Positions 1-64,000 of a stretch of 64,000 nucleotides of DNA are shown here, piece by piece. How positions within the stretch are numbered: position 1 is the stretch's first letter; every line of letters begins with the position of its first letter. Where the stretch lies: the NCBI GenBank assembly GCA_031763025.1, contig JASSKH010000016.1:2418001-2482000 (forward strand), given 5' to 3'. The position numbers were made by a program, and so were the translations under genes. The DNA is from Macrocystis pyrifera (Eukaryota > Sar > Phaeophyceae > Laminariales > Laminariaceae). The notes beneath the pieces are model-generated. The model did no database searches and was not told where the DNA came from. It saw nothing but the letters and a program-made list of their open reading frames with translations.

Positions 1-95
1 CTATAAATCAACCACATGCTACAGAACATCGTGCGACCACAATATCTATTCAATGTATTGATCACTTAGTCTTTGACGAGGGACCCGACGCTTCG

Positions 96-449
96 GCAAA
101 TTTGAGGGGTGGACAGACCTTGATAGTAGATCTTTAGGGGAGTTTTGTGTTGGACGCCTAAAGCCGACCCTCCGACCCGAACCCTAACCCTAACCCGAAC
201 CCGAACCCTATGCCAGTGGTCAGTGCTGGGATGCTGTGCTTGTTACGGCTCTAGGTTGGCTCGGCCGGCGTGGATGCTGAGCTTGGGAAGACTCTATAGG
301 TTGACTCGGGATGACTCGGGATGCTGTGGCTGGGAAAGACTCGAAAGTTGATTAAGCCGTGTAAAACATACCCCTAGCCATTCAGAGTGCCTAATTAGCT
401 ACCCCAGGAAGATCTACTATCAAGGCTTGTCCACTACTGGCAAATTTTG
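96..449. mobile_element. Inverted-repeat (foldback/MITE-like) element
   Basis: The arm at 96-140 is the reverse complement of the arm at 402-449, with a few mismatches; both hold CTTGATAGTAGATCTT or its complement. The arms are about 45 bp and enclose about 260 bp that has no coding frame I recognise. I found no clean target duplication, because similarity fades gradually outside the arms. This fits a non-autonomous DNA element or foldback element; the superfamily is unknown. Confidence 0.6.
170..212 (+). repeat. Interstitial telomere-like hexamers
   Basis: About six consecutive hexamers alternate between CCCGAA and CCCTAA, lying inside the inverted-repeat element. They are too short and mixed to be a chromosome end. 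They may be an element-internal microsatellite or a captured telomere-type repeat. Confidence 0.5.
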
Positions 450-574
450 AACGCCACGGGACAGCTTTCGCAGACTCTAATTGCGCGCCGCGCAATATAT
501 ATGAAACCCCTGTTCTGGCAGGTACTGGAGCAATGTATAGTCATTCCCATTGACTAGAGCCAACTTGTATGATA

Positions 575-1030
575 ATCCTCGGCATAGATCGATCGACACA
601 ACCAACGACACCGTCATAAAATCTGAACGGAATGCGCTGATTAAGGTCTCCGACCCAGCCTAGTGTCAGAGTGCTCTCACCTCGGTCGATGATACGTGGC
701 GTGGGCTGACCAGGCGTCTGAATAAAATACATTTTGGCGCCGGTCTGTAGAAGACAGACAAAAATAAATCTCGACCCCTCTCCGATGGCAAAAAAATTAC
801 CATTTTTCAGGTTTGACATCGATCGACAAACCCAACGATTTTACGTTACGAACACTCAATGAAGCGCGCTGGTTAGAGGCTCCGACCCACACTTGTATCA
901 CAGTTCTCACACCTCGATCGGTGATATGTGGCGTGGGTGGGCCAGGCGTCTACTAACACCATATTTGGCAGCTGGTGTGTAGAAAACAGAAGTAAAAAAC
1001 TCTCGATTCCTCTCCGTTGTCACGAAATAG
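575..1030. repeat. Two-unit tandem repeat, period about 240 bp
   Basis: The block from about 580 to 800 is repeated from about 820 to 1030. Shared landmarks are ATCGATCGACA, a CTCCGACCCA box, a CTCACACCTCG-like box followed by GTGGCGTGGG, and GCCAGGCGTCT. A third weaker unit may follow. The short frames on both strands track the repeat and are not convincing genes. Confidence 0.6.
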
Positions 1031-1504
1031 AACTTTTAGAATGTTTTGACGAAGAGCATAGGACGCCGGGGCCAACCTCTCGCCTCCTAGACCACGGATT
1101 CCAGTTATACCTCCGAGGTCACAATTTTCACTCATTGGCCTTGCCCGGTACGAAACTCATGACATTGGTCGTGGGTGGATCATATGTCGAGATCGAAGGT
1201 CAATCGTCGCGTGACTGCGGGTGTGCGAGCTGCGAGCTGTGTCTTCTTCTAGTTTGTGTGCGCGTGATTTCACGTGGTTCCCGTGGTTCCCGTTAATACA
1301 GCGATTTTATTGGAAAATGGCTCCCGTCGTTCGCATTATTACAGTCATTTGATTGGAAGATAGCATACGTCGACCGCCCCGTATTATTTTAGACTTCCCA
1401 CCCCACGCGCATACGCAGAGGAAAAGCAGTGTAGGCAGGGGCGTCCGTCAAAAAGAAATATGTGACGGTTCATTTTTTATTTTCCTGGTGCCCTTGGTAT
1501 ATGT
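1031..1504. other. No gene seen
   Basis: The stretch contains only short frames. A roughly 42-bp imperfect direct repeat around 1300-1370 (shared core ATTGGAA with CCCGT nearby) is the only structure I see. Confidence 0.4.
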
Positions 1505-1740
1505 ACGATGGCCTATCTGATTGGTTCAAAAGTGTCCACAATCATCAAAAGCTATCATAATAGACAGGGTAGTAGGCGAAATCAGGTACAGCAGTATACC
1601 CTGGCCATTTCGACCCAAAATCAGCCACGATGTCAGTCTAGCGAATAATAGCAGGACTCCTGGCGTGCGGTTTGTACTTGTTTCTGGTATGTAACTGATT
1701 TTGTCCAAAATGTGGCCAGATGTACCTGATTTTGGCAAAA
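1505..1740 (+). repeat. Dispersed repeat family S, copy 1
   Basis: About 235 bp. It shares ordered landmarks with copies at 5263 and 59599: a start like GCCTCTCTGATTGG, a central box AGCAGGACTCC followed by TTTGTACTTGTTTCTGGTATGTAACTG-type sequence (positions 1650-1700), and an end rich in CTGATTTTGGC. It has no coding frame, no clear terminal inverted repeats, and no A or B box that I can see. It is a non-autonomous dispersed repeat of unknown class. Confidence 0.6.
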
Positions 1741-2094
1741 ACCCTAATTAAAAAGGTGACATGAACGGCGACTATAAACAGCAATAAGGCCTGTATTAAC
1801 GATATACAGGTATGTTTGTAAGATATACCGTCAATTTCTTTTTGGTTTGATTCAATTTTTGCAGCTGATTGGTCGAAACGTTAATCAACAAGCAGGCGTT
1901 TTGAATAATGACAAGCAAACGTAAATTCGACAGGAAGTCTTTCGGGACATATTTGCTCAAAATTATATGGTTCGAATGGGAGTTCTTAGCGGAAAAAGAG
2001 GTGATGCATGCTGAAGGAACGCAAAATGCTCTCTCGCAACTCAAAGAGAAGCGCCAGAGTCCACGAAAACCATCGCGGAGAGCACACCATGGAT

Positions 2095-2458
2095 CCTACG
2101 GATACAAAACGCAGGACAACAACAACAGCGGCAACATCATCTGCGATTGCTACCCGCGCAGGAAGGCCTCCAGGACCTGTGGTCGGTGCTGACAGTTGAA
2201 AGCCGACCGCAGCAGCAGCAGCAGCAGCCCATCTATGCTGCTGCCGCACCACCAGTAACAGCACCAGCACCCGCACCAGCACCACCAGCACCACCAGCAG
2301 CAACAACAGCAGCATGGGCGATTCTCCCTGCCCAACCGCGGGGTAGGTTTCCCCGCCATGCGGTTCTAGACCATTTGTCGGCGTCGTCGACCCTGCCTGT
2401 CATTCTCGATGAGACCGAAAGTACTATTTTTCACGAAATCATTTCCCAATCAAATTGA
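2095..2458 (+). repeat. CAG/CAC low-complexity block, possible exon
   Basis: From 2209 to 2229 there is a run of CAG/GCA triplets, followed to 2310 by CACCAG/GCACCA triplets. One plus-strand frame (2147-2458) reads as Gln6 then Pro/Ala-rich. Another starting at ATG 2092 is Thr-rich and ends with an AT-hook-like AGRPPGP. Either could be a 5' exon of a regulatory protein. No domain is recognisable, and the minus-strand Leu/Val-rich frame is a shadow of the same triplets. Confidence 0.3.
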
Positions 2459-2559
2459 ACTCATTTTTGCCGACGTATTCGATTGTCGTCTACTCCTACG
2501 GTATTTAATAAAGCTTCTCGTGAATACAGGCCTTGTTGTAAGGCCTGTATCATCACATT

Positions 2560-2705
2560 TTGCTTCGAATTCGACTTTTTTTCAAGCTTTCAAACAGCTT
2601 GCTTTGACTGACATATGTACCACGACTGAAAACAAAATACATCAACACACAAATGGCTTCGAACTTGGGAAGATGTGAGACTTCCAGCGACAATGTGTAC
2701 GGCGG
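2560..2705 (+). repeat. Dispersed repeat family P, partial copy
   Basis: Contains CAAACAGCTTG...TGACTGACATAT, then ACCACGACTGAAAAC, then AAATGGCTTCGAA and GACTTCCAGCGACAAT. The same order recurs at 5940-6045 and 6401-6510, and partly at 5480-5575. This copy lacks the upstream half of the unit seen in the later copies. Confidence 0.6.
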
Positions 2706-4340
2706 CAGCCGCCGTGAAACCGCCCGAGCAAGCGAAGGATAACAACCTGCCAGAAAAAAAGCACGCTATTGGGCAGAGGATGCCCCGATCAATTACTAGG
2801 AAATCACCACGAAGAGGACACAGCGCGCAGCGATGGAACACATACGCACGCACACACTAGCTTGGCAGCAGCAAAGGCTCGCATGAGCTCTCAAAACCCG
2901 AGCGGCCGGAGAGGGCGGCTCTAGAGCGGGTGCCTCTGGTACTAGTTCTATTATTCCTTGGTTTTTTTTTTCCCAGACGTACGCTCGCACGCAACTCTTA
3001 CACTAGAGCTATCGCACACAGCACTATAGAAAGGAGCAGCACGGACAGGGGATAGAGCAGCTCTGGACGAGCCCCCTCGCTCTTGTAGCTGGTACGGCAC
3101 ATAAATCAATTTTCCTCGTTTGTGAGGGCTATTATCGGCAAGCCACAGTTTACGGTATTCTGATACCCCTGTTACTACATCTGTATGTATAGGTACCTAC
3201 CTCTAGCGAGAAATGCAAGAAGACGCACGTACAGGAAATAAGTTATTGATACTACTCATAATAATGTGCCTCATTTGCTGGTGAATGGTTTTGTTTGCCC
3301 CTAGCGATCCTCTGGACGAGCCTTATTCGTAGGTGTCGTAACCTAATCCCCCTGGAACGTGCCTTCATATGTTTATTTCTATTGCTCAACAAGTTGATTG
3401 AACATCCCCAGTGCTCGTCGATTTTCACTGCAAGTCGCTTACTCACGCCCACGCGCTTTCCGCTCATCATCCATTGGTAGCGTTCGTACTGCTGCTTCTT
3501 CGGCGAGACTCAGTACTCGCAGCAATGAAATACCCTCAATATATATGCCCAGTATACTTCGAGTATGAAGTATACTTCAACCGTTTGTGCACCGTGTTGA
3601 CAAGTCTCAGGCCCAGCGTTCGGCACAAAACACACCCAGATAGTCCCACACGAGTGGGTTGGAGCAAACTACTTTCGCTGGAGACAACTTCAGCACTCAC
3701 AGCAGTCTGCCAGTATTTCGATATAATATTTTGCATGACTGCGAGTGCTCTCAGTATCTCGAAGTTCTGTACTGCGCATGTATTGCCTTTACCCCAAGTA
3801 TTTATGTCGTATTTCGATACTATGCTGCGGGTACATACTTTTAAGCAACCTGTATTCTCGGGGTTCGGTACTGTTCACACCCTCATTACTGTCAGTATTT
3901 GGGTCTTCTCAGTACTCGCAGTAGTTTTGCCGCCAGTACTCCAATAATACTCTCAGTACTCGGACTACGATTTGTTCTCGAGCAGTTACCTGTGAAACCT
4001 TGATATTATACCCTGAGCACCAAGAAACATTTATTTTTGGGGAACATACATATATTGTAGTACCAGTATGTATGTATGTGCTGCACTTTCTATTACTCAG
4101 CCGGTCACAAAGTAATATGGCGCAACCTCGACCTCGCGCAACTTTTATGTACTTAAGAATTAATCGCCGCGAGTCAGCTGAATCAATATATCTCAACTTA
4201 CCGATACCCTATTATATATTATTGTAGTATAATGATCCCACACTAATTCCGCGAACAGCAGTATAACATAGTCTGTCCTCAAAAATATACTGTGTGTGTT
4301 CTTCACGTTAAAATGATGGGTGGGTGCAGGCTGTTCTTCA
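2706..4340. other. Gene-poor stretch with AGTACT-rich block
   Basis: No recognisable gene. From about 3500 to 3990 the motif CAGTACTCGCAG and variants such as CAGTATCTCG and CAGTATTTCG recur about ten times, and a palindromic run of GTATACTTCGAGTATGAAGTAT type lies near 3550. The 178-residue plus frame at 3411-3947 simply reads through this repeat. I call it a degenerate minisatellite. Confidence 0.4.
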
Positions 4341-4344
4341 CGTT

Positions 4345-4610
4345 AAAATGGGGCTTATCCCTTGTCTGTCAAGGGAAACCTGCTGCTGTGTAGCTTGGAT
4401 CTCTCTGTATCTGCTTGCTTGATACATTCGAAAAGACTACCAGGTATGTGCTAATAGTGACGTGCCAGGGTGTCTGCTTAGTGAAAGGACCACGTGCGTT
4501 CCTAAACAATCCACTTTTGCTAAATTGAACATTGTCAACATGAGCCAGAACTAGAAACGGGTGAATTAGCACGTATTACTGTTTCGAATTTTGCATGATA
4601 TGGAACTTTT
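4345..4610 (+). repeat. Repeat family P, upstream-half copy
   Basis: Begins TTATCCCTTG, then CCTGCTGCTG, GTAGCTTGGATCTCTC, GTGCGTTCCTAAACAAT, TTTGCTAAATTGAAC. The same landmarks are in order at 5640-5870 and 6140-6395. It is non-coding and about 80 percent similar by eye. Confidence 0.55.
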
Positions 4611-5262
4611 ATGGGCAAATGCCAAAATCAGGTATACCTTATCCGTTTAAGACACAATCGGGTTTATCCTAAAACCAAATAAAAAACGCGCGCCACGAGC
4701 GGTGTGATGTCCATGACAATCCTGCACAAAAATAATGCGCCTAAAACACTCAGCGTGCCACATGGCTTCCAAAATCTGAATAGTTTTGTTTCTTCAGGGT
4801 GTAGGTACCACCGGCTCCACTTGGACCTGCAGAGAGTCACTATTAATATATGCTTCGTTTGTTTCGCCACGGCCGGAGCGCCAAGTGTGTCGACTCTGGC
4901 ACCCCCACCCCCCGTTGCCAGCTTTAAAGCTTCCAGATCGTCCTCGCGGAACCGCCTGATCGGCACGAATTATCTCGCCGTACCAAACCTGGGACCACCT
5001 CGACGCGTGGTGGTGCAGACGAACTGCCGTGTGGCCATGGCGCTGTAAAGACTGCTGTGAACATAGAAAACAAGAGAGTACACACACCTACTGAGAAGCA
5101 CATCGCACACCCCAAACGAGAAAAAGTGAAACCAGCGTACGCATGTATGCATGTATATACGTAAATTCACGTACAACGTACGAGTACAGAGTTAATACGT
5201 CAATGCCGAATAATTTCAACCGAGGGAGGACAGACGCATACAGGGAGAAAACACAGTGTATG

Positions 5263-5472
5263 TATGGCCTCTCTGACCGTTTCAAAGTTGCAATGGCCAA
5301 AATCAGCTTAAAGCTATTAATAGACAGAGTAGAAAGAATCAGGTAAAATCAGGTACGATGTCAGCCTGGTCATTAGCAGGGCTCCAGGGGTGTGTTTTGT
5401 ACTTGTTTAACGCATGTAACTGATTGTGGCCGAAAAGTGGCCAGGTATATCTGATTTTGGCCAAAATCCAAC
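5263..5472 (+). repeat. Dispersed repeat family S, copy 2
   Basis: Second S copy, landmark for landmark with 1505-1740 (GCCTCTCTGACCG start, AGCAGGGCTCC centre, TTTTGTACTTGTT, CTGATTTTGGCC end). It lies between members of family P and may have inserted into that array. Confidence 0.6.
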
Positions 5473-5479
5473 TTTTAAA

Positions 5480-6510
5480 CTGCTTGAATGAACATCACGA
5501 AAGAAACAAATGAATCGACGAAAAAATGGCCTCCAAGTTGAAAACATGTAAGACTTTCAGCAACATGGGGATTATTCATATATTTCTACAAACAGGTCAT
5601 TGACAAAGGAGTAAATATTCACAAACAAGTACAGAGAGGGGTTATCCCTCGACGGTGACGACGAACCTGGAGCTAGCTGTAGCTTGGATCTCTCGGTACC
5701 GGATACAACTGAATAAACTTTGTATGAATGGTGAGCACCGAGCTTCACCAGGATATCTAATTTCTGAAAGGACAGGCGCGTTCGAAACAATTCATCTTTG
5801 CTCTGAGAACACATGAATCAACACATATAATTTGTTCGAATTTCGTATATTGGGAAACTTTGAAGCTAGAATTCACAAGAACCACGACTAAGAACGGATG
5901 AATCAACACATATGATTGGTTCGAATTCGTATAAATTAAATGTGAAACTTTAAAGCCAGACTGATATGTACACCACGACTACTGAAAACAAATGACTCAA
6001 TGAATGGCTTTGAAACATGCAAGACTATAAGCGATAATATATTTCTTCTCCAGTGCCTAAAAGAAGTCAAGGCACATATATATACAGAGTACGTTCAGAC
6101 AACAACGGAACACATACTCGCACACAAATACAGAAAGGATTATCCCTCTCACCGTGAAGACGAACCTGCTGCTGTAGCTTGAAACTCTCTGTACCTGCTA
6201 CAACTGAAAATGCGTTGTATTAGGATTAATAGTGACCACAGCAGAGCTCTTACCAAGGTCTCTACGTTCTGAAAAGACCCGTGCGTTCCGAAACAATTCA
6301 TATTTGCTGAACTGAACAGAGTTGGAGTTATGAACACATGAACCACGACTAGGAATACATGAATCAACATGTTGCTTCGAATTGTGAATAATGTGAGATT
6401 TCAAACAGCTTGACTGACATATATACCACGATTGAAAACGAATAATAATAGTGAATCAACAAATAAATGGCTTCAAAGTTTGAAACATGTAAATTTTCAC
6501 ACGATTGGTA
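5480..6510 (+). repeat. Repeat family P, head-to-tail copies
   Basis: Three partial or full units lie in the same orientation: a fragment (5480-5575), a full unit (5625-6060) and a full unit (6135-6510). Each full unit runs from TTATCCCTC...GACGAACCTG through TAGCTTG(G/A)A(T/A)CTCTC, a GCGTTC(C)GAAACAATTCAT box and AACACATGAA, to the CGACT(A)(CT)GAAAAC and AAATGGCTTC half. Unit length is roughly 380-430 bp. No protein is encoded, and the minus-strand frames here recur only because the repeat does. Confidence 0.6.
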
Positions 6511-6589
6511 CGGGGGCCAGCTGCTACCAAAGTGCCTGCGCAGGTTAAGTTTTGAGCCGTTCCCATATATATTCGGCTATGGCCGGCGT

Positions 6590-6660
6590 CCCCGGTGGCT
6601 TGGTAGGTGATCCGCGAGCCTATCAAGATCAATTTCGTGAGTTCGAGTCTCACCGAGTGC
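6590..6660 (+). tRNA. tRNA-like Pol III element (degenerate)
   Basis: There is an A-box-like TGGCTTGGTAGG at 6596-6607 and a B-box-like GTTCGAGTC at 6641-6649. The T arm is a perfect 5-bp stem (GTGAG 6637-6641, CTCAC 6649-6653) around a 7-nt loop. A T5 run at 6675-6679 could end Pol III transcription. The acceptor and anticodon stems do not pair well, so this is more likely the head of a tRNA-derived SINE or a decayed tRNA than a working tRNA. Confidence 0.4.
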
Positions 6661-8134
6661 ATGCTCATAGGGACTTTTTCTTGCCTAAAATTGATTAGCG
6701 GAAAGCGCGAGAGCGTGAGTTAGCTGTACATTCGATGAAAATCGACGAGCAGTGGGAATGCTGAACCCTATGCGCGATAAAAACTAAAGGCACGTACCGG
6801 GGGGGAGAAGGGACGACACCTGTGACCACGGCTTGTCCAGAAGATCGTCGAGGGTAAAACCTCCTACGAGTGGGCTGGAAAGTAAAAGTGATGATAAAAA
6901 AAATACCCGACGGCTTTGTGGCCAAAATCGGGTACCTTCCTATTTCAGTGACCGCGACGGCCCCAGGACGCCGTCTCATTGGCCAACGCCGGACACCACC
7001 CGATGCTGGCCGCATTTCCGCCGGATATACCCGATTTTGGCTACTTTCTCCCTAAGAGGTACCCGATCAGTGTACCCCACCTACCCGAAAATAGCCGTAC
7101 TATTCGACCATAACGACCAATCACCACCTTGGGGTTCGTGCGTCTCGTTTCGACGAAGACGGGCGACGACCATCTGCGTGATGTCCATGATTTGCTTCAT
7201 CCTAGACTAATTCATCTGCTCTCTCATTTTCTCCCTCTCTGCTGTGGTGCTGTACCAACCACACACGAACCACCGCTCTCCCTCCCTCTCCTCTCCTCTC
7301 CCAGGCCAAAGTTAGCACACCCCTCTCTCGGCCCTTCTCCCGAACCAAAAGCAACCTAAGCACAGCACAGCAGTAGTAGCGACGGATCATGGGCGACGCT
7401 AAAATTTTCGTGACAAATAAAGTGTCATCCGCACACAATGAGTGGGCATTATATTGCAACATCTCTTCTTATTTCTGGCCACGCGGGAATTCTTATGTAC
7501 GGCCGTATGTGTCCCAGGCTATTCCCAGCTAAAAAAATGTACTATTCTTTTTTCGTCCCACCCTCGAGTCTGAAATTCTCATCAGTCAATCTCGTACCCG
7601 AAAACGCTGTTGCGTACTACTGCTGCTGTAGTCATCATGCATATTTTTACACGCACGCGCCGGGTTTTGTTAGGAACTTCGTACAACAGATAGCAGGGAC
7701 CAGGTACAGAAGTGTTGGACGATGACGGACGAAACTCTTCGTTGAAAATGCACACAGCTCGTCGCATTACACGGTCCACGCAGGGCAATTTGCCCATTCA
7801 CTTTTCAGTGCATATCTATTGAATAAAACAGAATTATAACGTGACACAACAATGAATGGCCGTGACCGCCGTCGCGAGCTACGTCGATAGCCGCGGATTT
7901 TTTTTTATGTGGAAAAATGCAACATGGTCGACAGAAATCACCCCGAAATCCACCCGAAATTAACCTGAAATGCCCGGAAGTGGGCGCTAATGGCACTCGC
8001 ACGCACATCATGCTGAAAGATCAAGCCTTACTAGCCTGTGGTGTTAAGCGCAATGGCATACAACAGACAATTATACGTCCGTACATACGATACATTGTAC
8101 ATATCGTGCGGAGTATACAATGCTATACGTAATA
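6661..8134. other. No gene seen; foldback and CT-rich tract
   Basis: An imperfect inverted pair lies at about 6918-6940 and 7022-7043, both built on GGCCAAAATCGGGTAC, the same motif that flanks S copies. From 7210 to 7345 the plus strand is strongly CT-rich. Frames here are short and unrecognised. Confidence 0.4.
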
Positions 8135-8139
8135 TATTT

Positions 8140-9335
8140 TTACATGTGCTTCATGGACCTGCAGAAAGCATATGACTCCGTCGACCGTGAGCTGCTGTGG
8201 GTGGTGCTCGCACGCTTCGGCGTACCAGAGAAGATGCTGACCGTTATCCGCTAGTTCCACGAAGGCATGCGAGCTCGCGTGCGTACGGATGACGGCGAGC
8301 ACTTGGAATGGTTCGACGTCACTCAGGGGCTGCGGCAAGGATGTGTCTTGTCACCACTTCTGTTCAATGTCTTCTTCGCTGCTGTGCTACACGCCGTGCT
8401 GGTACGCTTCAGTGAAGACCCAGATATTTTGAGGGACCTTGTTCACCTCGAGGAGGACCTCGGCGAGGACGGGGTGAAGGTTGACCCACTAACTTGCGTA
8501 CGGAGGGCAGTATGGGGTAGTTGTACGCGGACGATGCAGGCATTGTGTCTAAGTCGGCGGAAGACCTTGCGAAGATGATGACCGTCATTGTGACCGTTTT
8601 CGAAGCAGCAGGCCTCACCGTATCTGAAAAGAAAACGGAGACCATGCTGCTGCGGACACCAAATCAGGCACCCCAGACCTCAGACCTCACCACTCGTCAT
8701 CGAAGCGGCTGGACAGAGATATACAGAAACGACGCAGTTTTTGTATCTGGGCGGTCTTGTCGTCGCAAGCGCTGACATTTTGCCAGAGATCACACGACGG
8801 ATTCGACTCGCATGGGCATGCTACAATCGGTTCAAACGGGAACTGTATTTATGGAGGCTGCCCCGTTCACTCTAAAAGAGCGCATGCTAAAGGCCAAGGT
8901 GATGGAGACCCTACTGTACGGGTGGGTGACGTGGACTCTTGGTCAGGAGCACTTCGCTGAGCTTCGAAAGGCACACCACAAACTCCTTCTACGATGATTG
9001 GCTTCCAGCCCCGGCAACGCACTGACTACCTCATGCCGTACGCCAAGGCCCTCAAAAACGCACAATGCGAAAGCGTTGAGACGACCATCCGCAAAAGACG
9101 CCTTCTCTTTGCGGGGGCCGTAAAGCGGGCGACCAATGAGCGGCTGACCCTCCGGGTGATGTTTGGGACGACGGCTGGTGGGGAGAACCCAAGATCAGGC
9201 CGATCGCAAAAGACCTGGGCCCAATGTCTAGCAGACGACCTCAGGGTTTTTCAAGCCACCGAGAGGTCCGCGGAAAGCTCCCCTCCTTTGTTCGGAGTAG
9301 GAACGGTGTTAATTGGGCCTCAGAAAAAATAGGGT
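8140..9335 (+). mobile_element. LINE fragment: reverse transcriptase of a non-LTR retrotransposon
   Basis: Reverse transcriptase core to C-terminus of a non-LTR retrotransposon, related to RTE-like families; clade not resolved. In order: [17 protein letters not shown] (8150-8200), [19 protein letters not shown] (8320-8375) and the catalytic LYADD box (8521-8535). Then come AAGLTVSEKKTETMLLRTP (about 8605-8665) and a C-terminal domain with ERMLKAKVMETLLYG (8878-8922), RKRRLLFAGAV (9092-9122) and CLADDLRVFQAT (9223-9260). The endonuclease and N-terminal palm are missing, as expected of 5' truncation during target-primed reverse transcription. It is dead: there is an in-frame stop at 8252-8254 and frame changes before LYADD, near 8690-8810 and near 8994. 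Confidence 0.85.
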
Positions 9336-9364
9336 GAACCTCTATCGTAGATCGCCTCCCGTTG

Positions 9365-9795
9365 CGATTACCTGCTGCATGACACCAATAATACCTGTCG
9401 TGCCAAATTTTCCCAGGTAGGCGGACCTTGGGAGGCAGTTTTGTGGCCACGGCCGTGCTCGGTATTGGGTGTTCACCACCCATCAAAGGGCTTGGTGCAG
9501 CAGGTGCGACGGTCGACAGATGCGTGCTGTAGCTGCTGTATGTTCTTGTTGCTGCTGCTGCTGCTGCTGCTGGACAACTATCTAGCTAGGTATAACACCA
9601 ACACCTGGTATACCAAATTCTCCCACAAGGTAGACGGGCCGAGGGAGGCAATGTTGGGATCACGAACGTGCTTACGAACGTGCTTGGTGTTAGGTGTACA
9701 GTACCAGTCAAAGGGTTAGGTGCAACAGATGCGACGGGCGACAGATCTGTACTGTTGTTGCTGTATTACGTCTGTTTGCTGCTACTGCTACTTCT
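9365..9795 (+). repeat. Tandem duplication, two units of about 215 bp, with CTG microsatellite
   Basis: The unit at 9376 (ACACCAATAATACCTG, CCAAATTTTCCCA, GGGAGGCA, TCAAAGGGCTTGGTGCA, GCGACAGATG-type boxes) repeats at 9590 with the same order. Each ends in a CTG/TTG-rich tract; the first holds a pure GCT/TGC run at about 9547-9572. It adjoins the 3' end of the LINE fragment. Confidence 0.6.
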
Positions 9796-12787
9796 TCTGA
9801 AGTTGTAAACATGTACACAGCAGAGGGGTCCTAAAAATATGTTCGAGGGTGGCGGACCATTTACTTTTGAAAATAAAAAATTGTGGGGTTTTTCATGTCA
9901 CCTACTTAGCCTCGGCGAGGCAGAACACGTTTTAGAGCCCGCTCAGCGACGTTCAATGCCCTGAGCACCGCCACGGTGCTCAGCCGGGATCCAGACTAGC
10001 GTCGAAATGTACCCACGGCCCCCTTGCTTGCTCCGCAGCCGAAAGTTCGAGAAAATACCTTCGGCCGCCGGAGAGCAGAATGCTAAAAAAAAAGGATTGC
10101 GTCTTGTACGTATATACCAAGGACACCTCCGAAGATGAGGTACATTCCCGAGCAAAACCTAGGAAGCCCATCCATCCGGTATTACCAAGCAAGTATTATA
10201 TTCACGGCAAGATGGTTGGTGCGACTGCCAGATCACGTCGACACATTCTTGAAACACAAAAACGCCGCAGAGCCCACAACGTACTATATAGACAGTTTGA
10301 TCACAAGGCCGGTTGTTCCCAGTGTCGATGGATCAAAGCTGAGGACTGACGTGGTTGCTGTTGCCAATCAATGAGCAGTTGTCCAGACGTGTAGCCGAAA
10401 TATTCCACATCTAACCAACCAAGTAGAAATTAGGGCATCCGCAAGCGATCGCACCACCGATGTCGTATACCGATTACTTTATAGGCGACACTGCCAACCG
10501 CTCACAGTTCGGCAGAGGCAAGCAACTAACGGAGCCTCAGCTTCCGGCAAGCACGAGCGCCGCCATGTAGTTTCGCATATCAGGGGCTGCAGGATGACCA
10601 AATTACATAGCATCTTTGTACGGGTTTGCAAAAACATCAAGGCCTACAATACACTTCAGCGATCTACCGGTCGTTCAAAGAAGAGTGGGATGAATTTGAG
10701 CTTTCCTCTACTATTGGACGAATGGGCTTCCTGCGTTGTGCCCCGGAGATCTGCGGTTTTCCTTGAGGCGTGTTTCGCCGGCTACCCTTATGTTGGAAAA
10801 CGTGTATATCTGTCGCGGATAAGGTTTATTATTTCAAACAATATGAATACAAACACATATAGCGGTAACCCATGGACGGCGCGGCCCCGTTACCTCCCCT
10901 ATCCAACATTATTGGTGGTCCATGTTGTTGGCACGTCCACTACGATGGAAGTCTCTCCTAGAGCGGTCTTCATAAAAGGGAATTCCCCTCGAGGAAATTG
11001 CCGGGCATTTGTTAGTGCTTACAAGAGGAAGGCAGATTTTTCTGTGAACCCATCGGCAAGGAATGGAACTGTGGGGGGTCACTTACTGCTCACGTTCGTA
11101 GTTTGCAATCCCGACGATGTTGATGGCAAACATTCGGACTACTCTGAGGACACGACACGACCGAGGTAGGCGCTTGCGGCTTTAACCGTGCCACTGTTTC
11201 ACCGGTGTTTGTCCATTACGGCAGAATCGTGGTAGCCATTCCACTGTAAAGGCCTTAGTTTGCGATACTTTCAACCCTGCCCCGCTGCGTTCCGCTGACG
11301 CATAGGGTCGGGCGGTTCCCTGCGCATGATGCTCGTAGGTGCGGACGACGGCCAGCACGTATTCTCAGTTTCTCATTCAACCATGCATCGTGGCCGGACG
11401 TACGAAGTTTGTTGGAGGACTCGGCACCAGTCCCTCGGCCGGGTGCGATTCGCCGAAGGCCACATCCTTCGCTTGGGCTGCCAATTATTTCTGGCTCATT
11501 CGTTGCGTTCGTGCCACTAACAGGTGTGCGATTGCAATCGGTACGCGTTGGCACCTCCTCAGAGACAACGTCTCACACTCGTCGGCCCATGTCTTACACT
11601 CGTCGCTGGGGCTGGTCACGCTGATGCTGCGACCCTCCGTGTCGTCGATGTGCTCCTTAGGCATATGTCACGGGCCCTGGACTTTATTTGCGTGTTTTGT
11701 TCGGGCTGGCGTTTCCCCCGGCACAATGACAATGCCTGTTAGCATATTGACGTTGAGATGTATTCATATATGTTGTGATGTGCAGTCATTACGCACTGAT
11801 GCGAGTATACGAGTATTCTATTTTGGATGTCGGTTAAACACAGCATGCAGTGAAGTTACAAGTTGTGCTTACGTCTAGTTCGTTTATTGCATGTTTCACT
11901 CACCTCTATCGGGGTGATGGCAATGTAAAAGGGCAGCTAGCTTACCATCATAAGTGTCGAGAAATGTTGCTATAGGACGGACGGTCAACCTGTACAGTAG
12001 GCCGCAGAACCTATCTGCCCGTAGCATGGGGATTGTTCCGGATGATCAGGCGAGGATCAGCCCTACCTCTGTCACTTCTCTCCTCTCCTCTCCACTTCTT
12101 TCCTCTCCTCTCCACTTCTCTCCACTCCTCTCACTTCCAGTTCCCTTCTCATCTTGATCTCTGAGACTCCTCTCTTCTCCACTTATCTCCCCTCCTCTCA
12201 CTTCCACTTCCCTAGCCCTCTTGATCTCTGAGACCAACATTAATACGATGTAGGCTACATAGGCGTCAATTAACAAACATGTGTTATCTTCTTCATAAGT
12301 GATCTTTAAAATCACGTCGGTGAAACCTCTGTCATCTTTCTCGGAAGAAACAGAGCCTCGAGACATGCACCATTCTTTTAATGTCTTCCAGTTAACGGCT
12401 CCAAATATCACCCCGCCCGCTAGTCCACGGAGAGGCGATGGGGTTAAACTGAGAGCCGGTGTCGCCTGAACTTGGAAGTCATGGAGGTGGGAGCGGTGGT
12501 CAATCCGTTTGAAACATACTGCTTACAGTACTCTAACACTATACTGTCTGTATTCCAACACGGCAATCCCGTCCCACCCAAGCCGTGGTGAATGGCAATG
12601 AGTATACCACCCACACGCAAATTGAAAGGCCTAAAGACCCGCCTTCGACAACAGAGTCATGGCGAACTGCCTCCTGTAGCATGATCGTGACATTCACCTA
12701 TTCCAATATTTGTTTCCAGGGGTGCCGCGCTCGATCGAGAGAACGGAGGGAGAGGCAAGAGACTGGGTCACCAGCCCTTCTGAAGAA
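9796..12787. other. Gene-poor stretch; unrecognised frames and CT tract
   Basis: The plus frame at 10594-11169 (191 residues) and overlapping frames around 11339-11878 show no domain, signal peptide or repeat. Their amino-acid make-up looks like translated non-coding DNA. At 12070-12215 the plus strand is almost pure C/T and contains two copies of a CTCCTCTCACTTCCA...CTTGATCTCTGAGAC block. I cannot support a gene here. Confidence 0.4.
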
Positions 12788-12859
12788 ATGGGACACACCA
12801 TCCGAAATATTGTCCTTGGGGCAGCTGTTTGGTCCGGTGTGATGTTCGCGTCTTATGCG
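12788..12859 (+). CDS. Possible first exon (signal anchor) of the sulfotransferase gene
   Basis: An ATG at 12788 opens 24 codons with a hydrophobic stretch (NIVLGAAVWSGVMFASYA), suitable as a type II signal anchor, followed at 12860 by a good donor GTGAGA. Golgi sulfotransferases usually start this way. Against it, the exon ends in phase 0 while the next exon I trust (14269) needs phase 1, so at least one exon between them is unseen. This is an inference from position and hydrophobicity only. Confidence 0.25.
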
Positions 12860-14268
12860 GTGAGATGCCATACATGTCAAGTGTGTAGTTCCCGCCACCG
12901 TAGTGGCTTCCCCGTTTTGTTTAAACCGCGCTCGAATGTGCACATGTTGTCAAGCATCGAAGCAACCTACCATAGCCCTCATACGTTCGTGGGGGACCCC
13001 CCGCCCCGGAAGAAAGAACGAAGAGACGGCTCGTAGCATACTGCAGGGGCAGGGCGTCTGCCGTAACCTCCAATGCTTCGTGTGGTTTATAGCTGTATTC
13101 TCCTTCCAACATGGTGCCAATATTTTACACCGGTATATCGGCACCAGGTAAAAGTCCATCGAGGCACTACGGGCCTATTGCCTTGAGGTGAATCTTGATT
13201 CTGTCGGGTAGGCACCGCTGCTTTGAACGATTGTTTGGGTCAAATCTCAATACAAACCAACTGGAACAATACTTCTTGGACCTAGTGCTGCTGCTCTCGA
13301 GATCATATTAATATTGGTTCCACCCTCGTGTCGTTCCGTAGCAGATCCCCATAAAGAATTCAGACGCCAGGGGACACTACGCCCTCCGTACTTACGACCC
13401 CTGGTATGGCGTATACGACGATTACTGTATCGGTCTGCATAAAATCAGAGATAAAACACATGCTTCTCCAGAATCAAATCGTCGTGCTTCCCCAACATCT
13501 TAGCTGTTGCTAACGCCGCCGCAGCTGTTTCCAGTTCCAGGATTTCGTGGTCAACTCACCAGGGTCATGTACCTGGTATCTACTGTAGCGGTTACGTTCC
13601 TCCATACTTTGTGGAAATTTACTATTAGTAGTGTTTCTTGTACCGGCTAATTAGGAGTCAATACTTTGTTTTGTGCCTCCCTTGAGCCAGGCCTTTTCGC
13701 TACTCCCCGCGTTGAGTGCGGAGTATGCCTGACACCCTGGTTACTTCGAAGGAGAATATTGTCCTGTTCATACTCACTTCGTCAACCCCACCCCCGCCTC
13801 CTTATTCCGTCGTTGGTGACAGATTTATAAGGAGAGTCCAACAGATGAGCCGCCGCGCTATTGCACAGGTCAGAGCTTCGCAAAGCCTACCCGTAGTACC
13901 GATGGCATCGTGCGGCCTCTACAAACGTCGCTACTTGAGCATTCCCTGTGATAGATTTTTTCAAGCGAGTAAGTTCAGCACGTGGTCGGAGGACTGCAAT
14001 CCTTAGGCACGTGTTTTATCGAGTGCTCGTGAAGCCGGACGCGTGCTTCGCTCGAAGACGTAGGCCTACACAGATTGGAAAGCCAAACGTTGCATCTTTG
14101 TGTGCATTTCATGTCCCAATTACACGATACCGACGCCTCTAGCTAAGATTTCTAAATGATTGTTAGTGCGACTACTGCAATTCTGTCCATCTAACCTGTG
14201 GCGATTGCCCGGACCCTGCTTGCCGTTCTGCACGTACCACGCGTGTGGCGTACCGCGCGCATTCGCAG

Positions 14269-14355
14269 TGTTTACCCACTTCGTAAAAAGCGGCGGCTCG
14301 AGCGTGAAAAAGCAACTGTCTGACGGCTGCAAGAAGGAAGGCTCCCGTTTGCCAG
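14269..14355 (+). CDS. Sulfotransferase exon with PAPS 5'-phosphosulfate loop
   Basis: The acceptor ATTCGCAG ends at 14268 and the donor CCAG|GTGATG follows 14355. It encodes VFTHFVKSGGSSVKKQLSD and then a Lys/Glu-rich stretch to RLP. The HxxKSGGSS core is the classic phosphate-binding loop of PAPS sulfotransferases. The final base plus the GT opening the 17675 exon make a glycine codon, so the junction keeps frame. Confidence 0.75.
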
Positions 14356-17300
14356 GTGATGCATGCGGTGGACATGGTATCCGGTATGAAACGTGTTCTA
14401 GGCCAAAGATGCCCGATGACTGCAAAAATCGAACTAATGCCGTGCAGGCCGCTTGCCGTAAACAAAACTGCTACTGTAGCTTTAAGTGCGAATTGTGATG
14501 AACATACACTAGTGGCCGGTGCACAGTTTGTGGCGACGGCCCGTCAATAGCAAATCATGCTCTTGGCTGTTGTTTACATTCAATTTTAGAAGAACAAGTA
14601 TCAGCCGCTCCCGTTTACAGAGCACGCCATAACCAGCGCAGTGCGCCAATTACAAGTACGATGCGATATACACGGGTTTATGGCCCGCTTGTTCGTAAAC
14701 TCCAGGCGAGATTTACTAGAGGTTATATATCATTTCATTGGGCTCCCACACCTGGGAGAGCCAATAGTAGTGACCTCTTGAGCCACTATATATTAGTTAA
14801 GAAGCTCAGAAGTCAAAGGCAAAAAAAGTACTCAACCCTAGCACCTAAAATAGGATCCAGAGATCGCGAGGTCCACCAGGCAGCCGGTAGTAAACCTCTC
14901 TGTTTCCCGTACTACTGCCATATATACATAGATCGAAACAGTAGAGCGATATACCCGAGAATTATTTCTGTACAGCGTAGACCCTAAAGGCGTCCCAGCT
15001 ACATGAAGTATCCGACCATCCTCAACCCAACATGTTTCATTGAAAAAATAGATTCAAAACAAACGCCTGCGAATCAATCGAATATTCTGCATATCCCATG
15101 CTTCGTATTATCAAAATACTTCAACTATTCATTAAGTTCTAATTCCTAATGTGATACTTCGATCATGCACCGTTCTCTTAAACAATATCTTGGCACTTCA
15201 ATGATTCTGCGCACGCTCCTTCAGTCTGCAGTCAGTATGTCCTGTGCGGCCAAGGGTGTCCTTTCTAATAGCATCAACACACGTAGGCAACCATAGTAGA
15301 AGAGATATCAGCAAGATCAACAAATCGGTATGGCGAATCAAGTTCTCATTTTCAAAATACACCATGTCTTACCTAAAGTACCTATCCCGATCTTGTCCAA
15401 ACCGAAAATATATATTTCGGTCCAACCCGTCATCTTTGATCCGGTCTACGCCCGGCCACATCCCCTTCCAGGAGCGCCACCAGGCGCGTTGGATTCCCAA
15501 GACAGTTAATCTTTATCCATATGCACCAAAGTACCCTTCGACAACCGGGGCTAAGATCCATGATGATCCCAAGGAAATACATTTTCTACCATTCACGACA
15601 CTACCCGGAACGGACGATACATTCCATATCATTCAGACCACCCTCACCGTAAACGGTATCATCCACAAGTTTTTCGGGACGAATGAAACGTTTTTTACCA
15701 TTCCGAAATTCCACCCCAGTCGCACACGGTGCATCCCCCATCCACCACGGCGTATCCGCAAGGAGTACAACCCTATCTATGGTTTTCATTGTTGCAAACG
15801 ATGAACCTCAAAATAGTACGATCACAAACAATGCAAGTAGCCCGGACAGGAGTCTTCCATCGTAGGGAAAATCACCAAGTGTACGATTAGAGAATCAGAC
15901 GTCCCCCCTCGACCCGCGATGTGGCCGGAACCGCACATAATTCTGCTGACGATGTCACCACGTCTACTCCCTTCATGAACTAGCGCTGTCTCAGCTGCTA
16001 CAGTGCAGTTATGTGGAGTTCGCGCGGTGTCCTCGCCGGCGTGCTTCCCTTCGTGTTTGAAAGTACTGCAGACTGTTCACCAACCCCCGACGCCACGTTA
16101 TCTCTTCCACTTACCCCTCCAGCGGTAGTGCACGTGGTCATGCCACACGTCTTTCCCCTCACCGTCTCACGTGGACGAGTGCATATGGTCAGATGTCGAC
16201 CCTACGACACTTCGCTAGATGTGCAGACGTGTTCACTTTCGCTTCGCTAATTCCTCGATATCTACCACCCCAACAATCAACATTCACGTGCTGTGCTCAC
16301 GGCATGTAAATGTGACTCGACTTCAACCCGCCCCTGTCGCCACACACGGTGGGGGTATCTATAGCTATCCGCCGTAGGGAACTTTAAGCCACTTCTCTGA
16401 GTCAATAGCGTACATTTCCAAACGACACTGTATTCACCATCTCCGCCACTAATATGCTCGTAGCGGAATGCTTATGGTTACGCCACAAGATTGCCCCATA
16501 GCAATTTCCGAGTTCCCAAGGATTAAGCTTGCTCCTTGGAGTTATCGCTGGTGCTGTACACCCCCACCCACCCCGTTGAACACGCCATGGTTTCTAGGTT
16601 CAAAGTCCCAGCGTATGTGCACGTACGTTGCTGTTGCTCACGGTTGTACTACCACCGAGGGGGGTTTAGTTGATACTGCTGTACAGCAGACGCTGCGCCT
16701 AGAAAACGACGTCGTCTCCACAACATCGTCAGCAGGATAGTTTGCTCCCGTGGATACGGCCTTTCCATCCATCACCTGGGCCTTGACCTCGCCATGTTGT
16801 ATATTACAGTAGTATTTACCAGTACACCATAATAACCTGTCGTTATGTCTCCGGCGTGCAAGCTTGAAGCGAACGAACATAACTCTACAAGGCGAGCTCA
16901 CGACCCAACTTGGTGATTACAAAAATTATAGCTTGGCCCAATAGCCTTGAGTCATGTGACTGTGGAGATATCTTCAGGTCGCAACAGCCATGTAATCTGC
17001 TGTCTATCGTACATTCATTTTGTCGCTCCCTGGCCCACAAGGAACTTGCGTCTGTCAGCCTCACCGCCAACGCACGCGTATCTTTGTCTGTGCCGATAAA
17101 TACCCACCGTCAAGACCACCGTGCGTGCCGGAGGGCAGCAGACATGAGGGCACACACTCCCTGCGCCCTGCTCTACCTTCAAATAAAAACGGCGGTAGTG
17201 ATGCAGCCTCTGCCCCTGCTGCATCAACGGTGGTTGGCTGCTGCCTTCCCCTCCTACGTCCTATGTGTTCGACGCTGCTCTTATTCAAAGGCGGCGCGAT

Positions 17301-20300
17301 GTTCTTTCCACGCTCTTCAGCGTCTGCACATTGTTGGCTCCGCTTCTCGAGAACAAGGCCCTGCTGCAAGACGGTTGCGCGTAGATCTCCCACCTCATTC
17401 GCCATGAGGCTGGGTTCCAAGACTCTAGAGTGTTTATAAACCCTAGGCGAGACTGAGTTCAGGCCCCATGTGTTTGCATCGGTCTCACACATCAGAGACA
17501 GGCAGGAGGAGGAACCCCTTGAGCCATCACACAAAATATCTGCATTAACTATCGTAATAACTCATGACAGACCGATTGGCCGAAGCGTTACGTAATTTGC
17601 GGTGAACACACACGACCTTGGGCGAAACGACGGACCCTTAGACAATCTCCATCCTGCACCTATCGCCTTCCCAGGTTTAATCCCGGGCGGGGCCAAAACT
17701 CCACCGCTTGCGAGGCTAGAAGCTGTTATAAACTCTACGGTCATCATGGGATCCGCGGAACTGCTCAGGTGACGAGCCCGTTATATTTCGGCTTCCGAGA
17801 GAATGGACGGTCGTATTCACCCAGGGGGGCGACACATCTGCTGAATGAATAGACATAACACTTGGTTGAGTCGTGCCCCCCGAACCGAAAGGCCTGAATA
17901 CCCTGACATCGTGCCCCGGCCTGTATACGTCTCCCCGATCTTGGTCTTGTACCTCAGAATTGACATGCCTGATAGCCGTGACATCATGCCACGCCCAATG
18001 ACTTACAATATTTTCGCGAACCCAGTCGGATTGATACCAATGTTGACTCTAGGTGATACCTTGTACTGGTACACCCTACAGTTGGGTCGTACACCGAACC
18101 CGAACTGCTTGAATGTCCTGACATCGTTGGTTGCTACTGGGATGCGCCCTCAAAGCGAAACGCTTGATTGCTTTGACACCGTACATCGCCCACCACTTCT
18201 CTCGATTTGCTATTCTTATCATGGCCCTACGCCGGTCATCCCCGCGTTCTTCCAGGTATCAGTTGGAGGGCAGTGGCAGGGATTGTGAATACTTCACGAT
18301 TTTGAGGGACCCTATCGACAGGCTAGTGTCCGTATTCTACTACTGTCCCACGGATCATGACATAAAACCAAGGCCATCAAAGGTATTGCTTCGGTTTCCG
18401 ACTGGTAGCGTTTAATGCGGGGACGTGGCAAGAGTTGGGAAATATTTGCGTCAAAACGGTAGTCAGGTATTACTAGCCCGCGCTAGCCTCATTGATACCG
18501 ACAGATGAGCAACTATTGATAATCTCTTCTTTGGGGGTTCAGGGGGAATAACACCGGAAGCGAATGAAGTTCATTGCTTTGACTACGATACGCAGCCCGG
18601 ACTGCTGGGGTGTGTGTCCCGCGTGGAATGTACGAAGCTGCAAGACACGCGCCCAGCAGTAATTTGAATCTCGCACCCTTGCACGCGTTTCACACGGTAA
18701 ACAATCGTCGATGTTTCGTTCAATGCACATGTGTGCCATTCAGTTGCCTCCGCGTGTGCAATGTGTGGAATGAAACTTACTCGGTTCGTACGTTTGTGTT
18801 GTCGTAGGCCGAGGTTGTCGCGGCTGCCCCAGATAATTATTTTTTTCCCTGTCCGACTTGGACCATGCCGAGTCGTGGATGAAGTATGAGTCTGGCAACA
18901 AGACGCGCTTCAAGTGATCAATGGTTGGATGGTTATTGTGACACGAATCTTGGGCAACTTCGAGCAAACCTGCGCATAGGTTGAACTATACCGTTACCGG
19001 GTAGAACGTATATATATATGCCGGTGCCGGGTAGGACCTGGTGTTGCGCGGCCCACTGAGCGCGGTTTCTCATACGAACCATCTTAGCACCCCCCCGAAC
19101 GTGATCTCGGTGTCCTCAATAGGTTTTGTTTGTTTGTATTTGTTGGCTTACTCTGTGAGAGTCTTGCGCTATGCAACGCCAATGCACGGGGTCATAGTGT
19201 TGTCAGTCACGGTCCGATGCTCCCTGTTTGACTATCACCGTATTGCTCTTTCGCTCCATCCCGACGAACAGTGGTGTGGCGGCTCCGAGGGCGAAGAAAT
19301 ACCTCTCGAAAAGCGGCTGATGGATTTTGCCAAGACTAAGTGGGGCAACAAAGGGTTTGACTTCATGATACCTGGAGTCCTCTGCGACCCGAGCTTCCAG
19401 ATTTGCGGCTCAGAACACACGGTGTGTAATACAGCGATGACCCCCACTTGGGGTATCGTCCAGCCTAAGTTAGCCTACGAGTGCCGTCGTGTTGGTTTCA
19501 AAGAGCTGCGCGATTTGCTCGACTTTAAAACCAAGGGAGATAATGATGACCAATAACCAGGATGCTTAATCATGCATAAACCACACGTCTTCCAGGAAAC
19601 AATGAAATATATATATATATATATATCATGGGTCCTGGCCACTTGCGACATGCGACTCTATTTATATAATCATCGGTCCAGGCCTCTTGCGACATGCGAC
19701 TCTCTATATATAATCCAAGCATAATTTGGTCGTGAACAAACAAAAAAACTTGAATGAGGGGAAAATGGAGACCCCCGGCGACTAAGACCTCAACATGCTG
19801 TTTCTTCTTTTCTTAAAACATACTTCCTTGTTTATTTATACACAAGTTGTATTTTTTGTATCGCTCAAGACTACTCTTGCCAGTCTCTGCTCTAAAATAA
19901 TGTGTAATTTCATTGTTTTTCAAGCCTCTCTGTTTGATTTCCCCCCAGCCTCTATTATTCGGTTCATTGTTTTTTTTTAATGTGGCCCTACGGCTGCGGA
20001 GGTACTGATTATCATGCATCGCCGTAGTCGAAATAACCATAGACCCTCGCACCCCTATAATGCCGGGACGGAGCGCATCGCGTTTTCACCGACCAGGCAG
20101 ACATTGCTTGCACCAAGCACGAAGCGCCGTGAGGTGTTGGGCGAGTCGCATGAAGGGTGAGCTGCATCCTACTAAGAACCGCTTTTCAGGTAAAGTTTCT
20201 TGTATATGCATGACAGCATTAATGGCTTGATTTCATGTCTGGTGTATGGCCACTTCCAAAGACGGCAATGGGGTTACTGTGTAACTGCCTCTTGGGTGTC

Positions 20301-23300
20301 TCACCATATACACACTACGTGACACGATCATCCCCCTTGTGCGGAGTGAAGATTCTCCGAGCACAAAAATGATGTAACTTGACCGCCGGCTGTGGTAGCC
20401 GCCAGACAAAATACAATAAAAAAAACGGTACTCTGGCTGTCTAGCTCACGCAGTGAGAGGCGTGTTTACAGCGTCGTCGCCAACCGACGCCAACCCAACC
20501 TATATATACCAGGTATATAATATAAGCGGCTGCGGCAGCGGGGGGGGCGTTTATTCCCTAGCACCATGTGGGAAAAGGAAGATATTGACGTTTTTCAGTT
20601 GGACCAGAACCTTCCGGAAAAGGGCTGCGGGACTAGGTTGTTCGAGAAAGCGTTATCTTGAATGGTTGCATGCGACAACAGCCCAGTAGATATGGATCTT
20701 ACCGCAGAGGACGACCGTTCAGTAGAGGACGACAGTCTAGGTATTTCGGACGTTACAACACAGGAGATAGTCCACATGCTGCCGCTCCTTCTTGCTCCTC
20801 ACTGCTACTCGTGACCCCACCAGCAGTAAACCCCAGCAAGCCTACTGTTATCAGCCATTCTTTAACTCGCCATGGGTTTGTAAACATCTATTCACTACCC
20901 CAGTAAGTGTACCAGCACCAGCCCGGTCTCCATCAGCTCCAGTGCTAAGCCTATGCTACCACAAAGAACGAAGTTTTCACAGTTACTGACTGAGCGGTCT
21001 ACTAATAGCAGGCAGCCCTATATCATCCCCAAGAGTGGGTCGGGGGTCCGAATCTCGACGATTTCGTAATTTGTTCTTTTCGAGCGTGCGCGCTAGAGAC
21101 AGTACGAATGATTATGGTGCTGATAGTATGTTTCTAGACAACAATATCGTTTGGCGACGGCGATCATCTTTAATACGTCGACGAGATTCAAAGAAATCTA
21201 AAACATACGTTTTGTTGATTATACAGCAGGTAGTGCCAAATAATCAACAGGGTGCCACAAGCAGCAGGCCACCGGATACCATGCCTCGACAAACCGTGGC
21301 TGCAGTACAAGCTCGAGATAGTTATCACAGCCATCTGTCCACAGCGTAGCTGCTCGGACCTAAACAATTACATATCCATTCTGGCAGTGTAGGTCTCATT
21401 CATCCTAGAGGCCCCTCGCTCTGTCTAAAAGACTTATGTTGAATAGAATGGTGGAGGCTCCGCCACACTCGGGGAGGATAAGGTCCCAACCCGGATTATG
21501 AAATCCCTTCATACATCTACAGCTCTGACCAACCCGGGACGAAACCAGCGATTCCCCGGGTCAACACCGCCCCGCACGGTCTAAAAACCCCACCCCTATC
21601 GGCTGATCATTGGTTGGCTGAGGTTCTTGAAGCCAGTGACACACGGGGACGATAGGGCCCCATCCCCGGATCATGAACTTGCCGGACATCTCCATTTTGT
21701 GTAACCCCGGGACTCAAAGAGAGTTCCGTCTTGTCGATACCGCCCCGTAATGTGCGGAAACCCCAACCCTATCGTCCTATACACGGTTGTCTGTTGGCTG
21801 GGGCTCATGGAGCCGGTGCGCGGCGAGATTCTTCCCCGGGGATAATGTCGAGGCCTCTGTCGCACCGGTGGACTAAAATGTTCCATCATCGGATCAGAAA
21901 TCCTCCTATACATCCCTATCTCTAACAACCCGGGGGAAGAAAACAGGCATCCCCGGTGTCGATATCGCCCCTCAATGCATGAAATCTCCAACCCCACTGG
22001 CTGACAGTTGATTTGGCTGGGTCTTATGGTGCCAGCGTCCATGGAGAACTACCCTTCGGGGCAAGCCCGAGGTCCCGCCGCACGAGGAGAGAATAAAGTT
22101 CCATCCCCTTATTAAAATTAGTCTATGCATACCTGCAAATCCAACAGACCCGAGACGAAAACGGAAATATCTTGGGTCGATACCGTCCCTCAATGTGAAA
22201 AAAACCCCAACCCGACTGACTTCTGATTGGCTGGTGATTACGGAGCCAGCCCGCAGCGAGAGTTTCACCCTGGGCAACGCCGAGGTCCCGCATCACCGGG
22301 GAATACAATGCACTTCCCCCGAATCAGAGTTCTTTCAATATATCTACAACTCCAACTAACCGGGGACAAAAACGCACATTCCCCGAGTTATATAGCACCC
22401 CGCAAAGTGTGGAAACATCAAACCCCCTGGCTGATTTACGGTTCGCTGCGGAGCTCATGAGCCGGCGCGCGGCGATAATTGCGCGTCGGGGCAAGGAAGA
22501 GGCTGTGCAGTACCCTGGGACGATAGTGTCCCATTTCCGGATCATACGTCTTTCGATACATCTACAACAACTCGGGGACAATAACGGACACCCCCGGTGT
22601 CGATACCGCCCCGCACGATGGTTATCACATTTACGTTCAGTGTGTGCATCACAGCACGCTATGCGCGCTACCATCTCAGGTGTTTACATAGTAGTATGTG
22701 CAACGCAGGGCTTGAGCAGCGGGAGGAGACGTGACCGTACGGGTTAGTCAATTCAAAAACGAAACCAGAGATACGCAATTACCTTGTGGTCGGCAACATT
22801 CCCAAGTCTCTCTGTCCGTTATAGCTTGTAGCTGTTAGAGTGAGAACATGCCTGCGACCTGTCGGCGTTAAAGTCGTGGATACAACGGAGGGTAGTCCCC
22901 AGGCTGCATGTCGTACACACGGACGTGAAGAGAGAGGGTTGATTTTGAATGTGTGCGAGAACATTGTGTTTCTGGACCTGTACAATACGTACGAACGAGG
23001 GGAGAGTGGATTTTCATCATACGTACGTGCCTATCATACAGTATAGTACCAAATGCAGCAAGACCAAATGTGCGTATACGACTATACGATACGAGCATCA
23101 GTTAGATAGGAGAGGCGATACAATATCAGTAAGGTAGCCATCACAAATGTTGTTATTTTAAGAGCTGCGAATCGCTGTGGCTACGGCGACAGGAACGGCA
23201 CAAGTATGCGTTGTACGGTGCCAACCAGCGGCGTAAAATCACGGTGTTGGACACATCGACGTACGGGTGAAAAGAGCGCGTTTTGAATGTGTGGGAGAGT

Positions 23301-26088
23301 ATCGAAAGAGGGGCATCGAAGGCAAACTCTATTATTGCGATGCTATGCGAGCTTCAAACGAATTACAGCAGTGTCACTATGCTTGCCATCCAACGATGTG
23401 CGCAGCATGTGCTCCAGCATCGATGACGCCTATTAAAGGTACAAGTAGATATTCCCACCCGACAATCAAGCATGAAACAAACACAAATGCATCGATTTTG
23501 GAATAGGTGTCATCCAGGGAGATATCGCTTCGGCGTCATGGGTTCAAATGAGCTCGAACATCCCCCATGGTGGCATTAACAACACGGGTCATCCCTTAAA
23601 TGTCCAACACTTGGCATTGTCTGTTATTCGTCAGTTGCCTCATATTTCGGAATACGTTCACAAATGAACACCCCCTGCGTGATTCCTCAACCCCTTGTCC
23701 CCTTCCCCGGCCCCATGCGGAGCTTTGTGCGCTCTACAGTACATCTACGCGGCTAATGCACTCGTATGTACCTCCCCGCTATTCTACGGCCGTCGTCGAA
23801 ACCAATTTCGTTCTCGTATGTAGACAACTCAAGAACTCAAACCACGCAACATCAACACTCGACAGGGTTGGCTGGTACACGGCGAGATAAAGGTGGGTAC
23901 ACGTACTAGATAGAACTCCGCCGTGAGCAGAGCCATGCGACGATAAGAGTAGCTCTTTGTGGCCATTTGTTTAATGACTGACGAGGCTCCGTAATCCGAC
24001 AGGTTGGAATACTCAATACCAGGTGGTGTGTTACATATATTTAGACCTGTACGCAAGATATGGGATTGGCCATCCGGTTGCACTTTTGGTTTATCACAAC
24101 CTGTTTTGTTTGGCGTATGGATCTCGTCAAGTGCGGAACCTCGAAAACAGTAGGTGCTACCCCTGTGAAACGCGTTCTAACGTCTTCCCTGAATGACTGC
24201 GCTCCCTAACCCAAAATCGTCGGAATGCCAACCTTGTTACGAAAATGTCAGTTTTGTATACTTGGGCCATGGGATTATTCATCGGGATGCGAGTTGAGTT
24301 ATGCTGAAGTCAGTTTGCGGGTGAGGTGTAGAGCTCGAGGAGCCTCAGGAAATAAATGGGGCACTTCTACTGTAGCACGCGTGGTATGGCGAGCACGCAT
24401 GAGCAGCAGGCCGAAATATATGTGGCGGCGTGCGTTGTCCTAGCGCGTCAAGCAGGGACAGAGTTTATCTTTTTGCGCCGCTCTAACATACGAACGTTAG
24501 GGTCGCAAAGTATTTCTTCGGAGGGCTCTCAGAAAGCGGGAGTTGACGAGGCCTCGAACATCATTCCCGCGCGAGCTCTCGATATACCTGCGAATGCGGT
24601 AGACCATCCATGCATGCTACGTATGGAGAACACAAGCTATCGGCTGCTGCCCAGCACTGCCATGGCACAATCGTATACCGCCAGGTTAATGAATGACGGA
24701 GCGGACATCAGGCCGCTAGATTAGGACGTGTAAACCACGTGCAACACACTTGGATGTATTTATACACTATTTTCCTGTGAAGCGGGCACATGAATAGTAT
24801 GAATATCACTAATGTCGTGACGTAACGCTGTTTCTGGTGCAAACGCAGCACATATAGAAACCGTTTAAACATGAATATTCGTTGCTTCATCGTCTTCGTG
24901 ACGAACGTAAACAGTGCGAGGTCTTCTGAACGCAACGCGCTGAACATATACTTTGTAAACCATTTCCAAGCGCTCAGAAAAGCTATAAAATGCCCCAAGA
25001 TATGGTGTAAAGCTCAAGGTCACAGTTTGTCAGAGCGACAGTACCTGCACAAGGGTGGAGTAAAAAGCGTCCACGCCCCAACTCGTCTCTTTCCCGCACC
25101 GCTCCGCCATTCCTCCAGCGCGTACTGTCGACGTACAAGGCCGTGGGCATCTTCGAAGGTGGGCTTCGCGTTTGCTTCTACGGTCGATACCGTCTGCAAG
25201 AAGCTTCCTCGGCGGCTGTCGTGACTGCCTATACGTATTGAAGCCATCAGTGGACTTAGAGACCTAGGTCTCACTTGGAAGACTTGTTTCGTCGGCGAGG
25301 GTAGCGCGCTAGTAGCTTAGTGTGTGCGGTTGGCATCTCACCCAAAATTTTGAGACCGTTTCGAGATGAAGTACATGCCTTCTGCATAGAGAATACACAA
25401 CAGAGGCACAGGCATACGTTCGGGATTTCTCATGCGCCAAGCCCTTGGGAGACAGTTGTGGCGACGAACAGTCTCTTTCTGACAATCTTCCAACATACAG
25501 TAACAACGTGAATCCCCTTTCCTGGGGAGAGGGTTTTCACGACGCTACAGACTACGTACCCCCGACGGTCACCAGAATGAAGCCGCCGCCGTCCAGAGAA
25601 ATGTGTCGCTTGCTAGCCCCGGTGAGTTGCCAGCGAGCAAGAGAGGGGGACGATCCAGAATACATGCTAAGAACCAAACGCATTTCCAACAACTGTGTGC
25701 TTCTCGCACGCTCCCAGGATAAGCTTTAGACAACCATGTGCTCAGCAATACACCCTGTTGTGATGTCATCAAAAGAGATGTCGCCGTCACGCCTTCTTGA
25801 AATATCTTCACCCCGCCCATCGCTTGTCCCTTTTCTTGCCGCGTGTTAGAATGGGAACTGTCGATGCGGTTGTTCAACGCAAAGGTGACGACCCCAGTGC
25901 GTGATTGGAATGATAAGCTGGCAGTCAATTCAGGTATCAAATCCGAAGCACGAGAGAGACTACTGGCGTGGGCTCGTACGAACGTGGAGCTGCAGAATCT
26001 TCTTGCCGCGGACCGGCTGCTATACGACCACGGCGTCGCGCTTTTCCGGCAACAGACAACTGAAGCTCTAGGGACGGAGTGGACGTAG
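14269..26088 (+). CDS. Carbohydrate sulfotransferase-like protein, multi-exon host gene
   Basis: A PAPS-dependent sulfotransferase of the Golgi carbohydrate type, which would move sulfate from PAPS to a sugar, presumably on a cell-wall or matrix polysaccharide. Exons that fit by sequence and phase: 14269-14355 (phase 1 in, 1 out), 17675-17768 (1 to 2), 18256-18382 (2 to 0), 19272 onward (0), and a terminal exon 25850-26088 (phase 1 in). The 5'-phosphosulfate loop reads FTHFVKSGGSSVKKQL and the 3'-phosphate motif reads FTILRDPIDRLVSVFYYC. All junctions are GT...AG. Not found are the first exon or exons, and the link between the 19272 exon (open to a stop at 19554-19556) and the terminal exon. 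It could be one gene of at least 12 kb, or a gene plus a neighbouring fragment. The introns are full of repeats. No internal stop is seen in the four linked exons, so it may be functional. Confidence 0.7.
15244..15804 (+). other. Unrecognised 186-codon open frame inside an intron
   Basis: The frame is long for this AT/GC mix but lies inside the intron between the 14269 and 17675 exons. The protein is basic, low in acidic residues and without a recognisable motif. Short imperfect repeats run through its second half (CATTTTCTACCATTC and TTTTTTACCATTCCG types). I regard it as intronic chance coding. Confidence 0.15.
17675..17768 (+). CDS. Sulfotransferase exon between the two PAPS motifs
   Basis: The acceptor CGCCTTCCCAG ends at 17674 and the donor CTCAG|GTGACG follows 17768. 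It reads LIPGGAKTPPLARLEAVI, then NSTVIMGSAELL, and the split arginine codon (AG|G) is completed by the first base of the 18256 exon. The stretch VIMGSAELLR just before the RDP motif is where related algal sulfotransferases carry a similar segment. Phase continuity on both sides is the main support. Confidence 0.7.
17880..18200 (+). repeat. Degenerate intronic minisatellite
   Basis: A box of GCCTGAATACCCTGACATCG type occurs at about 17889, 17968, 18107 and 18159 with irregular spacing. It is intronic between the 17675 and 18256 exons, so the 147-codon frame across it is not a gene. Confidence 0.4.
18256..18382 (+). CDS. Sulfotransferase exon with 3'-phosphate (RDP) motif
   Basis: The acceptor CGTTCTTCCAG ends at 18255 with a pyrimidine tract before it, and the donor AAAG|GTATTG follows 18382. 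It encodes YQLEGSGRDCEYF, then TILRDPIDRLVSVFYYC, then PTDHDIKPRPSK. Arg and Ser of RDPxxRxxS bind the PAPS 3'-phosphate in this fold. It ends in phase 0 and joins to WCGG at 19272. Confidence 0.8.
19272..19556 (+). CDS. Sulfotransferase exon, central-to-C-terminal region
   Basis: The acceptor CGAACAG ends at 19271. The exon opens WCGGSEGEEIPLEKRLMDFA, directly extending RPSK of the previous exon; PSKWCG is a natural continuation of the motif. It then reads KWGNKGFDFMIPGVLCD and a Cys-rich ICGSEHTVCNT segment. The frame closes at 19554-19556. Either this is the true end of this transcript or a donor inside the exon links it to the 25850 exon. The open frame upstream of 19272 (from 19041) is intronic. 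Confidence 0.65.
   Translation, partial: WCGGSEGEEIPLEKRLMDFAKTKWGNKGFDFMIPGVLCDPSFQICGSEHTVCNTAMTPTWGIVQPKLAYECRRVGFKELRDLLDFKTKGDNDDQ
19601..19710. repeat. AT microsatellite plus 46-bp duplication
   Basis: An (AT)n run at 19601-19626 is followed by two copies of a CTTGCGACATGCGACTCT block at about 19641 and 19686. Confidence 0.6.
20000..20540 (+). repeat. Dispersed repeat family R, copy 1
   Basis: About 540 bp, closely matching 41250-41775. Landmarks in order: CATGAAGGGTGAGCTGCATCC (20149-20169), GGCCACTTCC...AGACGGCAATGGGGTTACT, CCATATACACACTACG, CGATCATCCCCCTT, TGGCTGTCTAGCTCACGCAG, ACAGCGTCGTCGCC, ACCAGGTATATAAT and then a G run. It has no coding frame or terminal inverted repeats. It lies in the sulfotransferase intron (or just 3' of the 19272 exon). 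Confidence 0.75.
20987..21056 (+). tRNA. tRNA-like Pol III promoter element (degenerate)
   Basis: TGACTGAGCGGTC at 20987-20999 resembles the A box of Leu/Ser-type tRNAs and GGTCCGAATC at 21045-21054 resembles a B box. Spacing suits Pol III promoters, but neither the acceptor nor the T stem pairs properly. It is probably a SINE head or tRNA relic. Confidence 0.3.
21430..22625 (+). repeat. Satellite array, about six units of about 215 bp
   Basis: A box of GTCGATACCGCCCCGC type recurs at about 21560, 21733, 21957, 22177, 22385 and 22599. Each copy is preceded by an AACCCGGGACGAAAACxG-like box and followed by CAACCC(C)...GGCTGA and TGATTGGCTGG. Spacing is about 173 bp once, then 208-224 bp. Units are well diverged, so the array is old. 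Short frames on both strands repeat with the unit and are not genes. Confidence 0.75.
22626..25849. other. No gene resolved; probable intron or intergenic
   Basis: A weak direct repeat links about 22860-22960 and 23225-23300 (shared TTTTGAATGTGTG). The missing link exon or exons of the sulfotransferase would be expected here, but I could not find a segment that fits. Frames at 24356-24724 and 24871-25224 show no domain. Confidence 0.35.
25850..26088 (+). CDS. Sulfotransferase C-terminal exon
   Basis: The acceptor GCCGCGTGTTAG, after a pyrimidine-rich tract, ends at 25849. The exon encodes EWELSMRLFNAKVTTPVRDW, then a helical region, then LLAADRLLYDHGVALF and RQQTTEALGTEWT before a TAG. This resembles the C-terminal helices of the same sulfotransferase type (EEWELSM...LLAAD..LY). 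It needs a phase-1 donor upstream, which is unidentified. It lies 6.3 kb from the 19272 exon, so it may be the end of this gene or the stub of a second paralogue. Confidence 0.6.
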
Positions 26089-28244
26089 AGAAACATTCGG
26101 CTGTAAGTTAGATGTACCAGGTAAACGAACAGATGGCAACGCCACCACTGGTGCATGTTAGTTGAGCAAGCTCTGAAGGCGTCGTGTGTGGGCAGCCTGG
26201 GTCGTCAATGTTGATAGGCCGTATTTGTCTGGAGAAGCTGCTAACCGTGGCAAGTCTTGTTGATTCTTCGCCTACGGAGGAGGGGGCACGAGGGTTTCTT
26301 TGTGTAGTGTGGCTGATGTAATGGGAAAAACTGGATTAGAGAAGATTGCTCGTACCAGGTATGCTTCTTGTTCGTAGTTGAGATACGATGCTGTCGTATT
26401 GGGTAGAGACGCGGGCTACGGTAGGGGAAGCAGTTTAAGGCTATCAGATTTCTGACTGCGGTCTGTTTTGACGGTTGATGCTCTTGCGTTCGTTCGTCGA
26501 GAGCTAGAACACTGTCTCTTTGGTTTGGCACTTATCCGCTTGTGTGCTTTCTGGAGAGCCCCCGCCTTTCCCCCGCCCCCGTGCTGTTGTTTTGAGTAGA
26601 CTCGCTATAATACTGTACCACTTGCCGTGTACAGCAGACCCGTCTACCAAGTTAGAAGCCAATTTTTGTTGTACGGAGGTCCTCCTTGCCGGTCGATTGT
26701 TTGCTATTTTTTCGAAACATATTGATACAACGTCCCTGCTTGGTTAACATTTCACACGTGCGTGTAATCTTTCCGTGATTTGGATACTTGCGTGTAGATT
26801 GTTCCTGTGAAAATTCTGGACAATCATGTTTATTGCTGCGTACACGATGCGTGCTAGTACCAATATATGCGTATATATACTCCGTTCCTCTCGCTGCCTC
26901 GGCAAGTCATGCTGAAAGGTATGCCCTGTCAGGCTTTTAGCGAGTGGGGTAGGTTTTGCTGCTTGGTGTGGGCCGTTCTCGCGGGTGTAAGGCCAGACTC
27001 ATCTTCAAGGAGTGATACAATTTCTCTGCTACGTGTGGCCGCGAGACTTAGTCGTGCCAATAGAGTTGGGTCGTGCGTGGTGGGTCAGACACGGACACTA
27101 ACGATTCGCGCGTCGTTTCAAGCAGCAGCGGCAGCGCAGCAATGCTCAGTCGAGAAATCCGTGCGCAGAGGCAGCCACCACAACAGGCCTACAATAGACA
27201 AGGTCTAACTGGGCCGGCAGGAGGATGGATTAAACGACAAAGGAGGGGGTACACGGAGCATTGGCGAGCAGGGAAAAGACGGATTGAACTTACCCCGCGC
27301 AAGAATTATATTTTTTCAGATCATAACAGTTATCGCTATCTTTCAGCTTTCTTGCATGGACGAAGTATGTACCTGGTATTTGCGGTCTTGGCGAGTTGTT
27401 TACCATTCATGGGGAATCACTCCCGCAATTATCAGGAACGTAGTATCATAGCTGTGATGCACCATTGTCAGACAGTCCGGGAAGACATGGCGATCGTTGA
27501 TGTTTTATGGTGTTTTTTTTGTTCGGTTATACCTTGTTCACTGCATGTCCGGGAGTCGTCAGTCTGGCAACGCCCCAGGCAGCAGGGGTGTTCTTCTCTG
27601 GGTTCATGACTATCGTCCGTTTCGAACGATGCAGGCAGCATTCCGGACAGCGAGTGTGGTCAGTAGCCACGAGCTGGTACGTAGTGGTAACGGGGCTGTA
27701 GTTTAGTGGATACCCGCGTTTAAGTTAGTTCAGCTTGCACATCGGTATTTTCATGCGTGCGCCTTTTTCATCTCGTGTATTTTCAGGTGTTATTCGTTGT
27801 GCTTCCCAACCGATTGATTTTTGTTTTTTCAATATTTCTTCATATCCTCCTAGGGCTCCAGCCCCTTTGTGTGACCACGGTTTTAGAGTCAATGTGAGAA
27901 CAAAACGAACAAGATACCAGGTCCCAGATGTTACGCATTCCGATCAGACGATTGTACCCTTTAGTACTGCACTCTGCAGAAACATATATTTGACACTAGT
28001 TAGTCGTAACTAGTCCCCAAAACGGGACTGCATGCGTTTGGGGTAGGCGGCAACAATGAATGTATTGGTTGGGTCATTACATGTTTGGATAGTTGGAAAC
28101 TGTTCGATTTTTCTGTGTATTCACTGGATCGAGATCGGATACCGCTCCTATCGCACCCTATGTATTATATATCTTCGCTTGGCGTCGGTTGGCAACGACA
28201 CTGTAAAACATTCCTCGCAATATATCAGCTATTAATAGACCTCC
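26089..28244. other. No gene seen
   Basis: The longest frame (27073-27609, 178 residues) has no motif I recognise. At 28010-28030 a CCCCAAAACGGGACT motif is the complement of one at 48783. Confidence 0.35.
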
Positions 28245-28690
28245 CATGGTGCTGTTATATATTATTTTGGTGGTCAGTCACGGCTGGCGATCAAGATACA
28301 GATCCTTATTGCGAGTTGGAAAACCTGTACTCCGTACAAGGGGAACGGTTACATCACCTAGTGTGTGTGGCAAGGCATTCACGAGGCAGTTACATAGCAA
28401 TCCCATTGCTGTGTCTGGAAGTGTCTAACACGGCAGTTATTTTGACTCGTTGAAGATGATGTCATCCATATTCAAGCCAGTCCGCCTCACGAGCGGTTCT
28501 ATGTAGGATGCAGCCCACCCTTCATGTAACTCGCCGAACACCTCACGGCGTTTCGCGCTTGGTGCTAGCAATGTCGATCTGGTCGGTGAAACCCAGACGT
28601 GCTCCGTCCCGGTATTTTAGAGATGCGAGGGTCTATGGTTGTACGACTCCGGCCACTAATGATATCGAGAACACTCTCTCGCCGCCATGC
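28245..28690 (-). repeat. Dispersed repeat family R, inverted copy
   Basis: Reverse complement of the R unit: GGATGCAGCCCACCCTTCATG at 28507-28527 mirrors the plus-strand landmark at 20149, and ACATAGCAATCCCATTGCTG (28393-28412) mirrors the AATGGGGTTACT box. It is more diverged than the 41-kb copies. Frames across it are not genes. Confidence 0.7.
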
Positions 28691-29338
28691 AATGTTGCTC
28701 TGGATAATGGAAGTAAACAGGCATATTTTTCTTATTGGAGCTGATGGTATCCGTTGTAATTTGCTTGGTGTTTTCTACGTAGTGACAGGACTGTTTTTAG
28801 AACATTTTGTCACCCCCTTTCCTCCTCCCCATGTTCGGGTAATACTAATAATGACATTACGGCATAAAGTACGGTTTTGCGCATGGGGAGGAACTTTATA
28901 GGGTTGGTGGTGTGCAATGGGTTATCAGTGGTTGATGTATTTGGAAGACATTAACTCGGAAAGCTATACTTCTCACTGATGAAACATCGAGAAATTTGAG
29001 TGGTAATACGTGCTACAGCAATGTACAGCTCTCAGACCCAATAAAGGACCCGCGGTTGTTAGATCTCTGAGGCCAGCTCACCCGTTGTTTGAGAGTTCGA
29101 GAAGTATCCTCGCGCAGAGATGGTCGCGTCAAGAAGAATGTGAATCGATGCAGGGAGGTAGTTGCAACCAGTCAGAGAAAACATCCAACAAGTCCCCAGA
29201 CACGATAACGGGCAGGACGGGCAAGGCAGGGTCCCAATGGGCTCATGGTTGACAGGACTGGTATTGTCTCTTGGCTTTGACTTTCTCTGGGTCACTTGGT
29301 AGCGTTGAGTAAACACTGGTGCTCACACAACCTAATAG
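28691..29338. other. No gene seen
   Basis: Only short frames. The end is the possible intron acceptor side of the next candidate exon. Confidence 0.3.
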
Positions 29339-29491
29339 GATCTGTACCTGAAGCCGAAGACGTTCCCTCGCGGAGGATCCTCCCTTCTCCTATCGAAGGA
29401 GATAGTGAAGGCCTGGACCTATGACAACGGGCAGGCGAAGTTTGAAAGTTTTCTTTCAAAACATATTGCTTTCCAAGAGACAGCCGAAGGT
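29339..29491 (+). CDS. Candidate host exon, function unknown
   Basis: An acceptor-like ACCTAATAG ends at 29338 exactly where the frame opens, and AAG|GTATTC follows 29491. The predicted peptide DLYLKPKTFPRGGSSLLLSK, then EIVKAWTYDNGQAKFESFL, has a protein-like amino-acid mix, unlike its surroundings. The FPRGGSSLLLS segment faintly recalls the GG-LS region of family-31-type glycosyltransferases, but this is too short to assign. Neighbouring exons were not found. Confidence 0.35.
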
Positions 29492-30299
29492 ATTCACGTA
29501 CCACCGCTGTGGGAAAACAATGAAAAAAAAAGCAAAACATTTGATTGTTTCTTAGTTTTTTCAATTGGATGCAGGCGGCACAATGGGATTTTTCTCGTTG
29601 TAAATTGTCAACACGCTGGACAAATCAGACTGTGCAACCATAGACCTTAGATCTAAAAATAAATTCAGCTTACGGCCTACCCGCTTGTTGTCGGGCAAGG
29701 CCAACGAATGTAGATAAAGGCCTCGGAAATGTCAGGTAGATCCATGGTCTAGGGGACGACAGCTGGCCGGCGGCATCCTACGCTCTTTTCCCAACGCTTT
29801 CGAGACCTATCGAAAAGTGTGTCGTCTGTGATGTAGTGGCCAATATATGTTTTATCATACACCTGGCCAGCGCCCGGCCACATTTCGCTCTGCTTTGTGT
29901 GAATAAGGTGACCCTAGGGTGGGTCGTAACCCCTAACGAGCGCACTCCGTTAAGAATTCATGGCGCAGTAGTTGTTTTTGTATCTCGATTTCTGCCGAGG
30001 ACTCGAAATCTCGCCACTTCGAACTTACCATCCGCCTGAGGTTTTCTGAAGCCTGTCTGGACCCAATTCGGTACCACAATTGTTGTTTCTGGTTTTTCCA
30101 AAAGTTTCGACGGTCTGAAGAATCGCGCACACGAAGTGTCCTGGCGGAATTTTCGAATTCAACTTTGATGGAAACTTTGCGCTTCCATTGGCATAGGTCT
30201 CACCCTTTGCCCATACATATGGACCCGACGCGTGATACTGATCAGAACAGTTGTATTGCGCCGGACTATCCGCCTCATTTCACTGGTCAGGACTTAACC

Positions 30300-30980
30300 T
30301 TTTGAACGATTCACCATGCGCCTCTCGATGTATCACCCCCACTGCCCGATGCATAACCATCGCCGATGCAGGCGGGCACCCCAGTACTAGCCCGGCTACA
30401 ATGTGTGCGCCTTCATCCTCGTTCCCTCGTCGCCGGCCCAGCGTGTGTAACATCCCTTTGACGCATATTTGCCGGCTGAGGGCGGGCTTCCCTGCCGTCA
30501 GGTGCGCTTTGTGTCTTCAGCACATCCGGCACCGCAACACCCTCCCAGCTCGGTACATGTGAGCGTCGGTTCCAAACGGGGATTACTTCGATTAACCGAT
30601 GCGCCTTTCCTCCTCGGCTCCCAGTCGCTGTATCACCCCCCCAGTCCCGCGCACGCCATGATCGATGCTAAGCGGGTTTTACGACGATTAATCGATCCTC
30701 CGTTCCTCCTCAGCACTTACGTCACAGCAACACACTCCAGCTGGGCTCAGGTGAGCGGCGGTTCTAAGAAAGGAGTTACGGTTTTCGACCGATTCTCCCT
30801 TCCTCCTCGATTCTCCGCCGTTGTATCACCCCATCCTCCCGGCGCATATCGCCGTCGGTGACAAGCAAGACCTACGGCGATTCATCGATCCTCCATTCGT
30901 CCTCGGCTCGCCGCCGCCGTAGCACTCCCCCAGCCCGGTGCATGTCATCGTCGGTGCCCAACGGTCCTCACTACCATAGA
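30300..30980 (+). repeat. Degenerate minisatellite, period about 110-120 bp
   Basis: Boxes of GATCCTCC(G/A)TTCCTCCTC, GTATCACCCC and GCATGCCATCGTCGGTG types recur about five times. The array is GC-rich and old. Frames through it (for example 30469-30861) are Pro/Ser-rich artefacts. Confidence 0.55.
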
Positions 30981-31029
30981 CCGCTGCAGCGCGTGTGCCT
31001 TCCTCTTCCACCCCTCGCCGGCGACTCGC

Positions 31030-31500
31030 TTTTTGAGCGCCCCTCCTTCCCCGGTGTTGACCTTGGATGGCCTTGGGAAGAGCGGCATTTCTGGCACTCG
31101 TACGTTCTTCAGCCTTCCTTGTCCGTCTATCGACGTTGGGCAGATGCTACAGCACCCCTCGTTTTCGCGGTGCTTCCCTTCGACGGCGGTAAGAAGAGCG
31201 GCGGTCCTAACCTTCATCCGGGCGTTCTTGAACCTTCCTCCTCCCTTTATCGCCGTCGGTCCGAAATGGAAAAGCCCCTCGTTCTCGCGCTGCAGTTCTT
31301 GGGGGGGGTGGTAAGCTGAGCGGCGGTCCTGACCCTTGTCCGGACGTTCTTCAGCCTTCCTTCTCCGTCTCTCGCCGTCGGCCGGATGTTTCAGGGGTCC
31401 TCCTCGTCGTGGTGCTGGCTTTGGGCGGTGGTGAGAAGGGCGGCGGTCGTGATCCTTGTACAGTCTCCACGACTTGCAACCGCCATCGCCACATCTGTAT
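31030..31500 (+). repeat. Minisatellite, period about 121 bp, about four units
   Basis: The box GTTCTTCAGCCTTCCTT and variants starts at about 31105, 31226 and 31346, preceded by AAGAGCGGCGGTCCT and followed by a C/T-rich CGCCGTCGG box. The 186-residue minus-strand frame (30945-31505) shows the same period as internal peptide repeats and may be only a shadow. Confidence 0.65.
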
Positions 31501-31559
31501 AACACGCTCGGAGCCTGTCCTCACCTGTGAAGAAGCCTTCGTTTCTTCGTGCCTCACCT

Positions 31560-31960
31560 GCATCTAAGGTAAGGAGGTATTTTTTGAGCTTCCGTCCGCA
31601 CATCGACGAAGTCCTGCACGTTTACCCTTTTGGCCAGACACAGATTCCGCTGTAAGCTTCCATCGTCCTACCACACAACCTCACCTTTAACTTAGGCTAC
31701 AGAGAGTGCTGCCATTTCCTCGTCCTATGGCTATACGTGGCCAACGCTGCTTACACCCTGCGGTGAATATCCATACTACGTCTCTCTGTTTGTCTGCACG
31801 CTTGACTGTGTCTGAACTGTTGTAACGGTTCACCGATTGAATTCAATCGTAGGTGCGCGCTGGACCGTGTCGATATTGCAACAATTCACGTACCTACGCC
31901 AGACATATCAATTAGCGCACTGTAGACATTATCGATGCCGCCATCATTCATTTCACACCT
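31560..31960. other. No gene seen
   Basis: Unstructured, with short frames only. Confidence 0.3.
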
Positions 31961-32004
31961 CGGATGATGTAACACTCGGAGAACACTTATCTACGTTATG
32001 GGGC

Positions 32005-32672
32005 CTAACGCAGGGACGTGGTAACGTACTAACACAGTGTTAGCACTAGAAGAGCGATCATGGTAACGCAGTAACACAGTGTTAACTGGAAACCCACGAA
32101 CGTGCACGAGCCTGAACGTTATGTTGCTGCTCGGTATCGTCCAGCTCTGGTACAGTAACATTATGCTATGCCGTGATCAGTCCTTGAACTAACACCGCAA
32201 CACAGTGTTAGCTTATCACTCTAACATGCCCAGATCGATATCCGCATATTTACGAACACGAAAAACATAATGATATTGTCGACGCAGCGTTAGACGTAAC
32301 ACAATAACATTATGTTACCCTTAGGAGGAGTGTTATACATAACACCCTAACAAAACGTTACCATGTTCGCCAGCACTACTAACACATACCATTTTGTTAC
32401 AGATAACACACTAACGTAACATAAAGCAATTACCAGCACTACTAACACTACGTTATCTGGACCCCCCATCTGATTGCCTTAGGGTCGGATAACGTAACAC
32501 TTAACGTGCGTTAGATACGTTACAGTCTTAGCCGGCCCATACCTAACATTATGTTAGGATGTTAGCCTAAATGGGAAGTCTCTGTAACATTATGTTACGG
32601 TTTTGCCGTCAGTAAAGATCTGATGGTAACATTCCGTTACAGGGTTACCAGGTTTGTTATGGGGGGGGGGAA

Positions 32673-32717
<45 letters not shown>

Positions 32718-32840
32718 GTTATAAAAACCAATCCGGGTCTAACTTTATGTTACTGAGTTACCGTTGGGGCCGAAGTCGTTCTAACGTAATGTTACTACGT
32801 TACCCTTTGGATCTTCCCGAGATCTAACATGTGTTACCTG
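32005..32840. repeat. Cluster of TAAC...GTTA palindromes
   Basis: About a dozen short palindromes share arms TAAC and GTTA. Examples: CTAACACAGTGTTAG (32029-32043), TAACACAGTGTTA (32072-32084), TAACATTATGTTA (32305-32317), CCTAACATTATGTTAGG (32542-32558), GTAACATTATGTTAC (32584-32598), CTAACGTAATGTTAC (32781-32795) and TAACATGTGTTA (32825-32836). GTGTTATACATAACAC (32330-32345) has the arms inverted. Spacing is irregular, and only the palindromes and loose TAAC/GTTA half-sites are conserved. Half-sites continue thinly to about 33290. Confidence 0.8.
32661..32717 (+). repeat. Poly-G tract with 42 uninterrupted G
   Basis: Ten G, then AAGA, then G from 32675 to 32716. It could form G-quadruplex structures. 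The exact length may be unreliable because long homopolymers are prone to assembly error. Confidence 0.9.
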
Positions 32841-33299
32841 GGTCAGTGGTAAAGCGGGCGTGTGGGAGTAACATAGCGTAGCCGTGTTATCCAATTCCGC
32901 CGACATCCCAAGAGGGGATACCTACAAAAATATCCCCGGGGGGAGGATAGCATGTCATCTCCGGTAAAAAATGCCTCCATATTTCAAAACCCCAAAACAG
33001 GGGATATTTAGGATGGATCCCCGCAAAAAACGCTTCATTTTTTTGTGGAAACCCCGCCAGTACGTTATTCATCTATAACACATTACGTTGTCCATCTATA
33101 ACGTAATCTGCGCACTAGCACGTACGAGTTAACACGGCAGTAACATATTGTTTACTTTAGATTGGGGGTGTACGTTATCTACTAATTTGTGTCACTACAA
33201 ACATTGCATACGAGTTAACAACATTACCATAATGATATTAATAGTGTTTCATCGACCATATACGTCATCCGTTTGACGTATGTTATGTTGTTATGGTAG

Positions 33300-34080
33300 C
33301 AGAACTTCCGTAGTACCCTCACATCACGTCGCTCCAAACGGACTGCTGCTGCGGCTGATACAGTGACGGACGGTAAAGAACTTCACGATGAGTCACATTT
33401 CTACTTTAGCCTCCTCCTGTGCCAATTTCGTATACTTCGCATGATTCACCTTTACTGGCACTGCCCAAGCTCATGGTCTTGTTCCGAGTAAATATATCGT
33501 TTGAAGCGTAGTTACGTTTACGCCACGTGCTAAATCCGATCATGCGTTCTAAAAGGGCATTCATCCACACCCGCTATCAAACCTGCGTTAGTGGAAGTAG
33601 TCGTAAGAAGGTGTTGATAAACACCCACTCTGCACGGGAAAGGTCCACTGGTATTCGAATCACACCTCTCGATATTTTTGTTCAAGCGCCGGCCGCTACA
33701 ATTAAAGCACAAAAATATAAGGTGCCCTGTTAGGTATCGTAGATCACGCCAAATCTCGCCTTGTTCCATTCCGATCTCAGATTTATCGTATATCCTTCGA
33801 ATTTCATTGTGATCATCGTCTTCTGAGTCGCGTGGGAGAAGTTCCTCCCCTCCTACTAGATACCTATATCGGAGCTTCCTGCAATCTCCGCAGTATCTCG
33901 ACCACCCAAATGAACTGCCTCTCTCTCCCTACTGTGATACCAGCCGGGTTCCAAACTAGTACGGCCTACAGCTGTCTTGGATTACCACGCCTATGAATGA
34001 CACCGTACCATTCGATTCCTCCAACACCAAAGTAGCGTGATAAACTCCTTTCCAAATTGTTTCCTCTCCCAGCTGTTTCT
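33300..34080. other. No gene seen; may hold the 3' end of the minus-strand YR element
   Basis: The stretch lies just beyond the recombinase domain of the minus-strand fossil element. I looked for split terminal repeats matching sequence near 38.3-38.5 kb and saw none. Frames are short. Confidence 0.35.
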
Positions 34081-34084
34081 CCTA

Positions 34085-37000
34085 TGTCACCTTTGCAGCC
34101 GCAGGCTTACGTGGCACCCTTGTGTAGTCTCCTATGACATGCGTGTACATCTTGTACGCGTCGGACCTCTAACTCCCCTCTCTCTGGATCGCTCGTTCCA
34201 ATATGTCTCCCCCTGCCGCGAGCGAGGTTGCTCCTCCGATACGCAACGAGTGCAGGGTGAATTTATCCGGATTCTAGTCTGGCTTCGACACGACCTTCTT
34301 GATTGCTCGGTGGGCATGACCGTCCCCAACCGCTCTTACAGCCTTGCCACATCGATGCATGGAGAGGGGGGCAGTGTGGGGAAAACAAGAAAAGTATGCT
34401 ACCAACTCCAAGATAGAGGCAGCGGGCCCGCCGTCCGCCTTATAGGACGACCTTGGCGCCCCCAATTTGATTCAAGTCCTCATACGTACGCTCCCAATCT
34501 GTTCATGATCACCTTTATGCTTCTCAAACCGCACCTCTACCTTGTGGACTTGCTGCCGTTGCGCCTTTCCCAACTGTATGCCGTTAGCGTAACAAGTCAC
34601 TTGACCCCGCGTCAGGTAGTGCAAGGGATGCACCGCCCCGAATCAGAAGGCGAAAACCTCGACTGATGTCATCAGCGGCGAAACTCAGGCATAACGATAA
34701 CCACAACACCGTTCCCTCCGGACCCCATGCCAGAGTGAGGGTTTCTCCCGCGAGAATCATGCCGAACGATGCCAGTAGGAAAACGCGTTGTGGCGTTCCG
34801 GCCGTCACTTATGCCTGTGCAATACCTCTGAGCACGCACTGAACCACGGGAGCCGTGAACGGTAGATCGACTCTCACGCGCAATCGATGGAAGTACTGCA
34901 CCGTCGCGAACGGTCCGGAGATCCTATTTTTCAGATTTCCGTTTGACGCACAACACCACGAGGCAAACTCGATCGATGCGCAGGCCTTATAACTGTCCGA
35001 ATCACTCCACGCCAGACGCTCCGGATAACCCATCGACCTGCGAAAGGTACACCAAGATCGACGACCAGACTCGTACGCGCGCCTTGTCGAGTTCGCAACT
35101 GAGCCCCATAATGTCGGTGCGGAGGGCCGTACCTGTCTTCCCCAGCCTCTGCTCCAGCCAATACATGTTTGGGACGGAGCGACTGACGGTTAGGGGCGAT
35201 AGTGGGACCATCCCATCGCGACACACCGTCCGCCAAAACATTCGCACCAGCCAATACGCATCTCTCGGCAACCGAGTATTCGCATCAATGCACCCACCCT
35301 CGGCTTGCGTTCTCTGCGGCATCGAATGACGCAGTGAATGGCCGGTATATTGTCGGCCCGCATTAGGATACTCTCGCCGACATGTTGAGGCCTCTACTGT
35401 GAACGCCCATGTCGTGAACACGATGGCGAACAGTTTCAAAACGTCAATAGACAACTCATCTCTCTGTTGCACGTGTGACCGGAAGCGGTCCTGTGTGTCG
35501 GCATCGAAATCGACCCCCCACCACAGCCCTGCTTCCAGACAACCCTCCCCCCGTCCCGCCCCCGGAGGCAATGCTGATGAGCGTGCTCGAGTGGGGCTGC
35601 AAATGAACTTTCACCAACGAGGCGTACCGGGTGCCTGCCCCTCCCGGGCCCATCGCCTAAGCTACCATCAGCCGCCTCAACTGGAGAGATCGGCGTGGAA
35701 CTCGACACCGAGGCGAACCTGCGACCGACCCGAGCCCAAACGGTCGCCCTCCGCCGGACCCCGGACTTCTTGTGCCAGGTCTGTACAGGGAGCATGCCTA
35801 ATCGGTTTAATATGCGTGTCACGAAACACGTTCATAGTCGCACGACTCACATACGTGCAACAACTCCCCCATCAACAGATGCAACTCGGATTCTGAAGCG
35901 TCGGTCCCCTGGCCACTTCACGAGCAACTCGCGAAGCTGGCCAAATTTTCCTTGCGGCAGAGAAAGCGGGCATCGTTACGATATCGAGCACCCATTCTTA
36001 GACTTCCAGTCGCGTGTGCCACAAGGGCACCTTCGTCGGCACCAATAACGGCGGGTCACCTGCTTGCCGTTCCATGAAAAGGCGGCCATGGACAGATCCC
36101 ATGCTCTGGGACGCCCGCAAGCGTCGGTCACCTAAAAAGGAATACTGTGTCTCTACCCAAACTGCATCATCTACGTACATTCGAGTACAGAACGGCTTGG
36201 CTGCCCCCCCCCCATCCCCCGGAGGTACCCGGTACCCTGGAGGTACGCGAACGGGATATTCACCTACCGCCGGCTGGCTGACCGAAACGTGGCAGGTGAC
36301 CGACTGGCCAAACGGGGTGATGCCAGCGTTCTGAGATCTCGCGTTGACATGTGCATGTTCAAGGACGGCCGAACTCGAACAGCAGAACCTTTGGCTATTC
36401 CGCCAGCCAACCTGAAAGCACCTATAGACTACGACCAAATCATGAAAGGCGTACGCGAACAGGGGCTAGTTAGGCTACTCCACGGGAATTTGCCGAGAGG
36501 TGTCCTTCGCTTCCATTTTGATCAGCAGGATGAGCGTGGGGGCGACCGACGGGCGACGGATGCCTAGCCCTACCGTAATACGTGGCCTAGTTTACAGGGA
36601 GGAGCTGGCGAAGAATTCGTGTTGGTGTTGACGCCCGCCACAGATGTCTCTAAACTCAGGTAGTGGATAATTCGCATCTTCGAGGAGGACACCGTCACTC
36701 CGCTGGGTAAGACATGGGGTCCGGGGAAACGGTCAGCCGCATCCCGGTACGAAAAAATCATGCCTGACCCGCACCCTACATCCCCGTCGCCGTCTACCAC
36801 TACCGGCACCCCGTCAGTACTAATTTTCACTGGCAGGTCGAGCTGCGGGAGCCGCTTAGTATACCCACACCAGAACGCCACCCGCCCCGCGTTCACGCGC
36901 GAAACGGCCACTGATATTCCAGAGCCATCCTGCACGTGACCCCCCTCCTTAGGTAGACACAAAAAGTAAATATCTACTCTCTGCCCATGCTAGTGCCTGC

Positions 37001-38300
37001 TCTACACCCCCGGCTCCGGCCGCTTCCGCCAAATCATGTACCGATCCCTCGCACGTACGAACCAGGGCCTGCCCACCTTGTGCTGACCTCACGGTCGGTT
37101 GACAAGGCCCGCCCCCCTATTCGCGCCCGGCGGCCGCTGCGACCGACGCGGCGACGCCTCGGGCAACGCCCCTCCCCCCCCCGATGCTCCCGGAGACGTT
37201 CCAGCCGCTGATAGGTTGGCACGGCCGTCCCACACGGGCGCTCCTGATGACGTGCCGCCTCCCCCGTCGCTACCGTTGCTTGCCCGTTCGCTGCTCCCGC
37301 CGCGGCTATTGTCGCCAGCTCAGTACTTCTTGTTAGCGGACTCGGCATACACGCATTCGTCGCCGAACCGGCAGGCGCGCGTCCCTTCCCAAGCATGGCA
37401 GTCGCCATGGACATACCCGACGAGGTCTGGCGGTCGCGCTTCTCCGCGCGCCCTCACCCCGCCACCAAAGACGCCGCGGCACATAGGAACCCCTCCCCTA
37501 TGTATTAGGAGAGAGCTGACAACGTCGGCCTAACCACGCAGGACATGTTCGCCATATTTAGGGGTCTCGCCTTTGAGACAGCCACCGCCACGGTCGAGAG
37601 GCACTGGCAGTTCTCCTACATGTCGGCGTCGATCATAATGGCCATGAGTATCTTGTTCTCCGGCACGACGGCTTTCACCCGGTGCCTCCGGCAATGGATC
37701 CGGAGATCGTTGAGACGAATCTGGAAACGGGCCGCCAGCATGATGAGCCCGTCCGCGCCGTCCTCCGAAACCACCCCTTTCACCACGACCGCCGGTATGG
37801 TGTCGACCATGATTTCCAACTGCTCTGGCAGAAACATGTTCGCAGCCAGCCGGGGAGTGTCGCCCTCGGTAGTGTACACCCCAACGCGGAAATCGGTGGA
37901 GGCTATACTGTGCTGGCTGGTCGTCTCGTCCGACGCGAGTGCCAGGTCACCGAGCAGGGCCTGCATTCCCGCCCGCTTCAGGTTGTACACCGCCGTTTTT
38001 ATGCCATTGGTGATCCATATATTGTGGATGCAAATGAGGCGGCACGCTGCGAAGACCTCCTTTTCGTCAGTTCTCGCCCCCCGCCCCGACGTAGGGTTTT
38101 CCTCCACGTGGGTGCCAGGCGACCGGTACTCCGCGATGGGAAGCTGCATCAACTGGCACATGTCGACGGCCGCCTCCCGGTCGTCGGTCATGGCGGAGGC
38201 CGCCTCCTGCGTGAACGTGAGTTGTTCGTGGACCTCGCGGAGTTCTTCCGGCAGCTCGCCGTTCGCCACCAACAACGCGTCCGAGTCGCGGTGAGTTTGC
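34085..38300 (-). mobile_element. Fossil tyrosine-recombinase retrotransposon (DIRS order), minus strand
   Basis: Parts run high to low coordinate. A gag-like frame of about 220 residues lies at 38275-37616, with a Cys-rich patch near 37400. The reverse transcriptase region has a YVDD box at 36177-36166. The RNase H region spans about 35600-35000, ending in a LADGVSRWD motif near 35220. A tyrosine recombinase has its catalytic HSLRIGG box at 34251-34231. This order (gag, RT, RNase H, YR) and the absence of a DDE integrase define the DIRS group. The copy is broken in many places (well over five by eye) and clearly old. I could not locate its termini. The recombinase box differs clearly from that of the 49-58 kb element, so this is another lineage. 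Confidence 0.75.
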
Positions 38301-38671
38301 AGCCCCCGAAAAAGACACGAGCGCAGTGGGTGCGGGAGCCGATGGCCCGCGTAGTGCTGCCGTGGCGGTGCGTCCTCGCCCAGTCGCCGTGCTGCGAGCG
38401 GTCGCTAACCCCAGCCCCCGTCAGACGCCTTTTCTCATGGCTGACGGCACCTGGTTGCGCAACTGCATGTCCAGGAAGGTGGCCGACGAGGGGTTGGGGA
38501 AGGGGTGGATGGACGCGGAGGGAGGGGGGGGAGCGTTACTGATTGATTGCTAGCCTTAATCCTTTGACCATTCACCACGCATCTCTTTCCACACGGATCA
38601 CCATTCCTACTCTTATTAGAGACACCTCCAACATTTGGGCGCTCATTACGTAGCTTTCATCTATTTCATAG

Positions 38672-39213
38672 TGTTAGAATGTACGATAGAAGAACTGTCT
38701 ATTGTTCTGATCTTGACAGATCTACGATAATATGAGACAAGATTATCAGTCGGGGAAACAATAAGAGTACTCGTAGTATATCGTATCATATGGTACTGGT
38801 ACATGGAATATTGAGGGTACTGACACATGATCAGATCATGAGGGTCATGTAGACATGTAGGACATGTAGAGTAAGTTGTGACCAACTTACTAGGCATGTG
38901 ATCACACAAGTGTTGTGAGCCCCGCCGAGCTCACTCCCGAACACTACCCAACACAACACCGCTCTGTAGAGCACGGCCACATACGCGCCACCCATCAAAC
39001 CATCTCTTTCCTTTCTGTTCTATTGAACAACCGTAAACCTCACGGTCACTAGGTCCCACCAAGCCACCTGCGTGTTTCTCCAAGAGAGATCCACACGTGT
39101 TTCTCCAAGAGAGATCCACACGTGTTTCTCCAAGAGAGATCCACACGTGTTTCTCCAAGAGAGATCCACACGTGTTTCTCCGCGAGAGATTCACATTATT
39201 ATTATTTCTATCA
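38672..39213. mobile_element. Solo LTR (copia-like), nested in the LINE
   Basis: A 542-bp segment begins TGTTAGAATG and ends CTATCA, with the 5-bp target duplication CATAG at 38667-38671 and 39214-39218. Removing it restores continuity with the second LINE copy at about 42550 (ATTACATAG). TGTTAGAAT is a common start of Ty1/copia-type LTRs. No internal region is present, so it is a recombination remnant; the orientation is not certain. It is younger than the LINE it interrupts. An intact duplication suggests modest age. Confidence 0.75.
39071..39195 (+). repeat. Five tandem copies of a 25-bp unit inside the solo LTR
   Basis: The unit contains GTTTCTCCAAGAGAGATCC with period 25 bp. The first four copies are nearly identical and the fifth has drifted. 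Each unit carries an ACACGTGT core across the junction, an E-box-like palindrome. Tandem repeats in an LTR often act as enhancers in this class; that is an inference here. Confidence 0.85.
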
Positions 39214-40425
39214 CATAGAAACTATGCGCTAATCGTATCCCCTCCCTGTTTGTCCGCCTGTGGCCACCATCTATCTCCTAGGGTAGCGAACGTTTTCTCG
39301 TTGCAATCTAGTATATCAAACTCCTCCATGTCACATTCGTCTATTTCCCTCACCTCCTCATCGAACATATCCCGTTTCTCCCTGCGTATTCCAAATTCTC
39401 CTACTATCTGATTTCCACTATCTATTGCTTTGCCACACGGGCACATCTGTGCACCTAGTTCCTTCTCCTCCCGACTACTAGTATGCCCCTTTCTTCTTGC
39501 TGGCAGGTCCAAGTCACCTGGACGTTTTCGCAGTTTCAGCGTTTCCTGCGAAGTCCATTGCGCCGTGCAAATACGTTTTCATTTATATTCCTTCGCTCAA
39601 TCCCTTGTATATCTCTAAGTGTTTTTCCGATTCCACCTTGTTTCTTAGCGCTATCTTCTCCCTTCTTTCTATCCCTTCTTCTACGTCTGCCTTGTACCTC
39701 TCAAACCTCCCGGTGGACATCACCTCTTCTTGTTTTCCCCCTATATCCTTCCACTACGCTATTTTACCATATTCCAGCTCGCCTATTTATTACTTTCTCG
39801 CACACAGATTTATCAACTACGGCTTTCAACCATTTTTTTGACACGGTCCTTACATCAAATGTTTCATTTCAACTCTTCTTGTCTCTTTTTGTCTTGCTTG
39901 AGTGGATATATTCCCAGCTCCACTCTTAATACTGTATTACTAGTCGTACTTGAGTATCTTGGGAGTATTTTAGCTGCTGTCATTCATACTGTTTCCAACT
40001 AGTTTACGAGCTTCGCGTTCCCTTCCCACACGTTCCCGCATATTCTAGCTTTATACTATCACATTCATCAAGATACATATCTTAACCATAGTGTCAAGGA
40101 TCAAGTCTGTTATCGCATCCATCATGTCTACGTGTGCTATTCTCTTTCTTATTACTATTGATACATGGGTATCCTAAGAGCTGTCTTTTCATATCTCTCG
40201 CCGAAGTACGTATACAGGTCTACGATCGGCAATTCATCTTCTCCCACTTCCCACTGAAATTCACCGGGTTCACCTTATCTTCGTTACAAACAGGTACTGT
40301 GCATTTCTTGACGTTAGCCGTCACCCTCCAATTCCTAGTGTATCTAGCGCCTTCTCTAGCAGTCTCTGAGATCGTTCGGGTGTTTCTGATATCCTCGCGA
40401 AATCTTCCACAAGCATCAACCACTA

Positions 40426-41165
40426 CGATGCGGGTGGGGGGGTGGCGGTTATTGTCGTGTGTTTTTGTATTCCCTTCACCGGCGAGGGGGGTGGCCGTGA
40501 TCTGTCTCCCCCTACCCTGGCCCCCCTGCTTCTCCTTTCCTGCATCACCTACGTGGATGTGGCCTCTACCGCACTGCCAATGGGCGAGTACAGCACGACA
40601 GCACGGATACCACCCGAAAAGGCCCAAAACGGAGAGGGCGTGGGGAGGCGTGGCAGCGCTGTGCTCCGCCCCCCCCAGTGCTGGTTGCCTCTGCAACTCC
40701 CTTTTTAGCTGGTTGCCTCTGCAGCGGTCGCCGCCCTGTCCCAAATGTGGTGATTGATCGGTAAGTACGATCCCACCCCGGCCAGCATGGCTTGTGTGTC
40801 CCGTGGCGAGAAATAAATCTCCGCCATGCACGGACTCGGGGAACAGGGGTAGGCTAGGGCGGCAGAATGGTCGCATCTCAGGACGTTGTGCACGGGTATG
40901 TCCGCAGGGTATATTCTCAGTAAACAATGCCCCCCCCGTAACCACGAAGGAAGAAACAAATAAGTAGATAGCTCGAGGGCCACGACCGATCATCTTTGTG
41001 TGTGTATGTTTTCTTCTCTTTGCACTGATGGTCTTTCGGCGATACTTTTTGATATTTCGTTCGCACTCGCGAGCTAGACAGGGCAACTCACTTCGAGCCG
41101 TGGTGCCCGTTGTCTAAATAGGACAACCAATAAATGGCCGTGACGGGTTGATCACCCCGGTCATG
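40426..41165. other. No gene seen
   Basis: GC-rich flank between LINE copy 1 and the R array. A 25-bp duplication (GCTGGTTGCCTCTGCA) occurs at about 40680 and 40710. Confidence 0.35.
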
Positions 41166-41169
41166 CCGT

Positions 41170-41775
41170 GCTAAATCATTTCGTTTCCGCGGGTGGTCAT
41201 GACGATATATTATCATCGCGCGTTTCCACCCAGTTCCAGATGGAGCGTGTGAGGGGGTGTACTCATTATCGTGCATGGCCGTAATCATATGACCATGGAC
41301 CCTTGCATCCCTACAATACCAGGACGGAGCGCGTCGAGTTTTCACCAACCAGGCAGACATTGCTTGCATCAAGCGCGAAGCGCCATGAGATGTTGGGCGA
41401 GACGCATGAAGGGTGAGCTGCATCCTGCTAAGCACCGCTTTAGAGGCGGATTTTCTTGCGTATGGATTACAGCATCAATGAATTGATTTAATTTCTGGTG
41501 TGGCCACTTCCAGAGACAGCAATGGGGTTACTATGTAACTGCCCCGTGGGTGCCTCACCATATACACACTACGGGATACGATCATCCCCCTTCTGCGGAG
41601 TGAAGGTTCTCCCCGCACAAAAATGATCTAGCTTGACCGCCAGCGGTGGTAGCCGCCAAAACACATAAAAACACGGTACCCTGGCTGTCTAGCTCACGCA
41701 GTGAGAGGCGTGTTTTACAGCGTCGTCGCCGACCGACACAAACCCAACCTATATCTACCAGGTATATAATGGGGG
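41170..41775 (+). repeat. Dispersed repeat family R, full copy
   Basis: The best copy. It starts with a CGGGTGGTCATGACGATAT and TTTCCACCC segment, a G run and TGTACTCATTATCGTGCATGG (41251-41271), then follows all landmarks of the 20-kb copy to ACCAGGTATATAATGGG. Similarity to that copy is high by eye across about 500 bp, so the family moved or was copied fairly recently. Confidence 0.75.
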
Positions 41776-41803
41776 GGAGAGGGAGGGGGGGGGGGGGGGG
41801 GGG
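41769..41803 (+). repeat. G-rich tract at the R unit junction
   Basis: A purine run of G with two A-containing breaks joins the end of one R unit to the start of the next. The same position in the 20-kb copy also has a G run (20538-20548), so the tract is part of the family. Confidence 0.7.
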
Positions 41804-42427
41804 TGCACTCGATAGGAGAGATGTACTCGATCTCAGGCATGACCGTAGTCCTATGACTATAAACCCTCGCATCTCTACAATGCCGGGAAGGAGCATGTCG
41901 GGTTTTCATCGACCAGGCTGACATTGCTTACACCAAACGCGAACCGCCGTTACGTGTCCGGCGAGTCGCACGAAGGGTGAGCTGCATCCTACTAATAACC
42001 GCTTGTGAGGCGGACTTGCATATGGATGACAACTTCAATGAGTTATTTCAGTTTCCGGTGTGGTCACTTCCGGAGACAGCAATGGGAGTATATGTAACTG
42101 CCTCTTGGGTGCCTTACCTTGAACACTACGTGATACGATCAATTCCCTTGTGCAGAGTAAAGGTTCTTTACTTCGCACAAATGATATAACTCCGCCCCTC
42201 GAGCGGTGGTACCCGCCGTCTCCACAGCGGACCCGCTCCTTGCCGTCTCCACGAGAAGCCACTAGTAGGCGGTCATGCATCGAATGTTCCCATCGTGCCG
42301 TTCTGCCCAGATCAAGCTGGAGGGGAGCACTCCCCCCCTCACACGGGTGGTCGTACTGATATGTTTTCATCATGTGTTTCCACCCGGGTCTCAGCAGCGA
42401 GGGGGGGGTGGGTAAGTGTACTCATTT
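41804..42427 (+). repeat. Repeat family R, second tandem copy and start of a third
   Basis: A diverged unit at 41804-42195 is followed at about 42210-42425 by the leading part of a further unit (CGGGTGGTCGTACTGATATG, TTTCCACCCGGG, G run, GTGTACTCATT), which ends exactly where LINE copy 2 begins. The LINE appears to have landed in this unit, because another R segment lies beyond it at 45325. Confidence 0.65.
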
Positions 42428-44755
42428 GTTGCTTGCCTTAGTCGGTTGACCATTGACCACGCATCCCTTTCGATACGGAGCAATATTCCTACTGCTAATA
42501 GAGACATCTCCAACAATTAGGCGCTCATTTCGTTGTTATCATATATTACATAGACACGTCTTGCTAATCTTATGCCCTTCCTTTCTGGCCGCCGGTGGCC
42601 ACCATCCATCTCCTAGGATAGTGATCGTTTTTGCGTGGCTATCTAGTGTATCAACCTCCTTCAGGTCACATTCGTCTATCTCCCTCATTTCCTGTCCTAA
42701 CACATCCAGTTCCTCCTTGTATATTTTCACATTCTCCTACTATCTGATTTATACTCTCCAATGCTTTGCCACACGGGCACGTCTGTGCATCTACTTCCTC
42801 TTCCTCCCAGCTACTGGTATACCTCTTTCTTCTTCCTGGAAGGTCCAGGTCACCTACACGAAATCGCAGTTTCAGCGTTTTCGCGAAGTCCGTTGGGCCG
42901 TGCAAACACGTTTTTTTATTATATTCCTTCCCTCAATCCCCCGTATAGCTTTGACTATTTTTTCGATTCCGCCTTGGTTTTTAGCAATACCCTTTCCCTT
43001 CTTTCTATATTATCTTCTACTTTTACCTTGTACTTCCCAAACTTCCCGGCGGACATCACCTATTCTTGGCTTCCCTCTATATGCTTTCATACTTTCTCAA
43101 CTACGCCATTCCACTTTATTCCAGCTCGCGCGTTTGTTACTTTCTCCCATGCAGCTCTGTCAACTATGGCTGGCAGCCTCTTTGTTGCATTGTTCATTAC
43201 TTTATATTGACATTTCAACTTTTTCAAGTCTTCATTGGTCTTGGGCGGGTGCATTCCCAGTTCTGCTCTTAATACAGTATTCGTAGGCGTCGTACTTGAG
43301 CATCTTTAGGAGTTTTGTCAGCTGCTGTCATCTGTAATGTTTCGAAATGTTTTACGAATTTAGCGTTCCCTTCCCGTAGTTCTCTTGCATATTCTAGCTT
43401 TGATACTATCATATTCATCAGGATGCACCTCTTAACCCTATGGTCAGAGTGCGAGTCTGTCAAGATCGCATCCGTCTTGCGCACGAGTGCTTACATTTTC
43501 CTATTACTTTGCTTAAATGAGTATCCCAATGGCAGACTTTAGCGATCTCCACGCCAAGGTAGATATACAGGTCTACGATCAACAATTCGTCTACTCCTCA
43601 CTTACAACTGAAATTTATCGGGTTCACCTTGTCCTCGGTACAAACGACTACTGCACATTTCTTGACGTTCGCCGTCACCTTCCATTTCCTAGTGTATTCT
43701 AGCACCTGTTATATCTGTTTATGCAATCCTTCGGGTGTTTCTGATATCACTTCGAAGTCATCCGCAAACATCAATCCCGACACCGCATCTTCCCTTACCG
43801 TGACTCCCTGCCTTGCTGCTTCGACTGCTACTATCCGGTCGTGAATATATATCTTGAATAGTTTGGGTGACAACGTACATCCCTGTGCAGCTCCTTGTAG
43901 AATATCAACATACATCGATATTTTCCCGTCCCGCATCACAGCACTTTTCGCACATTCCGTCATCTTTATCATCAACCTCCACATTTTTCCTCTGATTCAT
44001 AGGTCCGACAGTTTTTTCTACATTTCATCTCTCCATACTGTGTCATAGACTTTCTGTACATCTAGAACGAAACAGTACGTTGTCAGTCCCGCGTCTTTCC
44101 TACCTTGGATTATTTTACGTAAGGTGTACACATGGTCTGCGCAGCTACGGTTCGGTCTGAACCTTGCTTGCCCTTCGCTTCTTTGGTCTTCCTTCTCCAT
44201 CATCGTTCCGATTCTATCGTTCTAAATCTTACAAAATATTTGGTGTACTGTGCTTAGTAGCGTTATCCCTCTACAATTCCCGGGTCAGCCTTATCTCCAT
44301 TATTGAGTAGGTTTACTACTACTCCTTATTTCTACCTCCTAGATGCGTACTCGTTTGTTCATATCCAGCTATACAACGTAACCATCGTGGTAAGCATTCC
44401 TTCTTCCCCGTACTTCATAAATTCATTCACTATCTGGTCTGCCCTTGCTGTCTTCATGTTCCTACCTTTAGCTACACGCTTCGTCACTTCTTCCCTTGTG
44501 AACTATCTTTGTGACCCTTCCGAACCACGTTCTTCCCTTTCTGATGCATTGACGTTCGCCTCTGCCTGCCCGTCGATTTCCTTCTCGAACTTCGCGGCGA
44601 ACATCTCGTTGGCTGTAGGTGTTCCTAGCTTACGGTACTGCTCTACTAGTACTTCCCTTGTCCCCTTCGAACCACTAACCCTTTTACTGTTCTGTACTCA
44701 TAAGGTAGCTATTCCCGTGTTTGTTTCTCCTGATAGCCTAGGGTTTTGTTAGTGG
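42428..44755 (-). mobile_element. LINE copy 2: reverse transcriptase of a non-LTR retrotransposon
   Basis: Read on the minus strand from 44755. A linker has FTREEVTKRVAKGRN. The RT has EGQARFRPNRSCADHVYTL (44180-44120), FVLDVQKVYDTV (44070-44035), LQGAAQGCTLSPKLFKIYI (43905-43850) and the catalytic GLMFADDFE (43790-43764). Then comes the VTANVKKC thumb, and a C-terminal part with CPCGKA (about 42775) and LGDGWWPP (about 42600). The endonuclease is absent or beyond recognition. Several stops and frame changes show it is dead. Copies 1 and 2 share a 3' end, so they are one family; the clade is unresolved, and it differs from the LINE at 8.1 kb. Confidence 0.85.
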
Positions 44756-45002
44756 GTGAACTCGCGAAAATCCCACACTACTCGGAAGAGATGACTCTTC
44801 CGGGTAGATATCTCCACCGCACTTGCCCCTCTCGGGGGTGAGGTCGGGTCAAGGTGCCCTAGCCCCAGGGACAACAGCAGGCTATTCTGATGTTGCAACA
44901 GGAACTATGAGTTAATTTGACACACGGTACGATATTTAAACGTGGAAGTGTGGTGAGCTGAAGATATATTTTACCAATCCGCCGGAGGATTATAAAAAAG
45001 TA

Positions 45003-45180
45003 GTTACTTGAGTAATTTCATGTCTAAATATGGTTTTTGTATCAGATGGGAAAAAAAAAAAAAACTGATTAGTTCAATTGTTTCACGTCTAAATCTTGTG
45101 TTTGCGTTTCGGAATGGGGAAAAACATTTTCGTTGAGTAATTTCATGTATAAATCTGGTTTGTGTTTTATTATGGGAAAT
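45003..45180 (+). repeat. Three tandem units of about 62 bp
   Basis: GAGTAATTTCATGTCTAAAT-type units start at about 45012, 45073 and 45134, each ending in a GGGAAAA run. Confidence 0.6.
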
Positions 45181-45324
45181 TAACTGTGAATCGTGCATAT
45201 TGTGTTGTGCTTGCTTTACCGGTGGGTCTGGCTTTTGAGCTATTATTTTCATGGTGTCTGTGTCTGGTCTGGTCTATGTGGCGTTCGTGCCGCAAGGAGC
45301 AGGCTGTACATTGCATGTCTGGTG

Positions 45325-45540
45325 TCTGGTGGCTTGTTTTACAGCGCCGCCGCCACTCGACGCCAACCCATCCAGATTTAGAGGACGGGAGGTGGAGGGA
45401 TGGGGGGGTTGGGGGCTTGAGCTGTAGTGCGTGTTTTCTTCACAGCGAACCCCCCCCCTGACTGTTTCCAAAACAGGACACGACTCAGTGGTCGTGTATC
45501 GAGATATTTTCGTCGTGCGTTTTCGCCACGTCAGGCCGAG
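45325..45540 (+). repeat. Repeat family R fragment
   Basis: GCTTGTTTTACAGCGCCGCCGCC, CGACGCCAACCCA and a G-rich run match the end of an R unit. They are followed by a CAGTGGTCGTGTATCGAGAT segment like the start of the next unit. This is probably the far side of the R array split by LINE copy 2. Confidence 0.5.
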
Positions 45541-46965
45541 GTTGGCTCCACAGCCGACCAACTAGACCGAACAAAGCTGTTACATGTATTGTGGCGGTAT
45601 TTCAACGTATCTCGCAAGAATCATGGACAAAGGCGGTAAGAAAGACTATCGAAACAGGTCTGTCGTCACCTAGGGGAGTCTCAGTTTCCATTTCTGCATG
45701 GACCTCGACGCGTCGTTCATCTCGTGTGTTCGTGCCCAGAGGCGAAAGGCGTGCGTAAGTACGTACACACTCATGTGTATGCATCTCTCCGTCCCGTTTG
45801 CATGTACATCGGCGATCGTAACGCGGCGTGACTTATTAGTAAACAGGTGACATTCAACTATACCACTTTGACTGGGAATGTAAGATCCATTTAATATTCA
45901 TATCGTAAATACCTTGTCGCTTATATTCCCGGTCATTTTTCCTCCTTCATTGCCTGCTCGCCCGTTGTCAACGTTCGAAAATGTATCGACGTCTTACAAG
46001 TATAGGTGTGCGTGCATGTATCTCGAAACCGACGTTCGTACTCCTATGCAGGTGTCACTCTGTCGCTCGTCTGTTATGTGCATCTGCGCCACCGCCAGGA
46101 GCACTACTCGTACTGTCGTACGCACGTGCGCCTGCACCCTCGACAACCCAATTTTTGGTTTTCGGCATTAGAGAACCCGCCTCAGATTTCGAGAGTAGGA
46201 GTCTACTTCTGCGCCTTTCGTTGGCCATCGTCCCGAACATGACCTGACGGAGTAATCACTCCTTTTTTTGCCGAGCCACGACCCCAGCAAGAAAGAGCCG
46301 CCGTTTGCGAATGGTCCTTTCAATGCTTTCGTGACGTGTCACCGTGAGGACTTTCACTTACGAGAGGGTGGCGTGGTCAGTACGCGCTGGAAGCCATGCT
46401 AGAGGACTTAGTGGTGAGTTGTTCGATACTTGGCAATTTGTTCCGCTCTGAGGGTCCACGTCACCTGCTCGTGCAGCAGGGGTTTAATCACTTAGGCCTT
46501 CAGCATTTGGACCTTCAGGCTAAGCGGGGCAGTGATCCTATCATATAACTCCGGGCCTAACCGTTTGAGGCATTCTCGCATGAGACAGATCAGTCTTGTG
46601 ATTTTGAGTGAAAAGTTTACTTTTTCGTGGATAATGTCGCTTTGATGGTATCAGGGGGTGCAATACGTACCACTATGAGAAGATAGGCACATATGTACTA
46701 CGCTCAGGAAATCACGTAACGTGCTAGTAACGGAAACGGCTCGGTAGATCGTACCTATATCGAGATACATGGTTCAGGGCACAGTTTGATACTTCACTGT
46801 CCCCTCTCGAAATCACTTTGTTCCTGTAGCGTAATGGAGCTCTCCATGATGAGATAATCAACAAGAAGAACTCTGCCGAGCAGAAGTGTGCCCTGGCTAG
46901 TATCGACATTTCTGTGTCCTTGACGTAGTATTCGTGATACCGCCTACACGTATACCATAAGAACT
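45541..46965. other. No gene seen
   Basis: Short frames only; no motif recognised on either strand. Confidence 0.35.
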
Positions 46966-47075
46966 ACGAGGGGGCTTCGCCGGCGACCCCGCAGGGGCCG
47001 CCGCAGGCAAAGCTACGACCCGCCGGCGGCGAAGCTATGGCCCGCAGGCAACGCCAAGACCCGCAGGCAACCTAC
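46966..47075 (+). repeat. GC-rich minisatellite
   Basis: GACCCGCAGGCAA and GAAGCTA-type units repeat about five times with CCGGCGG insertions. Confidence 0.6.
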
Positions 47076-47259
47076 AGTTAAGGGCTAAAGCACGTCAGTT
47101 TTCGATGCCAAGGGACCGTTGATGTAGACGGAGCGATTAAGGCTTGGAATATGTCCTGCAAAAACGGGTTATATCGTTGATTTCTGACGTAAAACATGAT
47201 GATGTAAAGAAGGACCGTGACATCGAAAGAAGTCTCGTTAAAATCCTGTCAGTTTTTGA

Positions 47260-48112
47260 TCCCCGACGCAATTAACGAGCCCCAATGAAAGCGCAAAGAG
47301 GCACATAAAACCACGCTATGAACAAACACAGCCTAATCAGTGAGTAAAATCGACCTACTCCAATACGTAAATACAGTACATTCAAGCTACTTTCCCTCAA
47401 CGTACGACAGACAACCGCCCACACCCATCTATGCTCTCGTCTACGCTCTCCGGCAGTGATCGGGAAGAAGCCAAGGCCATGGAAACAATCGGCAAACATA
47501 ATGCTCCATTAATCTGTGGGGAATACCGAGCAACTGAATAAACTCGACGTACTCCAATACGTAATTATAGTGCACCGAAGCTACTTTCCCGCGACGTGCG
47601 ACAGACAATCGCCAGACACATCTACGCTCTCGTCAACGATCTCCGGCGGTGATGCCGAAGAAACCAAAGCCATGAAAAAATCGAATACTATTACGGGGAT
47701 CCATAGTTAATGGGACCAAATTTTGTTAGTAGAAATAGGTATATATAGGTTTTTATGTATACCAGAGGCCCTGTTAACTATGGGCCCCCGTAATAATAAA
47801 TACTCATCTAATCCGTGGGGGAAAAAAATAAGCGCTGTCCAATACAACACACGACTGACAACTCGCTCTCCGTCAGTGATGCGGAAGAAGCCAGGACCAT
47901 GAATACAAGCGTCGAAGAGAAAACTCCACTGTGCACACGACAAACAACTGCAACCTCCATCTAATCGCCGATAATGCGGAAGGACCCATGGCCATGAAAA
48001 CAATCGTCAACAGAATACTCCACTAATCCGTGGGGGAAATGTGATATGCACCACACGACAGATAACTCAAAATCCATGTATGTACGCTCTCCGGCAGTGA
48101 TACGCTCGAAGA
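47260..48112 (+). repeat. Degenerate tandem array with two inserted MITEs at or next to it
   Basis: A unit with CTCCGGCAGTGAT, GAAGAAGCCA(A)GGCCATG, AACAATCG and CTCCA(C)TAATC(C/T)GTGGGG recurs about five times (boxes near 47445, 47635, 47870, 47970 and 48090). Spacing varies from about 100 to 190 bp. It is non-coding. Confidence 0.65.
47690..47794. mobile_element. MITE of 105 bp with 21-bp terminal inverted repeats
   Basis: The left end ATTACGGGGATCCATAGTTAA and the complement of the right end TTAACTATGGGCCCCCGTAAT differ at two of 21 positions. AATACT at 47684-47689 recurs at 47799-47804, with four extra bases (AATA) after the right end, and may be the target duplication. The element interrupts a tandem-array unit. 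It has no coding capacity. The superfamily is not assigned. Confidence 0.7.
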
Positions 48113-48113
48113 C

Positions 48114-48367
48114 TAAGCAAGGTTCATTCTAATCGGAGAGATTTTTTCCAGATCTTCCGAAGGTTGAAAATCATTGGAGATATGTATCAATATACAGAGG
48201 CGTTCTGTCACTGTTATTCGTGAAATTATCCACAAGCAAAAAAAAAAAACACGTTTGTTAAATTTAACAGATTTAAAAAAAAATAAGGGAAATCTGGAAG
48301 AATAAACAATTGCGCGAAAAAAAAAATGGAAATTACGGAAAAAACTCTCCGATAAGAATGACCCTTA
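48114..48367. mobile_element. MITE of about 254 bp, Harbinger-related ends
   Basis: The left end TAAGCAAGGTTCATTCTAAT, continuing CGGAGAGATTTTTTCC, matches the complement of the right end TAAGGGTCATTCTTATCGG, continuing AGAGTTTTTTCC. The 3-bp direct repeat GAC flanks it (48111-48113, 48368-48370), and 3-bp duplications are usual for PIF/Harbinger. The left ~110 bp also resembles 63279-63390, including ATACAGAGGCGTTCTGTC versus ATACGGAGGCGTTCTGTC, where the transposase-bearing element begins. It is non-coding and probably mobilised by that element. Confidence 0.65.
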
Positions 48368-48704
48368 GACACGACAAAAATCGACAAACCATGATACTCC
48401 AATTTCTGTTCTCCATCCCAACCGCCTTCAGATATAATGCGAGAACACGAAAAGAGTAGCGACCGTACCATAGGAGGGCGGATGAAGGTTAATCATAGTA
48501 AGCCACTGACGCTAGAGCATCTGATGATCAAACTGAGTTGCGGCTCTACCACGATCCCACGACACAAACACCCGTTTAAAATACACCTCGCTTGACTCTG
48601 AAAGTAACTTGTAGAGTATTTTGTGTGTTTGTCGTGTATTTTCTTTTCCTATTTCGTCTTTCCGAAATCCAGAAAAAAAATAATTACCCTTATTACTGTA
48701 TGTT

Positions 48705-48760
48705 AATTATATGGAAAACCACGAAAATATGTTGGTAGGTTGTTGGTAGTTCGATGTTGT
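48705..48760 (+). repeat. Short repeat flanking the YR element, left member
   Basis: GAAAACCACGAAAATATGTTGG and GGTAGTTCGATGTTGT match 58328-58383 closely. The two lie just outside the two ends of the plus-strand YR element in the same orientation. Confidence 0.55.
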
Positions 48761-48875
48761 AGAGTGCGCAGTAATTATGTAGTCCCGTTTTGGGGACAAA
48801 CCGCTCTAATTTCATGCGGTAGTACTTCAGTCCCGTTTTTGTCGTTTGCACGCTTTCTTAAAGAAATATGTGCGT

Positions 48876-49030
48876 AAAATGGAGATCCAATCCATGGACT
48901 CAAATTTGGCACAAAGAATGGAACCATTGATTATATCGAAATGTCTCGGAATTTGTATCGAAGCGAGGTCACTTCTTCCTTTCGCTCCCGAAACCTCGTA
49001 AGCTTTACGAATCGGTCGCGAAAGTCTTGG
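48876..49030 (+). repeat. YR element repeat A1
   Basis: Left terminal direct repeat, GGAGATCCAATCCATGGAC near its start and TTTCGCTCCCGAAACCTCG near 48980-48998. It matches 57853-58003. The gag-like frame begins inside it. Confidence 0.85.
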
Positions 49031-50029
49031 GAGTATTCGAGGATGCCGCGAACCACGCGTTCAACACCGACCCTCTCGGCAGCCGCGACGGTTGTTACCG
49101 CGTCAGCCCCGGTCCCGGCGTTGCCCGCGGAGGCGCCGCGCCCTGATCCAAACAGGGCGCTGGCGACCTGGGTGGATTCTTCCACGCCGCTGGAGCAGCT
49201 GCCCTACTTCAAGCAAGGTGCGTTGGGAGCCGGTGCGGTGCTGGACCTCACCCGTGTCTTCCTGGTTACGGGCAGCAGCTGTGCGGCGGGTTCGCGGCAC
49301 GAGGTTGCGTGCGCGCTCGGCGGGTTGGCTTCCAAGGTGCCCCCCCGCCCGGACACTGACACATGGCCCCAAGTACTGGAGGCCGCGGAAAGGTTGGCCA
49401 CCTCCGCTCGGGCCGGAATCTCACGTGCGTACCGTGAGGCGGAAGCCACCAGGCTATTGGTGGGACACGTCGTCGACCTGCTCCAGTCCTCGGGTATCCT
49501 CCTGGATGTGTTCTGGTCAACAGAGCAGACGAGGAAGGTGCAGCCCTTCAGCCGGGAGTCGGAGCGGAGGCTGCGGGGAAGATGGAACGTGCGGCCCCGT
49601 TCGAGGCGGGCGAAATCGCCGGTGGGGAGGACGTTGGGGGTGCCTCGGCTGGAGCGAGCTCGTCTGGGGCGGGAGGAACTGGCCCGAGTGGGGTCCCGCA
49701 AGTTGATCCTACAGAACTAAGGAGCAAGGATGATCAGGAGCTGATCGGCCTCACTACATCCACGCACCCCGCTGAGGTACGAGCGTGTTTGCCGTTTTCT
49801 CGCGTATACGAGGTTGGGTTGGTCCGGCGGCGCTCTCCCTGCTGGCCGTAGATCAGCAGCAATAAACGAGTGCAGGGCGACAAAGACAAATTGGTATCGG
49901 AGATTGGGTACGTGGGGACACAGATTGGTATCGAAGAGTGTGTGGGGTAGAGCGTCTTACGCTACGATGATTCTATGCCCTCTCATTCCTTGCCAATTGA
50001 CGTGCGTGTGCGGAGGGTATTCGAGTTAC

Positions 50030-52020
50030 CCGAGATGGTGGTATGTGCTCGTACTGTGGTCCGTGGAGTCGAGGGGCGGGTGGCGAGGTGCCGGGTCCGG
50101 CGGTGTCCTTTCACTCACGGCTCTCCCTCGATTTGGTTTTGACGGGAGAGGGGAAAGGGGGGGGGATGGTCGTGCCACCCCACTCCCCCTCGATACTGGT
50201 ATATGCTCTTTGTACTGCTGTGTTCTCTCGTATGACGGTGGCGAGGAGGGTGTGATCCTGGTCGGGGATGGTGGTGCCACCCCACTCCCCCTCGATACTG
50301 GTATATGCTCTTTGTACTGCTGTGTTCTCTCGTATGACGGTGGCGAGGAGGGTGTGATCCTGGTCGGGTTTGTGGTGCCCCTCACTCCCTCTCCTTACAG
50401 ATGTATTCTCTCGTTGGACGGTTGAGCGAAGGGTCTCCCTCGATACTGCGGCACTCTCCCGCTCGTACTGATACAGGATACATTTGCATTTCCCCGCTCG
50501 TACTGACTACAGTACGAGGCCGCGATTTGGCTCTGACGGGGAGGGGAGGGGAAGGTCCTGTTGTGGCCCCCCACCCCCCCTCGGTACTGCTGTATGCTCT
50601 TTGTGCTGCTGTATTCTCTCGTTGGACGGTGGCGAGGAGGGTGTGATCCTGGGTCGGGTATTATTGTACCCCCTCCCTCCCTGTCGATTCTGCTGTTTTC
50701 TCCCGCTGGACGGGGGAGTAGAGGGTATGGTCTGACGGGGTCTGGTACTGTTGGGTCCCCTCCTTCCCTCTTGATACTGCTGCATTCTCTCGCTTGGACG
50801 TTCAGAGAAGGGTATGGTTCTACGGGCTCTGGTACTGTTGTGCCCCCTCCCTCCCGCTTGATGCTGCTGGTTTTTCTCGTTCTGACGGGGGGGGGAGAGT
50901 ATGGGCCTACGGGGTCGGGTACTGTTGTGCCCCCTCCCTCCCTCTCGATATTGCTGTTTTCTCCCGCTTTGACGGGGGAGTAGAGGGTATGGTTCTACGG
51001 GCTCTGGTACTGTTGTGCCCCCTCCCTCTCTCTTGATACTGCAGCATTCTCCCGTTTTGACGTTGAAGTGGAGGGTATGGTCCGACTGGGTCTGGTGCTG
51101 TTGTGCCCTCTCCCGCCCGCTTGATGCTGCTGGATTTTCTCGTTCGGACTAGGGAGGAGAGGGTATGGTCCTACGGGATCTGGTACTATTGTGCCCCCTC
51201 CCTCCTTCTTGATACGGCTTTATTTCGCGTCTTCACCGTGTAGTGAAGGGGATGGTCCAACGGGGTCGGGTATGGTTGTGCCCCCTCCCTCCCTCTCGAT
51301 ACTGCTGTTTTCTCCCGCTTTGACGGGGGAGTAGAGGGTGTGGTCCTACGGGGTCTGGTACCGTTGTGCTCCCTCCCTCCCTCTTGATACTGCTGCATTA
51401 TCACGTTTCGATGTTAACGTAGAGGGTATGGTCCTACGGGGTCTGGTACTGTGGTACCCCCTCCCTCCCACTTGATGCGGCTGAGTTTTCTCGTTCTGAC
51501 GGGTGAGGGGAGAGTATGGTCCTACGGGGTCGGGGACTGTTGTGCCCCCTCCCTCCTTCTTGTTTCGGCTTTATTTCGCGTCGTGACTGTGGAGTGGAGG
51601 GTATGGTCCTACGGGGTCGGGTACTGTTCTGCCCCCTCCCTCCCTCTCGATACTGCTGTAGTCTCCCGCTTGGACGGGGGAGTATAGGGTATGACCCTAC
51701 GGGGTCTGGTACTGTTGTGCTCCCTGCCTCCCTCTGGATACTGTTGTAGTTTCCCGTTTTGCCGTTAACAGTGGAGGGTATGGTTTTACGGGGTCTGGTA
51801 CTGTTGTGCCCCCTGCCTCCCGCTGGATACTGCCGTATTTTCCCGTTTTGTCGTTAACAGTGGAGGGTATGGTTCTACGGGGTCGGGTACTGTTGTGCCC
51901 CCGCCCGCCGTCTTGATACGGTTTTATCTCACGTCTGGCCGGTGGAGGGGAGGGTATGGTCCTGCGGGGTCGGATACTGTTGTGCCCCCTCCCTCCCTCT
52001 CGATACTGCTGCTTTCACCC
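50030..52020 (+). repeat. Minisatellite, about 88-bp period, about 20 units, inside the YR element
   Basis: The unit has GGGTATGGTCCTACGGGGTC, GGTACTGTTGTGCCCCCTCC, CTCGATACTGCTG, TTTTCTCCCG and GACGGGGGAG boxes. Anchors at about 50813, 50900, 50986, 51076 and 51170 give a period of 84-94 bp. The first units (50175 and 50270) are near-identical with a ~98-bp period. The left flank ends in gag-like coding sequence and the right flank resumes gag-like sequence at about 52030, so the array sits inside the element. Frames across it are artefacts. Confidence 0.85.
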
Positions 52021-55000
52021 GCTTGGACGGGCGATTTTGGAGCGGACGCTCACCCAGGGGGAGTTTGTGCTCAGGAATTTTAACTGTCCCGCCGTGACTT
52101 TGGGGGTGTTCACGGATAAGTTCCCCAACTTGCACGGCCTTGCCAGGGCCCAGATCGACCAGCACTTGGAGGACGGGTGGGCTATCCAGAAGGCAGCGGG
52201 CATCGAGTCTACGGCTGGGAAGGCGCCCCCTACAGGCGCCACCGGGGGCGGGGTGCGTACGGCGCTTCTGCCCTCCACGGCCATTCGACGCTCGCGGGAT
52301 ATTCTGCACAGCGTGCACCGCCGGCCGGCTTCGCTCCGCTAGCGGCAGGGGTGGGGCGCGGGGGTGCGGCGGCCGCGCAATCTGTGGTGCTCCCGCTTCC
52401 CTTGGCAAGGGGGGAGACCGCGAGGAGCAAGAACGGGAAGGGCAGACAGGGCGCAGGCGGCGGCCGTGGTAGTGCCCCGCTCCAACCTCCGTCGAACCGT
52501 GCCCTGTCGGCCATCGCCAGGTTCAACTCCGTCGTGCACGATGAGCAGCAGCAGTCCCAACAGGTTCGGGGCGGTCCCACGTGCGACAAGTGCACCGATG
52601 CCGGAAGTAACCCCAATCACGACCACCGGGTCTGCGCATTCATCTGTTGCTCCCCTTGCAGGCGCTGGGGACATCGGGGATCCGCCTGCCCGTATTAATA
52701 TGGGTGTTAACGGCAGCCATACAATGGTCGCCTTTAACGTAGAGTAGCCCACGGCGAGGCCCTACACCGCGTGCGCCGCAGGAAAGTGTGGCGGGAGGGT
52801 GGGGATTGGGCGAATATTGACTGACGATCTCCGTTCGGTCCCTTAGTTGCCCCGGTGGCGAGACGGTCGATGTAGTTAGGGGCTGGTCTCCCCTTGTATG
52901 ACTTGTAGTTTCTGGCGTTTAGTTCCCTTGGACCCGGAAGTATAGTTTTCGGTGGCTGCCGGCGCATACCAGTCAGTCGGTCGCGACAGCGGTTTACTGC
53001 AGAGGCTCCATGGTATGGCGATTATTTTGCTTGGCTCGGCCGGGGACTTAGGCGAGGCCGACTGCTTGGTCTCGCCGCCAACCGTTTATGTCTGGCGTTT
53101 GTTCCGTTCGACTCACGAGTATAAGGGATCGAGGGCGGCGCACGTACGTTAGGAAGAGGCGGCCGTTATTTTGGCCGTAGACACTCCGTTGGCTGGTGGG
53201 GGATCCGCTTGACCTATCCTAACATGAAGATGTTCGCGCTCACGTGTGACGGCGCACCTTTGGGGGTCTCACATTAGCTCTCGATATGCTAACGCCACGG
53301 GTTTGGGTTTTTCATATATGTATATGGTTTTGTATTTGTATTTTGTTCATTTACTCTTTTTAGTTTATTTTGTTCGACAGCACTCAGACACCAACGCAAC
53401 TCGTTATCCATACTTTCTGTTACTGTATTAGAATCCATGTAGATACACACGGAGTTGCGATGCCGGTGTCTGTGCAATCGTCATGACTTCTCGACGACCC
53501 GCCTAGATACACAGCTTTGCTTCGACGCTTGCTCACAAATATTTACTTACTTTGTACCAAGGGGGGCAGAATTCCGCCCCTCGTTGCATCGATTACCTCA
53601 CCAACGTTGTCACGCGTGTCTTCGCGGGGCTACATATGGCGCGATACAGCATTCCGTATACGACGCGTGCTGGCTAAGATTCGCTTACTCCGTACCAGGG
53701 TGGCAGAGCTTGGCCTCTCGTTCATCCGATTACTTCTATTAAGGATACGCGCGCGTTCCGCGCGGTTTCCTTTGTGCACCATGTGATACTCCGTACATAT
53801 ATGGGTATCTTCACCTCCTTTCCCCCACGGCGCGCTGTAGGTGGTCGCCGACGGTTGGCTCCGTCGCCTTCATCGACGCCACGAACACGTGCGGCCCGTC
53901 CTTCTCCCCACGCCCCCCATGGATACCGACGAACGCGAGTGGGTGCGCACGGGAGCCCTGCCCGCCTCGGGAGTGTGGCCGTCCGTGGCGGACGTCACTC
54001 GTGACCCGTTGCGGGGTATCCTACGGCGTATGCCGTTTGATGCTCCGATATGGAATGCGGGGAGGAGATGGGAACCAATTCGTGCCGGGGTTTGTGCACC
54101 GGCATGTAGGCTTCTGGCACGAGATCATCCCCGGCGAGCACCCGCTTCAAGACACGCTGGTGGCGTACTTTCGCGACGGAGAGGTTTTCACGATCTTCTT
54201 CTCAGGGAATATCGGGGTCCGTCGAGCGCCTGCCCGTATGACGTCGCCCGTTTTCCCGGAGCGGTGTTCCACAACCGTATCCCGCCACGGTTCACCAGGT
54301 TTGTGGACGACGAGGTACGAGCCCTCGTGGATCCGGGGTGTGTTGTCAAATGGGCGGACGTCCAAGCCCCCGGGGGGCCACAGCGGCCCCGGTTGGTCAT
54401 GGCATTGTCCGTTCAGGAGACAAAACCGCGCCTCACTTACGACGCGAGACCATTGAATAAGCGGTACAAGATGGTCCATTGTTCGATGGATACGGTGGCT
54501 CGGGTGGCAACCGTCGCTTCGAAGCGTGGTTATATGACTTCGCTGGATGACGCATCTGCCTTTCACAATATCCTTTCGCGCCCCTCTGTTTGGCCGCTCT
54601 TTGGCTTCTCGTACGGTGGGATTTGATTGTTTCTGGTGCGTCTTGCCTTTTGGATTCAGTTGAAGTCCATGGTGCTACCATACTTTTAGCGAGGCAAACG
54701 CATCCTACCTTCGTTCCAAAGAGATCCCGGCGTTAGCGTACCTCGACGACTCGTGGTTGAATAATTTCCGCACCTCCCACGGGCAGACGGCGAGGGAGCA
54801 ATGGTGGGCAGCCGGGGAGGCCACACACGTGGCGATGCTGGTGTCGTTCCTGTGTGGTCAGTTCCTGTCGGCCAAGAAGTGCGACTTCCGACCGACTAGG
54901 CTAGAACAATATGTAGGGATGATATGTTGTGCGACTCGGACACCACCACCTTCCGGGTTCCACGAGATAAGCTAGATAAGCTGCAGCAGCTGCTCGAGCA

Positions 55001-57768
55001 GCCCCAGACGCGGGAGGTCTGTCCTTCCGTACGCTGCAGCGTATCGCGGGCAAATGCATGGGCATGTCAGTGGCAATTCGGCCAGCATCGTTGTGGACGC
55101 ATGCTCTGTTCGCTTTGCTCGCGGAACTTGAGAGGTCCGGTCTGTGCATGGTCGACCTTACGCAAGATTCTAGGGCCGAACGTCTCGGGGAATTCCAGCT
55201 GTGGCTTAATTTTTCGGCTACCTCGCCAGAGGGGTCGTGGCAGCGGGCGCGATCCTTCGTGGCTGGCCTTCACGAAAGGATCGTCGGATGCATCGTCTGT
55301 CGCATGGGGGGGGGGGGTGGTGAACACAGCCTCGGGCACCTTCCCCGCGGGGGGGGTGTTCCCAGCGGATTGGTTGTCAAAGCATATCAACCAGAAGGAG
55401 ATATATGCCCTCTACCATCTCTTGCGGCAATTCTGCACGCGACACCCAGACGTGTTGCGGCGAACGCAGGTACTCGTAGGCGTGGACAACCAGTCAGTGG
55501 TGGGTGCCTCTAACCGTGGGCGCGCGAAGAACCGCGAGACACACGCGCTACTGGTGCGGTTGTTCGATTTGCAAGTGGCGTATGGATTCATGCTATCGTT
55601 GAAGTGGATCCCGACGGCGGAAAACGAGATCGCAGATGCCATTTCGCAGCCGTCACAAGACGCCATCATCCGCGTAGCGCCGGCGTCGTTCCAAGCGGTC
55701 TGGGGCGCTACGGGCCCTTTTGACGTCGACCTCATGGCATGCACGGCGTCGGTGCTGTGCTCACTCTCGACTGGGGATGCACAGCTATTTTTCTCTCAGT
55801 ACGACTCTGCGGGTTTGGCGGGGACCGACGTGTTCGCGCACGACGTTTCCCTCGTTCCGTGTACCAGTGTCCCGGCCTTTGGGTTTTGTTTCCCGCCCCC
55901 GGTCATGGCAGGCCACGTTGTGCAACACTTGGTGGAACGCGAGGCCCGCGCAGTGGTCCTTTTACTGGATGTTAAGGCTTATTGATTCCCTTTGGTGCAG
56001 ATAGCCGCAGTGAGGTCGATCGAGGTGGTCGCGGTGGCTGCGGAAGGGTGCTTTCAGTGGCCCAGCCCTGATGGTGGACTCAAGAATTGGCGGTACCCTC
56101 GCTGGAGGATGGTAGCATACGCTTTAGACTTCCGTACCAAAGAATGACGGGTGCCCAAGTTTCAGCTACTATCGCGCAGGGACGAGCAGCCATTACATAG
56201 AAGCGTGCATATATTTCGCTGTTTCTTGCGTCTTCGAGCGCTCACCGAGGCTTACGCTCCCCCTTTCTTTGGCGTCCTCTTTCAAACAGAACCGCACTGA
56301 CGGGAGCCACCTTCAGGTTGGCCACCTCTCGGTTGGGTGGCAACGGTCAGAGACTTCGTTCGGTTTGCTTTTTGTTCCACGTGTCAGGAAGAAAAAGTTG
56401 CACAGTTTAATTTCTGGTGGAAGTGCGGCGCTCAGCCAACTCGATCATTGCCGGCCCCGTGGTATCCGGAGCGGGTGCCTGTGGTTATGGATGATGATAA
56501 GATGCAAGCACGTAGACGCCAAGTACTGGCGGCGATGGAGGGGCGCCCCGGGCAAGTCCGCAAAAGCAGGGTGGCCGATGAGTTTGACGCGTTTGTGCTC
56601 GTGGTTTCGGCGGGGTCCCGGGGTTGGCAAACAGCTACCCCAGACGATGTTATTAATTTCCTCTGCTTCCTTGACAAGAATAGGAAAGGCACCAAGGTGG
56701 TGCATGAAGCGTCTTGCCCCGGTGTGGGCCACGCGGGCGACGATGCGTGCCTGACGGGGTCTTCGTGGGCTAAACGGTACCCGGCCGAGTCGATTCGAAA
56801 AGGTTTTCGTCGAAACTCAAAATGGAGATGAAAGAAAGCGGGCAGGACCCCGTCCGCCGGGTAGGAAATCCGTGCTCGAGCCCGTTGGTAGATTCGTACC
56901 TTACCTTCGTACCTGAGGAACAGAAGCAGGTCGAGGTTCAGGTCAGTCAGGCCGCGCCGATGCTGAAAAAAACACACTCATAGATGTGCTAAGCGACATG
57001 CGGTTGCGCGCTCAGGCAGCCAGCTCTCTCGCCGAGCGTATTTTGCTGACTCGAGATGTCGCCTTGTATTCTTTGGCTTTCTATTCGATGCGTAGGGGTT
57101 GCGATCTTTCCTTTACCATGGGTTCGCACGTCTTGAGGCTCCCAGCGTCTAAAGGTTTGATCTTCAACTTTCAGTTAGGCAAGACGCTGCGGGCCTCTAG
57201 TGCGGCAGTGGTAGTGTTAGCAGACCGGGGGACTGCCCGGCGATTTGCGCCTTTCGGGCGGTTGCGGCGTACATCTCGGCCACACAGTGGATTGGGTAAG
57301 ACTTAAGCACCGGGCACCTCTTCGGCTACGGCAGAAGGTGGCCGGGGCCATCTCTCTCTATCCGCGGCCCGTATGACGGCGAAGCTGCAAAGCTATCTGC
57401 GAATGGTAGACCTGACGAACCACTTCACGATGCACTCCTTTCGAGTGGGAGGCTCGCTCAGCAAATCCCTCGCCGGGACGGCTGCAGACGAGATCCTGAA
57501 AATTGGTGGCTGGAAGACAGAGTCAGTTGCGAAGTACTACATCGGGGATACCTCGAGCGGACAAGTGCGGGGTAGCAAGAAGAAACGTGGCCAAAGCTAC
57601 GCGGACGCTAGCGAGATACCGTTGTCGCCGGAGTTCAGAGAGGACTTTTCGGCGTGTGCGGGTAAGGACTGAGTTCAGGGGATAAACGTTTGGGTGAGAC
57701 AGTTCTGCCCCGGACCAGCGGTCAACAAAACAAAGGTAATCTGAAAGGAGGTGTAACGAAGTATGGGC

Positions 57769-58206
57769 GGGACCACAGGCCGGCGCAGGAGGCGTCATCC
57801 AATCCAATACTTACGTTAAATGATCCACGGTAGAGAGCCAGAATAGTACGGTAAAAGGAGATCCAATCCATGGACTCAAATTTGGCACACATAATGGAGC
57901 CATTGGTTATATCGAAATTTCTCGGAATTTGTGTCGAGGCGAGGTCACTTCTTCCTTTCGCTCCCGAAACCTCGGCAGTAGAGTCGGTCGCGCCATTTCT
58001 TGAGACCATCCCACCCACCCGGCAGTAGGGATACTATTCTTGGGCTTGCATACCCAGATCATTTACATGTACTAACCCCGCGCAGAGTGTGTGATTCGCC
58101 ACTTTACTCAGCGCGGGGGGAAATACCGGACGGGACCTCCTGCCCGGCGCAGGAGGCCTCACCCAATCCAATACTTACATTAAATGATCCACGGCAGAGA
58201 GCCAGA
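57769..58206 (+). repeat. YR element repeats B1-A2-B2
   Basis: B1 (57769-57842) and B2 (58131-58206) share CCGGCGCAGGAGG, CCAATCCAATACTTAC, TTAAATGATCCACGG and AGAGAGCCAG. A2 (57853-58003) lies between and repeats A1. This arrangement is the signature of PAT/Ngaro-like YR retrotransposons, whose circular intermediate is thought to join through the matching repeats. Confidence 0.85.
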
Positions 58207-58327
58207 TTACTACATCAGTAATATTAATAAATAGCATAACATTGTGGTACAATATATAATGCGTACGATACGGTGTCAGCATTTTTAACTACAGATAAAC
58301 ATTGTGCCGTAATATATTCTAAAGGGA

Positions 58328-58385
58328 AAGAGAAAACCGCGAAAACTTGTTGGAAGGTCGTTAGTAGTTCGAAATTGTTGTCTGA
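58328..58385 (+). repeat. Short repeat flanking the YR element, right member
   Basis: Matches 48705-48760 (GAAAACCGCGAAAACTTGTTGG, GTAGTTCGAAATTGTTG). Confidence 0.55.
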
Positions 58386-58389
58386 AGAT

Positions 58390-59598
58390 TAAACTCACGG
58401 CGGGTCTTCTCTGCGGCAAAAGCTGAAGCAATTACGGAAATATAGTGGTATATATGAGTATGTCAGCTGGAAAGAGTCGGATTCTACGACACACGAGAAG
58501 CCAGGGAGGGGGAAATACTGAAATGTAAATATATCAATGTTAGGGCTGGGCCCTGGTCCAGTATGTACTAGCAGTACTACTATACTGGCTGAGGGGGCTG
58601 CCAGGGTGCCAGTACTTTGACTATTTACGTACGTCCTACAATAGCACCTCATTAAACAGCTGAAACCATCAAAATCCACGGCGAAAAGAGCAGAGAGGGC
58701 ACGCAGAACAGCTAGAGAGGAGAGAGAGGTAGACAGGGAGGTAGACCGTGAGCAAGATGGGCGAAGCTGCCTCAATCATTGATGGCGTGGGTTCTATATA
58801 TCCTGACGCGCACCTAGAGCCAAGCCCTTGGTGGAGTGGAGCCCAGCCACAGCTGCTGCTGCTGCATGCTGGTGTGGAAGTTGTATCGGCTCCCAATCGA
58901 AAAGAAAATCGAGACCAACTAGAGCAGCAGTTACAGCGGGAGGCGAAGCACACAAGACTTAAGACATCGCGAAAGAGAATCTGAGTAAACATCATGTTTG
59001 GAACAATAAAAAAATGTGCACGTTGATATTTACGTCTCTGAGGCCGCGATTTCGCAAATTGCAGCGATTCGGAATTGCGCACTTCAAGCGTGTTTTTGAA
59101 CCAGTTACCCACCTTCTAGGTATTTTAGGCTGCGTGCTGCAGTGTGCCGTATTTCTGCACACTCCTGCCCATCATACGCTTCGCTCGCCTTTGCTCTTTG
59201 TTTATTTCTTAGTCCATCTACCACCAAATTGCATTAGAAAAGGTCCAAAAACGACGTATTGTTTCTCTCTAGTGAAGATAAAACGCGTAAAAACGTGCGG
59301 CGTCTCCGGCTGGACCCCCTCACCAGCCCGGGGGGGGCAGGGGTCGCGGAGCACTGGTTGTCCAATGCACTGGCATATGACGCAGTCAGTACATAGTGTA
59401 CTGGCTAGAGCTACCAGGGCCCAGGCCAAATTAATACCTGCTATAGACTACGAAACATATCAATCAAAGCCCAAAAGAAGAAAAGTGAAATATTACATAT
59501 GTAATGTATTCCTACAGTAGACGCGTAGTTGTATAGTTTAGGTATATGAATTGCAACCGAGGGATTGAAAATCGAATACCCAGGAAAAGCAGTGCACA
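58390..59598. other. No gene supported
   Basis: A 78-residue plus frame at 58748-58984 (MSKMGEAASIIDGVG start, charged C-terminus) follows a purine-rich GAGAGA leader. It has no recognisable domain and could be chance. The rest holds short frames. Confidence 0.3.
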
Positions 59599-59815
59599 TA
59601 TTGCCTCTCTGATTGGCTGAATATCAGGCAAAAACAGGTGAAACGTAAACCAAGTAGACTAATAATGCAGCGGTACCTGTCCAGTTTCACCTGTTTCAGC
59701 CGAACACAGGTACACGATTTGGAGCTGTCCGTTGGCAGGGATCCTGACGTATGTTTTGTACCTATTTCTAGTGTGTACCTGTTCTTGGCTAACAGATCAG
59801 GTAATAAACCTGACA
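59599..59815 (+). repeat. Dispersed repeat family S, copy 3
   Basis: Matches S copies at 1505 and 5263: GCCTCTCTGATTGGCTGA start, GGCAGGGATCCTGACGTATG centre, TTTTGTACCTATTTCTAGTG, TGTACCTG. It is the most diverged copy, 54 kb away from the others. Confidence 0.55.
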
Positions 59816-62800
59816 TTGACTAACGTGAAACAATAATCGCAATTTCATTGGCGAAAGCAAAATGAAATGTCAGTTGAGCAGGTACCGGGGACACAACAGC
59901 ATAATCACGATCAGAAAATAAGGACAAAAATACAACAAACAAAATATATGAAACTAAACAACATGCAGACGACGCAAGGCCCGACCGAGTACGCTCCTCG
60001 CGTTCCCCCACGGTGCTACTCTGAACTCCTTGACCTCCTCCGTTTGGCTTTTCATTGCTAAACGATAAGAAACATTTTCAGCTCGACTTCACATCGGTGG
60101 TAACGACGGCTGCAAGGGACCTTCGTTCCGAGACCTCCCCAAGGCGATTTCTCCGCGACTTGATCGACTCCGACGGTGAGCCCTGGTGACCACAAGCATA
60201 CAAAACAGAAATAAATACATATCGAGAAGCTACCGTATCTCGAAGTGGATGTGGAAAGTGCCGTGTGCTAACAAAATAACACACTCCATCGAACACACTC
60301 ATGACATCGTCATTTTTTCAGCGCTCTCGCGGCCCTCAGACCATGACCAGGGAGCTACTTGGACGCAGCTCGAACGAGCGGAAGGGGGGTCCCCCCACCG
60401 GTACAGACCAAAAACACACAACAATGAATGGTCGAAGAGGTGACTGAACAAAGCATTTTCCAATTTTTACATCGTGATAAGAGCAGCAGCCGCTCTCGGG
60501 TATAATACTTGGACCCCGTCTGTCTCTGCTATCATTTTTCGGCTCTCAAAAGACAACCAGGCAGATCCCCCCCCATGAAGTGTACAGCACTATCAACCAC
60601 AGTTGTTGTATCTACGCCGCCGCAGGCAAGAAAGTTCACAGATGGCCACGACCACCGCTTTGTAGCGCCCGCTAATAATTATCCGTTAATATTAGCTCGC
60701 TCACCATCGCAGATAAAAATATGCTGCATATCTATGTTGTACCTACTTCTGTAACGCTGCACGATAAATAAATACCGATGTTCTTGGCAAAACGAGTGTT
60801 TTTATGATAGAAAAACGTTATGCTGTGGTTGAATGGATAGCCGGGGCCAGTTCGGTTTGCACATTTCTTTCACTTCATATGTGAGCCATCCCACAGTAGG
60901 GATGCACCCGACGTTCCTGAGTCCCTCACATTAGGAACTCATTATCTCACCCGATACAATACTTGGAAGAAATTCGTTCGGGCCATCCGACCGGCACTTG
61001 TAGGCATTAGTCCTAAAACGAATATACAAGTAATTGTTTTCTTCCTAACTGGTAGTTGCTCACTTAAGGAACTCAATTGGTCAAAACCCTTTCGCCCAAA
61101 AAGTGCAACCCCTACCGTGGGGTGACTCGTGGGTGCCTTCTTCGTCTCGTGTTCTTTTAGATAAGAAACGCCGTTCTTTCCGGAGCCGAAAACCTTTTGT
61201 TGCGGCTTTTCGGATCGATTGAGGCTCAGGCAACTTTGTTTGGGTGACCACGGGCTCTTTCATGTGAGAGTGAATGTGAGAACAACATCACCAACAGCAC
61301 CAACCGTATATAGTTGCCACGAACCAGAAGTCAAACAGTCCGTGTCAGATATCAAACTCGTACAAATGTTGGTGCAGCAGGGCCTGGTATACACCCATTA
61401 CACTCGTAGGGCGCGCAATCGCAACTCCACGAAGATGACGTGCAACAAATAGGAACGATCGAGCTGCACATGGCGCGCCTGACGACGCTTGCTATGATAG
61501 AGGTAGAAATTATTGGAAATAAGTATTCAGGATGACCGGGCTCTTCAATCCAAAATCGCGCGAATTCCATCCCTGTTTCGACAACTTGTATGTTTGAGTA
61601 CCTACGCCATGATATTATTCATCAATAACAATTATTATTGCACTAATTTTTCTCAGTCGGTTTTCGGATGACATACTAATGGTGTAGGAGCACTCCCAGC
61701 GGGGATCATGCGTTAGCGACAGCTCTCTCGTAGCGCAGTCGAATGCGTGATCCGCCGCTACTACGTTCGCAAAACAATCGCTGCGGAATTTCAAAGCATG
61801 CACAACGACAACGTATGTACAGCACTCTATATACTATTTACATCACAGGGTTAGCACCGCTGTGACTCGTACATCGTGTGCGAGGGAGGATACGTATTGC
61901 ACGTATATACACGGAAGTCTTATATTTCACCCCGTGTCATATTTACCAGTTCAGTCTCATTATGTTCGAGAATCGATATATATCGGATAGCATTTTCAGA
62001 TAGCCTCGAAATTACACTTTGTAGAAATTAGTGTCGGCGTCGATAAAAAAATATAGAAAAGTGCAAATCAGGTCAACCAGTAAATATATGTTAAAATGAG
62101 CTTTGGGTTGATTGACTCGCGGAATACAACATTTTCATCCCGACGCGTCTAGTACATTCAATACAGATACAAGTATACGCGAGCGAACAAACGACAACCG
62201 CAGCAACCGAGGTTAAATCAAAGCCCAAGGGAAGCAGAGCTGTGCATGCGTACATAACAAACGAACGCAAAAAAAAGACGAGAGGCGGAAGAGCTGACCA
62301 GGAATAAGAAAGAACGATAAAAAAGGGAAGAAATAAGAGACAAAAGTGACAAAGAGAAGAAAGAAGCGTTTTAGCCAAAGTCAGGATGCCTTGGGAGGCT
62401 ATCTTAACAAGCGCGCGCGGGGGCGTCAAATTGAGTATGGCCTTCGCGCTTCGCTTCCGCCAGTCGAGGCATCGGAGGAGCATCAATGCACCCGCTGTAC
62501 GAATCTGTCGTACTTATAGTCAGCCGGTTTCGGGCTCCACAGGTCACGCGCCCGTACAGCAATATGTATATGGTATTGATGTAATAGTAGGATCCGTCAA
62601 TTATACATCATCGAAGTTATAATGAGGCGCGCGAGCGAGAAACGCGATCCTTTTTTTCTTGGTTTCCAAGGAAGAAAAATCTTCTTCTTAACGACGCGTA
62701 CTCGAGGGTGGGCTGCCTTGTTTTGAATTGCTCTGTTTTGTGTGTGTCATCATGATTTTGTTTTGCGGTCACGGTTGTCGACCGCGCTCAATGCACACGG

Positions 62801-63278
62801 CACTAATTCCAGTCCCGGCGGGCTCTGTGTACGCACGCACATATACAAACGAAAGCTTCTCATGCTGGTGCGATGGGAAGTCGTTCACAGTTGGTCGAGC
62901 TAAGTGCGGCAACGTGTGTAAACTCATGGCTGGGCTATGGTTTACAAAAATAGAACCAACTACCACCCTAAAATATCATACCTGGTAACGGTTTTTGTTT
63001 TTTTTAGTTCTACCTAACTAACGAAACCCAACTCTACGAGTACTGGTAGGAGACTGTGCCTGTCCACAGCATAGTTCGGCCGGGCCTTGTCCCCAAGACG
63101 TGCTGCAGGTGGTGTTGTCAGGCCTATCCTCCTACTGATGAGGGGACGGAGAAGCAGGGGAAGATCTACTACTGTAGATGTTGTACAACAGTATACTGTA
63201 GTACAATGGTGGCACCTGCTACGAGATGCTCTCTCTATTGGGCAAAACATGTCAGGTAGGTGCAATTTTTTCGTGTTC
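59816..63278. other. No gene supported
   Basis: Frames are short and lack motifs. The longest (62091-62486 minus, 131 residues) is hydrophobic in its middle but unrecognised. No tandem repeat of note is seen. Confidence 0.35.
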
Positions 63279-64000
63279 TAAGTGCCGTTCTAATCGATGT
63301 CTTTTTTTTTTTTCCAAATTTTTCAAATATTGGAAATCTGTATAAAGATACGGAGGCGTTCTGTCGTAATTTTGGAAATTCTTCAGCCCCTGAAAAATCA
63401 CGAAGTGTTCCCGTTCCAAATTTTGGAAAACCAATCACACCTTTCACGATTTTCACGATATTCGAGGCAGTGTTCCAACCCGCGCCGTCGCTCGACGCTG
63501 GGACAAGCGGGTAGCTTGAGACGTTGGCCAGGGAGGTCACATATTATGGAAGGTGGAAGGAAGCGGTCCGGGTCTCCGGAGGACTCGTCATTGAATCGTA
63601 CGAGACAACGATTCAACCCCTATAATTTTCCAGAAGCGAGGCGCAGAAACATGCTGAAGGCGATCGCTGCTGCTCTCGTCGTGCTGGGCATGTTCATGAC
63701 AGCAGGAGCTACACCACATGTTCCCAAGAGACGATCGCCGATCCATGAGCCGTACCGGCTCTCGTGGGCAGAGCTGAGGGAAGACCTCCGTCGCCGGAAT
63801 TTTTCCGGAGGACTTTGTCGGATGCCTGAAGAGAGTTTCGCGAAGCTCGCCGACTTGCTCCGCCCAGTCCTTGAAAAAGACGAGCACTATGGACGTGAGC
63901 GTGATACTGTTTCGTGTGTGTGTTGTGCTTTCCTTGTAGCGCGCTGGCGCCACTTCTTGCTCACCTCTCAGTTATCGTCGTTATCGTTGTCTTGGGTCGA
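63279..64000 (+). mobile_element. PIF/Harbinger-type DNA transposon, left end (runs off window)
   Basis: Begins TAAGTGCCGTTCTAATCG, matching the end of the MITE at 48114, and leads to a transposase start at 63546. The right end is outside the window. Sequence 63279-63390 shares the GAGGCGTTCTGTC box with that MITE. No damage is seen in the visible part. Confidence 0.6.
63546..64000 (+). CDS. Harbinger-type transposase, N-terminal part (partial)
   Basis: The ATG at 63546 opens a frame that stays open to the window edge. The start of the protein is basic (MEGGRKRSGSPEDSSLNRTR), and a possible downstream start is at 63651. WAELREDLRRRNF followed by LCRMPEESFAKLADLLRPVL is the N-terminal helix pair typical of PIF/Harbinger DDE transposases (family pattern FR-M-eeF--L---L-P-L). 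The DDE triad would lie downstream, outside the window. A donor GTGAGC at 63895 suggests that the first exon ends at 63894; reading on gives an unlike Cys-rich sequence. The protein would cut and paste the element at 3-bp target sites, usually with a Myb-like partner protein, none of which is seen here. Confidence 0.65.
   Translation, partial: MEGGRKRSGSPEDSSLNRTRQRFNPYNFPEARRRNMLKAIAAALVVLGMFMTAGATPHVPKRRSPIHEPYRLSWAELREDLRRRNFSGGLCRMPEESFAKLADLLRPVLEKDEHYGRERDTVSCVCCAFLVARWRHFLLTSQLSSLSLSWV

Follow-up and report, generated by a model that had tools for sequence, protein, structure and literature searches.

The window, a 64-kb stretch of the giant kelp genome, carries at 31954..33367 part of a DNA transposon that is ~1.9 kb long, non-coding and interspersed through this genome in hundreds of copies, and the cluster of TAAC...GTTA palindromes described in an earlier note belongs to it. 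The locus is best read, with fair confidence, as a truncated copy of a non-autonomous cut-and-paste transposon bearing a helically phased array of putative transposase-binding sites. The copy ends without the last ~540 bp of the element, including the right terminal repeat, and its parts are given here with the sites that have decayed in the window but are whole in the family consensus.

31954..33367, + strand: truncated transposon copy, consensus 1-1368 of 1911; match 89% aligned with gaps, 95.6% over aligned consensus letters
31954..31976, + strand: left terminal inverted repeat, 23 bp; 21 of 23 letters match the consensus
32030..32210, + strand: five sites 42 bp apart, at 32030, 32072, 32114, 32156 and 32198; the last three decayed here
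32263..32399, + strand: four sites, at 32263, 32305, 32348 and 32387, in steps of 42, 43 and 39; 32263 and 32387 decayed here
32443..32513, no strand: two out-of-step sites, at 32443 (N5) and 32502 (N4); junction of two blocks
32544..32639, - strand: three sites, at 32544, 32585 and 32627, in steps of 41 and 42; third half-site downstream, composite motif reversed
32650..32721, no strand: insertion of ~70 bp with runs of 10 and 42 G; absent from other copies examined and outside the array
32740..32836, - strand: three sites, at 32740, 32782 and 32825 (last N4), in steps of 42 and 43; the reversed block goes on

The palindromes far outnumber what chance would place here. Twelve TAACN3-5GTTA sites start between 32030 and 32825, in line with the dozen or so first reported, and the exact form TAACN5GTTA occurs 10 times in the 836 bp from 32005 to 32840; when that segment was shuffled 500 times with its dinucleotides preserved, the count was 0.07 on average and never above 2, so that the density is not the one expected from composition. 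The variants CACAGTG and CGTAATG are both present in the cluster, as had been stated. Across the whole kelp assembly TAACATWATGTTA is found at 2298 sites against 11 for the reversed-pattern control, and the palindrome clusters at all 24 loci that were fetched by the palindrome (L001-L024) align with the transposon. The rest of the window holds a single further exact TAACN5GTTA, at 16833, and, at 50606-52031, a minisatellite of ~88-bp units with higher-order periods of 263 and 351 bp. A DNA hairpin was set aside, the 13-mer folding weakly (-1.1 kcal/mol).

The element was delimited by comparing its copies. A search with 31900-33350 gave at least 87 matching pieces genome-wide (a lower bound, from 40 scored of 1349 candidates), the longer ones being 87-94% identical. 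The claim that the DNA between palindromes is not repeated therefore stands mostly within the locus and falls outside it, where the whole stretch recurs. Copies have a common left border at CACACCTCGG, beyond which their sequences differ, and the right end is the reverse complement of the left, which gives a 23-bp terminal inverted repeat, CACACCTCGGATAACGTAACACT, perfect in the consensus. A 20-mer of this repeat has 298 + 290 exact matches in the genome (588; control 0), or roughly 290 element equivalents, and longer exact left ends number 108 + 73 (181). The consensus, 1911 bp long, comes from 18 full-length copies that are each 97.0-98.4% identical to it, and its longest stop-to-stop frame is 70 codons. 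Among the 33 elements that have both ends, 16 are flanked by two identical 8-mers and 25 by 8-mers that differ in no more than one letter, while 8 of the 33 show no 8-bp target duplication; exact duplications of 6 and 7 bp occur once each, and none of 4, 5 or 9-11 bp was found in this set. Because shared flanks suggest that several copies arose by segmental duplication, the distinct octamers, 18 in number, form the sounder sample: they are symmetric, with A at position 2 in 15 of 18 and T at position 7 in all 18, and yield the target pattern nAAnnTTn. Sharply bordered terminal inverted repeats, a duplication of fixed 8-bp length and the lack of a transposase of its own characterize the element as a non-autonomous DNA (class II) transposon.

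Two of the origins proposed earlier can be judged on these grounds. The subterminal site array of a large transposon was essentially right as to a transposon array; the element, however, measures only ~1.9 kb and is occupied by the array over most of its length. A palindromic sequence that is itself the mobile unit is unsupported, because transposition involves the element in its entirety, with its terminal repeats and 8-bp duplications, and the palindromes lie at the same places between copies. That the palindromes reflect an assembly artefact or mere chance has a negligible probability and is already refuted: only the G run is suspicious, and long G or C runs also lie near L006, L022 and L024, but the shuffle and reversed-pattern controls speak against this reading, as do the many independent insertions with target duplications.

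Older or diverged relatives were also seen, for instance at L009, L020, L021 and L046. The one at L020 3048-5746 recurs at L023 3617-6343; it is a 2.7-kb diverged relative with few intact palindromes, and both have identical target duplications and flanks. Both L029 961-3421 and L033 945-3414 consist of a partial copy with a full copy directly behind it, the outer pair having a common target duplication, GACGTTTT; the two loci are separated by ~59 kb on C189 and give the impression of a single event that was later duplicated. A stretch of 12.5 kb (G000:C223:2528963-2541498) contains four left ends, all oriented alike, which suggests tandem duplication of an element-bearing segment. Viral contigs are without an exact match to the TIR 20-mer or to the composite motif described below. 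A name for the family was not found in the literature; it may be catalogued in Repbase or in supplementary files, which lay outside that search.

Allowing one half-site mismatch, the consensus contains 26 sites, 22 of them exact, with the following starts.

17 (in the left end); 77, 119, 161, 203, 245, 328, 370, 413, 452, 508
609, 651, 693, 735, 777
1142, 1226, 1365, 1450, 1539, 1581, 1666, 1750, 1792, 1834

Alignment of 25 units on the core reveals a composite site of 21 bp, TAACAC-NN-TAACATAATGTTA, in which one inverted half-site accompanies two direct ones that lie 8 bp apart; the third half-site is perfect in 17 of the 25 units. Where the third half-site is perfect, the units share one orientation at 77-413 and 1450-1834 of the consensus and have the opposite one at 609-777. 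The 21-bp site and a poorly conserved spacer of ~21 bp together form a 42-bp repeat that runs in blocks over most of the element. Thirteen consensus site pairs are 41-43 bp apart (shuffle mean 0.01), and among pairs up to 300 bp apart 12 are separated by exactly 42 bp, 9 by 84 and 5 by 126. Genome-wide, TAACAYWRTGTTA pairs at 37-47 bp number 783 against 0 in the control, and the distance at the 50 pair places listed is exactly 42 bp in 42 cases and 44 or 45 bp in 8; since the pairs mostly represent one set of sites repeated from copy to copy, they show that the phase is kept, not that it arose repeatedly. With 10.5 bp per turn, 42 bp make four turns, two for the site and two for the spacer, which places the sites on the same face of the helix. 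The spacing in the window, which had been called irregular, is likewise ~42 bp between most starts once the decayed sites that are whole in the family consensus are counted; it is broken by a ~19-bp deletion after 32210, the G insertion and the block junctions. The copy said to have its arms inverted corresponds to a stretch that does exist, GTGTTATACATAACAC at about 32331-32346, but this consists of the facing half-sites of two adjoining units and is found in the family consensus too.

Outside the motif the 42-bp unit contains little information, at most 0.24 bits per position downstream and up to 0.42 upstream, and between-unit identity averages 0.275 in the spacer (0.250 expected from composition) against 0.725 in the motif. 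A plain tandem satellite is thereby ruled out as the whole answer, most spacers being near chance identity, and Tandem Repeats Finder reports only the G run within the cluster region. The earlier judgement that no satellite is decaying here holds for most spacers; the exceptions are two spacer pairs that are 76% and 86% identical, and segment duplicates in the right arm (consensus 1362-1848 versus 1139-1637, 68%; 1572-1804 versus 1441-1678, 72%). From the same data one could read the array as a by-product, in which a 42-bp tandem repeat and larger segments were duplicated within the element and then diverged, leaving the palindromes as a slow-changing remnant. The right-arm self-matches and the two similar spacer pairs fit such a history, as does the best self-match offset outside the half-sites, which is again 42 bp (0.302, mean 0.25). 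With most spacers near chance and the 21-bp motif at 0.725, however, this account needs a constraint on the motif, and for the length held at 42 bp it needs constraint or luck; we therefore rate it as quite unlikely. The kept spacing may nevertheless be partly historical, given the segment duplication of part of the array.

Constraint on the half-sites was assessed in young and old copies. The young copies conserve their core and their spacer to the same degree (0.977 and 0.975), as expected after a recent burst. Among 18 more diverged or partial loci, from each of which one perfect site was removed beforehand, half-sites are better kept than the spacer at p < 0.05 in six (L009, p 0.0012; L021, 0.0036; L002, 0.011; L011, 0.027; L014, 0.028; L013, 0.029), the p-values being uncorrected, some loci related (L013 and L014) and most picked for a perfect palindrome. 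In the other 12 of the 18 the half-sites are not significantly better kept, with equality in L005 and a slight reversal in L008, L012 and L019. The test thus lends modest support to constraint on the half-sites. A stronger argument for it is that the spacers have mostly lost their sequence yet kept their length, with the right-arm segment duplicates as a reservation.

We infer that the ligand of the sites is a transposase system and that the phasing helps it to bind cooperatively. A protein encoded elsewhere in the genome, either a transposase or a DNA-binding partner, would occupy the TAAC half-sites in the form of dimers or higher assemblies, and the phased array would load many such units cooperatively; the array would thereby concentrate transposase at the short ends and help their pairing, and the transposase supplied in trans would cut there. 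Alternatively, the palindromes may bind a host regulator, for instance of MYB type, with the transposon spreading a ready-made enhancer or insulator and needing only its terminal repeats for transposition. TAAC is a MYB half-site, the array extends over most of the element instead of being confined to its ends, and no transposase has been found as a possible ligand. All 24 clusters at L001-L024 align with the transposon, though, and no cluster was seen in use elsewhere in the genome, the listing covering the first 50 of the 2298 TAACATWATGTTA sites; we consider a host regulator unlikely. With transposase-binding sites as the preferred reading, the cluster is explained without a host regulatory element.

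Compared with known systems, the element resembles several in part. Like MITEs it has terminal repeats, target duplications and hundreds of copies but no transposase; at ~1.9 kb it is long for a MITE, and unlike MITEs it consists mostly of phased binding-like sites. CACTA/EnSpm elements carry subterminal repeat arrays, a soybean CACTA paper reportedly speaking of 'subterminal repeats', and the CAC..GTG ends of the kelp element are similar to theirs; their target duplications are 2-4 bp long, however, versus 8 bp here. The hAT terminal consensus is CARNG, which the CACAC ends do not fit. In the hAT element Hermes, a quasi-palindrome in the subterminal repeats binds BED domains cooperatively, and a shift of one base relative to the end already impairs cleavage (PMC10368747). 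Hermes, whose repeats are imperfect, is similar to the kelp element in its 8-bp target duplication, short terminal repeats and quasi-palindromic sites; it offers a precedent for phased quasi-palindromic subterminal sites with cooperative binding and is, by analogy, the nearest worked example for the proposed mechanism (PMC10368747). The kelp element differs in having many more sites, a 42-bp phase and the target nAAnnTTn; Hermes prefers nTnnnnAn (PMC10368747), and the target pattern argues against a Hermes-like hAT. KDZ is an appealing candidate: the target duplications of Zisupton are 8 bp long (PMC12730594), and KDZ elements make up 1.8% of the genome of the brown alga Ectocarpus (PMC12477816). 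Kyakuja shares the CA..TG ends but has 7-bp duplications and no TIR (PMC12730594, PMC12477816), unlike the kelp element with its TIR and 8 bp. Fungal EnSpm elements have 3-bp target duplications (PMC12730594).

The partner transposase was not found among hAT, MULE or CxC2 matches or in the scanned frames. For the hAT dimerisation domain, 150 of 317 candidates were scored; measured from 173 of the 181 exact left ends, the closest of these matches is 9875 bp away and outside the element, which leaves none within 9.8 kb. One hAT match, at C189:3149687, does have a TIR from the wider list nearby, at ~5.2 kb, but the surrounding 2 kb contain neither array nor TIR and we take it as a coincidence. 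The MULE domain gives 94 matches, the nearest 14.3 kb from a listed left end, and CxC2 five weak ones (E 0.19-0.85), none above the cut-off. KDZ PF18758 and P-type PF21787 have no match in the kelp genome, but none in the control genomes either. The domain scan covered 64 of the 166 listed frames, from eight loci, and returned retroelement domains (RVT_1, RNase H, rve, chromo), a histidine-kinase-type ATPase and one weak Rv2743c match. Three long copies were rejected as autonomous partners: L045, with 5.8 kb between its ends, has a 1245-codon open frame (626-4360) inside the transposon copy with endonuclease and reverse transcriptase domains, apparently an inserted non-LTR retrotransposon, whereas the extra DNA in L046 (5.4 kb) and L047 (3.9 kb) is without a transposase domain in the scanned frames.

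Known subterminal binding-site arrays are, to our knowledge, short and near the ends. The kelp family stands apart from them in a four-turn repeat held over long blocks while spacer identity is mostly lost, in an element with 588 exact TIR matches. As a tentative and rather speculative extension, the family might represent a brown-algal lineage, with an 8-bp nAAnnTTn target and CACAC ends, whose DNA is mostly a phased scaffold in which over 20 palindromic sites, the majority of them with a third half-site, follow one another in a four-turn repeat; its transposase would assemble along one face of the helix, so that end pairing would be governed by how long the array is and how it is phased, two terminal sites being insufficient by themselves. 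If the mechanism inferred above is true, the copies constitute a natural experiment on the helical-phase dependence of a transposase array, and the motif becomes a handle for finding the partner transposase in kelps.

The 42-G run reported amid the cluster is present, at 32675-32716, and is not part of the array. In each of the 25 other loci whose alignment includes both flanks of 32650-32721, the two flanks adjoin to within a few bases, which rules out the run as part of the palindrome feature, and five more (L013, L014, L016-L018) are without the insertion, their alignment resuming at 32749. The run is thus an insertion of ~70 bp in the window copy. Long G or C runs, the longest of 31-54 bases, were observed at window 32650-32721, L006 8259-9901, L022 6328-6451 and L024 551-699; their recurrence may reflect a G tract that moves or expands, or else an effect of the assembly.
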